Shown one piece after another: positions 1 through 64,000 of a DNA stretch of 64,000 nucleotides. The stretch is taken from assembly GCF_030769565.1 (NCBI RefSeq), contig NZ_JAVCAP010000016.1, positions 1-64,000 of the forward strand, in the 5' to 3' direction. This DNA comes from Methylophilus aquaticus. GTDB lineage: Bacteria > Pseudomonadota > Gammaproteobacteria > Burkholderiales > Methylophilaceae. Each line of letters opens with the position of its first letter. The stretch's first letter is position 1. The position numbers were made by a program, and so were the translations under genes. The notes under the pieces are model-generated. The model was given only the letters and a program-made list of their open reading frames with translations. It was not told the origin of the DNA and ran no database searches.

Positions 1-25
1 CGTGGGTTCTTCGGGTACGTTTCAT
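1..25 (-). CDS. IS3-family transposase OrfA, first 8 codons only
   Basis: The minus strand reads MKRTRRTH from an ATG at 25, then leaves the window. This matches the usual N-terminus of IS3-family OrfA proteins (helix-turn-helix DNA-binding subunit, MKRTRR(T/N)HSP-type start). AGAGAAAG lies just upstream as ribosome site. The call is based on only eight residues plus the adjacent IS-like terminus. Confidence 0.5.
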
Positions 26-112
26 TGCTTTCTTTCTCTGCTTTCTGCCGCCTATCGGCTGCAAGGTTAAGCAAGAATATCACTTAAAACACTGTCCAGT
101 TTTCCGGGTCCA
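1..112 (-). mobile_element. End of an IS3-family insertion sequence (rest lies outside the window)
   Basis: Read on the minus strand, the stretch starts with a terminal sequence TGGACCCGGAAAACTGGACA (complement of 93-112), typical in form of IS3-family ends, which begin with TG. A ribosome-binding stretch AGAGAAAG and the first codons of an OrfA-like transposase subunit follow. Only this end is inside the window, so neither the target duplication nor the intactness of the element can be judged. The assignment rests on terminus shape and the OrfA start. Confidence 0.6.
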
Positions 113-142
113 CCTCTAACTGGGTATCGATGACTAAACTAA

Positions 143-820
143 TCAAACCTTGACTTGTTGACTGCGCCACACTGGAAATGAGCTGTATTTCTGTGCATCA
201 ATGTTACTGACGAAAAAGACTTGCGCCAAACGTGAGTCTTTTAACGTTTGACCAAAAAAGTTATTTGCCGCATGAAAATGGCGGCCTTCATACAAAATTA
301 ACGTGTTATAGACATTATTAATACGCACAATTTCATCAAACATACTGTGATAAGCCGTATTCATTTTTACAGTACCCTCGGCAAAACGCTTATCGTTTTG
401 TTTTAAAGCTTTTTCATAAGCGTCCGGATCAAAGCTTTTGTTTGGTTTGAACAATGAGGTGCCGGAATCCAAAGGCGCATCCGGGCTTAAATACAACACT
501 GCTGCAAACACTGCATTGCCGTCGGTATGAATCACACCGCGACCATAGTCTTCACTCACGCTTTGAAAGTTAGTCGAAATAGCCCAGCGCATGCGCTCAT
601 GTTCAGAGTTATGAAACAGAGAAATAATTTTGGAACTGACTTTTTCAAATAAAGGCTTGTTAATCACGGATAAATCTTTGGTCCTCGCACCAGGAAAAAC
701 GTACGGAACATCTTTTAATTGGTGTCGGTATTGGTATTTTTGATTCAAGGCAAACGTGCGCACCGCATCTGGATCTTCGTAGAAGTTTTCAACAATGGTC
801 ACGGGATATAAATTCATCAT
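143..820 (-). CDS. DUF6445-type protein, 2OG-Fe(II) oxygenase-like
   Basis: A 225-residue soluble protein. It carries an IHTDG motif (His-x-Asp) about mid-protein and a second histidine pair in EGRHFHAANNFFG near the C-terminus, with VLYLSPDAPLDSGTSLF between. This layout resembles the metal-binding HxD...H of 2-oxoglutarate/Fe(II) oxygenase folds and DUF6445 proteins; the exact reaction is unknown. I start it at the ATG-ATG pair (820 or 817), because extending upstream to a TTG at 880 would run through the strong hairpin terminator at 866-899. No clear Shine-Dalgarno is seen at either ATG. The gene lies alone between an IS end and the porin gene. Confidence 0.6.
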   Translation of the reverse strand: MMNLYPVTIVENFYEDPDAVRTFALNQKYQYRHQLKDVPYVFPGARTKDLSVINKPLFEKVSSKIISLFHNSEHERMRWAISTNFQSVSEDYGRGVIHTDGNAVFAAVLYLSPDAPLDSGTSLFKPNKSFDPDAYEKALKQNDKRFAEGTVKMNTAYHSMFDEIVRINNVYNTLILYEGRHFHAANNFFGQTLKDSRLAQVFFVSNIDAQKYSSFPVWRSQQVKV

Positions 821-865
821 GGATAAGCAGTAATAGTTAAATGAGGACAAACACATCAAGAATAC

Positions 866-899
866 TAAAAAAAACGGCAACCGAAGTTGCCGTTTTTTC
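866..899. terminator. Bidirectional rho-independent terminator
   Basis: A nine-pair stem AACGGCAAC/GTTGCCGTT closes a loop that reads TTCG on the minus strand, flanked by A and T runs on both sides. On the minus strand it ends the porin gene with at least eight T residues; it could also stop plus-strand transcription. Confidence 0.9.
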
Positions 900-935
900 T
901 GTTTTTAATTTATTGCAGGTTAACCTGCCACTAAA

Positions 936-2192
936 TTAGAAGAACAGGATAGCACCCAATGAAATGGTTTTTGCTTTCAGATCTGTATCAGCTGCAGCAC
1001 GAACGTTTGTTTCGTCTTTAGCTTGTGAGTATTCAGCAACCAAGTTCAAGTGTTTGGTCAATGGGTGGTAAGCACCAACTACCCACATGTTGTTTTTGAT
1101 TTCGCTGAATGAATCAACGCCATTGCCGTCCAGTGTTGACTCACCGTAAGAGGCTGCCAATTTAGTACCTGCACCTGGAACAGTGTAAGAACCTTGAACA
1201 TACCATTGGTCAGAGTCACGACGTTTGCCGGTAGAGTCGAAACCGTTCAACAGTTGCACAGTTTGGCCGATACCTTTGCCTTTACCGTAGTAACCAACTA
1301 AACCGAAATCAGCAATTTTCAGTGCTGTACCGATATCAAATGCAGTTGCGCGCTCATCAGTATTGGTTAAAGTGTTAGCTGTTGCAGCTACTAACGCTGT
1401 ACCTGCTGTGTTAATGCCTGCAGCTGTTGCATTTGTCAAACCTTCAACTTTTTGTGTGATTGCAGAAACCCACACTTTACCAGCAACATCACCTGTCCAC
1501 TCGTAAGAAGCTTTACCTTCAAATGCTGGAGCAGAACCTGAACGCTCTGTAGAGCCAACGCTGCCAGTACCTGTAGAAGCCAATGCGTTCCAGCCTTGTG
1601 TTACACCAGCTGTGAATTGGAAGCCATTCCAGTTTGGTGAAGTGTAAGCAACTTGTGCTTTCCAGTCAGCATACATAAAACCGCGACCGATACGACCCAA
1701 AGTTGTTGTGTTGCCAGCCAAAGAACCAGCAGCAGAACCAACGCCCAACAGAGTTTGGTCATTCAAGATAGCGTCTGAAGCGTAGATGCCCAGATCTTTA
1801 CCCAGTTTGATAGAACCCCATGAAGCATCACCGAAAGTCAGGAATGCTTGACGGTTTTCTTGTTGTGAGCCTTGTACACCTGCGTTTTTAGTAGAAGCAC
1901 CTGGGTTGATGCTGATTGTGAAACCAACATCCAGATCGTTCTGACGTGTTTTACCAGATACGCTCAGATAGTTAGGCAGCAAACCAGTAGTGATGTTGCT
2001 TACGCTGTCACCATTGCCACGTTCACCTGCAGTTGCGTCATCGCCGCTGAAGCTAGTGTGTGTGTAGTAAGCGTTAACCACGCCACCGATGTCCAGAGTC
2101 CAGTCACCAGCCGGGATTGTGATACCAGCTTGTGCGCTAGAAGCGGCAGCAAACAGAGCTGCTGCAACTGCTACGTTTAATTTTGTGTTCAT
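936..2192 (-). CDS. Outer-membrane porin, Gram-negative type
   Basis: A 418-residue precursor of a trimeric beta-barrel porin that lets small solutes through the outer membrane. The first 22 residues, MNTKLNVAVAAALFAAASSAQA, form a signal peptide, and the mature chain starts GITIPAGDWTLDIGG. The chain alternates short polar/apolar strands and ends in phenylalanine (GAILFF), the signal for barrel assembly. I chose the ATG at 2192 rather than the longer frame because TTGGAGAT lies upstream and the signal peptide then begins at residue 1. Pore selectivity cannot be told. A strong terminator follows. It is probably highly expressed, as such porins usually are. Confidence 0.88.
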   Translation of the reverse strand: MNTKLNVAVAAALFAAASSAQAGITIPAGDWTLDIGGVVNAYYTHTSFSGDDATAGERGNGDSVSNITTGLLPNYLSVSGKTRQNDLDVGFTISINPGASTKNAGVQGSQQENRQAFLTFGDASWGSIKLGKDLGIYASDAILNDQTLLGVGSAAGSLAGNTTTLGRIGRGFMYADWKAQVAYTSPNWNGFQFTAGVTQGWNALASTGTGSVGSTERSGSAPAFEGKASYEWTGDVAGKVWVSAITQKVEGLTNATAAGINTAGTALVAATANTLTNTDERATAFDIGTALKIADFGLVGYYGKGKGIGQTVQLLNGFDSTGKRRDSDQWYVQGSYTVPGAGTKLAASYGESTLDGNGVDSFSEIKNNMWVVGAYHPLTKHLNLVAEYSQAKDETNVRAAADTDLKAKTISLGAILFF

Positions 2193-2690
2193 ACGAATCT
2201 CCAAAAATGTTGTTTTCACAACTTGTGTAAGGATATTGCTTTGTAAGCGAGCCTTTAAAAAGGCCACTATTAAGAACTCCCTCAGAATCGCTCAGAGCAT
2301 TTCCAAGAAGGTCAGTGCAATTCTGACAAAATGGCTTAAGGTGGCGCAAGTGAATACGTCAAATTGCTTAGGCCAACTTAAAATTGTTGTAAATCTACAA
2401 CAGGTTATTGCTGTTTGTTGGAGTAAAGTTTAAATCTGTACCGTTTTTTGTGTTTTTTTATACTTTGTGGCCAATGTGGCTTCTGTTAGCATAAGTCTTA
2501 CTTTTGGCACTTTTATTGACAAGCGTGATCAATATAAATAGAGACTTTATGCACGAACAAAAAAGAGACAATAAATAGTTAACAAAAGAATCAATCGCCT
2601 GTCATTCCCGCTTTTGCGGGGATGATGAAGTGATACGTTTTTAGGATTTACTATGATTCGTGCAAAAGTTTCGAATAGTTATTTAGGAGA
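2193..2690. other. Intergenic region between the porin and the GGDEF-like gene
   Basis: About 500 bases, AT-rich. It must hold the divergent promoters for the porin (minus) and the next gene (plus), but I could not pick a convincing -35/-10 pair. The only clear structure is the REP-like hairpin at 2601-2624. Short frames here (70-114 codons) have no protein-like features. Confidence 0.5.
2601..2624. repeat. REP-like palindrome (GTCATTCCCGC type)
   Basis: CATTCCCGC and GCGGGGATG pair over nine positions (one G-T) around a TTTT loop. This is the common GTCATTCCCGC...GCGGGAATG intergenic palindrome of proteobacteria. A related but different one occurs at 22349-22376. Confidence 0.6.
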
Positions 2691-3179
2691 ATGATGATGG
2701 TATCCGACATTCAATTACGCTCACGCTTTATGGACACGTTAGATTGGTTGTGCCAAGTGATGATCAGGCATTCAAATGGTTTTGATGTGGCATTGGTGCG
2801 CATTGCGTATGGCGACGACAACAGTTTAGGCGAAGCTTACGGCGCACCAGAAGCATTGAGACAATTATCTTTGTTAACACATGATTTGCAAAAGGCATTT
2901 AGAAAATCTGACCTGGTGGGGCGTGACGGGACAGATTTTTGGATTTTATTTCCTTATACCCGAATGACCGAAAATATTTATGAAAAGTTGCTGGATGTTT
3001 TACAAGCATCCAGCCATGAGAATCTGAATATTGTGAATAGAGAAGTGACTATTTTTGAATTGCCACTGATTTACCGGGATAATCAATTGCCGGAACAAGC
3101 ATTGGAGTTGTTGCATTATTTGAAACTGCATCAGCCACAGCTTGCCAGCCATGTGTTTAGATTGGCATCTACGATTTAA
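2691..3179 (+). CDS. Small degenerate GGDEF-domain-like protein
   Basis: A 162-residue protein without signal or membrane segments. The centre, LQKAFRKSDLVGRDGTDFWILFP, follows the pattern of the GGDEF-domain core (helix, then R-x-G-x-D-E-F-x-hydrophobic). However, the GG(D/E)EF active-site loop is not present, so it probably does not make cyclic-di-GMP. A binding or regulatory role is inference. Three ATG codons stand in a row (2691, 2694, 2697) after AGGAG at 2685-2689; spacing favours the third. It is followed after nine bases by the convergent end of mutY. Confidence 0.55.
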   Translation: MMMVSDIQLRSRFMDTLDWLCQVMIRHSNGFDVALVRIAYGDDNSLGEAYGAPEALRQLSLLTHDLQKAFRKSDLVGRDGTDFWILFPYTRMTENIYEKLLDVLQASSHENLNIVNREVTIFELPLIYRDNQLPEQALELLHYLKLHQPQLASHVFRLASTI

Positions 3180-3188
3180 ATGGGTGAT

Positions 3189-4238
3189 TTAAATCAGTGG
3201 TGGAGTTGACTTCAGGTTTTTAAGCAGTGTTCTTACCGGCGCAGGAATGGCCGCTGTGATGGCGTCGTCAATCGATAGCCAGCACGTCGTTGCTATTTCA
3301 GGCTGACGCACTCCGGTGAGCTGTAATGGTTGTGGCGTAATCTCGAGCTTGAAATGGGTAAAGGTATGCCATAACACGGGCAATGTTTCTAAAGGCTCTG
3401 TCGCGAGACGATATTTTTCATAAGCAGCCTGACAGGGTATTTCTTCCTGCTGCACTTCAGGCAAACTCCATAAGCCGCCCCAGATGCCATGGTTCGGGCG
3501 CTTCTCGAGCAAGATCTCACCGGCATCCATAATCATCATCATCGTGATACGTTTTTCCGGCATTGCCTTGCGTGGTTTGGGCGAGGGTAGCTTGGATACC
3601 CTTTGCTGCTGATAAGCCTGACAGTCGTTTTGTAGCGGGCAAGATAGACAACGTGGTTTGCTACGGGTGCACAGGGTTGCACCAAAATCCATCAGGCCCT
3701 GAATATAGGCTGGTAGATTCAGTTGAGGCAGCAAACTTTCGGCAAGGCTCCAGCATTGCTTTTCAATCAGTGGCAGGCCTGGCCAGCCTTCGATGCCAAA
3801 CACACGTGCAAGTACCCGCTTTACATTGCCATCCAGAATGGTTTGACGCTGATTGAAAGAAAATACACTGATGGCGGCTGCCGTAGAACGGCCTATGCCT
3901 TTGAGTGACTGGATACTTTGAAAGTCTTGCGGAAACTGGCCAGAAAATTCACGCATGATGGTTTGTGCGGCATGATGCAGATTACGTGCGCGGGAGTAAT
4001 AGCCCAACCCGCTCCAATACTGCATCACTTCGTCCTGACTCGCCGCTGCCAGGCTGGCAATGGTGGGAAAGCGTTCCATAAATCGGCCATAATAGCCAAT
4101 GACAGCGCTGACTTGTGTCTGTTGCAACATGATTTCCGACACCCACACGGCATAAGGATCTTTACTTTGTTGCCATGGCAGATCATGGCGGCCATGCGTA
4201 CGCTGCCAGGTGATAATTTTTTCAGCAAACGCACTCAC
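3189..4238 (-). CDS. mutY: Adenine DNA glycosylase MutY
   Basis: Removes adenine mispaired with 8-oxoguanine in base-excision repair. Visible are the catalytic glutamate in SEIMLQQTQV (E35), the helix-hairpin-helix SLKGIGRSTA (about 111-120), the catalytic aspartate in LDGNVKRV (D136), and the four iron-sulfur ligands C190, C197, C200, C206 (C-x6-C-x2-C-x5-C). The C-terminal third is the Nudix-like domain that reads 8-oxoguanine. At 349 residues the length is normal. It starts at a GTG that overlaps the asmA stop by one base, so the two are translationally coupled. Confidence 0.95.
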   Translation of the reverse strand: MSAFAEKIITWQRTHGRHDLPWQQSKDPYAVWVSEIMLQQTQVSAVIGYYGRFMERFPTIASLAAASQDEVMQYWSGLGYYSRARNLHHAAQTIMREFSGQFPQDFQSIQSLKGIGRSTAAAISVFSFNQRQTILDGNVKRVLARVFGIEGWPGLPLIEKQCWSLAESLLPQLNLPAYIQGLMDFGATLCTRSKPRCLSCPLQNDCQAYQQQRVSKLPSPKPRKAMPEKRITMMMIMDAGEILLEKRPNHGIWGGLWSLPEVQQEEIPCQAAYEKYRLATEPLETLPVLWHTFTHFKLEITPQPLQLTGVRQPEIATTCWLSIDDAITAAIPAPVRTLLKNLKSTPPLI

Positions 4239-7003
4239 TAGAAATTCAACAGCTTTTTAAGCGCCTTTTGTTTCAGTTGGTCGGCAGGTTTGGTTTCTTC
4301 TGCCGGTTTTTCTTCTGTTGGGTTTGCGTCGCTGGGTTTTTCAGTGCCAGTGTTTGTGCTTTCACTGGATGACTTTTTGTTTAACAGGCCTTTGAGGGCA
4401 TCAGTTTTATTGCTGCCATTGATCAGTGACTTGACCGCATCTGCTTTGTCACCCCCCAATTGATTGGTTAAAGCATCTAAAGCTGCTGATTTAGCCAATG
4501 CTTGTCCGAGTGCGGCCATATCAATACTAAATTTAGGCGCAGCAAAGGCGCCTGTAACCTTGATGGGAATGCCCACACTACCGAGATCGCCTGCTTCTTT
4601 GCCACCTTGACCCTTGAGCGAATTGACTAATGTAGGTTTTGCAAGGTAATTGATTTGTTCTTTGCCGATATCGATATCGCCTTTGCTTTCACCCTTGGTC
4701 AGGCGAAAAATGGGTGCCTTCATCGCCAGATCGTCATTGCGCGCCACACCGTTTTTAATGTTGAAGCTGGCGGTGAGTTCGCTAAAGTCAGTTTGTTTGG
4801 TGTTGTCAGTTGCGGTGGTGGTTTGACCCTTAAGCACATTCAGTTTGCTTTTGGCATCGCGAATGGTCCCGGCAATATCAATCCCTTTTACAGTGCCATC
4901 CGCCATGCGTAAATCAGCCGTGCCGGACAGCGACTTTTTTAAAGCAGTCACCGTGGCTCCCTGTGCCGCAACATCCAGGCTCACATTGCCCGTCCCAGAC
5001 AGCATGTCATTATTAATGGTTTCTGCAAGCAGTGAACCTACGGATATGTTTTGCAGGGTTTGCTGAATATTGATGGCCGGTGTTGCGCGCGCATCCAGTT
5101 TGACTGCGCCACGTACCGTTCCCTGATAGACATCTACATTCAGTGGATTCAGGCTGGCTACTCCGTCTTGTGCTTTCAACCCGATATTCAAGTTTTTGGC
5201 CTCGGTTTTGCCATATTTGAGTTGACCGATGCGGATGCTGCCCTGTGCATTGAATGCCTTGAGTGCAGACAAATCAAGAGGCTGCTCCGGATTGGCATTC
5301 GCTGATTTTTCAGGCGTTTTCTCATTGCTTGCGGTTGAACTGTTAGCCGTTTGTTGTGGCATATAGCGATTAAGATCCAGCTTGTCGATATTCACATCAA
5401 AGGTGTACAACGGTTTGCTGAATTGGCTGATGGCCAGATTGCCCTGAATGCGCGAGTCATCCAGCTTGACATCCAACCCTTGCAGGGCAAGCTTTTGACC
5501 ATCTGCTTTGATGCCCACATTAAGTCCGGTCAAGGTATATGGGGTGTAGAGAATTTTCCCGATATTGATGCTGCCATCAAGAAACAGGGTTTTCAATACG
5601 CTAAAATCTGCTGGTTTATCGGTTTTGCTCGTACCGGATGCTGTTTTTTGTGCAGTGACCTCGGCCTTTTTACTGCCAGTGTTCCCCAGCAGGGCATTCA
5701 GGTTGAGTGTATCTGCGTGTATTTTGAAGCCAATATGCGGCGTTTTGAAACCGGCAACATTCACATCCCCGTTCAGTTTTGTCTCTGCCAGCAGCAGATT
5801 AAACACGGTTTTCACCTGCTCCTGCTTGATATTGGCGTTAAGCGCCAATTTAAACTCGCCATCCATTGCGCCTTTGGGCACTGCCGGATCCTGAATGTGA
5901 AACTGGCCTGCCAGCGCCGGGATATCGAACACCATGTCAGCCAGATTGGCTTTTACGGGAGATGCAAAGTGGCCTTCAACTTTGCGCGTACCTGCATTCA
6001 CCTGTACATCGGCAGTAATGCCTTTGCTCTCGGCGGCTTGCTGATTGCCTTTGAGCTCAGCCAGTGCCACTTCCAGTTTCAAATCGCCCTGGGCATCTTG
6101 CTGTTTTAGCGCCAGCAACACTTTTTCGCTGGAAATCAGCTTGGGGTTGACTGCCATGGCCGGCGCTTGCAAGCTCACCTCACGTGTGATGCCGTTAAAA
6201 TCACCTTGCATTGCCAGCTTGAGCTCCGTCACACTCAGCGCCGCTTGCGCAGCATCGACATCCACAGCACCTTGTGCGGTCACCACCACATCTTTGCCAT
6301 CCAGCAACGCCCCTTTAATCTGCGCATCCAGGCCTTTTACCACAAAGTGTTTGGCCTCAGGGTCGGCCATGATATTGGCTTTAATCACGGCATCGGCATT
6401 GACCTGTGGCTGGTTGGCGGTCACATGAAAGTCCGCAGCGATATCGAATGGTGTTTTCAGGGCGACCTGGCCGGTCGTGACATTCAAATGCTCGACGCCA
6501 TATTTTGCGCCGGACCCTTCATTGATATAGCTGGCTTGTGTATTGGTGATTTTGATACCCTGCACATCAAAATTAATTGGCTGGGAGGGGTCGTCTTCTT
6601 CCTTGCTCAGCAAGTCATCAAAGTTAAAACTGCCATCCGCATGCTGGATGATATTGATTTGTGCGCCATTGAGATACACGGTATCAACGACGATTTCTTT
6701 TTTTAGCAAAGGCAGTATAGCCAATGCCACCTTTGCACTTTTGATGGCAGCAAATTGCTGGCGCGCATGATGTTCAGACAGGCTTATTTCGCCGAGATCT
6801 GCGCCAATCTTTGGCCAGAAACTGAGTTTGATGTCACCCTTGATCTCTAAAGTACGCTGTTTTTTATCCTTGACCAGCTGAATGACGGTGGATTTGTAAT
6901 CATTCGGATTAAACGTAACGGCCAAATAGACGACGAGCAAAATCAATACAGCTAACAGGCCGCCAAAGCCGATCATTATTTTTTTCAGAATGGAAGACTT
7001 CAT
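4238..7003 (-). CDS. asmA: AsmA family protein
   Basis: A 921-residue inner-membrane-anchored periplasmic protein. One N-terminal membrane segment (about residues 9-30) is followed by the FNPNDYKSTVIQLVKDKKQRTLEIKG region that marks the AsmA N-terminus, then a long repetitive beta-rich region and a hydrophilic Ser/Thr/Glu/Pro-rich linker near the end. AsmA-like proteins are linked to outer-membrane assembly and lipid transport; here the exact role is inferred from the family. AAGGGA stands before the ATG at 7003. mutY follows with a one-base overlap. Confidence 0.88.
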   Translation of the reverse strand: MKSSILKKIMIGFGGLLAVLILLVVYLAVTFNPNDYKSTVIQLVKDKKQRTLEIKGDIKLSFWPKIGADLGEISLSEHHARQQFAAIKSAKVALAILPLLKKEIVVDTVYLNGAQINIIQHADGSFNFDDLLSKEEDDPSQPINFDVQGIKITNTQASYINEGSGAKYGVEHLNVTTGQVALKTPFDIAADFHVTANQPQVNADAVIKANIMADPEAKHFVVKGLDAQIKGALLDGKDVVVTAQGAVDVDAAQAALSVTELKLAMQGDFNGITREVSLQAPAMAVNPKLISSEKVLLALKQQDAQGDLKLEVALAELKGNQQAAESKGITADVQVNAGTRKVEGHFASPVKANLADMVFDIPALAGQFHIQDPAVPKGAMDGEFKLALNANIKQEQVKTVFNLLLAETKLNGDVNVAGFKTPHIGFKIHADTLNLNALLGNTGSKKAEVTAQKTASGTSKTDKPADFSVLKTLFLDGSINIGKILYTPYTLTGLNVGIKADGQKLALQGLDVKLDDSRIQGNLAISQFSKPLYTFDVNIDKLDLNRYMPQQTANSSTASNEKTPEKSANANPEQPLDLSALKAFNAQGSIRIGQLKYGKTEAKNLNIGLKAQDGVASLNPLNVDVYQGTVRGAVKLDARATPAINIQQTLQNISVGSLLAETINNDMLSGTGNVSLDVAAQGATVTALKKSLSGTADLRMADGTVKGIDIAGTIRDAKSKLNVLKGQTTTATDNTKQTDFSELTASFNIKNGVARNDDLAMKAPIFRLTKGESKGDIDIGKEQINYLAKPTLVNSLKGQGGKEAGDLGSVGIPIKVTGAFAAPKFSIDMAALGQALAKSAALDALTNQLGGDKADAVKSLINGSNKTDALKGLLNKKSSSESTNTGTEKPSDANPTEEKPAEETKPADQLKQKALKKLLNF

Positions 7004-7038
7004 TACAATCCCTTATTTTGATTGCACATTTACGACGA

Positions 7039-7842
7039 TTAATGGGCAAAAAAGACCAAAATCAAGGTGCCAAATATAATCCGGTACCATGCAAATACTG
7101 CAAATGAATGCTGGCCGACAAACTTGATCAGTGCACGGATCACCACCAGTGCAGATAAAAATGCGGTGACAAACCCGGCCATAAAAATCAGTGCATCATC
7201 GAGTGATAACAAATCGCGGGCCTTGAGCAAATCGTAACCGGTGGCAGCGAACATGATAGGCAAGGCCAAAAAGAACGAAAATTCAGTAGCCGTCTGACGG
7301 TTGAGGCCAAAACACATGCCACCCAGAATGGTTGCGCCAGAACGCGAGACACCGGGAATCAGCGCCAGCGATTGCGCAAAACCGATCTGCAGAGACTGCT
7401 TGAGGCTGATGTTATCAATGCTGGCCACTTTACCCTGTGGCACATATTTTTCAATGATCAGAATCAGTACGCCGCCCACAATCAGTGCAATGCCCACCGT
7501 AAAGGAGGAAAACAGAAATTCTTTGATTTGGTGATGGAAAGCAAGGCCCAGAATGGCTGCAGGTAGAAAAGCCACCATCAGGTTACGCACCAGATGCTGC
7601 GCATTGGGGTCGGTCTGAATGCGTTGCACAGTTTGTAACAAGCGTTGCCTGAACTCGACGCATACCGCCAGAATTGCGCCTAGCTGTATCATGATTTCAA
7701 ACACATCGCGTTTTTCTTTATCGAGAAAATCCAGCCACTCGCCTGCAATAATCAAGTGCCCGGTGCTACTGACGGGAATAAATTCGGTCGCGCCTTCGAC
7801 CAGGCCCATAATGACGGCCTTCAGCATAAGTATCATATCCAT
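7039..7842 (-). CDS. uppP: Undecaprenyl-diphosphatase UppP (BacA)
   Basis: An integral membrane enzyme that dephosphorylates undecaprenyl pyrophosphate to recycle the lipid carrier for peptidoglycan and other envelope polymers. At 267 residues it has the usual length. Family motifs are clear: EGATEFIPVSSTGH near the N-terminus and PGVSRSGATILGG in the middle, with about seven or eight hydrophobic segments. It starts MDMILML; the ATG at 7842 and the third codon are both possible. It lies 35 bases upstream of asmA on the same strand. Confidence 0.95.
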   Translation of the reverse strand: MDMILMLKAVIMGLVEGATEFIPVSSTGHLIIAGEWLDFLDKEKRDVFEIMIQLGAILAVCVEFRQRLLQTVQRIQTDPNAQHLVRNLMVAFLPAAILGLAFHHQIKEFLFSSFTVGIALIVGGVLILIIEKYVPQGKVASIDNISLKQSLQIGFAQSLALIPGVSRSGATILGGMCFGLNRQTATEFSFFLALPIMFAATGYDLLKARDLLSLDDALIFMAGFVTAFLSALVVIRALIKFVGQHSFAVFAWYRIIFGTLILVFFAH

Positions 7843-7887
7843 GGCTGTATTCTAGCAGACCACGGCAAAGATGATGATTCATGATTT

Positions 7888-7928
7888 ACATAAAAAAACA
7901 GGACCCTGCTTGCACAAGGTACCTGTCT
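7888..7928 (-). terminator. Probable terminator of katG
   Basis: On the minus strand, an imperfect stem (CAGG-T-ACC against GGG-T-CCTG) is followed by seven T residues, starting 15 bases after the katG stop. The stem has two internal mismatches, so strength is moderate. Confidence 0.55.
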
Positions 7929-7942
7929 GGATTAAAACAGCA

Positions 7943-10479
<2,537 letters not shown>

Positions 10480-11439
10480 ATGACACTGATAGAACTGAAG
10501 TTTGTATTGGCCGTGGCACAAGAACGTAACTTCCGGCGTGCTGCCGAAAAATGCTTTGTGACCCAGCCCGCACTGAGTTTGGGCATTAAAAAGCTTGAAG
10601 AAGAGCTTGGAGTGACTCTTTTTGAGCGTAACCGTAACGAAGTCACTCCAACAGAAATTGGCCAGCAAATTATTGTACAAGCCAACACCGTGTTGGAGCA
10701 GGCAGCCAAAATCAAGGCGCTTGCAAAGCAAGGCAATGATCCCCTGAATGGGCCGTTCAAGTTGGGTATGATTCACTCCGTAGGGCCTTATCTGTTACCA
10801 GAAATGATTCCACCGTTGGTGGTTACTGCACCGCTTATGCCTCTTGAGGTGGAAGAAAATATTACGACCACTTTGGAGCAGCAGCTTAAAAACGGGGTGA
10901 TTGATGCAGCGGTGGTGGCGCTTCCGTTTGATATTGCGGGCATCGAAACCATGCCGCTGTATGACGAGGATTTTAATGTGGTGGTTCCGGTACATCATCC
11001 GTGGGCGACACGCACAGCGATTGACCCTGAAGAGCTCGGTCATGAAAAGGTATTGTTATTGAATGCTGGCCACTGCTTTAGCAATCAGGTCACACAAGCT
11101 TGTCCGGAGCTGAGCCGCAAAGGAGAAGTGTTGCAGGGTAATTCACTGGAAACCATCCGTAACATGGTAGCTTCGAATTTGGGGATTACTGTGTTACCCG
11201 CAATGGCCACTGCCACCCGTTACCAAAATGCACTGATTCGTGTGATCCCTTTTACAAGGCCTGCACCTAGCCGACGTATTGCACTGGCATGGCGTAAAAG
11301 CTTTGTCAGGCTGGCTGCCATTGAGGTGTTGGGTAAAGTGATTGCTGATATTGGCAAACAGATTGTTCAGACTGAATATCCAGGGAGTGACATCCAACAG
11401 CAGGCAAGCGGTCTGCAAACAATCAAAGCGTTGCGTTAG
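10480..11439 (+). CDS. oxyR: Peroxide-sensing LysR-type regulator OxyR
   Basis: A 319-residue LysR-family activator. The N-terminal winged helix-turn-helix is plain (LKFVLAVAQERNFRRAAEKCFVTQPALS). In the effector domain, GHCFSNQVTQAC places cysteines at 199 and 208 from the chosen start, the same positions as the redox cysteines of E. coli OxyR. I chose the ATG at 10480, with GGAGA ten bases upstream, instead of longer frames. Divergent from katG, its likely main target. The 3' end overlaps the convergent DUF3426 gene by four bases. Confidence 0.95.
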   Translation: MTLIELKFVLAVAQERNFRRAAEKCFVTQPALSLGIKKLEEELGVTLFERNRNEVTPTEIGQQIIVQANTVLEQAAKIKALAKQGNDPLNGPFKLGMIHSVGPYLLPEMIPPLVVTAPLMPLEVEENITTTLEQQLKNGVIDAAVVALPFDIAGIETMPLYDEDFNVVVPVHHPWATRTAIDPEELGHEKVLLLNAGHCFSNQVTQACPELSRKGEVLQGNSLETIRNMVASNLGITVLPAMATATRYQNALIRVIPFTRPAPSRRIALAWRKSFVRLAAIEVLGKVIADIGKQIVQTEYPGSDIQQQASGLQTIKALR

Positions 11440-12524
11440 TAGGCGATGGCTACTCTAAAACCTGCCACCTCTTGGTCCGGCACCCCTAAAAGGCTGTTGA
11501 TGCGGATTTCTTGTTGAGCTGCAAGGCCTTCATCTTTGTTTAGGGCGGTGGGTAGGTATTCCTGAGGTTTGAGTATACGTCGCAATACTGGCTCATCGCT
11601 GGTATTGGTCAGGGTAAGCTCAATCAAAGGATAAGCCTGCGCCACTTGTGCATGATTCATCAATACGCTTGAAAACACCAACACGCCATCGCGCTCACGG
11701 TGCTCCTGTATATCGGCATCGTCAATGGTGAATTGCGCAATATCTTGTGGCAAGCTGAGCTCGCAATGGAGCACGCGACAAAAGCTCTGCAGCAAGGGTT
11801 TTGTTTGCGGATAATGCGCAATCAGGTGCGCGCGCGAGAAATACAGCAACTGAATTAATACTGCAAGTGTACACAGAACCATAAGCCCAAAATACGCGGA
11901 CTGTTTGGTCGATGACGGGGCTGGCTGAGGCGGACGTTCATCAGAGAGTGAGACATTGCGCAAAAATTCCGGCACTGAGGGCTCTGCTATTGCGGTATCG
12001 GCGGCGATTGCCCCACTTGCCAGCAGATCGTCCACATGCAATGCAGGATGCTGAGTCAATGTAATTTCTTGCAGTGGTGCATCTTGCGTCTCAACGATCT
12101 CTTGACGCGCATCTATAGCGTCTGTAAGTGTTTCATGCTCAGGCTGTGTGAGTTGCTTATCTGCGCTATCGGCCGCAGGGATAAATGCATCATACTGCTG
12201 AGGCTCTGGTGAGAAAATCCCATCTGACTCGGATGTATCCAGTACATGTGCAGGTGATGTATAAATTTCATTCGGTTCTGCAGAGGCTGTTTCGGAGATA
12301 GATGCCGGGATTTTTGAGGTGGTAACCGATGGATTAACTTCTGAATAAACATCAATAAGCGGTGATTGTGGTGTGCCCGCATCTTCTGAATTCAGTAGGT
12401 GTGCTGCAGCATCAAACACATGCTCACATTCGCCGCAGCGTACTTTGCCCCGATAGGCATGCAGCTCGGCTTCTGTGACTTCAAATTGTGTTTGGCAGGC
12501 TGGGCATGCCGTGATTAGAGACAT
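11436..12524 (-). CDS. Zinc-ribbon and DUF3426 domain membrane protein
   Basis: A 362-residue protein. The N-terminal zinc ribbon has the MJ0042-like pattern CPACQTQFEV...RCGECEHVFD (two CxxC pairs). An acidic, low-complexity region to about residue 215 follows, then one membrane segment (SAYFGLMVLCTLAVLIQLLYF) and a C-terminal DUF3426 domain, likely periplasmic. Function is unknown; the family often sits after prmA in betaproteobacteria, as here. The ATG at 12524 lies inside the end of prmA (10-base overlap), suggesting coupled translation. Confidence 0.85.
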   Translation of the reverse strand: MSLITACPACQTQFEVTEAELHAYRGKVRCGECEHVFDAAAHLLNSEDAGTPQSPLIDVYSEVNPSVTTSKIPASISETASAEPNEIYTSPAHVLDTSESDGIFSPEPQQYDAFIPAADSADKQLTQPEHETLTDAIDARQEIVETQDAPLQEITLTQHPALHVDDLLASGAIAADTAIAEPSVPEFLRNVSLSDERPPQPAPSSTKQSAYFGLMVLCTLAVLIQLLYFSRAHLIAHYPQTKPLLQSFCRVLHCELSLPQDIAQFTIDDADIQEHRERDGVLVFSSVLMNHAQVAQAYPLIELTLTNTSDEPVLRRILKPQEYLPTALNKDEGLAAQQEIRINSLLGVPDQEVAGFRVAIAY

Positions 12525-13420
12525 TTCTTGGTTCCCGTCAGCAAGACCCATCCTTCTTGCTGGATGGGGGCATCCATTTCAAACCACTCGGCATAGTGTG
12601 TCAGCAACATGGTCTGCTGACTTTCCAATATGCCGGATAATGCAACTTTACCGCCATTTTTGCAAGATTGCGCAATCACTGGCGCCAATACCATCAGGGC
12701 GCTGGACAGGATATTGGCGACCACGATATCAAACTGGCCATGCAAATAATCCGCAGAATCGTAAAACACGGCATTCACCTGATTATTGGTCGCATTGTCG
12801 CGACTGGAAATCACTGCTTGCGGGTCGATATCGACACCCGTAGCTGTGGCTGCCCCCAGTTTTTTGGCGGCAATGGCCAGAATGCCTGAGCCGCAGCCAT
12901 AATCCAGAACGTTGGCATTGCCTACTAAGTCGGCCGGTAACTGTGCCAGCCAACTTAAACACAAATGTGTGGTTGGGTGGCTGCCTGTGCCAAAAGCTAA
13001 CCCAGGATCAAGCACAATATTGATGGCATCAGCATTGGGTGCCTGATGCCAGGAAGGTACAATCCAGAGCGTATCGGTGACCCGGATCGGATCAAACTGG
13101 GCCTGTGTTGCACGCACCCAGTCTTGCTCTTCAATCTGTTCGAGTTGATATTTCAGGCCATCCAGCTGTAATTCCGCCTGCACTGCTGCCAGTAAGGCAG
13201 GCACATCGGCATCGGATGCCAGCATGGCGGTGACAATATTTTGTTGCCAGATGCCCGGCGGCGGATCACCCGGTTCGCCGAAAATGGCCTGCTCGGCCAA
13301 CGTGTCCGCGTGCGCGTCTTCGATACTGACAGAAAGCGCACCCAGGTCCATCAGGGCATCACTGAGCTGATCGGCCTGTTGCTCGGTCGATTGAATTTTA
13401 AGGAGTAGCCAATGCAACAT
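12515..13420 (-). CDS. prmA: Ribosomal protein L11 methyltransferase PrmA
   Basis: An S-adenosylmethionine-dependent enzyme that trimethylates ribosomal protein L11. Over 301 residues it shows the N-terminal substrate-binding domain and the methyltransferase core VLDYGCGSGILAIAAKKLGA with TGVDIDPQA and DIVVANILSSALMVLAPVI, all usual for PrmA. It begins with an ATG overlapping the accC stop by one base (TAATG). Confidence 0.95.
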   Translation of the reverse strand: MLHWLLLKIQSTEQQADQLSDALMDLGALSVSIEDAHADTLAEQAIFGEPGDPPPGIWQQNIVTAMLASDADVPALLAAVQAELQLDGLKYQLEQIEEQDWVRATQAQFDPIRVTDTLWIVPSWHQAPNADAINIVLDPGLAFGTGSHPTTHLCLSWLAQLPADLVGNANVLDYGCGSGILAIAAKKLGAATATGVDIDPQAVISSRDNATNNQVNAVFYDSADYLHGQFDIVVANILSSALMVLAPVIAQSCKNGGKVALSGILESQQTMLLTHYAEWFEMDAPIQQEGWVLLTGTKKCL

Positions 13421-14769
13421 TATTTCGAGCTGATACCCAGCTTTTGCTCCAGATAATGAATGCTGGTACCGCCTTGCTGGAAAGCGAGGTCAGCCATCAG
13501 GTCAGCATGTAATGCTGTGTTGGTTTTAATCCCTTCCACATACATCTCTGACAGCGCTACGCGCATTCTGGCAATTGCCTGCTCACGCGTTGCACCGTGG
13601 GTAATCAACTTACCGATCATCGAGTCATAATGCGGAGGCACGGTATACCCGCCATAGACATGGGTATCCATGCGCACGCCAGGCCCGCCAGGCATATGAA
13701 AGCGATTGATAAAGCCGGGTGAAGGCACAAAGGTGTAAGGATCTTCGGCGTTAATCCGGCACTCAATGGCATGGCCATTCAGGTGTATATCGCGTTGACG
13801 GAATGGCAGTTTTTCACCAGCTGCAATGAAAATCTGCTGTTGCACCAGATCAATACCGGTAATCATTTCAGTTACCGTGTGCTCGACCTGTAAACGGGTG
13901 TTCATTTCAATAAAATAGAACTCACCGTTTTCATACAGAAATTCAAACGTGCCAGCACCACGGTATTTGATCTTGCGGCAAGCCTCGGCACAACGTTCGC
14001 CAATTTTTTCACGCAATTTTTCAGGCATCAGTGGAGAAGGTGCTTCTTCAATAATCTTTTGATGACGGCGCTGCATAGAGCAATCGCGATCACCCAGATA
14101 GACCGCATTGCCATGTTGGTCTGCCAAAATCTGGATTTCGATATGGCGCGGATTTTCCAGGAATTTCTCCATGTAAACCATGGGGTTGCCAAAAGCAGCT
14201 TGCGCTTCGGCACGGGTCATGTTGACTGCGTTGATGAGTGCGGCTTCTGTATGCACCACGCGCATGCCGCGACCTCCCCCCCCCCCCGCTGCTTTAATAA
14301 TGACCGGGTAACCTACGCGCTTGGCTGTTTTGATGATTTCTGCCGGATCTTCTGGCAACGCACCTTCAGAACCAGGCACGCATGGCACGCCAGCTTTTTT
14401 CATCGCATCCTTGGCCGAGACCTTGTCACCCATCAGGCGAATGGTTTCAGCGCGAGGGCCAATAAATACAAATCCGCTTTGTTCTACACGTTCAGCAAAG
14501 TCTGCATTTTCTGACAGAAATCCATAGCCCGGGTGAATGGCTTGGGCATCAGTGACTTCAGCTGCACTGATAACTGCTGGAACATTCAGATAGCTTTTAG
14601 CGGAGGGTGCAGGACCAATACATACAGACTCATCTGCCAGTTTGACGTATTTAGCTTCTTTGTCAGCTTCGGAGTGAACAGCAACCGTTTTAATCCCCAG
14701 CTCGCGACACGCACGTTGTACGCGCAAGGCTATTTCGCCGCGGTTGGCAATGAGTATTTTCTCAAACAT
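13420..14769 (-). CDS. accC: Biotin carboxylase subunit of acetyl-CoA carboxylase
   Basis: Carboxylates biotin on AccB using ATP and bicarbonate, the first step of fatty-acid synthesis. It is a 449-residue ATP-grasp enzyme starting [17 protein letters not shown]. Seen are the glycine-rich loop [30 protein letters not shown], and [14 protein letters not shown] with the substrate-binding region. I use the ATG at 14769 behind GGAGTGA, not the longer frame. Two oddities: the glycine loop is coded by a run of 12 G residues (14276-14287), and a decayed copy of the gene start lies just upstream (14762-14887). Confidence 0.97.
14276..14287. repeat. Twelve-base homopolymer in accC (C on +, G in coding strand)
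   Basis: The coding strand reads GCG GGG GGG GGG GGA for Ala-Gly-Gly-Gly-Gly of the ATP-binding loop. One slipped base would put accC out of frame. It could be a sequencing weak point or a slippage site. Confidence 0.95.
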
Positions 14770-14887
14770 ATTCACTCCGCGTCTCAATAGCCGTGTGGCT
14801 TTCAGCCACAACGCAATTTAACTTCGTTGCTGCACTACCTAACGGTAGCTGGTCGCCGTGGTTGGCAATCAGAATTTTTTCAAACAT
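14762..14887 (-). pseudogene. Decayed duplicate of the accC 5' end (41-codon ORF)
   Basis: Six bases after the accB stop, at the place where accC would be expected, an ATG opens a frame starting [12 protein letters not shown], matching the AccC start [15 protein letters not shown] identity runs about 35 bases with a handful of substitutions, then stops. The rest of the 41 codons is unrelated and ends in a TGA overlapping the true accC ATG. Two small hairpins fill the unrelated part: CTACC-GTTA-GGTAG and GTGGCT-GAA-AGCCAC. It looks like a short insertion with duplicated gene start. It may still be translated as an upstream ORF. Confidence 0.7.
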
Positions 14888-14893
14888 AGTGTT

Positions 14894-15340
14894 TTAACCA
14901 ATCAGGAACAAGGGTTCGCCGTATTCCACAGGCTGACCGTTTTCAACAAAAATCTTCTTAACCACACCAGCGTATTCGCTTTCGATTTCGTTGAGCAGCT
15001 TCATGGCTTCGATAATACATAATGTATCACCGACATTTACACTGCTACCTACATCGACAAACGATTTGGCATCAGGTGAAGAGGCTCTATAAAAGGTCCC
15101 AACCATCGGTGATTTAACAATTTGGCCTTCTGCTTCAGGGGCCGCTACCGGAGCAGGCGCTGCGGGTGCTGCAGCGCTAGCAGGTGCAGAGGCGGCTGCG
15201 ACATATTGGGTTACAGGCATTGCACTGGGGGCCATTGCGCGACTGATGCGTACTTTTTCTTCGCCCTCAGTGAGCTCCAGTTCGGAAATGCCTGATTCTT
15301 CGACCAGATCAATCAATTTTTTGAGTTTGCGTAAATCCAT
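14894..15340 (-). CDS. accB: Biotin carboxyl carrier protein of acetyl-CoA carboxylase
   Basis: A 148-residue carrier that holds biotin for AccC and the carboxyltransferase. The N-terminal region [23 protein letters not shown] is typical, an Ala/Pro-rich linker (about 52-70) follows, and the C-terminal lipoyl-like domain has the biotinylation site [10 protein letters not shown]. It lies upstream of accC, separated by the small duplication. Confidence 0.97.
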
Positions 15341-15369
15341 AAAAACCTCGATTTAGTATATTTAGAGTA

Positions 15370-15810
15370 TTAGTTTAATTGCTGGATGTAGCGATATGCG
15401 GCGTAATAACCCTCGGCCCCGAGACCGCAAATTACGGCCGTAGCCATATCACTGAAATACGAATGGTGTCTGAACGGCTCGCGCGTATGTACATTGGATA
15501 AGTGCACCTCAATAAAAGGGACCTTTACCGCGGCAATCGCATCACGAATCGCGACAGAAGTGTGGGTAAACGCGGCAGGATTAATGATGATGTAATCCAT
15601 ACGATTAACCGACAATGCATGAATTTTCTCGATAATCTCGGCTTCAGCATTGCTCTGGAATGTTTCAAGTCTGGTTTGATCCGCATGCGCCAATGCTTGC
15701 AGATGTTGATTGATATCCGCCAGTGTCTGGTTGCCATAATGCTGCGGCTCACGTGTGCCGAGCATATTTAAATTGGGTCCGTGAATCACCAGGATAGATT
15801 TGGTGCCCAT
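15370..15810 (-). CDS. aroQ: Type II 3-dehydroquinate dehydratase
   Basis: Third step of the shikimate pathway, dehydrating 3-dehydroquinate. A 146-residue chain with family motifs: [19 protein letters not shown] (catalytic arginine and tyrosine loop), [32 protein letters not shown] and the histidine motif [17 protein letters not shown]. Located directly upstream of accB on the same strand with a 29-base gap. Confidence 0.96.
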
Positions 15811-16007
15811 TTCAAATGCCTCTTATGGAGAAAAATACAACTTTCATGACGTTGAAGTTTGCCGAAGTTATTGCATTTTGTCCAGAAGAATTCGCAGTTT
15901 AACGAAAATCGGAAGCCGCCAATACGGTTGAGATTTGGCTGCTTTGTGCTTGTATCATGCGGCGACCAGGCTTTGCTCTGGCTAAAAAAGCCGCCAAAGC
16001 AGAATGG

Positions 16008-16535
16008 CTAATTGAGTGCGTTTAGCAGCATTTTCTGGTTAATACGGCCAAAGAATGTATGCGTGATCTGACCTTGCGCAGAAATAATCACCGTGTAGGG
16101 AAGCACGCCCTTGTCATTGCCCAAGGCTTCCGCCAGCGACATGTCTTCTTCAGCAATCAACAACGGATATTTAACCGGCGTTGTCTGCATGAACTCATGG
16201 ACGGCTGCTGCTTCATCTATGGCGAGTCCCAGTACAACGATCTCGGAATGTGCCTGGGCAAACGTTGAAATCTCTGGCATTTCCTCGCGACATGGCTCGC
16301 ACCAGGTTGCCCAGAAATTGATAATCATTGGCTTGCCCTGATACTGCTTTAAGGGATAAAGCCTGCCTGCACTGTCATGCAAGCTGGTTGCCCATAACAG
16401 AGTGACGGCTTCTTTCCCGGGTAATTTGGAAGCAGATGGCGAGATTTCAGCCCAATTTAGATAAATCCAGCGGATGCCGCTGCCAAGGACTACCATCAAC
16501 AGCAAGGTCATGACCAGGCGGGCAACACTACGCAT
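16008..16535 (-). CDS. TlpA/ResA-like membrane-anchored thiol-disulfide oxidoreductase
   Basis: A 175-residue protein with an N-terminal membrane anchor (LVMTLLLMVVLGSGIRWIYL) and a periplasmic thioredoxin fold with the active site WATWCEPCREEMPE. Members reduce disulfides in periplasmic proteins, for example for cytochrome c maturation. The ATG overlaps the last eight bases of dsbD, so the two are probably co-translated, and DsbD likely supplies its electrons. Confidence 0.88.
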   Translation of the reverse strand: MRSVARLVMTLLLMVVLGSGIRWIYLNWAEISPSASKLPGKEAVTLLWATSLHDSAGRLYPLKQYQGKPMIINFWATWCEPCREEMPEISTFAQAHSEIVVLGLAIDEAAAVHEFMQTTPVKYPLLIAEEDMSLAEALGNDKGVLPYTVIISAQGQITHTFFGRINQKMLLNALN

Positions 16536-18348
16536 TAGCGCCTCCTGTGTGCAGATTTTTCAAGCTTTCCAGAAAGCGTCCGGCAGGTTGATAGCCTTTG
16601 ATGATCGGGGTCAGCTGCTGACCCTGCCCGTCGAAAAAGATGATCCCAGGCGGGCCAAACAATTGGAACCGCTTTAACAAAGCTACATCATTCGGGCTGT
16701 TTGCGGTTACATCCGCTTGTAACAACACCATGTGCTGCAAGCGTTGATGGACGGATGGCTCGTTAAATACAAACTGCTCATATTCTTTACATGACACACA
16801 CCAGTCGGCATAAAAATCCAGCATCACTGGTTTGCCCTGCGCGGCTTTGATCGCAGCGTCCAGCTCGGCCACCGTGCGTACGCGCCTGAAATCCAGCGCA
16901 GGCACGCTGCCTGCTTGTGCGGCCATCAGGCCTTGCAGCGGCTGGAGGGGTGAGCGTGCGCCAGACCATGCGCCAATCAGTAATGCGACGCCATAGAGTA
17001 ACAACATCAGGGCAAGCCCTTTAATCACGCGCTGAGCGGTGGCCGCGGCTTCTGGTAGCGGGTCAATCGCACGCATGTAAATAGCGGGCACAATACACAG
17101 CGCTGCCCACAGTAATAACTGCACGGCCACTGGCAGCAGCGGGCTGATCACCCACACCGCCACCGCCAGCATCAGTACCCCAAATAATGACCGTACGGTA
17201 TTCATCCATGCGCCAGCTTTTGGCAGCACCGACCCGGCAGAAGCGCCTATCAGCAGTAGTGGCAAGCCCATCCCCAGCGAGAGTGAAAATAAAGCCATTG
17301 CGCCAAGCGCTACATCATTAGTCTGGCTGATATAGAGCAAGGCGCCTGCCAGGGGGGCGGCTACACAGGGGCTGATGATCAGAGCCGAGATGGCACCCAT
17401 CAGAAAATCACTGAATAAGTGGCCACCTTTGAAGCGGTTGCTCCAGTTAAAGAACATGTTTTCTACTGCACTCGGCAGCTTGAGTTCATAAAAACCAAAC
17501 ATTGAGAAAGATAGCACTGCAAATACCAGTGCTCCGCCAATCAATGCCAGTGGTGTTTGCAAGGCGTTGCTCAGCAATTGACCTGAAAGGCCTGCGGCTA
17601 CGCCTGCCAGGGTGTACGTCAGGCTCATACCCAGGGTATAGGCCAGTGACAAGGTAAGCGCTTTTGTCCGGGAAGTATGTGCATTTTTACCGACTATGAT
17701 GCCAGACAAAATAGGAATCATCGGGAACACGCATGGCGTGAATGCCAGCAATAAACCGGCACCAAAAAAACCTGCTACGATTTGCCACCAGTGACCTGTA
17801 CGCAATAATGTGGAAGACAATTCATCGTCAGAAGCAGTGGTATCCGCCAGTGGCAGCGCTGGTGGGAGGGTGGATTTTGCAAGCCCGGTATCTGCGGTCA
17901 GACGAAGCTGTGCGGTTTGTGGCGGGTAACACAAGCCCTTTTCACTGCAACCCTGATAGCGCACTTGCAGCACTGCAGGTGCCGCGCCAGTGAATGTGAC
18001 AGTGGCTGTGGTGTCATGATGAAACACCTGTTGTTTGCCAAAGTTCGGGTCGTTTTTTTCATCGCCCTGCGGCAATGCCAGCGCGGCAATGTTGCCTGCC
18101 TCGTCTTCCGGGACTGTGACTTGAATCCGTTCGCGATACAAATAATGTCCCGGGGCCACCACAAACGTGACTTGTGCACGCGTGTCGTCCTGCAAGCTTG
18201 CCATGACTTGAAACGCTTTTTCAACGGGCAAAAAATCCTGTGATTCATCATCCACCAGTAATCGGCTAAAGCCTATATCTGCCAGCGATGACGTGCTGAT
18301 GACCATTAACAGGGTCAAGGCTACCAGCCGCTGTATCCATCTATTCAT
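16528..18348 (-). CDS. dsbD: Thiol:disulfide interchange protein DsbD
   Basis: Moves electrons from cytoplasmic thioredoxin to the periplasm. The 606-residue precursor has a signal peptide (about 1-23), the N-terminal periplasmic domain with QGCSEKGLCYPP (cysteine pair), eight hydrophobic segments holding the paired cysteines in TPCVFPMIPILSG and SPCVAAPLAGALL, and a C-terminal thioredoxin domain with DFYADWCVSCKEYE. All six redox cysteines are present. It is in a minus-strand operon cutA-dsbD-tlpA. Confidence 0.95.
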   Translation of the reverse strand: MNRWIQRLVALTLLMVISTSSLADIGFSRLLVDDESQDFLPVEKAFQVMASLQDDTRAQVTFVVAPGHYLYRERIQVTVPEDEAGNIAALALPQGDEKNDPNFGKQQVFHHDTTATVTFTGAAPAVLQVRYQGCSEKGLCYPPQTAQLRLTADTGLAKSTLPPALPLADTTASDDELSSTLLRTGHWWQIVAGFFGAGLLLAFTPCVFPMIPILSGIIVGKNAHTSRTKALTLSLAYTLGMSLTYTLAGVAAGLSGQLLSNALQTPLALIGGALVFAVLSFSMFGFYELKLPSAVENMFFNWSNRFKGGHLFSDFLMGAISALIISPCVAAPLAGALLYISQTNDVALGAMALFSLSLGMGLPLLLIGASAGSVLPKAGAWMNTVRSLFGVLMLAVAVWVISPLLPVAVQLLLWAALCIVPAIYMRAIDPLPEAAATAQRVIKGLALMLLLYGVALLIGAWSGARSPLQPLQGLMAAQAGSVPALDFRRVRTVAELDAAIKAAQGKPVMLDFYADWCVSCKEYEQFVFNEPSVHQRLQHMVLLQADVTANSPNDVALLKRFQLFGPPGIIFFDGQGQQLTPIIKGYQPAGRFLESLKNLHTGGANA

Positions 18349-18354
18349 TAAGTA

Positions 18355-18708
18355 TTACTCCTTGGGGCCGGTTTCTGCCATCATCCATTGTAAATATTCT
18401 GGCAAACCCTCGTTAACATGGATAGCTACAATCTCGGGAAGTTCATAAGGATGCAGCGCCTTAAGCTTGGTCGCCAGTGCCGGGTAAACCTTACGGCTTG
18501 TTTTGATGGTCAGGCCGATTTCCTGTGCCTGCTCCACTTGGCCCTGCCAGCGATAAACAGAAGTGACCGGGCTTGAAATATTCACACATGCCGCCAACTT
18601 AGCATTAACCAGTGTTTGCGCGATGGTCTCTGCACATGCCATGTGCGGTACATGCGTAAACACGATTATAATTTCATCTTGTTGCGTCACAGTGGCGCAC
18701 TCCACCAC
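18355..18708 (-). CDS. cutA: Divalent-cation tolerance protein CutA
   Basis: A 117-residue member of the trimeric CutA1 family, linked to copper tolerance; its biochemical role is unsettled. Motifs TLVNAKLAACVNI, SVYRWQGQVEQAQEIGLTIKT and LHPYELPEIVAI are typical. The start is uncertain: GTG codons at 18708, 18705 and further in are possible, and no ATG is suitable. It lies six bases upstream of dsbD and is divergent from fxsA. Confidence 0.9.
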   Translation of the reverse strand: MVECATVTQQDEIIIVFTHVPHMACAETIAQTLVNAKLAACVNISSPVTSVYRWQGQVEQAQEIGLTIKTSRKVYPALATKLKALHPYELPEIVAIHVNEGLPEYLQWMMAETGPKE

Positions 18709-18720
18709 AGGACGACTGAC

Positions 18721-19191
18721 ATGCGTTTTCTCATCTTTGCTATTCTACTGGCTTTTCCGTTTCTGGAGATAGCCGTCCTGATTGAGCTTAGCCAGCGCTA
18801 TGGCTGGTGGGTACTGGTCTATCTGCTGACCATTGCTTATCTCGGCCTGAAATTGATTCGCAACGAAAAAGACCTTATTGCCGCGCGCATGTTTCAGCAA
18901 ATGGGCGCGGGTGGTAACCCACTGGCAGCCATGTTCTCAACCGCACGCAATATGTTTGCTGGCGTACTGTTGTTAATTCCTGGGGTCATCAGTGATGTGA
19001 TTGCTGTGATTTTGCTGTTGCTGCCGGCAGGCGTCACGCCCGCTACGGGCGCACAAAGCGGGCCTTTTACCGGCCGCCCCAGTGCAAACGACGAAGTGAT
19101 TGAAGGCGAATTTACCGAGGTGAGAGAGCATAGCGCCCGTGAGCCCGCGAATGGCAATGTCGTCCAATTGCCACCACGCAAAGATTCTTAA
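18721..19191 (+). CDS. fxsA: FxsA family membrane protein
   Basis: A 156-residue protein with hydrophobic N-terminus (RFLIFAILLAFPFLEIAVLIEL), a second segment (WWVLVYLLTIAYLGL) and two more near the middle (FAGVLLLIPGVISDVIAVILLLLP). Ends in a hydrophilic tail. Named after the E. coli protein that affects phage T7 exclusion by F plasmids; cellular role unknown. The ATG at 18721 was chosen because it begins the conserved MRFLIF start. Confidence 0.88.
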   Translation: MRFLIFAILLAFPFLEIAVLIELSQRYGWWVLVYLLTIAYLGLKLIRNEKDLIAARMFQQMGAGGNPLAAMFSTARNMFAGVLLLIPGVISDVIAVILLLLPAGVTPATGAQSGPFTGRPSANDEVIEGEFTEVREHSAREPANGNVVQLPPRKDS

Positions 19192-19218
19192 TATTTTTAT
19201 GAACGGACCGTTTTAGCC

Positions 19219-20229
19219 ATGCACCGTGTACTGATTGAAAACAGCGGCCACACCTTTGATGTCCGCCCCAGCCAAACTGTGCTTGAAGCAGCGATTCAGG
19301 CAGGCATCAACTTGCCCTACGGCTGCCGCAATGGCGCCTGCGGCGCCTGCAAAGGCAAAATACTCACTGGCAAAGTCGTGCACGACGACTATCAGGGCAA
19401 TGCGCTCAGTGACGCCGAACTGGCGACAGGCATGGCTTTGTTTTGTTGTGCGCGTCCGCTCGAGGACCTGGTGATTGAATGCCGTCAAATCGAGGCCATT
19501 CAGGGCATTAAACCACGCATTTTGCCGGTGCGGATACAAAGCAAGGAACAACTCACCGACGATGTCATGGTGCTGCAGCTACAATTGCCTGCGACTGAAA
19601 GCTTCAGCTTTATGGCCGGACAATATATTGAATTCCTGCTCAAGGATGGCCGCCGCCGCGCTTTTTCGATTGCCAATGCACCACACGAAAGTGGTTTTAT
19701 CGAGTTACACATTCGCTTGATTGAAGGTGGGCACTTTACCGCACAAGTCTTTAATGAATTGCCGGTCAAAACCATACTGCGTATTGAAGCGCCGTTAGGC
19801 AGTTTTTATTTACGCGAACAAAGCGATAAACCCATCATCATGGTGGCTGGAGGTACGGGTTTTGCCCCGGTCAAAGGCATGATAGAGCATATGATTTTTA
19901 ACCAGAGCCAACGTCCGGTGATGCTCTACCGTGGAGTACGTCATGTCAATGATTTGTATATGGATGCACTCTGCCAGCGCTGGACGCAATTTATGCCCAA
20001 TATTCAATATATTCCAGTGATTTCAAACGGCAGTGATCAGGATGGCTGGCAAGGCAGGCGTGGCCTGGTGCATCAGGCTGTGCTGGACGATTACGCCGAT
20101 TTAAGCGGGTTTGAAGTTTATGCCTGTGGCGCACCGGGGATGGTGGACACTGCCAAAGAAACGTTTACCAAGCAAGGCTTGCCTGACGAAGCATTTTACA
20201 GTGACGCGTTTACGTTTGCGCCTCAGTAA
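19219..20229 (+). CDS. Ferredoxin-linked flavin oxidoreductase (CDP-6-deoxy-glucoseen reductase-like)
   Basis: A 336-residue electron-transfer protein. An N-terminal plant-type [2Fe-2S] domain (CRNGACGACKGKILTG...FCCARP) is fused to an FAD-binding (RRAFSIANAP) and NAD(P)-binding reductase (MVAGGTGFAPVKGMIEHM, VYACGAPGMV). This is the layout of CDP-6-deoxy-delta-3,4-glucoseen reductases and similar oxygenase reductases. No sugar genes are near, so the true partner is unknown. It follows fxsA by 27 bases. Confidence 0.85.
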   Translation: MHRVLIENSGHTFDVRPSQTVLEAAIQAGINLPYGCRNGACGACKGKILTGKVVHDDYQGNALSDAELATGMALFCCARPLEDLVIECRQIEAIQGIKPRILPVRIQSKEQLTDDVMVLQLQLPATESFSFMAGQYIEFLLKDGRRRAFSIANAPHESGFIELHIRLIEGGHFTAQVFNELPVKTILRIEAPLGSFYLREQSDKPIIMVAGGTGFAPVKGMIEHMIFNQSQRPVMLYRGVRHVNDLYMDALCQRWTQFMPNIQYIPVISNGSDQDGWQGRRGLVHQAVLDDYADLSGFEVYACGAPGMVDTAKETFTKQGLPDEAFYSDAFTFAPQ

Positions 20230-20340
20230 GTCAGCGTACACAAACAGAAAATGGGTTAAAACTGCTGTGTAGCCAGTCAGGAGTAACGCAGTTGCACCTG
20301 AAAAATCAATAAAAATTCAGTAATTATTTAAGGGAACATA

Positions 20341-20730
20341 ATGGGATTATTTGATAACGTGGCTGGTGCCATGATGAACAAAATGATGGGCGAAAAAGCG
20401 CCCCTGGCGAAACTGGCCATGGAGCTGTTTCAGCAATACGGGGGCTTACCCGGTATTTTGCAAACGCTTAAACATGGCGGATTGGATGCACAAGTCGACT
20501 CATGGGTGGGCTCAGGCGCAAACCTCAAGGTAGATGCGCAACAAATCGGTGCCGCCTTAGGCAGTTCGGTGCTGGCTGGCATTGCAGGCAAGCTGGATAT
20601 GACTACCGAACAATTAAGCCAGAAAATTGCCGAATATCTACCTGATGTGGTGAATCAGCTCACACCCAATGGGGTCGTGGAAAATAACCCGGCGTTAATC
20701 ATGTCCCGTTTAATGGGCATGCTGAAGTAA
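20341..20730 (+). CDS. YidB-like DUF937 family protein
   Basis: A 129-residue soluble protein starting MGLFDNVAGAMMNKMMG, with the conserved GSVLAGIAGKLDMTTEQLSQKIAEYLPDVVNQLTPNG region of the YidB/DUF937 family. Function unknown. Good ribosome site AAGGGAA upstream. Convergent with pyrE. Confidence 0.85.
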   Translation: MGLFDNVAGAMMNKMMGEKAPLAKLAMELFQQYGGLPGILQTLKHGGLDAQVDSWVGSGANLKVDAQQIGAALGSSVLAGIAGKLDMTTEQLSQKIAEYLPDVVNQLTPNGVVENNPALIMSRLMGMLK

Positions 20731-20773
20731 ATCAAACGCGTATCTACCCGCTTGATTGAATGGGTTTAGCGCC

Positions 20774-21421
20774 TTAACGCACGCAATATTGTGCGCGGTA
20801 GGCTTCAATTGCCGGAAAGTATTGCGCCAGCTTGTCGTTGCCTTGCAGATAGGCAAACAGATCTGCCAGTTTGGCAATGCTGACCACAGGCATCTGGTTG
20901 GTTTGCTCGACTTCCTGCACGGCTGATAACTCGCCCAGACCTTTTTCCTGTCGGTCCAGCGCAATACTGACTGCGCAAGGTATCGCGCCAGCATGGCGGA
21001 TCAGCTCGACTGATTCGCGGATGGAAGTTCCTGCAGAAATCACATCATCTATAATCAGTACGCGGCCTTTCAATGCAGCACCTACCAGCGTGCCGCCCTC
21101 GCCGTGGTCTTTGGCTTCTTTGCGGTTATACGCGTAAGGGTAGTTTTTCCCCAGGCGCACAAAGGCAATGCTGATGGCGGTGACCAGAGGAATACCTTTA
21201 TAGGCCGGGCCAAACAGCATGTCGAATTGCAAGCCAGACTGTAGAATGCTGTTGGCGTAGAATTCACCCAGTTTGAGCATGCTTTCGCCATCATCAAACA
21301 GGCCCGCATTGAAAAAATAAGGGCTCAAACGCCCCGCTTTGGTTTTAAATTCACCAAAGCGCAGTACCTGTTTCTGGATGGAAAAAGCAATAAAGTCGGC
21401 ACTTAATGTGTGGTCAGTCAT
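20774..21421 (-). CDS. pyrE: Orotate phosphoribosyltransferase
   Basis: Pyrimidine synthesis: joins orotate to PRPP to give orotidine monophosphate. A 215-residue chain with SPYFFNAGLFDDGESM, FGPAYKGIPLVTA, KDHGEGGTLVGA and the PRPP-binding loop VLIIDDVISAGTSIRES. I use the ATG at 21421 (MTDHTLSADFIAF) because the longer frame would start at a TTG overlapping the divergent exoA start. No clear ribosome site. Confidence 0.95.
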   Translation of the reverse strand: MTDHTLSADFIAFSIQKQVLRFGEFKTKAGRLSPYFFNAGLFDDGESMLKLGEFYANSILQSGLQFDMLFGPAYKGIPLVTAISIAFVRLGKNYPYAYNRKEAKDHGEGGTLVGAALKGRVLIIDDVISAGTSIRESVELIRHAGAIPCAVSIALDRQEKGLGELSAVQEVEQTNQMPVVSIAKLADLFAYLQGNDKLAQYFPAIEAYRAQYCVR

Positions 21422-21447
21422 TTTTAAAAGCAGAAAGTATGTAAACA

Positions 21448-22221
21448 ATGCGTATTATAACCTTGAACCTGAATGGCATACGGTCAGCCTGTAACAAAGG
21501 CTTTTTACCCTGGTTGGCCAAGAGCGGCGGTGACATTGTGTGCTTGCAGGAATTGAAAGCACAAGCCGGTGATATGCAGCCAGAAATGTTGCAACCCCTT
21601 GGCTACCACGGCTATTTTCACTATGCCGAGAAAAAAGGCTACAGCGGCGTAGGCATTTACAGCAAACAGCCTGCAGACAAGGTCATCATAGGCCTGGGCC
21701 ATGCGCCAATTGATGCAGAAGGTCGTTACCTGGAATGCCAGTATGGCAACCTGAGCGTGGTGTCTTTATATCTGCCCAGTGGTTCCAGCGGTGAAGAGCG
21801 GCAGCAATTCAAGTTTCAGGTGATGGAAGTGTTTTTGCCGCATCTGGAACAATTGATTGCGAGTGGGCGCGAGGTTGTGATTTGTGGTGACTGGAATATT
21901 GCCCACCAGGAAATTGATCTCAAGAACTTCAAAGGTAACCGCAAGAACTCCGGTTTTTTGCCAGAAGAGCGTGCGTGGATGACGGATGTGCTGGAGCGTG
22001 TGGGTTGGGTGGATACCTATCGAGCCTTGTACCCGGATACCACGGATGACTGTTACACATGGTGGAGTAACCGTGGTCAGGCTTGGGCGAAGAATGTGGG
22101 CTGGCGGATTGATTATCAGCTGGCGACGCCAGTGTTGGGTGCAAAGGTGAAGGCGGCGAGTGTGTATAAGGCGGAGCGGTTTAGTGACCATGCACCGTTG
22201 ATTGTGGATTATGTGGATTGA
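21448..22221 (+). CDS. xthA: Exodeoxyribonuclease III (AP endonuclease)
   Basis: A 257-residue Mg-dependent nuclease of base-excision repair. Motifs: LNLNGIRSACNKGF (Asn), CLQELKAQ (metal-binding Glu), CGDWNIAHQEIDLKN (Asp/Asn), and the C-terminal SDHAPLIVDY (Asp-His). Normal length for the family. Divergent from pyrE with 26 bases between starts. Confidence 0.95.
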   Translation: MRIITLNLNGIRSACNKGFLPWLAKSGGDIVCLQELKAQAGDMQPEMLQPLGYHGYFHYAEKKGYSGVGIYSKQPADKVIIGLGHAPIDAEGRYLECQYGNLSVVSLYLPSGSSGEERQQFKFQVMEVFLPHLEQLIASGREVVICGDWNIAHQEIDLKNFKGNRKNSGFLPEERAWMTDVLERVGWVDTYRALYPDTTDDCYTWWSNRGQAWAKNVGWRIDYQLATPVLGAKVKAASVYKAERFSDHAPLIVDYVD

Positions 22222-22473
22222 GTAAGGAAGGTTGTTCTTTTTAGATTGCTGGGATAGTGCGTTCCGGTATTTTAGCTGAGGTGTAGCAGGCTTTTGGCAA
22301 AGCACGCTCTTTGCGTGCGCTTCACCGATACTTAGCTGGCTCTCTAGGGCTGTCATTCCGGGGTTGGCCGGAATCCAGGCGGGGTCAACACTTCAACTTG
22401 GACGCAATCGAAGGGCGTGTACTTAACCTACTGCGAGTACTTGTAGATATCTCTTCTGAGGTCCATCTTTCTG
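22222..22473. other. Intergenic region with a REP-like palindrome
   Basis: No gene seen. At 22349-22376 a palindrome GTCATTCCGG...CCGGAATCCAG pairs seven or eight positions. The rest has no clear feature. The repeat element starts at 22474. Confidence 0.5.
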
Positions 22474-22908
22474 TTTCGCCTCTCGGCGAGTAACTTTTCT
22501 TTGCTTGCACAAAGATAAAGTCACCAAAAGAAAGTGCACCCCAGCTTCCGCTTGTTTCCTGCGTTGCTCTGCTAAGGACTTTCGTCCGTTGCTTTGCCAG
22601 ACTTAGGCATAAGCGCTCACGAAACTCATCCTAGCGGCCTGCACAAATCGCAGGCCGCCGCGGGATTCGGACAGCCGCTCGTTTGATCTTATTTTGCCTG
22701 CGCTACTCGGCGCGGCAGATGGGGACCCCTAACACCAGGTGAGCGCCACCCTTTGTGGATTAAAGAAAAGAATTTGAGTTTTTGAACGGTCCAAATTTCA
22801 ACAGTGTGAGTTTGGCGAGATAAATCCCATCCCATCACGCTGAGTAGCGGAAACAAAGTAAGGAAGAAGGGAGCGACTGTCTGAGCTCCGCGGCAGCTTG
22901 CGTAGTGT
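22474..22908. repeat. Left part of a repeat element with terminal inverted repeats, split by the prophage
   Basis: Starts with the terminal sequence TTTCGCCTCTCGGCGAGTAA. Most of it matches, inverted, the intact copy at 53881-54316, including a stretch of about 105 identical bases (22801-22908), but it has about 165 extra internal bases. It stops abruptly at AGTGT (22904-22908). The remainder of the element continues at 31399. It has no convincing ORF. Confidence 0.85.
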
Positions 22909-23218
22909 AGTATGGGGGGTGTGGAATCTGGACAGTCACAACCGGGCGGAATTGGCCGACTCGCCGCGTAAACACTAGATTCTGTGGATAAACATAAAAT
23001 CATTGATTTCTGGACAGTTGCGGTAAATATTCGGGATAAAAATACGGGGTAATAGAGATTAATTAAAATTTAATTAGGGTATAAATCCCCATTAAATAGC
23101 TTTTAATTAATTTTTAAACACGATTTAATACAGCTAATAAATAGTCATTGGCTACATCTTCAACGAGTCTTTGATCGCTCTCTGGATATCCGCCCAATTG
23201 ACGCGCAGGTTTTAAGAC
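22909..23218. other. Prophage end without genes
   Basis: 310 bases between the phage terminus and gene G. It has two copies of a CTGGACAGT motif (near 22929 and 23011) and an AT-rich stretch (about 23035-23150). I see no gene. The motifs may be transposase-binding sites. Confidence 0.5.
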
Positions 23219-23716
23219 TTATTTTTTAAGCACATCTAGCAAATAATCATTAAATGTATCGGCAATTGCAGAGGTTGCATCAGCGGATAACTCAACATTG
23301 CTGCCATCGGAAACAAAAGGTAAATAAGGTCTAGCTGGAATTTTAACTTTCCGTCCACGGCCAGCCATGCCACCAAATTGGTGTATCGCCGCGTATGCTT
23401 CTGATCCGCCACTGCCAGCTTGTATGGTTACACTTGAGTCTTCCACTGTGTAAAGCACACTTCTGGCCAAAGAGCCGTCAATTTGAAGTTTTTTACCAGG
23501 CCATTGACCTTTTTTCTCGCGACTATTTATTGTTGCTTCTGCAAGAGATTGCCATTCGCCAGCTGGGCCTGATTCATCTGCAAAATTGCGCTCTGTTATA
23601 TCAACAACTTCGGCGCCAATACCATGTAGCAAAGCGGAAGGATGCTCAAGTGCATTGGTTAAAGCATTTAATACGTGTAACAAGTGCCTATTATCTAGAT
23701 TGACTTCAAATTGCAT
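23219..23716 (-). CDS. Mu gene G-like virion morphogenesis protein
   Basis: A 165-residue protein with the pattern of phage virion morphogenesis proteins (Mu gpG / tail_S family): ITERNFADESGPAGEWQSLAEATI..., LQIDGSLARSVLYTVEDSSVTIQAG and a central AYAAIHQFGGMAGRGRKVKIPARPYLPF segment. In Mu it acts in head assembly. It follows the MuF gene, as in Mu, but downstream head genes are missing. Confidence 0.82.
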   Translation of the reverse strand: MQFEVNLDNRHLLHVLNALTNALEHPSALLHGIGAEVVDITERNFADESGPAGEWQSLAEATINSREKKGQWPGKKLQIDGSLARSVLYTVEDSSVTIQAGSGGSEAYAAIHQFGGMAGRGRKVKIPARPYLPFVSDGSNVELSADATSAIADTFNDYLLDVLKK

Positions 23717-23736
23717 TTGGTATTATCCTAAATGTA

Positions 23737-23824
23737 GGTGAATGATGTGAGGGTGCGGACTCCAGGGGAGTCGCCACATTAATTAATGTGATTCTCCCGT
23801 TCGAGTCGGGTAAGCATCATCGCC
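23737..23824 (+). ncRNA. tRNA-like structured element between phage genes F and G
   Basis: Read on the plus strand, ATGATGT (23742-23748) pairs with GCATCAT (23814-23820) like an acceptor stem, and GGTG/CGCC extends it with one bulge. Inside are three hairpins: GACTCC-AGG-GGAGTC, CACAT-TAATTA-ATGTG, and CCCG-TTCGAGT-CGGG. The last has the loop of a tRNA T-arm. No ordinary D-arm or seven-base anticodon loop can be fitted, so I do not assign an amino acid. The phage genes run on the other strand. Whether either strand is an RNA gene is open. Confidence 0.45.
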
Positions 23825-25134
23825 TATTCTTTAATATATCTTGGATTATCGCCAAGACTGTATTTCTCAAAGTTATCATTTATGTCATAAAAAACCGTTG
23901 ATACAACAGCTTTGCCATGTTTATCTTGAATGGCCATCAATATTTTTTTGCCAGATTTACCTACGACTTTGTAAATAAGCGCATTGTCTTCGGTGTCGAT
24001 ACGAAAGTCTTGTGCATTACTGATTAATATCGGCAGAACCATGAAGTCATCTACAGTCAACTGCATATTAAAATCTGAATGACGTTGTGCTTTTTTACCA
24101 ATTATAAGATTGTCCTGAAACTCTGCCACCGCGTTAAACTGGTCATTAATGTATTTTTGGGCTAGAGCTAGTGCTTTACCTTTAACAACAGTAGCGGTGA
24201 TAGATTGATTTTGTGTAAAACCATAGTCAATTACGTTTTTTACAAAACCACGCCAAGCGTCCATTCTTGGTTTGCTCAGTAAAATATCCTGCACCTGATT
24301 TAAATAGTTAGGTGTGAGCTGCTTGGCTTGCCTCACCAATAACTTATCCATGATTGGTGAGGCAATTGGCGATGAATTAAAGCCTACATCTGGCCCTACC
24401 CATATAGATTTGCCGTTAGGCTGCTGGAGCATAAACCCTGTGCGCTGTGCAAATCTCACCTCACCAGTACGCTTATCCACACCCGCTTTGACTGTTTCAG
24501 TTTTCAAAATACCAGAGGTATCTGTGGGCGTGATGCCTTCGCGCTTTAGCGCCGCCCGAGACATAGCCACTGCACGACAGCGGCAATTGTAACCATTGGG
24601 CGGGTAGCCAACATTTGTAAACTCATCATCTATACTAAAAACAACGCCATCTAGTGCGCGATGCGTTGGGCGGGTGCGGCTATCCAAAATAGCCACATAG
24701 CGCCAATAGGGGTGAGTGGCTTTGGCTTCCATCATGGCTTTATAGCGGCCAGCCATGTAGGCCGATTGCATATTAGTCTCACGAATGGTCTTTAACCTAC
24801 GCGGGCTACCGAGTTGCACCATTTGTGCATTTCCCGCAGGGTCAACGATGACTTGTTTACCCCACCACCCCTGTTGTTGAAGTATGGGTGTCAGGTTGTC
24901 AATAAACTGTTTTTGAGTACCGCCATTGACCAATTGATTTTTAAGCTCAGATTTAAGAGACTGCAAAATGTCTATCCGCGCTGCCTTGGCAACCGTAAAG
25001 CTACGCGCGTTTACTGAATCTAAAGTTTCGTGCCAATCCCATGACAAACGCATGCCTTTTTTCTCAAGGTATGCAATCGCATCAGCGGGTTTCATACCAA
25101 ACATCAGCTTAATATCAGACTCATTCAGCTGCAT
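23824..25134 (-). CDS. MuF-domain head protein with C-terminal nuclease-toxin-like extension
   Basis: A 436-residue protein. The MuF head-morphogenesis domain occupies about residues 50-195, with RETNMQSAYMAGRY, DSRTRPTH (151-158) and the cysteine-rich NGYNCRC (180-186). In phage Mu gpF is a minor head protein injected or packaged with DNA. The last 90 or so residues, from R351 on (RHSDFNMQLTVDDFMVLP... IYKVVGKSGKKILMAIQDKHGKAVVSTVFYD), resemble the PBECR group of RNase-like toxin domains that some MuF proteins carry; this part is from memory of the family and uncertain. Stands between the portal and G genes, spaced two bases from the portal stop. Confidence 0.75.
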   Translation of the reverse strand: MQLNESDIKLMFGMKPADAIAYLEKKGMRLSWDWHETLDSVNARSFTVAKAARIDILQSLKSELKNQLVNGGTQKQFIDNLTPILQQQGWWGKQVIVDPAGNAQMVQLGSPRRLKTIRETNMQSAYMAGRYKAMMEAKATHPYWRYVAILDSRTRPTHRALDGVVFSIDDEFTNVGYPPNGYNCRCRAVAMSRAALKREGITPTDTSGILKTETVKAGVDKRTGEVRFAQRTGFMLQQPNGKSIWVGPDVGFNSSPIASPIMDKLLVRQAKQLTPNYLNQVQDILLSKPRMDAWRGFVKNVIDYGFTQNQSITATVVKGKALALAQKYINDQFNAVAEFQDNLIIGKKAQRHSDFNMQLTVDDFMVLPILISNAQDFRIDTEDNALIYKVVGKSGKKILMAIQDKHGKAVVSTVFYDINDNFEKYSLGDNPRYIKE

Positions 25135-25136
25135 TA

Positions 25137-26756
25137 TTAACCCAGCATGTCTTTTTGTGCTTCAAGTTTTCCAAGCACCTCAGCCACAAACATAATTTGT
25201 GTCAGTCTGTCTTGCAAAGCTGATTCGTCAGCATTCGGCCAGCTTTCTGCGAGTTTTTCCAAAATCTGCGAATCATCCGCACCATTTTTAATGTCATTGA
25301 TTAAACCAGCTAACCAAGCCGAGGCTATCTCCTGAAAATCCAAGCCCTTTAATGCCCTATCAAGTAGAGGTTGAAGCCCTGCATCTACTGCTTGTGCGCC
25401 CTGAGTTTTTGCCAATGCAGCCAAACGGCTAAGTGCGCCGGTGACAGGGTTAGCATTCAGGGCCGTAGCTGGTTTATTTTTATTATCGACAGGGTTAAGA
25501 GGTGTGGCCTCAGCAGGCTTGCCAAGCAGCGCCGCGCCTTCTTTGGCACGTGGGATTTGCATAACTTCGTGTGCATATTCGACCTCGATTTCCATGCCAA
25601 GCGCCACGCCTTTTTCAAGCACGGTCACCATCTTTTGTTGGTCTACACTCTCTTGCGTGAGATATTTGAATTTAGGCATGCGGCTTGGCTCAAACATGCC
25701 GTTGTACATATTGATTGGGGCCAGCAGCTGCTGGTTGATGGTCGGCTCCATGTTGCCAACATCGTGAAGCAGGATCTCGCGACGCACTTTGTCATAAACC
25801 ATAATGCGCGCTTCAGTGGTGGTTTTACCGTCCAGGTCACCGCCTAAAATGGCTTTGCTTTGCTTTTCTTCCCAATAGTGGACTGCATCCAAAAAGTCAT
25901 TAATTTTTCCCGCTGCTGTGGCCTGAATAAATTCAATACTCATATTGCCTGGCACAACACCGGCACCATCGTTACCGATAGAACGCACTGCGCGCAGCAG
26001 CTCATCGCGTGATTTTTTGTCGATACCAGCGGGATATTTACCCAAGCGCAACGGCAAGCCATACAACTCTAAAAAGCGCTGCATGTCTTGCACGTTGTAG
26101 GCTTTATAGGCGTAGGTCCAGGCCAATACGCGGAATAAGGCTGCGTTTTCAATATAGCCAGATTTGGCTTTATGGATATGCTTGATCCAGCCATACGGGC
26201 GCAACTCTTCCGGCATGCCTGTGCCGTTATATTTGAGTTCTCCGGTGTCTTGGTCAGTGACAAACATTTGCTGCGGCACGTAGTGGTAGCACTCTGGCAA
26301 CCACACGTCACCTTTTTTCCACTCCATCTCGACCATGGAGAAGACCTTGCCAGTCGCATCGGCCAGGTCATACTGCATTTGCTCAAAGCCATTGTTTTCG
26401 CGCAGCATTTGCTCAAGTTCTGTTGTGCGTTTGAGTTCGCTATCATTGGCATCATCTGGTGCCTTAAGCTGCCAACCTAACGAGGTGATTGCACGCTTGC
26501 GTTTTGCCATATCACCAAAAATATGCGCGTCGTGCTCTTCAATCAGATTAAACAGTTTGCTTTGCTCGGTGATCTGGCCCTGGTCTGCCATTGCAAAAGC
26601 ATTTGCCAGCCGTGCAGGCGGGATAGTGATCACGCTCATATAGTTGAGCGTGTGGCCCAGGCTTGAGCGTGGCCCGGTCTGCATGTCTGTTTCTGGTGTT
26701 GGGCGGCTGGCAGTTTGTTTTGCCAGTGCTGCGCGGCGGTGTCTGTTTTTTGCCAT
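25137..26756 (-). CDS. Mu gp29-like portal protein (DUF935)
   Basis: A 539-residue portal-type protein that would form the DNA channel of the phage head. Seen are PPARLANAFAMADQGQITEQSKLFNLIEEHDAHIFGDMAKRKRAI at the N-terminus, LGKYPAGIDKKSRDELLRAVRSIGNDGAGVVP, and WEEKQSKAILGGDLDG, all usual in DUF935 members. A hydrophilic C-terminal third follows. Position after the terminase agrees with Mu order (28-29-30). Confidence 0.9.
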   Translation of the reverse strand: MAKNRHRRAALAKQTASRPTPETDMQTGPRSSLGHTLNYMSVITIPPARLANAFAMADQGQITEQSKLFNLIEEHDAHIFGDMAKRKRAITSLGWQLKAPDDANDSELKRTTELEQMLRENNGFEQMQYDLADATGKVFSMVEMEWKKGDVWLPECYHYVPQQMFVTDQDTGELKYNGTGMPEELRPYGWIKHIHKAKSGYIENAALFRVLAWTYAYKAYNVQDMQRFLELYGLPLRLGKYPAGIDKKSRDELLRAVRSIGNDGAGVVPGNMSIEFIQATAAGKINDFLDAVHYWEEKQSKAILGGDLDGKTTTEARIMVYDKVRREILLHDVGNMEPTINQQLLAPINMYNGMFEPSRMPKFKYLTQESVDQQKMVTVLEKGVALGMEIEVEYAHEVMQIPRAKEGAALLGKPAEATPLNPVDNKNKPATALNANPVTGALSRLAALAKTQGAQAVDAGLQPLLDRALKGLDFQEIASAWLAGLINDIKNGADDSQILEKLAESWPNADESALQDRLTQIMFVAEVLGKLEAQKDMLG

Positions 26757-26758
26757 GT

Positions 26759-28501
26759 TTAATCGTCCTGGTAATCGTCGTCACTTGATCGACTTGTGCT
26801 GCGTCTATGGTGACGCGAGGAATCAGCTGAGGTGTAAGTCCACTCGCCACCGTATTCAAAGGCAATACTCTTGAGCATTTCCAGTGCATCGGGGCCATCG
26901 TCATGGTCTGCCTCTGGGTAAAACTGCAACTGCTCATTAAATGTTGTGTGATTTGCATGTGTCCTGATTTGCCCATTTGTGACATAGGGCTGCAGGCTCA
27001 TAATGCGCAGGTCTTTATCTGTGTGCGGTGTTACCGCAACAGCAGGGAAAGCAATGCCAGCTAAAGCGGCACGCTTGATGATTTCTGTGTATAAAAATGC
27101 CTGAAACTGCACTGTTTCAATTGCCCATGCAATACAGTTGTACTCTTTGTGGCAATCAATCAAATCGCTAATAATCAAATCAGGCACCAGGCGCGAAACT
27201 CTAGCCTCAACCACATCAAGCACCATGGTTGAGCGGTTTAAGCCACCCACTAAACGTGCAGAAGGATCGCGGCCTGTCCCTTTCTTGCCAAGTGATGGAT
27301 CGAGCGCACCAAAAAACAACCAGTCAGCCAAGCGGTTAACCCAAAAGTGCAGTGTTTTAAATGGTGCGCTTTCGTCGTTTCCAGCTTCGTTTTGCTGCTC
27401 CTGGTTAAATGCGGTGTGATTGACCGCACGCATGCACATCAGGCGATATAAAGGCCTTACCTCCGGCCAGCTAACCACGGCACCCTTGTTCATTGCCAGT
27501 TCATTGGCTTTATAAAATGCCATGGCTTCAATCTTTGCCATTGCACGGTCTTCATCCGTACTGCCGCTTTTGTAAATAGCCTCCCACTGCTCCCATAAAT
27601 CCATGTGATCCGGCCACTTGGTGATCGCTTTGAACACTTTGCGGGTCCAGCCAGGCGCACGTGAGACACGATTGATAGCCGCATCGTAGTGCAGGCTCGT
27701 TCCAACCCAAAAAACGTCCATGCCTCCAGCTGGGCCAGCCAAACCAAGTACGGCTGACAATACAAACTTTTCCACTTTATCGCGCTGGGCTTTGTTGCGT
27801 ACCTCTTCGTCATTCTCCAGGTCATCCAGAAAAATCAGGTCTGGACGGTGTGGCCCATGTTTCATACCACGGATTTTTTTACCTGTGCCGCCAATACGGA
27901 TTTTGATATTGTTAGCGGTGACGATAGTTGTTGCCTGCCATACGCGGCCACGGCCTGTAGCTTCGGGAAAGTCCATCGCTAGACGGGGATTGGTATCCAG
28001 TTCGGCTTTAATACTTTCAAGCATCTCTGCAGATTGCTCTTCGGTATTCATGATGATGCCGATCATGTGCTTGCGTGCTTTTTTGGGCAGCTGCAATGCC
28101 TTAATCAAAGCATCAATATAAGTCGCCCGGCAAATACACCACAATGAACCGAGCTGTGTCTCATAAGTTGATTTAGCCTCACCACGTGGCGCTTCATCAA
28201 CGTTTCTGGCATCCTCAAAACTATCAATGGCTTTGGGGAATGCCTCAAAAATATATTGATGAAACAAGCTAAAGTGCGGCGTTGGCACATAGTGCGGAAA
28301 ATAGGTCTGGCAGAAAAACTGGTAATCGAACAAAGCACGCTCGCGGCGCTCTTTACTGGCAACTGGATCAACATCAAACGCCTCGCACTCCAGCTCGATT
28401 TGCTCGCGCAGGTCTTCGCCAAGCTGGGCGAGTTCGGCCTCGAACTCTTGCCAGCTTTTGATGGCTTTGATATTGAGATCGTCGATATCGGTCACTTGCA
28501 A
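26759..28501 (-). CDS. Mu-like terminase large subunit
   Basis: A 580-residue DNA-packaging motor. N-terminal ATPase: Walker-A-like EAPRGEAKSTYE (about 104-115) and Walker B with LIFLDDLENDEE. C-terminal RNase-H-like nuclease: GALDPSLGKKGTGRDPSA and the closing DHDDGPDALEML. The tail end is a Ser/Arg/Asp-rich stretch. The family fits gp28 of Mu-like phages. Overlaps the small membrane-protein gene upstream by 10 bases. Confidence 0.9.
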   Translation of the reverse strand: MQVTDIDDLNIKAIKSWQEFEAELAQLGEDLREQIELECEAFDVDPVASKERRERALFDYQFFCQTYFPHYVPTPHFSLFHQYIFEAFPKAIDSFEDARNVDEAPRGEAKSTYETQLGSLWCICRATYIDALIKALQLPKKARKHMIGIIMNTEEQSAEMLESIKAELDTNPRLAMDFPEATGRGRVWQATTIVTANNIKIRIGGTGKKIRGMKHGPHRPDLIFLDDLENDEEVRNKAQRDKVEKFVLSAVLGLAGPAGGMDVFWVGTSLHYDAAINRVSRAPGWTRKVFKAITKWPDHMDLWEQWEAIYKSGSTDEDRAMAKIEAMAFYKANELAMNKGAVVSWPEVRPLYRLMCMRAVNHTAFNQEQQNEAGNDESAPFKTLHFWVNRLADWLFFGALDPSLGKKGTGRDPSARLVGGLNRSTMVLDVVEARVSRLVPDLIISDLIDCHKEYNCIAWAIETVQFQAFLYTEIIKRAALAGIAFPAVAVTPHTDKDLRIMSLQPYVTNGQIRTHANHTTFNEQLQFYPEADHDDGPDALEMLKSIAFEYGGEWTYTSADSSRHHRRSTSRSSDDDYQDD

Positions 28502-28686
28502 CGCTCGCCTTTAATCAATTTGATGCATTCATAAAACCAATCTTGTGCACTTTCCTGAAACTCAAGAAAAACCGTTTTAATGTTGAAGAGTACAAACAAA
28601 ACTGGCAGCAATACAGGCATTAGCATCAGAAAAAATATGCCTGATGCTAATTGCCCATATCGTGTGTATTGCCATTTAAAAAACAT
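28492..28686 (-). CDS. Small phage membrane protein
   Basis: 64 residues with a strongly hydrophobic stretch (GIFFLMLMPVLLPVLFVLFNI) and a basic C-terminus. Its stop overlaps the terminase start. No family recognised; it may be part of the lysis or morphogenesis gene set. The ribosome site is weak, so it could also be unexpressed. Confidence 0.5.
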   Translation of the reverse strand: MFFKWQYTRYGQLASGIFFLMLMPVLLPVLFVLFNIKTVFLEFQESAQDWFYECIKLIKGERCK

Positions 28687-28698
28687 ATTGATGACGAC

Positions 28699-28809
28699 TC
28701 AGTTGTACTCCGCCACAATCTCATCAATAACGTCATAAACGTCTTTGCCTGACTCATAATCCTCGCGAACAGAATCTTCGTCTTTAAAATCGACTTCACC
28801 TTTTTTCAT
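28699..28809 (-). CDS. 36-residue acidic phage protein
   Basis: An ATG at 28809 behind AAAAAGGG opens a 36-codon frame: MKKGEVDFKDEDSVREDYES, then GKDVYDVIDEIVAEYN, and stop. It is very acidic and likely helical. It sits between the DUF1804 gene and the small membrane protein with no overlap. No homologue recognised; coding is supported by the ribosome site and clean packing. Confidence 0.5.
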   Translation of the reverse strand: MKKGEVDFKDEDSVREDYESGKDVYDVIDEIVAEYN

Positions 28810-28833
28810 AAGAAACCCTTTTTCAAATTCCCG

Positions 28834-29331
28834 TTAACCAAACCGGCTTTGTAAAACGCCGCCGATGCCTTCCAGGTGATCCTGAAACTGTGCAAGCGCG
28901 ACGCGATCATGTTTTTGCAGATACTCAGCAATCGTTTTAAGCGTATCCAGCGCAACACTGAGTGCGCCCAGCTTGGGGTCAATGCGCGCAATGCATTTTG
29001 TAAATTTGGACATTGAATCGCTGATGCTGGCCACAAGCTGTATTTGTTGCTCTGGGCCAAGGTTGGAGTCTTCCAACTTTTGAGCGATCACCAAAGCCTT
29101 ACGCACCATAATGTCCACCAGTTGCTTGGTCGCTTCGTCCGTAGACTGGTTGGTGATCTGGTGTGCCGCGCGGGCAGTATCCCAATCGTCCCCAGCTTCT
29201 TTTGCCTGGCGTTTCCACTCGCGGCCTGTGTCATAGCTCACGCCATTGGTGCTGCATGCAACCGTCAATGGCAGGCCATCCACCACAAATGCTTTGCGCA
29301 CGTTGTTGCGGGTTTCTTGACTATGCGCCAT
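28834..29331 (-). CDS. DUF1804 protein, likely terminase small subunit
   Basis: A 165-residue protein with an N-terminal helix-turn-helix (AHSQETRNNVRKAFVVDGLPLTVACSTNGVSYDTGREWKRQAKEAGDDW), matching DUF1804 proteins that precede the large terminase in Mu-like phages. A DNA-recognising role in packaging is inferred. The ATG overlaps the upstream stop (TGATG). Confidence 0.8.
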   Translation of the reverse strand: MAHSQETRNNVRKAFVVDGLPLTVACSTNGVSYDTGREWKRQAKEAGDDWDTARAAHQITNQSTDEATKQLVDIMVRKALVIAQKLEDSNLGPEQQIQLVASISDSMSKFTKCIARIDPKLGALSVALDTLKTIAEYLQKHDRVALAQFQDHLEGIGGVLQSRFG

Positions 29332-29663
29332 CAGTGCGGAATCCGTTTAAGCAACTCAATCGCTGCATAGGTCAAACCCGCAGTGATTCCGCTGACAACC
29401 ACACCTTGCTTGGCAGCAGCGACCTTTTGATCTTCACTTTTCTGCTCAAGTGTTTTAACGCGGCCACCCAGGCTGTCTATCTTGCCGTTGATGCGCTCTT
29501 CCATGTTTTCCATGGCTTGTTTTTGACTCTCTTCCATCCGCTGCATGTCATCGCGGATATTGTCAAAAGACCGCATGGTTTGCTGGTGCATAATGCGCAG
29601 CTCGCCCTTTAACTCTCCAAACCCCTCGGCAATGCGCCTCAAATCGTCTTCTGCTGGCGGCAT
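29331..29663 (-). CDS. Coiled-coil, tail-anchored phage protein
   Basis: 110 residues starting MPPAEDDLRRIAEGFG behind AAAGGAG. A long charged helix (about 10-80, with MQRMEESQKQAMENMEERINGKID) predicts a coiled coil, and one hydrophobic segment lies near the C-terminus (VVVSGITAGLTYAAIELL). The layout recalls XhlA- or DUF2730-like proteins of lysis or early morphogenesis modules. Exact role unknown. Confidence 0.6.
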   Translation of the reverse strand: MPPAEDDLRRIAEGFGELKGELRIMHQQTMRSFDNIRDDMQRMEESQKQAMENMEERINGKIDSLGGRVKTLEQKSEDQKVAAAKQGVVVSGITAGLTYAAIELLKRIPH

Positions 29664-29665
29664 AG

Positions 29666-30205
29666 TTACTCCTTTAAAATTGATTGTTGTTGTGTAAGCG
29701 CCGCCCGGCAATCTGCCAGAAGGGCTTTTACTTGGTTGCTTTCGTTGACGACTTCGTCAAACTCACTCCCGTAGCTGATAAGAAATTCAGCAGCTTCTCT
29801 AGATAGTTCGGCTCGCGTTTCTCCAGTAGCTTCGGGTCTATCGGAGGCGCTTCCACTGCCTGTACTTTGGCAGTTGGTTGTGGGGCCGGTAACGGGGACT
29901 GACAAGCGGACAGTGCCATTGCGCACGCCAGCAAGAGTGCTTTGTTTTTTAGCTTGGATTTCATTGAATACCCCTTGATAAAAGGTGAAAGTTTCCAGCG
30001 CTTGGGAAGCCAAACGGTTTTCAAGCACGCGCAGGTCGCGGTTTTTCTTTGCCAGCTCGACCTGGTTGCTCACGGTTTGCAAGGCTTTTTTGAGCACCCA
30101 CTTGCTGCGCTCTGTTTCTGCCCCGGCTTCATATACCTGGTGCAACACAAAGCCAATTAAGGCACCGATTAACAGTGCTTTAAACCATGTTGGAATGACG
30201 TTCAT
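29666..30205 (-). CDS. Rz-like inner-membrane spanin
   Basis: A 179-residue protein with an N-terminal membrane anchor (FKALLIGALIGFVLHQVYEAG) and a long charged periplasmic helix, typical of the i-spanin that helps disrupt the outer membrane in phage lysis. The start overlaps the lysozyme stop (ATGA). The Rz1 lipoprotein gene lies wholly inside it in another frame, the classical nested arrangement. Confidence 0.8.
   Translation of the reverse strand: MNVIPTWFKALLIGALIGFVLHQVYEAGAETERSKWVLKKALQTVSNQVELAKKNRDLRVLENRLASQALETFTFYQGVFNEIQAKKQSTLAGVRNGTVRLSVPVTGPTTNCQSTGSGSASDRPEATGETRAELSREAAEFLISYGSEFDEVVNESNQVKALLADCRAALTQQQSILKE
29728..29964 (-). CDS. Rz1-like outer-membrane spanin lipoprotein, nested inside Rz
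   Basis: 78 residues from the ATG at 29964: KSKLKNKALLLACAMALSAC gives a lipoprotein signal with lipobox LSAC, then a proline-rich stretch (QSPLPAPQPTAKV), as in Rz1. It lies entirely within the Rz gene in a different frame. The lipobox and proline-rich start support it being real. Confidence 0.78.
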   Translation of the reverse strand: MKSKLKNKALLLACAMALSACQSPLPAPQPTAKVQAVEAPPIDPKLLEKREPNYLEKLLNFLSATGVSLTKSSTKATK

Positions 30206-30549
30206 TCGTTGCCACCCATGACGATTTTTGCACCCCAGCCGTAGTAACGCGGCTGGTACACATTAAGGATGCGATGCGGATAGTTTAGGTTTTCACGGCA
30301 GTGCAGCTGGGCGCGTTGGTGTTTGCCACACATGGCGTCGATCTCTTCACGGGTTGCCAGCCTGCGGGCAGTGGTAAGCAATGCTTCGCGCTGCCACCAT
30401 CCCAGCCCACCGTTATAGGCGCGTAACATTGCCCAGGCGCGGTCATAGTCGTTTAAACCCCACACCCTGGCATAAAGCCAATTATCGTATTGCACCAGGG
30501 AACGCATTGCCCATATCGGGTTTTGTGGCAGACATTGATTTGCAGCCAT
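30202..30549 (-). pseudogene. Phage lysozyme (lytic transglycosylase type), N-terminally truncated
   Basis: 115 residues. AMRSLVQYDNWLYARVWGLNDYDRAWAMLRAYNGGLGWWQREAL is the C-terminal half of transglycosylase-like phage endolysins (AYNGGLG motif), followed by a normal-looking C-terminus. The catalytic glutamate region that should lie upstream is missing: the frame meets a recombination junction at about 30530-30550 with a tail gene on the other strand. So probably inactive. Confidence 0.65.
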
Positions 30550-30938
30550 TTTTTGTTGGCGTTAAATACTGGCTGGCCGATGGGTCTGAGCATGTAATCA
30601 CTGCTATCGGTGAAGTTTTACCATCTGATGCTCTGCTCGAAAAACCAGAAAAAGAACCTACCCAAGATGAGTTGATTCAACAATTTACACTTGATATTCA
30701 AATACGCCTTGATGATTTTGCAAGGACTAGAAATTATGACAACTGTCTAAGTTGTTGCACCTATGCTGTGTCAGCCATAAGTAAATTTGCCACAGAGGCG
30801 CAATATATGATTGAAAGGCGTGATGCTAATTGGTCTATTGGCTATGAAATTCTTTCAGCTGTTCAGTCCGGCAGTCGATCAATCCCTTCAAAAGCTGAAT
30901 TATTTAATGAGCTTGGGCCTCTTGAATGGCCTAATTAA
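30525..30938 (+). pseudogene. Mu-like phage tail (fibre-region) protein, C-terminal fragment
   Basis: The frame codes IQIRLDDFARTRNYDNCLSCCTYAVSAISKF... ARDAN-type W-SIGYEILSAVQSG... LPLEWP-like ending, a pattern common at the C-terminus of tail-fibre-associated proteins of Mu-like phages. The start is unclear: the frame opens further upstream through the antisense of lysozyme; a GTG at 30525 is the first plausible start (137 residues). It points opposite to the other phage genes. Likely truncated by a rearrangement. Confidence 0.5.
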
Positions 30939-31398
30939 AACAGGGCGGGTGAACTGACGGCGCCAACCGCCAGTTCACACCCGTCTCACCGTAGTCTGAG
31001 TACGGATCAACCAAAGACCCTGCGCCACTAGCGGCCAGGTCATTATAGGGTGACCGTATGAGCAGTTAGCAGATAATCCAAAGCATTGAGGATGATATTG
31101 GTGCCGAGGTAGCCCCGCACATAATTGCCAGGATGGATCATCACATACTGGACACCTGTCGAATATATACCCGCCGCAGGGTTGATGCGCGACTCGCCGG
31201 ACGAGAGTAACCGGCAACGAACACTAAGACAGACAAAGCTCTGCTGCAACTTTGTCGCCGCATCCGTAAGCGGCTTTATATTATGTTTGAATGGCATTTA
31301 ATTGCTATTTATTGCCATCCAGTAATCACTGTAATATGTCAGTTTATTCGCATCCAGTAATCAAGCGCGATTCATCCGAAAATCAAAGCCGCTGTACT
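30939..31398. other. Prophage end: strong hairpin and terminal region
   Basis: Just after the tail fragment a long imperfect hairpin (about 30947-30984: GGGTGAACTG...CAGTTCACACCC with GGCG/CGCC inside) may be a terminator or recombination site. A frame on the minus strand (31043-31297) ends with protein-like sequence (STGVQYVMIHPGNYVRGYLG), perhaps a gene remnant, not recognised. Near the terminus GCATCCAGTAATCA-like motifs occur twice (about 31313 and 31351). Confidence 0.45.
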
Positions 31399-31544
31399 AG
31401 TGTGCAGGCTGCTAGGGCGAGTTTCGCGACCGCTTACTTTGTTGAGCAACGCAAGGCAGTCGAAGGCCGTGATGGCTGGGTGCCCTCCTCTTTGGTTACT
31501 TTCTGTGGGGCAAGCAACAGAAAGTAACTCGCCGAGAGGCGAAA
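31399..31544. repeat. Right part of the split repeat element
   Basis: Begins with the duplicated AGTGT and continues GCAGGCTGCTAGGGCGAGTT, as in the intact copy at 53881-54316 (inverted), to a terminal sequence AAAGTAACTCGCCGAGAGGC followed by GAAA. Its terminal variant (CTCTCGGCGAG) matches that of the left part at 22474, not that of the other copy, so both parts once formed one element. Confidence 0.85.
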
Positions 31545-31631
31545 GAAAATGAGGATTAAACGTTGACCATTTGTTTAATAAGCAGAAGATTCATTGTCAT
31601 TAATTCATCCTAAGAAAAGGCCAGTTACTAC

Positions 31632-32876
31632 CTAACTTTCCCGCCAAGGGGCTACCTTAAACAACAGCAACATCCCCGGAATCGCCAGCAAAGTACACAC
31701 ATAAAAAAACTGCTGCCATCCTAATGCTTCCACCATCCCGCCCGTAAGTGCGTTGAATACTGAGCGCGGTACGGCGGATAGACTGGTAAACAATGCAAGT
31801 TGCGTTGCAGTATAGGCCGGGTTGGTTTCACGTGCCATGTAGGCGACATACGCGGCAGTCCCCAGGCCGACACCAAACGCTTCAAAGCCGATCACAACGG
31901 CAAGCATGCTGCGTTCTGCTGCGCCGATCTCAGTGAAAGGGCCGTTTGTTGCCAGCCAGGCAAAACCCAGGATGGATAATGCCTGCACGACACCAAATAC
32001 CCATAAACCACGATTGATGCCGAGTTTGAGCATCCACAGGCCTCCCACAAATGCGCCTGCAATCTGCATCACCAGACCGCTGCCTTTGGCAATCGCGCCA
32101 ATGTCGGTTTTGCTAAAGCCCATGTCCAGATAAAACGGGGTGGCCAGTGCAGTGGCCATGCTGTCACCCAGTTTATAAAGCAGGATGAATAGCAGCACCC
32201 ACAAGGCATGTTGCCAGCCACTGCGTTGTATAAATTCCTTAAATGGCTCAATTACCGATTGCAACAGGGTTTTGGGTTTGCCAACGGCAACTGGCTCTTG
32301 AGACCAGAGCGTAAAGCCTATGCCAGGCAGCATGAATAATGCGACGACGAAAAAGACTTGTGACCAGGGCAGGTGGTCGGCCAGTATCAGTGCCAGTGAG
32401 CCCGGCACCAGTCCGGCAATCCGGTAGGCATTGACATGGATACTGTTGCCCAAGCCCAGTTCCTCGTCACTTAAAATTTCGCGACGGTAGGCATCAATGA
32501 CGATGTCCTGACTGGCAGAAAACAAGGCTACTAATGTTGCGAGCAGTGCAACGGTGCCAATTTCTGATTGCGGATTAAATGCGCCCAGACCGATAATTGC
32601 TCCGAATAAGCCTATTTGTGTGGCCAGAATCCAGCTGCGACGGCGGCCAAAGCGTGCCAGCAGGGTATAGCGATCCATCAAGGGCGCCCATAAAAACTTC
32701 CAGGTATAGGGTAGTTGCATAAAGGCGAAGGCGGCGATGGTTTTTAAATTCAGCCCTTCACTCCGCAACCAGGCAGGCAATAATTGCAGGAGCAGGTACA
32801 GTGGTAAGCCAGAACTGAAGCCTAAGGCCACACACATCAGCATGCGACGGGTAAACAGGGTTTGTGCGATGGTCAT
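31632..32876 (-). CDS. ampG: AmpG-type muropeptide transporter (MFS)
   Basis: A 414-residue inner-membrane permease of the major facilitator group, related to AmpG, which imports anhydro-muropeptides for cell-wall recycling. Visible: MLMCVALGFSSGLPLYLLLQLLPAWLRSEG, FLWAPLMDRYTLLARFGRRRSWI and SASQDIVIDAYRREIL, typical of AmpG. About 12 hydrophobic segments. I start at the ATG at 32876, since the longer frame would include the cytochrome-gene terminator. Substrate by family only. Confidence 0.88.
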   Translation of the reverse strand: MTIAQTLFTRRMLMCVALGFSSGLPLYLLLQLLPAWLRSEGLNLKTIAAFAFMQLPYTWKFLWAPLMDRYTLLARFGRRRSWILATQIGLFGAIIGLGAFNPQSEIGTVALLATLVALFSASQDIVIDAYRREILSDEELGLGNSIHVNAYRIAGLVPGSLALILADHLPWSQVFFVVALFMLPGIGFTLWSQEPVAVGKPKTLLQSVIEPFKEFIQRSGWQHALWVLLFILLYKLGDSMATALATPFYLDMGFSKTDIGAIAKGSGLVMQIAGAFVGGLWMLKLGINRGLWVFGVVQALSILGFAWLATNGPFTEIGAAERSMLAVVIGFEAFGVGLGTAAYVAYMARETNPAYTATQLALFTSLSAVPRSVFNALTGGMVEALGWQQFFYVCTLLAIPGMLLLFKVAPWRES

Positions 32877-32919
32877 GCCCGCATTGTAAACGCTTTTATA
32901 ATGGGCTCGATAAGCAGGC

Positions 32920-32947
32920 AAAAAAAAGCCAACCCTTGCGGGTTGGC
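32920..32947 (-). terminator. Rho-independent terminator of the xoxF-cytochrome operon
   Basis: On the minus strand GCCAACCC-GCAA-GGGTTGGC, a perfect eight-pair stem with a GCAA loop, is followed by eight T residues, 47 bases after the cytochrome stop. Confidence 0.93.
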
Positions 32948-32994
32948 ACACTCGGAGATTAATAATTAAGCTGGTTTAAATCAATACGCCTGTC

Positions 32995-33315
32995 CTAGAG
33001 GCTAAGTACCCACTGCACCAGTGTTTTAATGTCTTCATCTTTCACTTGCGGGCTGTTTGGTGGCATGGGCATATCCCCCCAGGCACCACTGCCGCCAGCC
33101 TTTACCTTCTGGATCAGCTTGGCTTCAGCCGTTTTGTCGCCTTTGTATTTGGCAGCCACATCTTTGTAAGCAGGGCCCAATACTTTTTTGTCTACGCTGT
33201 GGCAGAGCAGGCAACCACTTTTTTGCGCCAAGGCTTCGGCACCACCGCCTGCGATGGCTGAGGCCGTCGCAACCAGAAATGCAGTGGCTAACAGGGATTT
33301 ACTTAATAATTGCAT
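32995..33315 (-). CDS. Periplasmic class I cytochrome c
   Basis: A 106-residue precursor with a signal peptide (about 1-22, ending SAIAG). The mature protein has one haem site, SGCLLCHSVDKKVLGPAY, and the axial methionine in GDMPMPPNSPQV, as in c551/c5-type cytochromes. It lies 15 bases after xoxF and before a terminator, so it is probably co-transcribed and may take electrons from the dehydrogenase. It is shorter than usual XoxG cytochromes. Confidence 0.85.
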   Translation of the reverse strand: MQLLSKSLLATAFLVATASAIAGGGAEALAQKSGCLLCHSVDKKVLGPAYKDVAAKYKGDKTAEAKLIQKVKAGGSGAWGDMPMPPNSPQVKDEDIKTLVQWVLSL

Positions 33316-33330
33316 GGTTAATCCCTTCCC

Positions 33331-35199
33331 TTACAGGCTGAATACGTTCATTGCACCACCACCAGGAGCAGCATTGTATTTGGTCAGCTCTTTATAGCCA
33401 CCTGCAGCGCCCAGGCCATCGGTATCATTGGTCAAGCCCAGGTTCATGGCAACGCCCGCCCAGCCGCCAATGCCAGACAACACGCCTACGTATTGTTTGC
33501 CTTTATGGCCGTAAGTGATCACGTTACCTACCACGCCGGAACCGACTTGGAATTTCCACAACTCTTTACCGGTTTTGGCATCCAGCGCTTTTACCCAGCG
33601 ATCCAGCGTACCGTAGAACACCAGATCAGTTGCCGTGACCAGCGCACCACTCCAGGCAGAGAATTTCTCTTTGTTGTACCACTGGGCTTTGCCTTTGAGG
33701 CCATCCCAGGCCATAAACCCACCCATCACGCCGTCCGGACCGGCAAACATGGTCAAGGTGGCACCTACCCATGGTTGCCCTGCCACGTATTTGGATTCCA
33801 CAGGCTCATAGGTCATGCACACGTGGTTCAAAGGCACGTAGAAGGTTTTGTTTTTAGGCGAATAAGCGGCCGGTTGTTCATCTTTTACACCGAGCGCAGA
33901 AGGACAAATGCCTTGTGCGTTGTAATCCTGATGGGTCGAGTATTTCGGGTCTTTTACCGGAATGCCCGTTTTCAGGTCAATTTTGCTGGCCCAGTTGACA
34001 AATGGATTCATTTTTTCAGCCACCAGCAAGGTGCCGTTGGTGCGGTCAAAGGTATAGCCGAAACCATTGCGGTCAAAGTGTGAGGCCAGTTGCTTACCAT
34101 TGGCTTCCCACAGGATGATTTCGTTCATGCCATCGTAATCCCACTCGTCATGCGGGGTCATTTGATAGCCCCAGCGAGCAATGCCGCTGTCTAGGTCACG
34201 TGCAAAAATTGTCATCGACCACTTGTTGTCGCCCGGACGGACATCCGGGTTCCAGGTGCCTGGGTTACCTGTGCCGTAATACATCAGGTTCAGTTTCGGG
34301 TCATAGGAGTACCAGCCCCATGTTGGGCCGCCACCGTTTTGCCAGCCATCTTTTTGCTGTTGCGGTTTTAACCAGGTACGTACACCCAGATTGGCTTCAG
34401 GATATTTCAGTTGTGATTTATCCAAGTTTTTAAATGAGCCACCTTCTTTGTTGCCGCCGTTGACATCTTCATACACGGACAAGGCACTGTAATGCGGGTT
34501 TTCCTTGTTAAAGTCTTTGCCTATCATCACTTCGCTGTCAGAGCCAGTACTGTAAGCTTTCCAGATCAGGCTGCCGTCTTTAATGCTATAGGCAGAGATA
34601 TGGCAACGTACGCCAAACTCGCCGCCGGAACAACCAGTGATGATTTTGTCTTTAAACACATGAGGTACGTTGGTATTGGCGGCACCCATTTTAGGGTCGT
34701 TGACTTTCACATCCCACAGTTTTGCGCCAGTTTTGGCATCGAGCGCAACCAGCACGCCATTGTTTTGCTGCAAGAAGATTTTGCCATCACCGTAGCCGAG
34801 ACCTTTGTTCACGTTGTCACAACACAACACAGATTGCACATCTGGATCCTGTTTGGGAAAGTATGACCACAAAATTTTCTGATTGTCGTTGAGGTCCAGC
34901 GCGTACACATTGTTAGGAAACGCAGTGTGAATAAACATGGTGTTCCCGATCACCAGTGGCGCACCTTCGTGGCCGCGGTTCACGCCGGTGGCGAAAGACC
35001 ATGCGTATTTCAAATTTTTCACATTACTTTTATTAATTTGCGACAGACGGCTATAACCCTGATTAGCATAGTCTTTACGTGCCATGGCCCATTGATTGTC
35101 ATCTTTCATCAGGGCGTCCAGCTCTGCATCAGCCCATACGCTGGTGCTCAGGCTGCCCAGCAATAATGCGCCAACCGCAAGTTTGATTTTATGTTGCAT
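33331..35199 (-). CDS. xoxF: Lanthanide-dependent PQQ methanol dehydrogenase XoxF
   Basis: A periplasmic quinoprotein that oxidises methanol to formaldehyde (or further). The 622-residue precursor has a signal peptide (about 1-23). Visible are the adjacent cysteines C126-C127 of the disulfide ring, GGEFGVR (E194), GNPGTWN (N312) and DEWDYDGMNE with catalytic D354 and an extra aspartate D356. That second aspartate marks lanthanide-using XoxF and is alanine in calcium-type MxaF. Beta-propeller repeats such as ALDAKTGKELWKFQ are present. A GGAGG site precedes the ATG and a sigma-54 promoter lies 93 bases upstream. The clade (XoxF4 in this family of organisms) is inference. Confidence 0.92.
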   Translation of the reverse strand: MQHKIKLAVGALLLGSLSTSVWADAELDALMKDDNQWAMARKDYANQGYSRLSQINKSNVKNLKYAWSFATGVNRGHEGAPLVIGNTMFIHTAFPNNVYALDLNDNQKILWSYFPKQDPDVQSVLCCDNVNKGLGYGDGKIFLQQNNGVLVALDAKTGAKLWDVKVNDPKMGAANTNVPHVFKDKIITGCSGGEFGVRCHISAYSIKDGSLIWKAYSTGSDSEVMIGKDFNKENPHYSALSVYEDVNGGNKEGGSFKNLDKSQLKYPEANLGVRTWLKPQQQKDGWQNGGGPTWGWYSYDPKLNLMYYGTGNPGTWNPDVRPGDNKWSMTIFARDLDSGIARWGYQMTPHDEWDYDGMNEIILWEANGKQLASHFDRNGFGYTFDRTNGTLLVAEKMNPFVNWASKIDLKTGIPVKDPKYSTHQDYNAQGICPSALGVKDEQPAAYSPKNKTFYVPLNHVCMTYEPVESKYVAGQPWVGATLTMFAGPDGVMGGFMAWDGLKGKAQWYNKEKFSAWSGALVTATDLVFYGTLDRWVKALDAKTGKELWKFQVGSGVVGNVITYGHKGKQYVGVLSGIGGWAGVAMNLGLTNDTDGLGAAGGYKELTKYNAAPGGGAMNVFSL

Positions 35200-35291
35200 A
35201 AATTACCTCCAAAATGGTATGAAGCTGAATTATCAATATGGTTACTGAAAGTAATCAAAAGCCTCTTTTGTTACTCACAGGATGAGGTGAT

Positions 35292-35308
35292 TGCAATGCG
35301 TGTGCCAA
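35292..35308 (-). promoter_or_regulatory. Sigma-54 (-24/-12) promoter of xoxF
   Basis: The minus strand reads TTGGCACACGCATTGCA, a full match to the sigma-54 core (TGGCAC, five bases, TTGCA). It points at xoxF and would give a leader of roughly 80 bases. A sigma-54 activator gene is divergent next to it. Confidence 0.85.
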
Positions 35309-35426
35309 GTTGTGCAAACACTTGGTGATTGAGAAAAACTAAATTAAAATCAATATGTTAATTGTCTTGGCTGCTTTTGATGTTGATCAATGTAGCCGAG
35401 GTGGCTGTTCAGTACTGTGTCAAACT

Positions 35427-35461
35427 GGTACAGTTGTTCAATCGGTGGTACAGGTGTTCAA
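35427..35461. promoter_or_regulatory. Direct repeats, candidate activator sites for xoxF
   Basis: GGTACAGTTGTTCAA (35427-35441) and GGTACAGGTGTTCAA (35447-35461) differ at one base and are 20 bases apart, about two helix turns. They lie about 120-170 bases upstream of the sigma-54 promoter, a usual distance for enhancer-binding proteins, and just before the acoR-like start. Confidence 0.55.
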
Positions 35462-35468
35462 GTCAGTC

Positions 35469-37361
35469 ATGTCAAAATTTTCCCAGCCCTCTTCGCAACA
35501 GGCTTCTTTAGCCATGCGTGATGACCAGCGTGCGATTGCCGAGGCGATTGCACGATCGTGGCGACGCTGCATGGTTAAAGGGGTGGATGAACAGGCGCCA
35601 GCCCAGGATCAAATTATTACGGCACAAGAACTTGCACAGCGGCTGGAAAAAAACCGGCTCTTACTCACGCATGCCGAGCCTGAAATGTTGACACTGAGTG
35701 AGCAGATCGCACATACCCGTAGTCTGGTAATTTTGACCGATAACGACGGCGTGATTCTGCGCACCAAGAGCGATGGCATAGAAGAAAACACTATTCGTGC
35801 TTCATTACTTCCGGGGGCGTCGTGGAGCGAAGAGCACCGCGGAACCAATGCTATTGGCACAGCGCTGGTTGAGCGCAGCCCTATCAGTGTGCAGGGTGCC
35901 GAGCATTTTATGGCGTATCACCATAGCTTAAGCTGTTCGGCAGTCCCGATTTTTGCAGCCAATAACCAGTTGGTGGCGACTCTTGACGTTTCAAATGACT
36001 ATAGTGCGCCGCAACAACACACGCTGGCATTAGTTAAAATGGCTGCACAGATGGTCGAAAACCGCCTGTTTCATGCAACGGCAACGGGTGAGATCGGCGT
36101 GCATTTTCATGCCAGACCAGAGTTTATCGGTACGCTTTGGGAGGGCTTGGCTTTGTTTGACGCACAAGGTCAGTTACAAGCGATTAACCGCAGCGGGCAG
36201 TTTCAGTTTGGCCTGCCGCTGGATGAAGATGTGCTCTCAGTAAGGCAGGTACAGTTTGAAGAGGTGTTTGACGAGTCATGGTCTGCTTTCAAGCAGCGTT
36301 GCTTGTCAACTGACCTGTTATTTCCGTTGCACTTGCGTAATGGTGCTCGTTTGTTTGCGCGCGTTTCCAGTAAAGCCACCCTCATTTCCTCCCGTCCGGC
36401 GGTTGCTGTGCCACGTGAATCAGCGGCAAGCCTAGCGTTGTTGGACAGTGGTGATCCACAATTAAAGCTAGCGATTGCGCAAGTTAAGCAGGTGCTCAAT
36501 CGTGAGATTCCTATTTTAGTATTGGGTGAAACTGGCGCTGGTAAGGAACTGTTTTCGAGGGCTATCCACGATGCAAGTACGCGCCGTGACAAACCATTTA
36601 TTGCCGTGAACTGTGCCGCCTTGCCAGAAGGACTGATAGAGGCTGAGCTGTTTGGCTACGAAGAAGGTGCTTATACCGGTGCCAAACGAAAAGGCAATGT
36701 CGGCAAAATTCAGCAGGCAGATGGGGGCACTCTGTTTCTGGATGAGATAGGCGATATGCCACTTTCGTTACAAGCACGGTTGTTGCGTGTGTTGCAAGAG
36801 CGGTGCATCACCCCGCTGGGTTCCAGCAAATCGGTGCCGGTCAACTTTATGCTGGTGAGTGCAACCAATCAGAAGCTCAAGGATAAAGTGGCTGTGGGTG
36901 AGTTTCGCAGTGATTTGTATTACCGGATTAATGGCCTGACAGTGCAATTACCAGCCTTGCGTCAACGCCAGGATTTGCAACCCCTGATCAGGATGATTTT
37001 GCAAGTGGAGCAAGCAGGAGAAGCGCACATCAGCGATGAAGTGATGGCGTTGTTTTCACGCCATCCATGGCCTGGTAATGTGCGGCAATTACACAATGTA
37101 TTGCGGACGGCGGTTGCTTTGGCGGATGGTGCAGTGATCGGCTTGCAGCATCTGACGCAGGATTTTTTGGATGAACTTGAATGTGTGGCTGCTGTAATGG
37201 TTGAAACCATACCCGCAGGGCTGACATTAAAGGCGCAGTCCGATGAGGCCGTTCGCTTGGCCATGCAACAGCAGGCTGGCAATATCTCTGCAGTGGCGCG
37301 ACAACTGGGGATGAGCCGTAATACCTTGTATCGACGACTGAAGGCGCTGAATCTGGGCTAG
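35469..37361 (+). CDS. AcoR-type sigma-54-dependent activator
   Basis: A 630-residue bacterial enhancer-binding protein. N-terminal GAF-like sensor (SLVILTDNDGVILRT... WSEEHRGTNAIGTAL... CSAVPIF), then the AAA+ domain with Walker A GETGAGKE (about 353-360), the sigma-54 contact loop as GAYTGA (about 400-405), TLFLDEIGDMPLSLQARLLRVLQE, and a C-terminal Fis-type helix-turn-helix (NISAVARQLGMSRNTLYRRLKAL). AcoR relatives respond to acetoin and alcohols. Its place beside a sigma-54 promoter for xoxF suggests it drives xoxF. The start (ATG 35469) has no good ribosome site and is uncertain. Confidence 0.88.
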   Translation: MSKFSQPSSQQASLAMRDDQRAIAEAIARSWRRCMVKGVDEQAPAQDQIITAQELAQRLEKNRLLLTHAEPEMLTLSEQIAHTRSLVILTDNDGVILRTKSDGIEENTIRASLLPGASWSEEHRGTNAIGTALVERSPISVQGAEHFMAYHHSLSCSAVPIFAANNQLVATLDVSNDYSAPQQHTLALVKMAAQMVENRLFHATATGEIGVHFHARPEFIGTLWEGLALFDAQGQLQAINRSGQFQFGLPLDEDVLSVRQVQFEEVFDESWSAFKQRCLSTDLLFPLHLRNGARLFARVSSKATLISSRPAVAVPRESAASLALLDSGDPQLKLAIAQVKQVLNREIPILVLGETGAGKELFSRAIHDASTRRDKPFIAVNCAALPEGLIEAELFGYEEGAYTGAKRKGNVGKIQQADGGTLFLDEIGDMPLSLQARLLRVLQERCITPLGSSKSVPVNFMLVSATNQKLKDKVAVGEFRSDLYYRINGLTVQLPALRQRQDLQPLIRMILQVEQAGEAHISDEVMALFSRHPWPGNVRQLHNVLRTAVALADGAVIGLQHLTQDFLDELECVAAVMVETIPAGLTLKAQSDEAVRLAMQQQAGNISAVARQLGMSRNTLYRRLKALNLG

Positions 37362-37394
37362 GCTTTTTCTTTGTCAAGCCTCTGCCCGCGTTGA

Positions 37395-38003
37395 TTAAGC
37401 AGAGTTTTTCAGACGGTACATAGCCAGGTTACCCATCAGGTTGGGTAATACATGGACATCTTTACCTTCGGTAATCACCTTGCGCTCCATGACCTCGATA
37501 TGGTGATTTTTACAAAAAATATCAAAGTCATGAATGGTGCACAAGTGCACGTTGGGTGTGTCATACCACTGGTAGGGCAGTGTTTTGGAAACCGGCATAT
37601 TGCCTAAAGTGATTTGCATGCGGTTACGCCAGTAGCCAAAATTGGGAAACGTCACAATCGCCTCGCGACCCACGCGCAGCATTTCCTGCACTATCGTCTC
37701 TGTATTGTGCATGGCTTGCAGCGTTTGCGACAAAATCACCGTATCAAAGGATTGATCTTCAAAGCCTGAAAGTCCTTCTTCCAGGTTCATCTGGATCACA
37801 TCCACGCCATTTTTAAGGGCGGTCAGCCAGTTGGCATCATCTTTTTCAATGCCATAGCCTGTTGTTTGCAGTGTTTGATGCAAGTGTGTGAGCAAGGTGC
37901 CATCACCACAACCCAGATCCAGTACTTTGGCCTTGGTTGAGACCCAGTTTGTAATTAATGCAAAATCTGCACGAATGTTTGTATTATTGGCATTATTCAT
38001 CAT
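37395..38003 (-). CDS. metW: Methionine biosynthesis protein MetW
   Basis: A 202-residue methyltransferase-fold protein ([62 protein letters not shown]) that partners MetX in homoserine acylation. Its start overlaps the metX stop (ATGA), the usual tight metX-metW pairing. Confidence 0.93.
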
Positions 38004-39127
38004 ACTTTAATCTGCTCCAGATAAGCACGCATGATGGCATGGTAGTGCGGGTCTGGCATCAGGAAGGCATCGTGGCCGTGCTCTGCCGTTACTTCTGCGT
38101 ATTTTACCGGCAAGGCGTTGTCGAGCAGGGCTTGCACGATTTCACGCGAACGCGCGGGTGAAAAACGCCAGTCACTGGTGAATGAAATCACCATAAATTT
38201 GGCTTTGGCACCTTTGAGCGCCTGGCTCAGCTCACCGTTATGGGCTTTGGCCGGGTCGAAATAATCCAGTGCGCGTGTCATGCGCAAATACGTATTGGCA
38301 TCAAATTCGCCGGCAAACTTGTCGCCCTGATAGCGCAAGTATGATTCCATTTCAAACTCAACATCAAAGCCATATTTGAGTTCGCCGTGCCGAAGTTTAC
38401 GCCCAAATTTTTCGCCCATGACATCATCTGATAAATAGGTGATATGCCCCAGCATACGCGCAATACGCAAGCCACGGCGCGGAACCGTGCCGTGGTTGTA
38501 ATAGTCACCCTCAAAAAATTCAGGATCGGTAATAATCGCCTGCCGCGCGACTTCGTTAAATGCCATGTTCTGCGCGGTCAGGTTGGGTGCCGAAGCGATA
38601 ATAAAGGCATGGCGCACACGTTCAGGGTAGGCAATATTCCATTGCAGCGCCTGCATGCCGCCCAGGCTGCCACCAATCACTGCAGCCAGCTGCTGTATGC
38701 CCAGGCTGTCGAGCAAGCGCGCTTGCGATTCCACCCAGTCTTCTACCGTGACAATCGGGAAAGTGGCGCTGTAGGGTTTGTCTGTCAGCGGGTTGACGCT
38801 AGATGGCCCGGAGCTGCCATGACAGCCACCAAGGTTGTTTAGGCCAATCACAAAGAATTTATTGGTATCCAGCGGTTTACCCGGGCCAATCAGGTTATCC
38901 CACCAGCCGGGGTATTTGTCTTCAGGACTGTAACGCCCTGCCACATGGTGATTGCCGGACAAGGCATGGCAAATCAGCACAGCATTGGTTTTGGCTGCGT
39001 TGAGTTTGCCATAGGTTTCATAGCTTAGATGGTATTGCGGTAACACGTCACCGCTTTGCAAGGTGAGCGGTGTGGTGAAGTGCGCGACTTGCGCTTTAAC
39101 AATACCCACAGAGTTCGATTCGGACAT
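38000..39127 (-). CDS. metX: Homoserine O-acyltransferase MetX
   Basis: Acylates homoserine in methionine synthesis. A 375-residue alpha/beta hydrolase with the oxyanion region [31 protein letters not shown], the nucleophile serine in [12 protein letters not shown], and catalytic Asp/His in SDWRFSP and [10 protein letters not shown]. Whether it uses acetyl- or succinyl-CoA cannot be read with certainty. No SAM riboswitch is seen upstream. Confidence 0.94.
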
Positions 39128-39209
39128 GGCGCGATTATACTATGCAGGCCGCGAAAACGGTGATGCAGGCGTGTGATTCAATGAAAACCGTGCATCTCCG
39201 GACCCAGCA

Positions 39210-40007
39210 CTAATGTGCGGAAAGGTGCTGAACCCCCAGCAAGGCAGGCAAGTCTGCGACTGATGCGATGGTGGCGTCCGGGTCAACTGCTGAAAGCCGA
39301 GTATAGGTTTCACGATATTTGCCAGTTTTCACCAGCACGCCATGTAAACCCGCATCCTGCGCGCCGCCTACATCGGCATCAATATCGTCCCCAATCATCA
39401 GCACTTCCGAAGGTTTGAGACGCAAAGCATCTACTGCCATATTAAAAAAGTGACGCGAGGGTTTGCCCATCAGCATTGCCTTGGTATTGCTGGCATATTC
39501 GAGGCCTGTGACAAAAGCACCAATATCCATCTGCAAGCCGGTTTCGGTCTGCCAAAAACGGTTTTTATGGATGGCAATCAGTTGCGCACCATTGACCAAA
39601 CAATGAAACACTTCATTCAGTAAAGGGTAAGACCAGGCATCGCCAATATCGCCGATCACCACATAAGTGGCAGCCGTTTCAGACTGGTCAAAGCCTGAAA
39701 AATCCTTTTTTACATCTTCGGCCAACAGCAGTTTGCATACCGGGTTAGCCTGCTGTTTCAGATACTGAATGGTCGCTTGCGGTGCACTCATGACCTCTTC
39801 AGGCACCGCATTGAAGCCTAATGCATTAAGCTTTTGTTGCAATGCATGCAAGGAAAGTGTGCTGGTGTTGGTGACAAAGCGTACCGCCATACCCGCCTTG
39901 CGAATCGCTTCAACCGCTGCTATTGCGCCTGCAACTGGCTGCTGGCCAATATAAAGCACACCGTCCAGGTCAAATAACACCGCTTTTATTGTATTGAAAT
40001 TAAACAT
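39210..40007 (-). CDS. HAD-IIA family phosphatase
   Basis: A 265-residue hydrolase. Motif I is AVLFDLDGVLYIG, motif II VTNTSTLS, motif III lysine in MLMGKPSRHFF and motif IV MIGDDIDADVGGAQDAG, with the large C2 cap of the NagD/LHPP group. Substrate is unknown; LHPP-like phospholysine/phosphohistidine phosphatase is one reading. The ATG at 40007 behind AAGGGC was preferred to a longer frame. Confidence 0.88.
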   Translation of the reverse strand: MFNFNTIKAVLFDLDGVLYIGQQPVAGAIAAVEAIRKAGMAVRFVTNTSTLSLHALQQKLNALGFNAVPEEVMSAPQATIQYLKQQANPVCKLLLAEDVKKDFSGFDQSETAATYVVIGDIGDAWSYPLLNEVFHCLVNGAQLIAIHKNRFWQTETGLQMDIGAFVTGLEYASNTKAMLMGKPSRHFFNMAVDALRLKPSEVLMIGDDIDADVGGAQDAGLHGVLVKTGKYRETYTRLSAVDPDATIASVADLPALLGVQHLSAH

Positions 40008-40169
40008 GGCTGGCCCTTGGCAAGATGCTGATACTTTTGTCTCAGCAAAAATCGTGCGCAGTGCATCAATTTCAATAAGTGCACAAAAAGTGTCGGCGCG
40101 TTTTTTGACCATCGACATGGTCTCTTTTAAGCAAGGCCGACACGCCTGTAGATGTGTGCGGCTAATTAA

Positions 40170-41306
40170 CTACTTTTTGAATGGATACCAGAACTGCCGC
40201 CAATAGCCATTAGGCACAGGGTGGCCGCCTATGCCATAGCCAGTGGGCCATTGATTGGGTGGCATATAGTAAGTGCCAAACAGTTTATCGAACAGCGGAA
40301 AGTGAATTGAAAAATTGACGTCAATCGCCTCTTTTTCGATACCGTGGTGCCAGTGGTGAAAGCGAGGTGTCACCATCAATGGTTTCAACCACTCCACATT
40401 AAAACGCACATTGGCATGCACAAAGGTTGCATTCAGATACACCAGTAAAATATAGATATGTAGCGCACCCTCGGCAAAGCCGAGTACATACATGGGAATC
40501 ACAGTCATGCTGCGCAAACCGATAATTTCAACAATATGCATGCGAGAGCCAGCTAGCCAGTCCATTTTTTTAGCGGAATGATGTACTGCATGAAAGCCCC
40601 ATAAAAACGGGATTTGATGAAAGGCACGGTGAAACCAGTATTGCACAAAATCAGTGAGGAACATGATTTCAATCACTTGCAACCATAGTGGTTGACTTGC
40701 AACAGTTTGGCGCAGCGCACTCCAGTCACTGGTATGTTGCAAAATTGCCATAGAAGGCGCGAGCGTGAAAAAAGTCAGTGTTTGTACAAACACGCTACTG
40801 ATCAAAAAATAAAACAAATCTTCGCGCCATTCATCACGAAACAGCGCTTGTTGTGTCAAGCGGCCAAAAAGCTTCTCCAACGGGATAAACAATATGCCTG
40901 TCAGTAATATGTTAAGGACAAACCAATCAAGGCTGATGGTCAGCCCCGACAAACTGGCTTGTCGCGCATTGAGGGTTTGTGCAATGGTGATTGTCAGTAA
41001 TACCAGTCCAATGGCGGTGAACCCCAGTATGCGGTTGCGGCGCAATACCAGATTGGTGCAGGCCAACACAAACCCCAAGACGACCAGACCCTGCACAATC
41101 AGGGTAAATTGAGGCAATGCGTATAAAGCAGCCAAAACCTGAGTAGAAAACAGCCCTGAAAAACGATCACCCAGCAATAGACCAATACTGGCGATACTGA
41201 GAATCAAGGCAGCAACACCGCTCAACCAGCCGCTACCAAAGTGCCTGGCCTCTTCTGGTGCCTCCAGATCATTGCGAATGGCCAATCGTAACTGTCGAAT
41301 CATCAT
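40170..41306 (-). CDS. Sterol desaturase / fatty acid hydroxylase family membrane protein
   Basis: A 378-residue protein with several membrane segments in the first half and the histidine clusters of the di-iron hydroxylase family: HRAFHQIPFLWGFHAVHHS, and HANVRF...PRFHHWHHGIEKEAIDVNF. It probably hydroxylates or desaturates a lipid. Substrate is not known. Two adjacent ATG codons follow AGGGGA. Confidence 0.87.
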   Translation of the reverse strand: MMIRQLRLAIRNDLEAPEEARHFGSGWLSGVAALILSIASIGLLLGDRFSGLFSTQVLAALYALPQFTLIVQGLVVLGFVLACTNLVLRRNRILGFTAIGLVLLTITIAQTLNARQASLSGLTISLDWFVLNILLTGILFIPLEKLFGRLTQQALFRDEWREDLFYFLISSVFVQTLTFFTLAPSMAILQHTSDWSALRQTVASQPLWLQVIEIMFLTDFVQYWFHRAFHQIPFLWGFHAVHHSAKKMDWLAGSRMHIVEIIGLRSMTVIPMYVLGFAEGALHIYILLVYLNATFVHANVRFNVEWLKPLMVTPRFHHWHHGIEKEAIDVNFSIHFPLFDKLFGTYYMPPNQWPTGYGIGGHPVPNGYWRQFWYPFKK

Positions 41307-41406
41307 GTCCCCTGTTTTTTGTATTAGATTTTATTACAGTAGCTATTTTTGCGCAGTTGTTAACGCCTGGCAAGCGTAGGCGCTGGTTGATCCTGATCGA
41401 CCTGGC

Positions 41407-42294
41407 TTAGTTGACTTGGCTCATATGTTGATCTGGCTCGCTGACTTGGCTCAGGGTGACGCGTTGTATACCCGCCAAATCAGTGGCGTGACTGATATTC
41501 ACCAGCCCGGCTGCTTGCAGCAATCCAGCGACATCGGCTGCCTGTTGATAGCCATGTTCCAGCATCAGCCAGCCGCCGGGCTGCAAGTGTGCACTGGCTT
41601 CTGCAATAATTATGCGAAGATCACTCAGGCCATCCGGCCCTGCGGCGAGCGCGCTGAGTGGCTCAAAGCGCAAGTCTCCGCTTTGCAAATGCGGGTCGTC
41701 CGCTTCTATGTAGGGCGGGTTGCTCACAATCAGATCGTACCGCTGCTCGTCTATTGCTGAAAACCAGTGGCTTGCAATAAAGCGGACATTGTCGATGCCC
41801 AAGCTTTCTGCATTGTGTTGCGCAACGGCCAGAGCCGCGGGGGAGGCATCTACGGCCGTCACCATACAGTCCGGTCCATGTTTGGCAATTGCAAGTGCTA
41901 TCGCCCCGCTGCCTGTGCCTAAATCCAGTATCTGCAAGGGTTTCCCGCGTGCATGGCAGTTGATTTTTTCCAATGCGGCTTCGACCAGCGTTTCGGTATC
42001 CGGACGTGGGATCAAGGTGTCAGGAGTGACTTTAAGGCGCAATCCAAAAAACTCGCGGTGCCCCAAAATATGGGCGACAGGCTCGCCTTGCAGTCGACGT
42101 GCAAGCAGCGCATTGAAGGCTGCTTGCTTTTGCTCACTCAACAACTCCAGTGCATGCCCCAACAGCCAGGCATGATTCACTTGCAAGACTTCCATCAGCA
42201 ATATGCGGGCTTCAATGCTGGCCTCGGCAACCGGCATGGCTTGTGACAATTGCATTTTGGCGGCATCCAGGCAAGAGCGAATGGTCGGTAACAT
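41407..42294 (-). CDS. prmC: Release factor glutamine methyltransferase PrmC
   Basis: Methylates the GGQ glutamine of release factors. A 295-residue protein with HILGHREFFGLRLKVTPDTLIPRPDTETLVE, LDLGTGSGAIALAIAK and the NPPY active-site motif (DLIVSNPPYIEADDPHL). The prfA gene that codes its substrate lies two genes upstream. The start directly abuts the upstream stop (TAAATG). Confidence 0.95.
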   Translation of the reverse strand: MLPTIRSCLDAAKMQLSQAMPVAEASIEARILLMEVLQVNHAWLLGHALELLSEQKQAAFNALLARRLQGEPVAHILGHREFFGLRLKVTPDTLIPRPDTETLVEAALEKINCHARGKPLQILDLGTGSGAIALAIAKHGPDCMVTAVDASPAALAVAQHNAESLGIDNVRFIASHWFSAIDEQRYDLIVSNPPYIEADDPHLQSGDLRFEPLSALAAGPDGLSDLRIIIAEASAHLQPGGWLMLEHGYQQAADVAGLLQAAGLVNISHATDLAGIQRVTLSQVSEPDQHMSQVN

Positions 42295-43149
42295 TTATCT
42301 GCCCCCAGCCGCTTTGCGAATCGCCAGTGCCGTGGCGTTACCCTGCTTGGCCGGATGGCGCACCGCGTGACGAATGACCCATTTCAGGTCTTTATCTGCA
42401 TCTGTCAGCCAGCGCTCACATACTTCAAACGCCAGTGTCGAGTGATCTTTGGCGATATCGCCCAGATGATTGGCCACACTCCGGCGTACATACAGGCTGG
42501 GGTCATTCTTCAGGGCCTCCAGAATCGGTAATACCGGTGAAGGGTCAGCAATCAGTTGTGGAATCCGTGCGCCCCACGGCAGTCGCGGACGAGAACCTTC
42601 GGAGCATAGCCTGCGCACATGCGGATCCGGGTCATTTAGCCATTGTTGAAGCTGGTTAAGGGTACGCTCAAAGTCGTGCGTCAAAAAAGGACGAATCGAA
42701 AACTCTGCCGTAAAACGGCGCGTCAGCTCGTATTGGGCACGCATGGCGACGTCAAAAGGGTCTTCACCTGAATTGTGCTGAGCATCCCGCCCGTAATCTG
42801 CAATAAAGCGCGTATGGGGCAGGTAGAAAAAAACACTTAATCCCAAACGGTCGGTATGCACATTCGGCGGTGTGAGTGTCTGCAGCAGAATGTCCGCCGC
42901 CTCTGAAAACTTTGCAGGCAGGGTGGCTTTTAACGCTGCAGCGATATGGGCTGAGCGGTCCATAATGCCGAGCGGGGCAATGTTGGTAAGCGCTAACCGC
43001 TTGAACGCTTGTGCATCAAATACAGGGTGTACCAGCGCGATATTGTGCGCCAGACAGTCTATGGTTTCGCTATCCAGCAGAAACTTGATGGGGTTGTCTT
43101 TCTGGATGCTGCGCGGTGCGCTGGGTATCTTAAAAGATGTCATGATCAT
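42295..43149 (-). CDS. AlkC/AlkD-like DNA alkylation repair protein (HEAT-like)
   Basis: About 284 residues, all-helical with HEAT-like repeats: NDPDPHVRRLCSEGSRPRLPWG and NDPSLYVRRSVANHLGDIAKDH, a hallmark of AlkC-type DNA glycosylases that remove alkylated bases. The active residues cannot be confirmed by eye. ATG codons at 43149 and 43143 are both possible; no good ribosome site is seen. It directly precedes prmC. Confidence 0.75.
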   Translation of the reverse strand: MIMTSFKIPSAPRSIQKDNPIKFLLDSETIDCLAHNIALVHPVFDAQAFKRLALTNIAPLGIMDRSAHIAAALKATLPAKFSEAADILLQTLTPPNVHTDRLGLSVFFYLPHTRFIADYGRDAQHNSGEDPFDVAMRAQYELTRRFTAEFSIRPFLTHDFERTLNQLQQWLNDPDPHVRRLCSEGSRPRLPWGARIPQLIADPSPVLPILEALKNDPSLYVRRSVANHLGDIAKDHSTLAFEVCERWLTDADKDLKWVIRHAVRHPAKQGNATALAIRKAAGGR

Positions 43150-43283
43150 TGTATTTATGCATGGTAAGCATCCGCTCAAATTTCAGGCATCTGATTGTTA
43201 GGGCATGCCCGTGTGCGGTATGCCGTATATGATTGTTAGGTTAGCGATATAGCGGACTGAAAAGAGTCCAGCCTAAGCTCGAT

Positions 43284-43796
43284 CTAGTGTTCCATTTCAA
43301 AAGGACAAATATCTTGATGCGCCTTGCATAGCTTTTTATCATCAGGGAAGAATACATAGTTCTCTAACTGTTTGTAGTTTTTGCCAGTAAAGCCCCAGCG
43401 CGTATAAGATGCATGTCCAGCGGTACCGCTAGTCGTCACAACTTGGCGCAGACCATGATTTTTGTTTTTATTCATTGCAACAGTGTATGCAGATGTTGCC
43501 AGTAGAGCTGTATAGGAACCATCTAATTTTGCTACAACCCAAATAGGTCCTGTACTTGCTCCCCAGCCACATGCTTCTGAGGTAGTTACAACATAGTCAG
43601 AAGCCTTATCACTATCTGTGAGGTTAATGAGCTGTCCTTTGAGTTTACAGTTAGAAAATTCAAAGTTTTTTTGTGCGCGAATGGAGGTTTCTACTGATTT
43701 TGGCACAGATGCTAATGAATCTTCAATGCTTATCTCTTCAGCAAAAGCTTTGTTCAAAAATAGTATCAGGGTGATAGTAAAATAAAACAATTTCAT
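43284..43796 (-). CDS. Small secreted protein of unknown function
   Basis: 170 residues with a clear signal peptide (KLFYFTITLILFLNKAFA). The mature part has four cysteines (NCKLKG, EACGWG, KKLCKAHQDICP) that could form two disulfides, and no family I know. It interrupts the usual prfA-prmC pair. The ATG overlaps the prfA stop (TAATG). The DNA is more AT-rich than its neighbours, hinting at insertion. Confidence 0.75.
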   Translation of the reverse strand: MKLFYFTITLILFLNKAFAEEISIEDSLASVPKSVETSIRAQKNFEFSNCKLKGQLINLTDSDKASDYVVTTSEACGWGASTGPIWVVAKLDGSYTALLATSAYTVAMNKNKNHGLRQVVTTSGTAGHASYTRWGFTGKNYKQLENYVFFPDDKKLCKAHQDICPFEMEH

Positions 43797-44878
43797 TAGT
43801 TATCTTCACCCAAACTCGCCAGCAAGTCTGCCTGATACTCGTTTGCCAGTGCGTTAATCAGCTCATCCATGTCGCCTTCGGTAATGGCTTCAATTTTATA
43901 CAGGGTTAAATTGATGCGGTGGTCGGTGATCCGACCCTGCGGGTAATTGTAGGTGCGGATGCGCTCGCTGCGGTCACCGGAACCAATCAGGTTGCGGCGT
44001 TCCGAGGCGATTTTGCTGTTTTGCTCGTCCACCTGTTTGGCCTTGATACGGGCGGCCAGCACCATCATGGCCTGGGCCTTGTTGGCGTGCTGGCTGCGGC
44101 CATCCTGACATTCGACCACAATACCGGTCGGTGCGTGGGTAATCCGCACGGCAGAGTCGGTCTTGTTAATATGCTGACCACCCGCACCGCTGGCACGGAA
44201 GGTATCGATACGAATATCTGCCGGGTTGATTTCGACATCACCGACTTCGGCAACCTCGGGCAAAATGGCGACGGTACAGGCGGAAGTGTGAATGCGCCCC
44301 TGAGTTTCGGTATCCGGTACGCGCTGTACGCGGTGACCGCCCGATTCAAATTTCATTTTTGAATAAGCGCCATAGCCTTCAATTTTGGCGATGATTTCCT
44401 TGTAGCCTCCGACCTCTCCTTCATTGGCGGAGACCACTTCTACCTTCCAGCCTTGGCGATCAGCAAAGCGCGAATACATGCGGAACAAATCACCGGCAAA
44501 CAGCCCGGATTCATCACCGCCCGTACCGGCCCGGATTTCGAGGAAGATGTTTTTGTCATCGTTAGGGTCTTTGGGCAGCAGCAGTTTTTGCAGGGCCAGT
44601 TCCACTTCTTCCAGGCGTTTTTTGCCGTTATCGATTTCTTCTTGCGCGAACTCTTTCATGTCCGGGTCGGAGAGCATGTTGTGTGCTTCTTTGAGATCGG
44701 ACTCGGTTTGCGCGTAAATATGGTATTGCTCGACGATGGGGGTGATTTCCGTATGTTCCTGCATGATTTTACGGTAATTATCCATATTGTCAGTCACGCC
44801 TTCACTGCTGAGCAGGCGGTTAAGCTCTTCGAGGCGCTCGCTTAAATTGGCGAGCTTTTGCAACATGCTTGGTTTCAT
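43796..44878 (-). CDS. prfA: Peptide chain release factor 1
   Basis: Ends translation at UAA and UAG. A 360-residue RF1 with the GGQ motif in [21 protein letters not shown] and the [14 protein letters not shown] region. Length is normal. Lies 56 bases after hemA. Confidence 0.96.
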
Positions 44879-44934
44879 TGTATTTACCTAAAGAGTGTAT
44901 CGGCAGCCGTAAAGGGCGGCCGGACACGGGTATT

Positions 44935-46194
44935 TTATTCTTTGAGTTGAAAAAGTTGTTTGACCAGGTGTTCCATATGCGCATGGGCATCACCATGGCT
45001 GTGGTTAAGGGCATGACTAGGCGCATGCAAAAATTTGTTGGTGAGCGCGTTACTAAGCTGTTCGAGGGCTTTTTCCGGTGTCTCGCCTTTTTGCAGCAGC
45101 TTGAGTGCTTTTTCCAGCTCAGTCTGGCGCATGGTATCGACCTGATCGCGCAAGGCTTTGATGGTGGGCACTGCCTGGCGGGTGTTCAGCCAGTGCATGA
45201 AATGCTCGACCCGCGTGTTGACGATCTGCTCTGCATTGATGGCCGCTTCTTGCCGGTTACCCAGACCTTCGGACACCACTTGTGCGAGGTCATCCACGCT
45301 GTATAAAAAGACATCGTCCAGGTTGGCCACCTCTGGCTCAATATCGCGTGGCACAGCCAGATCGACCATAAATACCGGGCGATGTTTGCGCGCTTTGACT
45401 GCCCGTTCAACCATGCCCAGGCCGACAATCGGTAGCTGGCTGGCAGTGCTGGTAATCACGATATCAAACTCATGAAAGCGCGCAGGCAGGTCATTTAATA
45501 AAATGGCCTGCACATCCAGGCCTTGCCCGCGAATTTTGTCTGCCAGTTGTTCGCCGCGTTCCAGTGTGCGGTTGGCTACCGTGATTTTTTTTGGTTTTTG
45601 TGCGGCAAAGTGGTCGGCGCAGAGTTCTATCATTTCGCCTGCGCCAATAAATAACACTTTTTGTTTGGAGATGTCTCCAAAAATACGCTGCGCCAGTTTC
45701 ACCGCTGCGGCCGCCATCGAAATCGAGCTGCCGCCAATGTCGGTGTTGGTACGCACTTCTTTCGCCACTTCAAAGGTGCGCTGGAACAGTTTATGCAACA
45801 AGGTGCCTAGCGTCCCTGTGTCATGCGCAATTTTGACCGATTGTTTGAACTGCCCGAGAATTTGCGCTTCACCCAGCACCATGCTATCCAGTCCGCTGGC
45901 CACTCTGAAGGCATGTTTAACAGCCTCGTGGCTGCTCAGCGTGTAGGTGTAAGGCATCAAATGCTGCGGATTGAGTTTGTGATAATTGGCCAGCCAGTCC
46001 ACCACCGCTTCAGGCCGGATGGTATGCACATAAATTTCGGTGCGATTGCAGGTCGATAAAATCGCCACCTCGGCCACTTGCTGGCGGCTTAAATCGGCCA
46101 GAGCCTGCGGCAGAATTTCGTTATTGAACGCAACGTTCTCGCGGATATCAATAGGGGCGGTGGTGTGATTGACACCGATGGTATACAGTTGCAT
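44935..46194 (-). CDS. hemA: Glutamyl-tRNA reductase
   Basis: First step of C5 haem synthesis, reducing glutamyl-tRNA. A 419-residue protein with active-site cysteine in [22 protein letters not shown], and the NADPH-binding [17 protein letters not shown]. Linked with prfA as in many proteobacteria; hemB is further on in the window. Confidence 0.96.
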
Positions 46195-46455
46195 GGCGCT
46201 ATTTTACCCACGTGTGGCGACAATTGGTAAAACAAACAAGCGCTTGCAAGCGGATCATGGTTGGTTTCGATGGTGATCTAAACAAAAAGTGCTGACATTT
46301 TCTTATATTAGCCAAGTACAATCAAGAAACCTGTGGAAACTGTGCAAAATGGCGTTAAAATATTGGTTTTGCTAATTTTTTAAATCAAACTGTGTTTTAA
46401 ACGCAGACAAGATTGTAACCCCAGTTTTTATTCAAACCTTAAAACGGATTTCAGC

Positions 46456-47163
46456 ATGGACAAAACTTACCGCATTGCCCCCAGTATTCTTTCTGCCAAC
46501 TTTGCCAAATTGGGTCAGGAAATTGAAGATGTCATCAAATCTGGCACCGACATCGTGCACTTTGACGTGATGGACAATCACTTTGTGCCTAACCTGACCA
46601 TTGGTCCGTTGGTGTGTGACGCGATTCGTGAGCTGTCACACAATGTGGGCGCATTGATTGATGTGCATTTGATGGTGGAACCTGTAGACCGCATCATCCC
46701 TGACTTTGCCAAAGCGGGCGCTGACATCATCACCTTTCACCCGGAAGCTTCACGCCATATTGATCGCAGTCTGGCGATGATTCGTGATCTGGGCTGTAAA
46801 TCCGGCCTGGTATTTAACCCGGCAACCCCTTTAAGCTATCTGGATTACGTGATGGATAAAGTGGATATGATTCTGCTCATGTCTGTAAACCCCGGTTTTG
46901 GTGGCCAGAAATTTATTCCATCCACCCTGGGCAAGCTGAAAGAAGCGCGTGCCCGCATTGATGCCTATACCGCAGAAACCGGCCGTCAAATCTGGCTGGA
47001 AGTCGATGGTGGCGTGAATGCCAGCAATATCGCTGAAATTGCCAAAGCCGGTGCCGATACTTTTGTCGCGGGTAGCGCGATTTTTGGTGCACCACAAGAC
47101 ACAGACCCTAACCGTTACGACACCGTGGTCAAGGCCATGCGTGCATCGTTGGCAAGCGTTTAA
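46456..47163 (+). CDS. rpe: Ribulose-phosphate 3-epimerase
   Basis: Interconverts ribulose-5-phosphate and xylulose-5-phosphate; in methylotrophs also feeds the ribulose-monophosphate cycle. A 235-residue TIM barrel: [43 protein letters not shown]-like [27 protein letters not shown] and [11 protein letters not shown]. Followed by gph and trp genes. Confidence 0.96.
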
Positions 47164-47189
47164 TTTGCAAGTTATGCGCGCGGTTTAAA

Positions 47190-47879
47190 ATGCGGTTTCA
47201 AGTCAAGTTAGTCATGTTTGACCTCGACGGTACCTTGCTTGATACCGCGCCGCAGATTGCCGAGGCGGCTAACCGGATGCTGGTGGCGCTGGGAAAACCC
47301 ATGTTGCCACAGGCGCAGATCAGCACTTATATTGGCGAAGGCGTACAAAACCTGATTAAGCGTTGCCTGACCGGGAACCCGCAGGTGGAGCCAGATGCCG
47401 CACTGTTTGCACAGGCGCAACCTTTGTATCACGGATTTTACACGGCAAATGCCACTGAAAGCCTGGCCTATCCTGGGGTGTTGCGTGCATTGCAAAGTTT
47501 GCAACAGCAAGGCTATCAAATGGCTTGTGTGACCAATAAGCCGGAAAAGTTCACGCTGCCCTTGTTAAAGCATGCGGGGCTGGCCGATTTTTTTGCAATG
47601 GTGATTTCGGGTGACAGTTTGCCCAAAAAGAAACCGGACCCGTTGCCGCTATTGCATGTTTGCAAAACACTGGCCATATTGCCAGCGCAGGCCGTCATGG
47701 TGGGCGACTCGGATACTGATATCGCTGCGGCACAAGCTGCGGGATGCTTTGTGGTGACTGTGCCTTATGGGTATAATCAAGGCCGCACGATTGATGCTGC
47801 CAAGGTGGATGCCACCGTGCAACAGTTAACGGAATTAACCACTTTGCTGGAGTATCCGTTAAACATGCAAACCGGATAG
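47190..47879 (+). CDS. gph: Phosphoglycolate phosphatase-like HAD hydrolase
   Basis: A 229-residue HAD phosphatase: motif I VMFDLDGTLLDTAPQI, VTNKPEKFT, KKKPDPLPLLHV, and MVGDSDTDIAAAQAAG. Position between rpe and trpE is the usual one for gph. Start codon ATG at 47190 has a weak ribosome site. Confidence 0.9.
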   Translation: MRFQVKLVMFDLDGTLLDTAPQIAEAANRMLVALGKPMLPQAQISTYIGEGVQNLIKRCLTGNPQVEPDAALFAQAQPLYHGFYTANATESLAYPGVLRALQSLQQQGYQMACVTNKPEKFTLPLLKHAGLADFFAMVISGDSLPKKKPDPLPLLHVCKTLAILPAQAVMVGDSDTDIAAAQAAGCFVVTVPYGYNQGRTIDAAKVDATVQQLTELTTLLEYPLNMQTG

Positions 47880-47930
47880 TTCGCGCGCAACTTAAACTTT
47901 AAACAGAAAATTAACTACACCAAACCTATC

Positions 47931-47999
47931 ATGATGTTTTGTGCTCATCACACTTCCAGTTGGCCGGTTTTAAGCTGGCGTCGTTCGTGGCGGGGCTGA
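47931..47999 (+). CDS. trpL: Trp-rich leader peptide of the trp operon
   Basis: An ATG-ATG start opens a 22-codon frame that ends in TGA at 47997-47999. Its second half reads SSWPVLSWRRSWRG, with three tryptophans in ten residues. It lies 91 bases ahead of trpE and is followed by three hairpins. This is how ribosome-mediated attenuators look in other bacteria. No strong Shine-Dalgarno is seen. The classical terminator is not clear; see the hairpin entry. Confidence 0.65.
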   Translation: MMFCAHHTSSWPVLSWRRSWRG

Positions 48000-48056
48000 T
48001 TCAGCCTCCCGTTGTGCGCTATGCGCACCCTCGTTCTGGTGACGCGCTCACCAGAA
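47994..48056 (+). promoter_or_regulatory. Three consecutive hairpins in the trpE leader
   Basis: GGCTGA-T-TCAGCC (47994-48006, overlapping the leader stop), GTGCGC-TAT-GCGCAC (48014-48028) and TTCTGGTGA-CGCGC-TCACCAGAA (48034-48056, nine pairs). They come right after the Trp-rich leader peptide. The last stem is followed by AAAAT, not a T run, so a simple intrinsic terminator is not supported. Confidence 0.6.
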
Positions 48057-48090
48057 AAATACCGAACCTACACACTGGAAAGTTTGCATC

Positions 48091-49608
48091 ATGTTAAGCA
48101 CTTTAAGTAAAACCGAATTTGACGCGCTGGCGGCGCAAGGTTACAACCGTATCCCGCTGGTGCTCGATACCTATGCCGATCTGGATACACCGTTATCGCT
48201 GTATCTCAAACTGGCCAATCAACCCTATTCTTACCTGCTGGAAAGCGTGCAAGGCGGCGAACGCTTTGGCCGCTATTCGATTATTGGTCTGCCCGCGACG
48301 ACCCGTATCGTGGTGCGCGACCAGCAATTGCAGGTGATTCAGGGCGAAACCATCATTGAGTCTTCTCATACTGACCAGAATCCGCTGGATTTTGTGAAAG
48401 CCTACCAGGGCCGCTTCAAGACCCCACCGTATGCTGGTTTGCCACGTTTTACCGGTGGCTTGGCTGGATATTTTGGCTATGAAACCATCCAGTATATTGA
48501 AAAGCGCCTGTGCAAGCAGCCCAAACCGGATGTGATTGGTGTGCCGGATATCCTGTTGATGGTCTCCGAAGAGATTGCTGTGGTCGATAACCTCTCTGGC
48601 AAGCTGTATTTTATTGTCTATGCCGATCCGACACAGGCCAATGCCTATGAAACAGCCTGCGCGCGCATGCATGCGCTGCTGGCAAAGCTGCGCACCAGTG
48701 TCAGTATTCCGGAATCTTTACCCACGCCCAAAACTCAGGCGGTGTCAGAGTTTGGCGAAGAAAACTTCAAGGCAGCAGTGAAAAAAGCGCAGCAGTACAT
48801 TCTGGAAGGCGACATCATGCAGGTAGTGCTCAGCCAGCGGATGTCGCAAGACTTTGATGCGCCGCCACTGAGCCTGTATCGCGCCCTGCGCAGCCTCAAC
48901 CCGTCGCCTTATATGTTCTATTACGACATGGGCGATCACCATGTCGTTGGCGCCTCCCCCGAAATTCTGGTGCGCCTGGAAGACACCACCGTGACGTCAC
49001 GCCCGATTGCAGGCACGCGCCCACGCGGCAAAAATCGCGAGCATGACCTGGCGCTGGAAGCCGAATTGCTGGCTGATCCCAAAGAACGTGCCGAACATGT
49101 GCAGTTGATGGATCTGGGCCGCAACGATGTGGGCCGTGTGGCACTCACCGGCACGGTCAAGGTGACCGACAACATGACGATTGAGCGTTACTCGCATGTG
49201 ATGCATATTGTCAGCAATGTCGAAGGCCAGCTTAAACCGGGCCTGGATGCGATTGATGTGCTGAAAGCCACCTTCCCGGCGGGCACTGTGTCTGGCGCCC
49301 CTAAAGTGCGTGCCATGGAAATCATCGAAGAGCTGGAACCTTCCAAGCGCGGTATTTACGCGGGCGCGGTGGGCTATCTGGGCTTTAATGGCGATATGGA
49401 TGTGGCGATTGCCATTCGTACCGCAGTGATTAAAGATAAAAAACTCTACGTACAGGCCGGTGCAGGTATTGTCGCTGACTCGGTGCCGCAAAGCGAATGG
49501 GAAGAAACCCAGAACAAAGCCAAGGCCGTGATTCGTGCTGCGGAACTGGTGCAAGCGGGCTTGGACAGCTTGGCCAGCAATCAAGTCACAACGGAAAAAG
49601 GAGCCTGA
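48091..49608 (+). CDS. trpE: Anthranilate synthase component I
   Basis: Makes anthranilate from chorismate with TrpG. A 505-residue protein with the feedback-binding LLES motif ([21 protein letters not shown]), and the chorismate-binding core [29 protein letters not shown], and [20 protein letters not shown]. Start has GGAAAG upstream. trpG follows after one base. Confidence 0.96.
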
Positions 49609-49609
49609 A

Positions 49610-50176
49610 ATGTTGTTAATGATCGATAACTACGACTCTTTTACCTACAACCTCGTACAGTATTTTGGCGAGCTGGGACAAGACGTGCATGTGCATCGTA
49701 ATGATGAAATCACGCTGGAACAGATTGCGGCGATGCAGCCGGAAAGAATCGTGATTTCACCCGGGCCGTGTACACCTAATGAAGCGGGTATTTCGGTGCC
49801 ACTGATCCATGCCTTTGCGGGCAAGATTCCCTTGCTAGGGGTTTGTCTGGGGCACCAGAGCATTGGGCAGGCCTTTGGCGGCAAGATCATCAAAGCCAAA
49901 ACGCTGATGCATGGTAAAACTTCCTTGATTCACCATACCAATACCGGTGTATTCAAAGGCTTGCCTAACCCCTACACGGCGACACGCTACCATTCGCTGG
50001 TAATTGAGCGTGAAACCATCCCTGACTGCCTGGAAATCACGGCATGGACCGAGGATGGCGAGATCATGGGGGTCAAGCATAAAACGCTGGCGATTGAAGG
50101 CGTGCAATTCCATCCAGAGTCGATCCTGACCGAATATGGGCATGAGTTGCTGGATAACTTTCTGAAGGGCTATTGA
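49610..50176 (+). CDS. trpG: Anthranilate synthase component II (glutamine amidotransferase)
   Basis: A 188-residue class I amidotransferase that provides ammonia to Trp[20 protein letters not shown] start, [12 protein letters not shown], catalytic cysteine in [15 protein letters not shown], and closing [14 protein letters not shown] use the ATG at 49610 with AAGGAG upstream. Confidence 0.96.
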
Positions 50177-50178
50177 TC

Positions 50179-51204
50179 GTGAGCATCACGCCTAAAATTG
50201 CCTTGCAGCGGCTGATTGACCATACCGATTTCAGCCACGATGAAATGCTGCAGATCATGCAGCAGATCATGGCTGGCGAATTCACCGCGATACAGATTGC
50301 CGGGTTTCTTTCTGCCTTGCGCGTCAAGGGTGAAACGGTGACTGAAATTGCGGCGGCTGCACAAGTCATGCGCGAGCTTTCCAGCAAGGTAGCAGTGACT
50401 GACTCGCGCCATTTAATTGACACTTGCGGTACAGGCGGAGCACCTAACAAGGCGTTTAATGTCTCCACCGCTTCTGCCTTTGTGGCGGCAGGTGCCGGTG
50501 CACGCATTGCCAAGCACGGGGGCCGTGCGGCTTCCTCTAAAAGTGGTTCGGCCGATGTACTCGAGGCGCTGGGTGTCAATATTGGCCTGACGCCAGAGCA
50601 AGTCGCGCATTGCGTCAATGTAGCCGGGATTGGCTTTATGTTTGCGCCTAACCACCATGCAGCCATGAAATATGCTGCACCGGTGCGCCGCGAACTTGGT
50701 GTGCGTACTCTGTTTAATTTGCTTGGCCCTATGACCAACCCGGCGGGCGCCAGACGGCAGGTGATGGGGGTGTTTCATCGAGATCTGGTACCCTTGCTGG
50801 CACACACCCTGCAACAGCTGGGAAGTGAGCACGTGATGGTGGTGCACAGTGCCGACGAGATGGATGAAATTTCCTTTTCAGCCGATACGTATGTTGCCGA
50901 GTTAAAAGGGGGGGAGGTCAAGGAGTACATCTTGAATCCGACCCAGTTTGGCATGACCTTGCATGATATCAATAGTATTCGTGTTGAAAGCGCGCAGCAT
51001 TCGAGCGAGATTATTCTGGGCGTATTCTCGGGTGAAAAAGGCCCGGCACGCGACATTGTCCTGCTCAACGCCGGGGCGGCCATTTATGTGTCCGGCCTGG
51101 CCACTGATTTGACTTCTGGCATCACGCAGGCGGCGCATGCCATAGACTCTGGTGCGGCACTCGATAAATTGCAGCAACTCAAAACGCTGAGCCAGGCTGC
51201 ATGA
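50179..51204 (+). CDS. trpD: Anthranilate phosphoribosyltransferase
   Basis: Joins anthranilate with PRPP. A 341-residue protein with DTCGTGGAPNKAFNVSTASAFVAA (PRPP-binding), KHGGRAASSKSGSADVLEALG and TLFNLLGPMTNPAGARRQ. I prefer the GTG at 50179 (AAGGGC eight bases upstream) to a TTG at 50173. Overlaps or abuts trpG. Confidence 0.95.
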   Translation: MSITPKIALQRLIDHTDFSHDEMLQIMQQIMAGEFTAIQIAGFLSALRVKGETVTEIAAAAQVMRELSSKVAVTDSRHLIDTCGTGGAPNKAFNVSTASAFVAAGAGARIAKHGGRAASSKSGSADVLEALGVNIGLTPEQVAHCVNVAGIGFMFAPNHHAAMKYAAPVRRELGVRTLFNLLGPMTNPAGARRQVMGVFHRDLVPLLAHTLQQLGSEHVMVVHSADEMDEISFSADTYVAELKGGEVKEYILNPTQFGMTLHDINSIRVESAQHSSEIILGVFSGEKGPARDIVLLNAGAAIYVSGLATDLTSGITQAAHAIDSGAALDKLQQLKTLSQAA

Positions 51205-51689
51205 AACACATGGCTTTGTGGCTGATCGCTGCCTGGTTGAGCGCCTGCTCGCAGTCGCCGCAACCGGACGCTGCCAGCCAAGCGCCGCAGTCGGCCATCG
51301 AGGTAAAATCTCAGGTTCAGACACTGAACCTGACATCCCTTTCTGCCGGTGGTCTCAGCAAGGGCAACACCGCGCTGGAGCAGGCTTTTGCGCAAAAGCA
51401 AAGCCATGTCTGGCTACAAGGCAGTGGCGAAGTGGTCAAGCTGCTGGCCGATGACAGCACAGGCGCGCGCCACCAGCGTTTTCTGCTGCGTGTTTCACCC
51501 GCGCAAACCCTGTTATTTGCGCACAATATTGATCTGGCTCCCCGCGCCGAGCTCAATATTGGCGATCAGGTGCTGTTTAAAGGCGAGTATATTTACAACC
51601 CAAAAGGCGGCATCATGCACTGGACCCACCATGACCCGCAGGGCAGGCAAGGTGGCTGGATTAAAGTAAACGGACAAACATATGAGTGA
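51201..51689 (+). CDS. DUF3465 family lipoprotein
   Basis: A 162-residue protein. N-terminus has a lipoprotein signal with lipobox LSAC ([15 protein letters not shown]). The remaining part shows [46 protein letters not shown], a pattern of DUF3465, resembling an OB-fold domain. Function unknown. It overlaps trpD by four bases (ATGA) and trpC by eight, so it is embedded in the trp operon. Confidence 0.78.
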
Positions 51690-52470
51690 TATTTTAAATA
51701 AAATTCTGGCAACCAAACGTGAAGAGGTAGCCAGGGCGCAGGCCATCAAGTCGCTGGATGCCATGCGTGAAGCAGCCTTGAACGAGCCGGATTGTCGCGA
51801 CTTTATCGGCAATATCGTCAAAAAAGTGGATGCCGATAAACCGGCGGTCATCGCTGAAATTAAAAAAGCCAGCCCGTCCAAAGGCATTATCCGCGCAGAC
51901 TTTAATCCCGCTGCCATCGCCAAAAGCTATGAAAAAGGCGGGGCAGCTTGTCTGTCTGTGCTGACCGATGCACAATACTTCCAGGGCTCAGCCGAGTATT
52001 TAAAACAAGCGCGCGCAGCCTGCAAACTGCCAGTGTTGCGTAAAGACTTTATGATAGATCCGTATCAGATTTACGAAGCGCGTGCCATGGGCGCAGATTG
52101 CATCTTGCTGATTGTGGCTGCGCTGGAACTGGCGCAAATGCGTGAGCTTGAACTGACTGCACATAATCTGGGCATGGCGGTACTGGTAGAAGTACACGAC
52201 GCAGATGAGCTGGAGCTGGCCTTGCAACTGGAAACACCTCTGCTGGGCATCAATAACCGCAATTTGCGTACGTTTGACGTCACCTTGCAAACAACGCTGG
52301 ACTTGCTCGAAAAAACGCCGGAAGACCGCTTTGTCGTCACTGAATCGGGCATCTTCACGCCAGAAGATGTCGCACTGATGCGCAGCCATCATGTGAACGG
52401 CTTTTTGGTGGGCGAAGCGTTTATGCGTCAGGAAGATCCTGGCGCCGAATTGGCCAGAGTGTTTGCGTAA
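51682..52470 (+). CDS. trpC: Indole-3-glycerol phosphate synthase
   Basis: Closes the indole ring in tryptophan synthesis. A 262-residue TIM barrel: [67 protein letters not shown], and [15 protein letters not shown]. Separate TrpC, not fused to TrpF. Overlaps the lipoprotein gene by eight bases. Confidence 0.96.
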
Positions 52471-52489
52471 ACAATTGCATTAGAAAAAA

Positions 52490-52577
52490 GCTTCCCCACA
52501 CGAAGACACAGAGCACCGCGCAAAGCCAGAGGCTATCATGTGTTTTAGTCTTCTGATGTTCTCTGTCTTTTGGGGTG
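52490..52577. repeat. Inverted repeat before hemB (CACGAAGACACAGAG type)
   Basis: ACACGAAGACACAGAGCA is matched, imperfectly and inverted, by TGTTCTCTGTCTTTTGGGGT about 45 bases on. Such ACGAAGACACAGAG palindromes are spread in many bacterial genomes. It lies in the hemB leader and could act as a stem in the transcript. Confidence 0.5.
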
Positions 52578-52578
52578 A

Positions 52579-53876
<1,298 letters not shown>

Positions 53877-53880
53877 GTTT

Positions 53881-54316
53881 TTTCGCCCCTAGGCGAGTTA
53901 CTTTCTGGTGCTTGTCCCCCAGAAAGTAACCAAAGAGGACGACACCCAGCCATCACGGCCTTCGGCTCCCTTGCGTTGCTCAACAAAGTAAGCGGTCGCG
54001 AAACTCGCCCTAGCAGCCTGCACACTACGCAAGCTGCCGCGGAGCTCAGACAGTCGCTCCCTTCTTCCTTACTTTGTTTCCGCTACTCAGCGTGATGGGA
54101 TGGGATTTATCTCGCCAAACTCACACCGTGAAAGTTGGAGCGGTTGAAAAACAAAATTCTTTTATTAAACCTACTGAGGTTTGCAGTCAGGGTAGTCTTT
54201 GGGGCCCTATCTGCCGCGCTGAGCAACGCAGGAAATAAGCGGAAGCTGGGGTGCACTTTCTTTTGGTGACTTTATCTTTGTGCAAGCAAAGAAAAGTTAC
54301 TCGCCTAGGGGCGAAA
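53881..54316. repeat. Intact repeat element with terminal inverted repeats (MITE-like)
   Basis: 436 bases bounded by TTTCGCCCCTAGGCGAGTTA and its near-exact inverse ending CGCCTAGGGGCGAAA; about 23 of 24 terminal bases match. No ORF of note inside. Its interior matches the split copy at 22474-22908 and 31399-31544 (inverted), which shows what that copy looked like before the prophage entered. Non-autonomous; mobilising enzyme unknown. Confidence 0.85.
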
Positions 54317-54424
54317 GAGAATGTTCCAACTTAACGCAGGCTCAAATCAGTCTACTGAAGGTAACTCCCAAAAAGTTAGCCACCTCGCCCACTCAATACA
54401 AAAGCCGTCAATCAAAGAGGGTAA

Positions 54425-55516
54425 TCAAAACCGCTCATTTGCTGCCAAATATCGCCATTGCCCCGGCGGTAATTTACCCAGATTGATACTGCCGATTCTA
54501 ATGCGCTTCAAGCCCACGACATGCAAACCGACCAGTTCACACATGCGACGGATCTGCCGTTTGCGTCCTTCGCGCAATACAAAACGTAATTGGTCTTCGT
54601 TCTGCCAGGAAACTTTGGCCGGTTTGAGGGTGACGCCATCCAGCGATAAGCCGTGATTCAGTAATGCCAAGCCATTTGCACTGAGTTCCCCTTCTACCCG
54701 CACTAAGTATTCTTTCTCAACTGTAGAGTCATCCCCAATCAGTTTGCGCGCCACGCGGCCATCTTGCGTGAGTATGAGCAAGCCGGTGGAGTCAATGTCC
54801 AGTCGTCCCGCGGGAGCCAGGCCACGCAAGTGACCGCGCTTGAAGCTGATGCCGCTGCTGTCTTCAGGCCATTGATTGTCAGGGTTGAACAGTACGACCG
54901 CGGGTTCATAGCCATCTTCGGCCTGTCCGCTGACATATCCTAGAGGCTTGTGCAATAAAACAGTGACAGTTTCCGCCTGATGTTCTTTAGCATAAGTGCT
55001 GATAATAATTTCCGCATCGGGATCAATCCGTGTGCCCAGCGTTTCGATAATGTCGCCGTTGACTTTCACCCAGCCATTGACGATCCAGTCATCGGCTTCA
55101 CGGCGTGAGCAAATCCCGCGTTCTGCCATCACTTTCGAGAGTCTGGGTCGCGTATCGCTGTCGATAGCAGCCTGTGTGGCTGGTGTTGCGCGGACAATGC
55201 GGTTGTTCGCGTAAGGTTTTTCGGTGCGGGCGGGTGAGCGGTCATGACCACTCGCTCTGCGCGGAGAGGGTCCGTTACCATATTGCGAGGCTGGCTTTCC
55301 CGATGATTTTGAACCCGAGCGGGCAGGACGCGCAGCATCCTCGGCTGTCGGCTTTACCGATCTGGCTGGCCTGACCGGCTTGGGCGCGGGTGCCTGTGTG
55401 CGATCGCGCAATTCCGGTGACTTTTGGCGTACCGGTTTTTTACGTGCAACGGGTTTGCCCTGATCGGCAGGGGTGCCTTGATCAGCAGCAGGTTTGTTCA
55501 GTTTAATGGTGGTCAA
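54425..55516 (-). CDS. RsuA/RluB/E/F-family pseudouridine synthase (closest to RluF)
   Basis: Isomerises a uridine in 23S rRNA. An S4-like domain ([30 protein letters not shown]), catalytic aspartate in [17 protein letters not shown], and the C-terminal [27 protein letters not shown], which looks most like RluF. The first 120 or so residues are a Lys/Arg/Pro/Ser-rich, low-complexity extension. The start is uncertain: TTG at 55516 has GGGAAG six bases upstream; a TTG at 55540 is possible too. Confidence 0.85.
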
Positions 55517-55555
55517 AATAGGCTTCCCGGGTAAGGGCAAAGGGTCTATTGTAAA

Positions 55556-56809
55556 TTATCCAGCCTTGGCCGGGAGAAAATTCAAGCTGCCTGGTTGCTT
55601 GCGTGCGCGTTCAGGCATAAAGCGCAAGATGGATTCTGCGCGTGTAAGATTGGGCTGCCTGGTGGTAAATTGCTGTTTCCAGGCACGATGCGGATTGCGG
55701 ATAATCCCGGCCAGCCAGGCTGCCTGAATCGGGTTGAGTTGGTTGGGAGGTACCCCAAAGTAGTACTGGGCAGCAGCATGTGCGCCGCACAGGCTGGGGC
55801 CCCAGTCCAGCGTATTGAGGTACAGGGTGAGGATTTGTGTTTTATCCAGTGCTTCTTCCAGTTGCACGGCATAGAGCAGCTCTTCAATTTTGCGTTTCCA
55901 GCTGCGCTCGCCTCGGGTGAAAAAATATTTAGCCAGTTGCTGGGTGATGGTACTGCCACCCACCGGTTTATCCGCACTTTCTTTGCCCAGAATTTGCAGC
56001 ATTTGCGTGATCGCATAGCCAGGGTGGTGCCTGAATTCGGCATCCTCGGCAATAATGGTTGCCATCGGAAGCCACCGCCCCAGTTTGTCATAGGGAAGCC
56101 ATTGCATTTTTTCCGGATGTTTGTGTTCATCCAGCAGCGGGCAATCATACCGTACAGGCTGTGCGGTCGCTGCAGAAATATCGAGGCCGCCCACTTTCAA
56201 CTGGCGTAATACCGGCTGTGCACTCCACTTCGGTTTCGGCCAGCGCAAAGTGCCTGTGGCGGACAAAGTCCCCTCGACATTGGCACGCGCGATGGCCAGG
56301 GAGTGTGCATGTAAAGGCCGCAACAATTCGGAAAGCGGCGTTTGCGGCAGGCGCCATGTCATGCGTAGTCGGCGCATGCTGGCCCAGCCGCTAAAGCTGA
56401 TCTGGAATGTGTGCATGTCATCACCGGCGCGTAAATAGCCTTTAAACTGATGTTGACGCATCTGGATCCAGACATCTACCTGTGGAATCATCAGTGGCCT
56501 GTCGCTGATCGACTGGGCATGCAGCCAGCATTGACGGCAGTGCACGCGCAAGCCGTCAGCATCATAAAGTTGAATATCGCCGTGGTGCACACTGAAGGCC
56601 TTGCGATCAAGCAACCAGCGACCCGGCGTCGACGTGGCCAGCATCAGCATGGGGACCACACGCACTTGTATGCCACCTCCTGGCGTCGGCAGCCTGACGC
56701 GCCAGGCCTCGCTATCCAGCGGTTGCCAAATCCAGCCGAACAACGCGATAACACCCAACAGGCTGCTTGCCAGCAGCATGACCAGTATGCGTTTAAGCCA
56801 AAGCACCAT
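55556..56809 (-). CDS. Long MtgA-type peptidoglycan transglycosylase
   Basis: 417 residues, while usual MtgA is about 240. An N-terminal membrane anchor (MLLASSLLGVIALFGWIWQP), a beta-rich region of about 200 residues with no clear family, then a GT51 glycosyltransferase: EDAEFRHHPGYAI (catalytic Glu), GGSTITQQLAKYFFTRGERSWKRKIEELLYA, and YLNTLDWGPSLCGAHAAAQYYFG. It would polymerise lipid II without a transpeptidase domain. Confidence 0.85.
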   Translation of the reverse strand: MVLWLKRILVMLLASSLLGVIALFGWIWQPLDSEAWRVRLPTPGGGIQVRVVPMLMLATSTPGRWLLDRKAFSVHHGDIQLYDADGLRVHCRQCWLHAQSISDRPLMIPQVDVWIQMRQHQFKGYLRAGDDMHTFQISFSGWASMRRLRMTWRLPQTPLSELLRPLHAHSLAIARANVEGTLSATGTLRWPKPKWSAQPVLRQLKVGGLDISAATAQPVRYDCPLLDEHKHPEKMQWLPYDKLGRWLPMATIIAEDAEFRHHPGYAITQMLQILGKESADKPVGGSTITQQLAKYFFTRGERSWKRKIEELLYAVQLEEALDKTQILTLYLNTLDWGPSLCGAHAAAQYYFGVPPNQLNPIQAAWLAGIIRNPHRAWKQQFTTRQPNLTRAESILRFMPERARKQPGSLNFLPAKAG

Positions 56810-56823
56810 TGTTAATACACCGT

Positions 56824-57138
56824 TTATACCAGCAGGCGCTCTACGACTTTGCCCTGCTGCAAATGGCGCTCGATAATTTCATCAATGTCACTGTGGTCAA
56901 TAAATGTATACCAGACCGCCTGGGGATACACCACCATCACTGGGCCCACGCCGCAACGGTCCAGACAACCTGCGCGATTGATACGTACCTTGCCGGCACC
57001 AGCGAGGCCCAATTGTTTGACCTTGCCTTTCATGTAATCGAAAGCGGCCTCAGCCCCTTTTTGCATGCAACAATCGTCACCGTTTTCTCGCTGGTTCAGG
57101 CAAAAAAACACGTGATGTTCGAAATGGGTTTGGCTCAT
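56824..57138 (-). CDS. Thioredoxin-like [2Fe-2S] ferredoxin
   Basis: 104 residues with the cysteine set of Shethna-type/NuoE-like ferredoxins: FFCLNQRENGDDCC near the N-terminus and GCLDRCGVGPVMVVYP. The C-terminal half VWYTFIDHSDIDEIIERHL is typical. Partner unknown. It lies 14 bases upstream of the transglycosylase gene. Confidence 0.85.
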   Translation of the reverse strand: MSQTHFEHHVFFCLNQRENGDDCCMQKGAEAAFDYMKGKVKQLGLAGAGKVRINRAGCLDRCGVGPVMVVYPQAVWYTFIDHSDIDEIIERHLQQGKVVERLLV

Positions 57139-57214
57139 GGTAAGGCCTCATGAATGATGTAATGTGAAAGTCTATTTTAGTGCATGCAGCGCACAGCACG
57201 CTGCGAAACTTGCA

Positions 57215-58147
57215 CTACTGTGTTTGCAAGCTGTCTTCCTGTGTAAACGCCCAGGTGCGGGTAATACTGAGGATGTCAGTATCTTTACGCATCTCTGGGG
57301 TAAAGACCGGAAAAGGCGCTGCCAGTTGCACAATGCGTCTGGCTGATTCATCGAGCAATTTGTGGCCCGAACTGTGCTGAATACGCACTTCTTCAATACT
57401 GCCATCCGCCTTGATCGAGACCGTCATTTGCAGTTGCCCATACAGTTTTTGCGCTTTGGCCGCCTGCGGGTAATTAAGGTTACCCACACGTTCAACCTGT
57501 TGACGCCATTGCTCAACATAACTGGCAAACCGATATTCCTTGGTACGTGCGCCGATAAATTGACGCTTGGGACGCATTTCATAGATTTCCTGCTGTTGTG
57601 CAATCAATGCTTCCAGTTTAGCCATTTCCTGCATGGCTGCGCTTTGCGCGTGAGCCGTCGATGGCTGTTCGGTGGCGGATGGTGTGTGTGGTGCTCTCTG
57701 GTTGGCGGGGGTTTGCAAGGTGGGCACCGACGGTTGCTTTTTTAACTGCGTCATCAGCGCCAGTGCTTGCTGTTCCAGTTGCGCAACACGCTGTTTTTCA
57801 TGTTCAATCTCTGACACTTGCCCGCTGCTGGCTGCCGGGGGCTGCAATGAAACCTGAGGCGTAGTAGCAGGTTCTGTCGGCACTTGCTGTACGCTGGGGC
57901 GCGGACTTTTCATTTGCCGCTTTTCATCGGTATTACCGCCGCGATCCAGGTTGGCCTGGGCCAGTGCATCCGCTTTTTCGGGGGCTTTGCTTGTTTTGCT
58001 ATTGACCAGCATGACTTCAAGCGCAGGAATCTGGTCTTTAAATTTTTTCAGCTCCGGTTGAAAATGCAGCGTCAGCACCACCACATGCACCAGCAATGAT
58101 AGCCATAAGGCCAACATCAGCGGAGAACGGCGCAGAAGTTCACGCAT
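57215..58147 (-). CDS. TonB-like energy transducer
   Basis: 310 residues: one N-terminal membrane segment (LMLALWLSLLVHVVVLTLHF, with the His common in TonB anchors), a long Pro/Gln/Ala-rich linker with coiled-coil (EIEHEKQRVAQLEQQALALMTQLKKQ), and a TonB C-terminal domain (LYGQLQMTVSIKADGSIEEVRIQHSSGHKLLDESARRIVQLAAPF). No ExbB/ExbD or receptor gene is near, so its target is unknown. Confidence 0.83.
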   Translation of the reverse strand: MRELLRRSPLMLALWLSLLVHVVVLTLHFQPELKKFKDQIPALEVMLVNSKTSKAPEKADALAQANLDRGGNTDEKRQMKSPRPSVQQVPTEPATTPQVSLQPPAASSGQVSEIEHEKQRVAQLEQQALALMTQLKKQPSVPTLQTPANQRAPHTPSATEQPSTAHAQSAAMQEMAKLEALIAQQQEIYEMRPKRQFIGARTKEYRFASYVEQWRQQVERVGNLNYPQAAKAQKLYGQLQMTVSIKADGSIEEVRIQHSSGHKLLDESARRIVQLAAPFPVFTPEMRKDTDILSITRTWAFTQEDSLQTQ

Positions 58148-58161
58148 AGGGCGCTGCCTGG

Positions 58162-59532
58162 TTACCCTTGCAGGGCTTGCAATAGATGCTGGTGCACACC
58201 GCCAAAGCCGCCATTACTCATTACCAGCACATGGTCACCGGGTTGTGCCTGTTTGGCAACGGCTTGCACCAGGGCAGGCAAATCATCAAATGTGTGTGCT
58301 TTATGGTGAATAGGTGCCAGCGCTGCAGCGGCATCCCACCCCAGATTGGCAGAATAACAAAATACAGTATCTGCATCGCGCAAACTGTCAGGCAGCGCAT
58401 CCTTCATCACGCCTAGTTTCATGGTATTGGAACGAGGCTCCAGCACAGCCAGAATACGCGCCTTGCCGACTTTGGCACGCAAGCCTGCCACGGTGGTGGC
58501 GATGGCCGTGGGGTGGTGTGCAAAGTCGTCATAGACGGTGACGCCACGGACTTCGCCCTTGATTTCCATGCGGCGTTTAACGTTTTTAAATTCAGCGAGT
58601 GCTTCAATGGTAATGCATGGTGCTACGCCCACATGGCGAGCAGCGGCGATCACTGCCAGTGCATTATTGCGGTTATGTTCGCCAAGCAGTTCCCAGCCGA
58701 CATTGCCTTGGCGCTCTCCGTTAAAAAATACATCAAATCGGCCTTGTGTATCGACATTGCGCACTTCCCAACCCGTTGTACTGGCTATGCGCTCGAGTGC
58801 GCTCCAACAACCACGGGCCAATACGCGATCCAGACTTTCCTGCTGGTTGGCCACCACCAGACCTTGCTGGGGCACTGTGCGCACCAGATGGTGGAATTGT
58901 TTTTCAATGGCTGCCAGATCTTCAAAAATATCGGCATGGTCAAATTCCAGATTATTCAGTACGGCGGTGCGTGGGCGGTAATGCACAAATTTGGACCGCT
59001 TGTCGAAAAAAGCTGTGTCGTATTCGTCAGCTTCAATCACAAAAAATGGCGAGACTGATGTCGGGTCTTGCTTGGGTGTTTGCGGCAACCGTGCCGAGAC
59101 GCCAAAATTTTCCGGCACGCCACCAATCAGAAAGCCAGGTGCCAAGCCCGCATATTCCAGTACCCAGGCCAGCATCGATGCTGTGGTTGTTTTGCCATGG
59201 GTGCCTGCGACGGCCAGCACCCATTTGCCTTGCAACACGTTTTCTGCCAGCCATTGCGGGCCAGAAATATAGGGCAGTCCCCGATTCAGGATTTCTTCCA
59301 TCAGCGGGTTGCCGCGTGTCACCACATTGCCGATCACATACATATCCGGCTTGAGTGCGGTTTGTGCCGGGTCAAAGCCCTCAATCAGTTCTATGCCTTG
59401 CGCTTCAAGCTGGGTACTCATGGGCGGGTAGACATTGGCATCACAGCCGGTGACACGGTGCCCGGCCGCCTTGGCCAGCACCGCAATGCCGCCCATGAAG
59501 GTGCCGCAAATGCCCAAAATATGAATATGCAT
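58162..59532 (-). CDS. mpl: UDP-N-acetylmuramate:L-alanyl-gamma-D-glutamyl-meso-diaminopimelate ligase
   Basis: Recycles the cell-wall tripeptide by joining it to UDP-MurNAc. A Mur-ligase fold of 456 residues: HIHILGICGTFMGGIAVLAKAAGH, P-loop VAGTHGKTTTASML, EADEYDTAFFDKRSKFVHY, EHNRNNALAVIAA, VYDDFAHHPTAIATT. The ATG at 59532 was preferred (starts MHIHILGICGT). Fits with ampG elsewhere in the window. Confidence 0.94.
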   Translation of the reverse strand: MHIHILGICGTFMGGIAVLAKAAGHRVTGCDANVYPPMSTQLEAQGIELIEGFDPAQTALKPDMYVIGNVVTRGNPLMEEILNRGLPYISGPQWLAENVLQGKWVLAVAGTHGKTTTASMLAWVLEYAGLAPGFLIGGVPENFGVSARLPQTPKQDPTSVSPFFVIEADEYDTAFFDKRSKFVHYRPRTAVLNNLEFDHADIFEDLAAIEKQFHHLVRTVPQQGLVVANQQESLDRVLARGCWSALERIASTTGWEVRNVDTQGRFDVFFNGERQGNVGWELLGEHNRNNALAVIAAARHVGVAPCITIEALAEFKNVKRRMEIKGEVRGVTVYDDFAHHPTAIATTVAGLRAKVGKARILAVLEPRSNTMKLGVMKDALPDSLRDADTVFCYSANLGWDAAAALAPIHHKAHTFDDLPALVQAVAKQAQPGDHVLVMSNGGFGGVHQHLLQALQG

Positions 59533-59583
59533 AGAAGTTACCGGAAAAAGTTGAATCGACACATTTTACCAAACAACGCGCGA

Positions 59584-60258
59584 CTATACGTTGGCGATTG
59601 CGACCTTGGCAATTGTGTCCGACGGTGGCAATTGTGTACTGGCAAATAGGGCCTGATATGCCTGACAACGTGCGGTAATATCAGGCGCCTGGAATACGTC
59701 GCTGATGACCGCCAGTGCCTGCGCTCCGGCTGCAATCAATGGGGAGGCATTGTCCAGCGTAATGCCGCCGATACCCACCAGCGGAATAAAGAGTGTTTGT
59801 ATTGCTTCAGTAAATAATTCGACACTCGCACGTGGCGCATGGGGTTTCGTCGGTGAGGGATAGCAGGCGCCAAAGGCAGCATAATCGGCACCATCAGCCT
59901 GGGCTTGCCGGGCGAGTGCCAGCTGGTTGTAGCATGAGCTGCCTATGATTTTATCTTTACCCAGCGCTGCTCTGGCATCTAAAACTGCGGCATCATGTTG
60001 ACCAACATGCACGCCGTCCGCATCCAGTCGTGCTGCCAGCGTCACATGGTCATTGATCAACAAAGGGATATTGGCCAAGCGGCATATCTTCAACAGCGCA
60101 CTGCCTTGTTCCAGTCGTAACGCCTCATCCGCTGTTTTGTGCCGGTATTGCACCAGCGCAGACCCGCCAGAAATAGCTAGTTTGACTTGTGCGCACAGCT
60201 TCTCGGTATCATCACAATCTGGTGTTACCAGATACAAACCGCTAATGTTGAATTTCAC
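59584..60258 (-). CDS. thiE: Thiamine-phosphate synthase
   Basis: Couples the thiazole and pyrimidine parts of thiamine. A 224-residue TIM barrel starting KFNISGLYLVTPD: QYRHKTADEALR, LLINDHVTLAARLDADGVHVGQHD, IGSSCYNQLALARQA, AAFGACYPSPTKP, VGIGGITLDNASPLIAAGA. I choose the GTG at 60258, overlapping the thiD end by 17 bases, with AAGG just upstream. Confidence 0.92.
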   Translation of the reverse strand: MKFNISGLYLVTPDCDDTEKLCAQVKLAISGGSALVQYRHKTADEALRLEQGSALLKICRLANIPLLINDHVTLAARLDADGVHVGQHDAAVLDARAALGKDKIIGSSCYNQLALARQAQADGADYAAFGACYPSPTKPHAPRASVELFTEAIQTLFIPLVGIGGITLDNASPLIAAGAQALAVISDVFQAPDITARCQAYQALFASTQLPPSDTIAKVAIANV

Positions 60259-61102
60259 TGGCCTTTTCCTGCACGTCATTTTCGCGTGCCCAGAAGAAAC
60301 GGTCAGGAATAAACTGCCCCATCCCCGGCCGGAAAGCATGACGCAGTGTTTGCCAAGTAAATTCCTGTGCCTCCTGCACGGCTTCTTCCATGCTCAAACC
60401 GTGGGCCAGACAGGCAGTTATCGCACTGGTCAGCGTACAGCCTGAGCCATGGTAACTGCCGGGCAGACGCTCCCAGTGGTAGTCTTTAATCAAGCCAGGC
60501 ATATTCTCTAACTGTATGCCGTAGAGGCTGTTGACCACATCATGCGAGCGTTCATGCGTGCCGGTGATCATCACATATTCGCTACCCATACCCAGCAAAC
60601 GCAAGGCACACTCTTCCAGTGAGCTGTGCTTCACTTCATCGCCCTCTTCATAATAAGCGAGGCGGCGGGCTTCAAGACTGTTGGGGGTGATCAGCGTGGC
60701 TTGCGGAAACAACAGCTCGCACATGGCAGCCTGCATTTCTTCATTGGAAAAATCATCGCCGCGGCCAGAGGCCAGAATGGGGTCGATAATCAAAGGCACA
60801 TCCGGATAATCCGCCACGATCTCGGCAATCACTGCAATATTTTCAATACTGCCCAGCAACCCCAGCTTGAACGCACTCACTGAAACATCTTCAAGAATGG
60901 TGCGCGCTTGGTCATTAATCCAGTCTGCATCTAGAGGCATGACACTTTCTACACCGACAGTGTCCTGCACGGTAATTCCGGTAATCACAGACAGCGGATA
61001 ACAGCCTATACTGGATAAGGCGAGAATATCTGCCTGAATTCCAGCCCCGCTGCTGGGGTCTGTGGCAGCAAACGTCAAAACGGTTGGGGGCGTGTTTGCC
61101 AT
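60242..61102 (-). CDS. thiD: Hydroxymethylpyrimidine / phosphomethylpyrimidine kinase
   Basis: Phosphorylates the thiamine pyrimidine twice. A 286-residue ribokinase-fold enzyme: LTFAATDPSSGAGIQADILALSSIGCYPLSVITGITVQDT, VPLIIDPILASGRGDDF, TLITPNSLEARRLA, PGSYHGSGCTLTSAITA. Upstream of thiE with overlap. No TPP riboswitch is seen upstream; the tRNA lies there instead. Confidence 0.94.
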   Translation of the reverse strand: MANTPPTVLTFAATDPSSGAGIQADILALSSIGCYPLSVITGITVQDTVGVESVMPLDADWINDQARTILEDVSVSAFKLGLLGSIENIAVIAEIVADYPDVPLIIDPILASGRGDDFSNEEMQAAMCELLFPQATLITPNSLEARRLAYYEEGDEVKHSSLEECALRLLGMGSEYVMITGTHERSHDVVNSLYGIQLENMPGLIKDYHWERLPGSYHGSGCTLTSAITACLAHGLSMEEAVQEAQEFTWQTLRHAFRPGMGQFIPDRFFWARENDVQEKASEIQH

Positions 61103-61113
61103 GAAATATCCTT

Positions 61114-61187
61114 TGGAGCGGCTGACGGGAATCGAACCCGCGTATCAAGCTTGGGAAGCTGGCGTTCTACCATTGAACTACAGCCGC
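61114..61187 (-). tRNA. tRNA-Gly (anticodon CCC)
   Basis: 74 bases including an encoded CCA. Acceptor stem GCGGCTG/CAGCCGC, D-arm TAGTTCAATGGTAGAAC, anticodon loop TTCCCAA (CCC), and T-arm GCGGG-TTCGATT-CCCGT. One mismatch in the anticodon stem. Reads glycine GGG codons. Confidence 0.93.
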
Positions 61188-61250
61188 GAATCGCCACTAT
61201 TTTACTTGGGCTGGCTCTGATTACAAAACTTATTTATGCGATTTAGTAAT

Positions 61251-61280
61251 AAAAAAGCCGGGAAAACTCCCGGCTTTTTT
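61251..61280. terminator. Bidirectional rho-independent terminator
   Basis: GCCGGGA-AAAC-TCCCGGC, a seven-pair stem with A and T runs on both sides. On the minus strand it ends the large exoprotein gene. Confidence 0.92.
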
Positions 61281-61293
61281 ATTCATACATTGG

Positions 61294-64000
61294 TTAAATA
61301 CAATTGGATGTCACGCCATTTGGCAGTTTCACACCAGAATTAAGAATAGGTGTACTGCCAAAACTGTCTTGATTTACCGGGCAAGCAACGGCATCAGGGT
61401 CCTCTTCATCACCGGCTGCTGGGTTCAATGAAACAATAGACATAATATTGAGAGCAGGATTGTTACCAATCAGTCCACCCAGCCCAGCGTCATCCCGTGG
61501 GGAAGGAATCTCTGTAATGCTGCCAGTGGCTGTTGAGGTGTTATTGATTGTGTAGCCATCAACTGTTCCAGCCAAAGGATTAAAGATTGCTTTACCTTCC
61601 TGCGTTTCAAAACTTACAACATAGGTGGCTGCAATAGGCTTGCCTGCCCCAATCGCAGGTGTATCAAATGTTGCCCCGGCAATCACCACTGGTGAGTTTT
61701 TAATTCGATCACCATCAATCAAACCGCTCAATGCCAATGTCAGGCCTGATGTATCGGTGACTACGTTGTTTCCATCGAATGGTTTCGTGGCTGTGCCACT
61801 CAGGCCCGCTGTTATCGTAGGAGATACCTGATGTACAAAGCCGTTACCGGTTCCCAGTAGTGAGCCCCCAAATGTGGTCCCATACTGTTTGTAATCATAG
61901 CTAGCTAATAAATTAGCCCCCTTCACATCATTTGTAGGGTCGCTGCTGTAAATGGTCCATTGACCACCTGCGCCTGTTGTAATGGTTGCATCAACATTGT
62001 TCTTGAAGTTAGCACCCGCTACCAATTGAACGGCATCTGCTGCCTGGCTTGTGGTTTGAATGTTGCCGTTAAGATTCAGATCAGCGCCGGCCTGTGCCAG
62101 AACCTTCCCACCTGTGCCTTGGTTCCCAGTTCCTGTTGCTGTCCCAGCCGATGTGTTAATTAGACCAAGATCAAGATTGGCTTTGGCGTTGATGTCCAGA
62201 TTGCCTGCATTGCCACCATTCCCAGTTCCACTTGCCAAGCCACCGCCTGTCAGGATTTCACCCGTAACGATATTACCAAGAGAAGATGTGATTGAAACAT
62301 TCCCACCATGTCCAGCATTTATATCTGGATTTGCACTGCTGCCAAAAGTACTAATATTGCCGACAGTGACTTCTCCAGCTTGGATAGTTACATCGCCACC
62401 GTTGACTGCTGTTGAGTTCAAGCCACTTTTATATGTTTCAATACCGGTAACAAGTTGTACAAGATTGGTTGCATTAATGACTACATTGCCACCTGCTGTT
62501 TTAATCAAATTGGAACCAATTACATTAACGCCGTTTAAATTAATCGCTCCTGTTTCTGTCCTCAAAAATCCAGTCACGTTTAAATTGCCTTGCGCGCTAT
62601 TATCAGCATCAGCGGTGAGTGTAATACTGTTTGAATTTTTGGTGCCAATATTTCCATTCACGGCAATATCATTGGTAGCACTCATTAAAACTGAACCAGC
62701 GTTTATATTGCCATTCACCACGATATCATTACCTGATTGCGCAACTACATCGCTAACTTGGCCATTAACACCTGATCCCGTTGCTACTCCTGCAATATTG
62801 GTAATCGCATTGGTGACCACGTCACCATTGGTCGACTGCAAATCAACTTTTCCTGCATTGCCGCCAGATTTGTTAACACCATTACCGTTGGCGCCGCTGG
62901 CATTAATAGTCCCCACGTTAATGGAATTTACAGCCGACACATTGATTGCCCCGGCACTTTTCCCGTCATTATCAACATTTGCACTGCCTGCCATTGTCAA
63001 AATAACACCTGTTTCAACCTTATCACCAGCAGATAGCGTGACATTGGCACCGAGATTATTCAAACCTCCACGTGTTGATATACTTCCGGTTTTGATATTG
63101 CTCACTGTGCTGGTAATGTCAACTTCGCCTGAAAGTGCGGAAACAGTAGAGCTTGTACCTGCGTTACCCGAGCTTGTGGTGATGTTGCCTGTGGTTACAT
63201 CATTCTTTGCAGTGATCGAAATGCTTCCGCCTTCACCGCCGCCGCCAGCGCTGTTTCCAGATGCTGAGCCAGTAGTAGAAATGTTGCCTAAACTAACGCT
63301 ACCATTGCTAGTTGAAATTTGGACGGATCCGCCATTAGCCCCTGAATTTACACCAATAGTAGTTCCATTGGCGTTGATGGCGCCAAGTGCAATGTTGCCA
63401 GTTGCATTAATTACGACATTTCCTGCATGACCCACAATCGGGTTGCCAGATGTGATTAATGCTCCAGCAGTTTGTTTTATATCGACTGCTGATAGATTGA
63501 TGCCGCCATAACCAATAATGCTAGCGCCTATATTAAGATTGCCGCTCCCCGAATTATCTGCGTCAGCTTTTAAATTCACCGTCCCAAAGTAGCCTGAGGT
63601 AATACCTGCATTCACATTAATATCATTACCCGCTTCCAGACGCACACTCCCTGAGAGATTGGTCATGTGCAGCGCGCTGTTGACATCGATATTGTTATTG
63701 GCCTGAAGGAACAACTCGCTAAAGCCGACCACATCGGAAACCTGAATGGTGGTCGTGAAGCCTGCGTTATCAGCGAAGGCAACGTCTGGAGTACCATTGG
63801 CATTATCTGTTGGGGAGGCTTGAGTGCTTGAGTCAAGTACAATATTCTCAGGGTCGAGCAGCACTTTACCGCCCAAGCCATTCTCAGCACCCACATTTAC
63901 CTTGCCAATAAATGCCAGATTTTGTTTACCGGAAACCTCTACAAAGCCACCATTACCACTGTTTGTACCACCCTGCGCAGAAATACTGCCGTAGTAACGC
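61294..64000 (-). CDS. Filamentous-haemagglutinin-like exoprotein (C-terminal part, runs off the window)
   Basis: At least 901 residues; the N-terminus lies beyond 64000. The first visible residues (YYGSISAQGGTNSGNGGFVEVSGK... LAFIGKVNVGAENGLGGKVLLDPENI) are typical of TpsA-type haemagglutinin-family proteins. Then come many beta-helix repeats of the type GNVSITSSLGNIVTGEILTGG, rich in Gly, Asn, Thr and Ser. Towards the end is a YDG-like domain (TKPFDGNNVVTDTSGLTLALSGLIDGDRI) and an Ala/Asp/Asn-rich tail. Probably secreted by two-partner secretion; the partner gene is not in the window. Confidence 0.85.
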   Translation of the reverse strand, partial: RYYGSISAQGGTNSGNGGFVEVSGKQNLAFIGKVNVGAENGLGGKVLLDPENIVLDSSTQASPTDNANGTPDVAFADNAGFTTTIQVSDVVGFSELFLQANNNIDVNSALHMTNLSGSVRLEAGNDINVNAGITSGYFGTVNLKADADNSGSGNLNIGASIIGYGGINLSAVDIKQTAGALITSGNPIVGHAGNVVINATGNIALGAINANGTTIGVNSGANGGSVQISTSNGSVSLGNISTTGSASGNSAGGGGEGGSISITAKNDVTTGNITTSSGNAGTSSTVSALSGEVDITSTVSNIKTGSISTRGGLNNLGANVTLSAGDKVETGVILTMAGSANVDNDGKSAGAINVSAVNSINVGTINASGANGNGVNKSGGNAGKVDLQSTNGDVVTNAITNIAGVATGSGVNGQVSDVVAQSGNDIVVNGNINAGSVLMSATNDIAVNGNIGTKNSNSITLTADADNSAQGNLNVTGFLRTETGAINLNGVNVIGSNLIKTAGGNVVINATNLVQLVTGIETYKSGLNSTAVNGGDVTIQAGEVTVGNISTFGSSANPDINAGHGGNVSITSSLGNIVTGEILTGGGLASGTGNGGNAGNLDINAKANLDLGLINTSAGTATGTGNQGTGGKVLAQAGADLNLNGNIQTTSQAADAVQLVAGANFKNNVDATITTGAGGQWTIYSSDPTNDVKGANLLASYDYKQYGTTFGGSLLGTGNGFVHQVSPTITAGLSGTATKPFDGNNVVTDTSGLTLALSGLIDGDRIKNSPVVIAGATFDTPAIGAGKPIAATYVVSFETQEGKAIFNPLAGTVDGYTINNTSTATGSITEIPSPRDDAGLGGLIGNNPALNIMSIVSLNPAAGDEEDPDAVACPVNQDSFGSTPILNSGVKLPNGVTSNCI

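Follow-up and report, generated by a model that had tools for sequence, protein, structure and literature searches.

A sigma-54 promoter candidate and a divergent GAF-AAA+-Fis activator gene conserved at xoxF4-2 in Methylophilaceae

The window analysed here, meaning the whole stretch of DNA under study, comprises 64,000 nucleotides of a Methylophilus aquaticus contig (NZ_JAVCAP010000016.1). It contains xoxF, a small cytochrome c gene downstream of it, and a gene for a sigma-54 activator that is transcribed divergently from xoxF. A -24/-12 promoter match, putative UAS dyads and a candidate IHF site lie in the spacer between the two divergent genes (Table 1).

Table 1. Features at the xoxF locus, in positions of the window.
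Feature	Position	Strand	Remarks
Terminator-like hairpin and T-run	32928..32947	-	After the cytochrome gene
Small cytochrome c gene	32995..33315	-	106 aa, CLLCH; homolog of the cytochrome adjoining the JLW8 gene
xoxF, XoxF4-2 type lanthanide-dependent methanol dehydrogenase (by sequence)	33331..35199	-	622 aa
Sigma-54 -24/-12 promoter, TTGGCACACGCATTGCA	35292..35308	-	Motif match and conservation
Candidate IHF site, AATCAATATGTTA	35348..35360	+	Consensus WATCAANNNNTTR; between UAS and promoter
Third, half-like UAS site (putative), TTTGACACAGTACTG	35410..35424	-	18-base motif CTGTTCAATTTTGACACA
UAS dyad 1 (putative), TTGAACAACTGTACC	35427..35441	-	Pseudo-palindrome GNACANNTGTNC; centre ~153 bp upstream of predicted start
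UAS dyad 2 (putative), TTGAACACCTGTACC	35447..35461	-	20 bp from dyad 1; centre ~173 bp upstream of predicted start
Divergent sigma-54 activator gene	35469..37361 (start taken as 35469)	+	GAF 76-200, AAA+ 329-492, lid, Fis-type HTH 597-626

The XoxF protein of the window is a PQQ dehydrogenase of the methanol/ethanol subfamily, scoring above the cut-off of TIGR03075. The source genome has three other xoxF genes, whose products are 71-76% identical to that of the window (72-73% in a second comparison), along with a ~50% XoxF homolog, which we take to be probably mxaF, and two more distant homologs. The lanthanide Asp is present two residues past the catalytic Asp, in the sequence HDEWDYDG, which reads HDEWDFDG in the lanthanide XoxF 6oc5; the lanthanide ligands in 6OC6 are listed in a 2024 review (PMC11845868). 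A tree built from 73 XoxF rows placed the window gene with mmol_1770 of Methylotenera mobilis JLW8. A homologous small cytochrome gene follows xoxF4-2 in M. mobilis JLW8 and is missing downstream in M. versatilis 301, and in a Methylovorus-like genome the downstream gene is a different cytochrome-like ORF; the same downstream arrangements were described for mmol_1770, m301_1208 and msip34_0016, respectively (PMC3728764). Since both the place in the tree and the downstream genes match mmol_1770, the window gene was assigned to the XoxF4-2 type of PMC6028718, where lanthanide-dependent activity was reported for XoxF4-2 of M. mobilis JLW8. The sister branch in the XoxF tree holds HTCC2181 (L150) and Methylopumilus, and genomes of that kind were described as having XoxF4-1 only (PMC6028718), from which we infer that the whole sister branch is XoxF4-1.

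The xoxF-cytochrome unit would end at the hairpin. Three terminator-like sites were found in the region against 4.1 expected, and this one was the strongest of them by stem and T-run. A gene for an AmpG-like transporter comes next, beyond the hairpin. A scan of positions 32700-35600 with Rfam gave nothing at the gathering thresholds.

The earlier note had pointed to a full-match sigma-54 promoter facing xoxF, and this was found as described, with TTGGCACACGCATTGCA on the minus strand separated by 92 bases from the xoxF ATG at 35199. The site has the -24 GG and -12 GC elements at standard spacing and agrees with the consensus YTGGCACN5TTGCW. If the C of TTGC is taken as -12, the usual spacing would place the transcription start at about 35281, giving a predicted leader of 82 bases. 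Such sites also arise by chance. With one mismatch allowed, the window contained 7 sigma-54-like matches versus 11.65 expected, so that the xoxF site by itself is within chance for a 64-kb window at that stringency; exact matches to TGGCACN5TTGC numbered two, one being the xoxF site and the other lying at 9298. What lifts the xoxF site above chance is comparison, namely the genome-wide counts of the consensus, the uniqueness of the UAS pattern and the conservation of the site within one xoxF branch. The full consensus YTGGCACN5TTGCA occurs four times in the 2.96-Mb genome, and the reversed-pattern control occurs 0 times. Two of the other copies lie about 1 kb apart (C1:179790-179806, L217, and C1:180859-180875, L218). 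The ORF downstream of the latter reads to us like a Flp pilin, and a Pfam search with it gave no match; the remaining copy (L220) is inside a 695-aa ORF that is presumably flhA. The source genome has rpoN (C1:296389-296862), as do 176 of 187 genomes of the family.

Upstream of the promoter, the two 15-base direct repeats 20 bases apart that had been noticed earlier were confirmed as GGTACAGTTGTTCAA at 35427-35441 and GGTACAGGTGTTCAA at 35447-35461. The analysis added a third, half-like site and the IHF-like site, neither of which the earlier note mentions. Reading towards xoxF on its own strand, one meets dyad 2, dyad 1, half-like site, IHF-like match and -24/-12 site in turn. The exact UAS pattern TTGAACANCTGTNC has two copies in the whole 2.96-Mb genome, both of them before xoxF, and its reversed control has none. 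This uniqueness, which is that of the exact pattern in the source genome, suggests a regulon of one unit.

Similar elements were recovered at other loci. An unsupervised search of 32 upstream regions, hand-picked as representatives, returned a 14-base dyad, GTaACAgtTGTTCA, with a log-likelihood of 217 versus 42-51 in three shuffles, which were mononucleotide shuffles run with fewer random starts. The best sites for this dyad in the 32 representative loci preceded the -24 element by about 125-181 bases, and the TGACACA of the half-like site was found at the matching place in 21 of them. A matrix trained within the genus, on 13 close Methylophilus loci, detected a dyad at p<=0.01 (100 shuffles per locus, near-copy locus L080 left out) in 19 of 35 test loci, made up of 19 of 32 from other genera and 0 of 3 deeper loci of the same genus (L034-L036); no UAS reached p<=0.01 with this matrix in the remaining 13 of the 32 other-genus loci. 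The Methylobacillus variant, GTAGCACCTGTTCA, scored low with it. A broader matrix separated the branch well from other xoxF loci, with low scores still at L095, L096 and L112; since it was built from sites of the same loci and is thus partly circular, the genus-trained test is the fairer one. Matches to the IHF consensus with at most one mismatch were found in 31 of 49 spacers against 13.0 expected from shuffles, with weak or absent matches in spacers of higher GC content, and after this test across loci we regard the site in the window as a candidate.

The same promoter was then sought before other xoxF homologues, in a named collection consisting of the best 80 of 578 loci, with up to 600 bases of upstream sequence scanned (about 260-520 in four of the 54 loci outside the branch). 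The motif [N]TGGCA[CT]N5TTGC was present upstream of all 26 loci of the window's xoxF branch (L088-L113); it was found at none of the 54 other xoxF loci (L114-L167) and at none of the three paralogs in the source genome, that is, at 0 of 57 other xoxF loci. A second collection was built from the regulator, with 62 loci of the family (L021-L082), 13 of which have no adjoining xoxF (L060, L061, L064 and L070-L079). Each of the other 49, comprising 47 with xoxF4-2 and 2 at a contig end, had the motif; wherever the predicted xoxF start was in view, the distance to it was about 75-135 bases. The counts of 26/26 and 49/49 are not independent, because the two locus sets overlap and their rows are related.

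Mapped onto the XoxF tree, with 38 rows having the site and 35 lacking it (thinning had removed another 23 rows lacking the site), presence of the site required one label change, compared with a mean of 24.7 after shuffling. The clade of all 38 site-bearing proteins had a support of 7%, because five second copies from Methylobacillus (L065-L069) were not firmly placed. Given this weak placement, the site may have been gained or, no less plausibly, have been present in a sigma-54-controlled ancestor and lost from the sister branch.

A divergent regulator scoring above 300 bits accompanies xoxF at 23 of the 26 branch loci among the best 80 of 578. At the three other loci the contig ends early in the regulator gene (L112), the regulator is broken (L106, Methylobacillus glycogenes, also L081), or none adjoins (L099). 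The locus with the broken activator has kept both promoter and UAS. At L099, the xoxF4-2 gene of Novimethylophilus kurashikiensis has no activator within 4 kb upstream, and two dyads and the -24/-12 site are kept (L099:3771-3926). The genome of that species (G177, taken as the same strain) has exaC-side activators at L064 and L073, the first of which falls inside the xoxF-regulator group. Genome G055 has activator copies at L060 and L061, with identical scores and no adjoining xoxF. There the UAS dyad remains, the -24/-12 site has decayed and the next gene codes for a metallophosphoesterase; another activator of this genome (L069) retains both xoxF and the site.

The product of the divergent gene has the GAF-AAA+-Fis composition read from it earlier, with matches to PF01590, PF00158 (E 1.2e-65) and PF02954, a Walker A motif GETGAGKE and a GAYTGA loop. 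GAYTGA occurs in 4 of 13 aligned activators including that of the window, and GAFTGA in the other 9; the 12 homologs in this alignment are 81-85% (three) and 58-65% (nine) identical to it. Its N-terminus matches DhaR 4lrx (E 8.2e-9), and no receiver or transmembrane-sensor domain is among its 11 Pfam matches. The description of the protein as AcoR-type holds for the domain order and for the gene neighbourhood of its kin, and does not stand as a curated family assignment: the best NCBIfam matches, PrdR and DhaR, fall far below their cut-offs, 0 of the 25 models listed (of 28 matches) is above cut-off, and those 25 include no AcoR model. A structure predicted from the 13-row alignment had a mean pLDDT of 56, too low for it to be used in fold comparison or for reading the central region (200-325).

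The kin of the activator are found beside genes of alcohol and aldehyde oxidation. An aldehyde dehydrogenase gene is near 15 homologs, 14 of them divergent from it and 12 with a DUF779 gene in view; the enzyme was ExaC acetaldehyde dehydrogenase above the NCBIfam cut-off in both cases tested, and the DUF779 assignment was confirmed in the one tested. Across the order, homologs at E<=1e-150 were found in 20 of 200 genomes, 4 of these 20 belonging to the same family, and they lie near genes for cytochrome c550 PedF and a binding-protein-like product (two loci tested) or a quinoprotein-associated SoxYZ-like carrier (one tested). Among L187-L202 and L204-L214, activators of the same protein family stand beside genes for PedF, the SoxYZ-like carrier or PQQ dehydrogenase, or beside exaC genes. 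A good sigma-54 site precedes the PedF gene at L189, and one precedes a similar-looking gene at L191. In another family (L214:7205-9034), a XoxF-like gene (52%) and a MoxJ-like gene are separated by roughly 5 kb from the gene of a 44%-identical activator, which may be a pairing that arose independently; upstream of this XoxF-like operon no convincing sigma-54 site was found (18.7 by an ad hoc score).

In a regulator tree of 74 rows, from which 8 partial or duplicate rows had been dropped, 44 xoxF4-2-linked rows fell in a group of 48 with a support of 98. The group also holds L064 from the exaC side, L060 with no xoxF, and two contig-end rows. A GAF core (GTNAIGT at 125-131, H146, C156 and others) is common to the xoxF-, exaC- and quinoprotein-linked groups. 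At the third position of the recognition helix, all five xoxF4-2-linked rows compared have N, and another such row (L103) has K; the three Methylophilaceae exaC-linked rows other than L064 have A, and L064 has T. The exaC spacers at L070-L079 contain no well-scoring xoxF dyad (best 9.5, broader matrix).

We believe that the XoxF4-2/cytochrome c unit is run from the sigma-54 promoter by a dedicated one-component activator, which is encoded divergently from it and probably responds to a small alcohol or aldehyde. Judging from the sequence comparisons described above, we give this reading a probability of roughly 0.9. Sigma-54 control by the divergent activator, which the earlier note had suggested for xoxF, is thus upheld for XoxF4-2, where the module is conserved across genera, and does not extend to xoxF in general, as none of the 57 other loci (best 80 of 578 and own paralogs) has the promoter motif. 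In the proposed mechanism, sigma-54 RNA polymerase would wait as a closed complex at 35292-35308, and the product of the divergent gene, acting as a dedicated enhancer-binding activator, would bind some 135-175 bp upstream, at the tandem dyads (35410-35461). Bending of the DNA, perhaps by IHF at 35348-35360, would bring the activator up to the waiting polymerase, and a signal received by the GAF domain would then let the AAA+ domain hydrolyse ATP and open the promoter. The outcome would be a conditional isozyme beside a differently controlled XoxF4-1. The signal is probably methanol, formaldehyde or a C2 compound rather than a metal, since the activator's kin are encoded opposite exaC, the acetaldehyde dehydrogenase gene, or opposite quinoprotein-associated genes.

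Sigma-54 promoters have little basal transcription. This fits published RNA data from in situ and laboratory conditions, in which msip34_0016 was 100-fold and mmol_1770 4-6-fold higher in situ, although msip34_0016 remained at a fairly low absolute level and that of m301_1208 was very low throughout (PMC3728764). The same data could be read in another way, with sigma-54 serving as a nitrogen, redox or growth-phase input and the activator integrating a general in situ cue and not a substrate. The semi-in-situ rise of mmol_1770 and msip34_0016, which was not seen on laboratory methanol, speaks for such a cue, and GAF activators are able to sense NO or 2-oxoglutarate, as in NorR and NifA (PMC5874634). 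However, the kin of the activator stand close to genes for the oxidation of alcohols and aldehydes, and the confinement of the exact UAS pattern to this one place in the genome speaks against a general regulon. We therefore consider a general cue unlikely, while ranking it first among the alternatives.

A metal or PQQ is also a possible signal, and in that case the promoter and activator would be real and the GAF domain would report lanthanide or PQQ status, making the module a lanthanide switch for XoxF4-2. The target does look like a lanthanide enzyme, but the GAF core is common to activators facing exaC or quinoprotein-associated genes, and ExaC is not known as a lanthanide enzyme. The response of xoxF to lanthanides in other methylotrophs runs through MxbDM/MxcQE or MxaY/MxaB (PMC6115532, PMC5018670, PMC11845868), whereas the window activator has no receiver or transmembrane-sensor domain among its Pfam matches; moreover, the sister branch, which should hold the likewise lanthanide-dependent XoxF4-1 (PMC6028718), is without the module. 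Taken together, this makes a lanthanide or PQQ switch improbable, more so than a general cue.

It would be a considerable surprise if xoxF4-2 were mainly sigma-70-driven, with the sigma-54-like site and repeats being minor or relics. A sigma-70-like match at 9 of 12 positions does exist at 35258-35229, but such matches number 3 in the region against 3.5 expected from shuffles and are not above chance, while the -24/-12 core is retained across genera despite diverged spacer DNA and is degenerate where the regulator stands without xoxF4-2 (L060). Least credible of all is that the motifs have no function and are shared only because the short spacers have a common ancestor, since, related though the loci are, with many near-copy rows and two overlapping sets, position and core survive between genera whose regulators are only 50-60% identical, L099 retains both dyads and the promoter with no adjoining activator gene, and the motif is absent from the 57 other xoxF loci (54 of them from the best 80 of 578).

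Returning to control by a dedicated alcohol- or aldehyde-responsive activator, we lean somewhat towards a fuller account, in which, in the Methylophilaceae that have it, the decision to make XoxF4-2, the second lanthanide methanol dehydrogenase, would fall to a dedicated, possibly single-target sigma-54 activator instead of to a metal-sensing two-component switch; this activator would read a cytoplasmic C1 or C2 metabolite and have a common origin with the alcohol/aldehyde-linked activators at exaC operons. Many Methylophilaceae carry several xoxF genes, and a conserved switch of this kind would offer a testable answer to the question of how they choose between lanthanide methanol enzymes. If true, it would mean that for a lanthanide enzyme control by signal is separable from control by metal. 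The differing in situ expression of several xoxF genes was noted in 2013 with no regulator named in the available text (PMC3728764), and the 2024 review, in the part available, calls for more work on how xoxF is regulated, which it expects to differ between species (PMC11845868). In the open-licence literature searched, part of it in excerpt, we found no description of sigma-54 control of xoxF, whether of promoter, UAS, isozyme specificity or conservation. An isozyme-specific sigma-54 module identifies a promoter, putative binding sites and a protein to knock out, and xoxF mutants have already been made in M. mobilis JLW8 (PMC6028718). The locus also provides a promoter with an activator of its own, and the exact UAS pattern of this pair has no copy elsewhere in the source genome.

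The machinery is ordinary for sigma-54; the target is unexpected, and the arrangement is conserved across genera. A point against sigma-54 control, though from a different bacterial group, is that in Methylosinus sporium RpoD promoters were assigned to the majority of the genes for methane and central carbon metabolism (PMC12403871). The legend to Figure 1 of the 2024 review includes a GAF-modulated sigma 54-specific regulator among the genes shown for four species, one of them M. mobilis JLW8 (PMC11845868). The neighbour of xoxF4-2 has therefore probably been drawn already, the assignment to species being ours; it is probably the same gene as the window activator, and is given in that legend as a gene label. 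The systems MxbDM/MxcQE of Methylobacterium and MxaY/MxaB of Methylomicrobium likewise set xoxF levels, but are described as two-component systems, in contrast to an activator whose 11 Pfam matches include no receiver domain. In Azospirillum brasilense, exaA is a quinoprotein alcohol dehydrogenase gene under sigma-54 (Singh 2017, cited in PMC6115532), differing in that its regulator is of the LuxR type and not GAF-AAA+-Fis, and in that exaA is not xoxF. The exaC-linked regulators of Methylophilaceae and other families are related by sequence, with 44-55% identity and the same conserved GAF core; they differ in the spacers, which lack a scoring xoxF dyad (L070-L079), and in the third residue of the recognition helix. 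Similar in design are also AcoR, BmoR and MmoR, which act on acetoin, alcohol and methane monooxygenase operons and share the one-component sensor, AAA+ domain, Fis HTH, gene position near the target and -24/-12 promoter. BmoR responds to alcohols (PMC6366067) and is a precedent for an alcohol-sensing sigma-54 activator, and the sMMO genes have a sigma-54 promoter and MmoR, called close to the GAF group (PMC5874634). What sets the present module apart from all three is the target, which here is, by sequence, a lanthanide-dependent methanol dehydrogenase.
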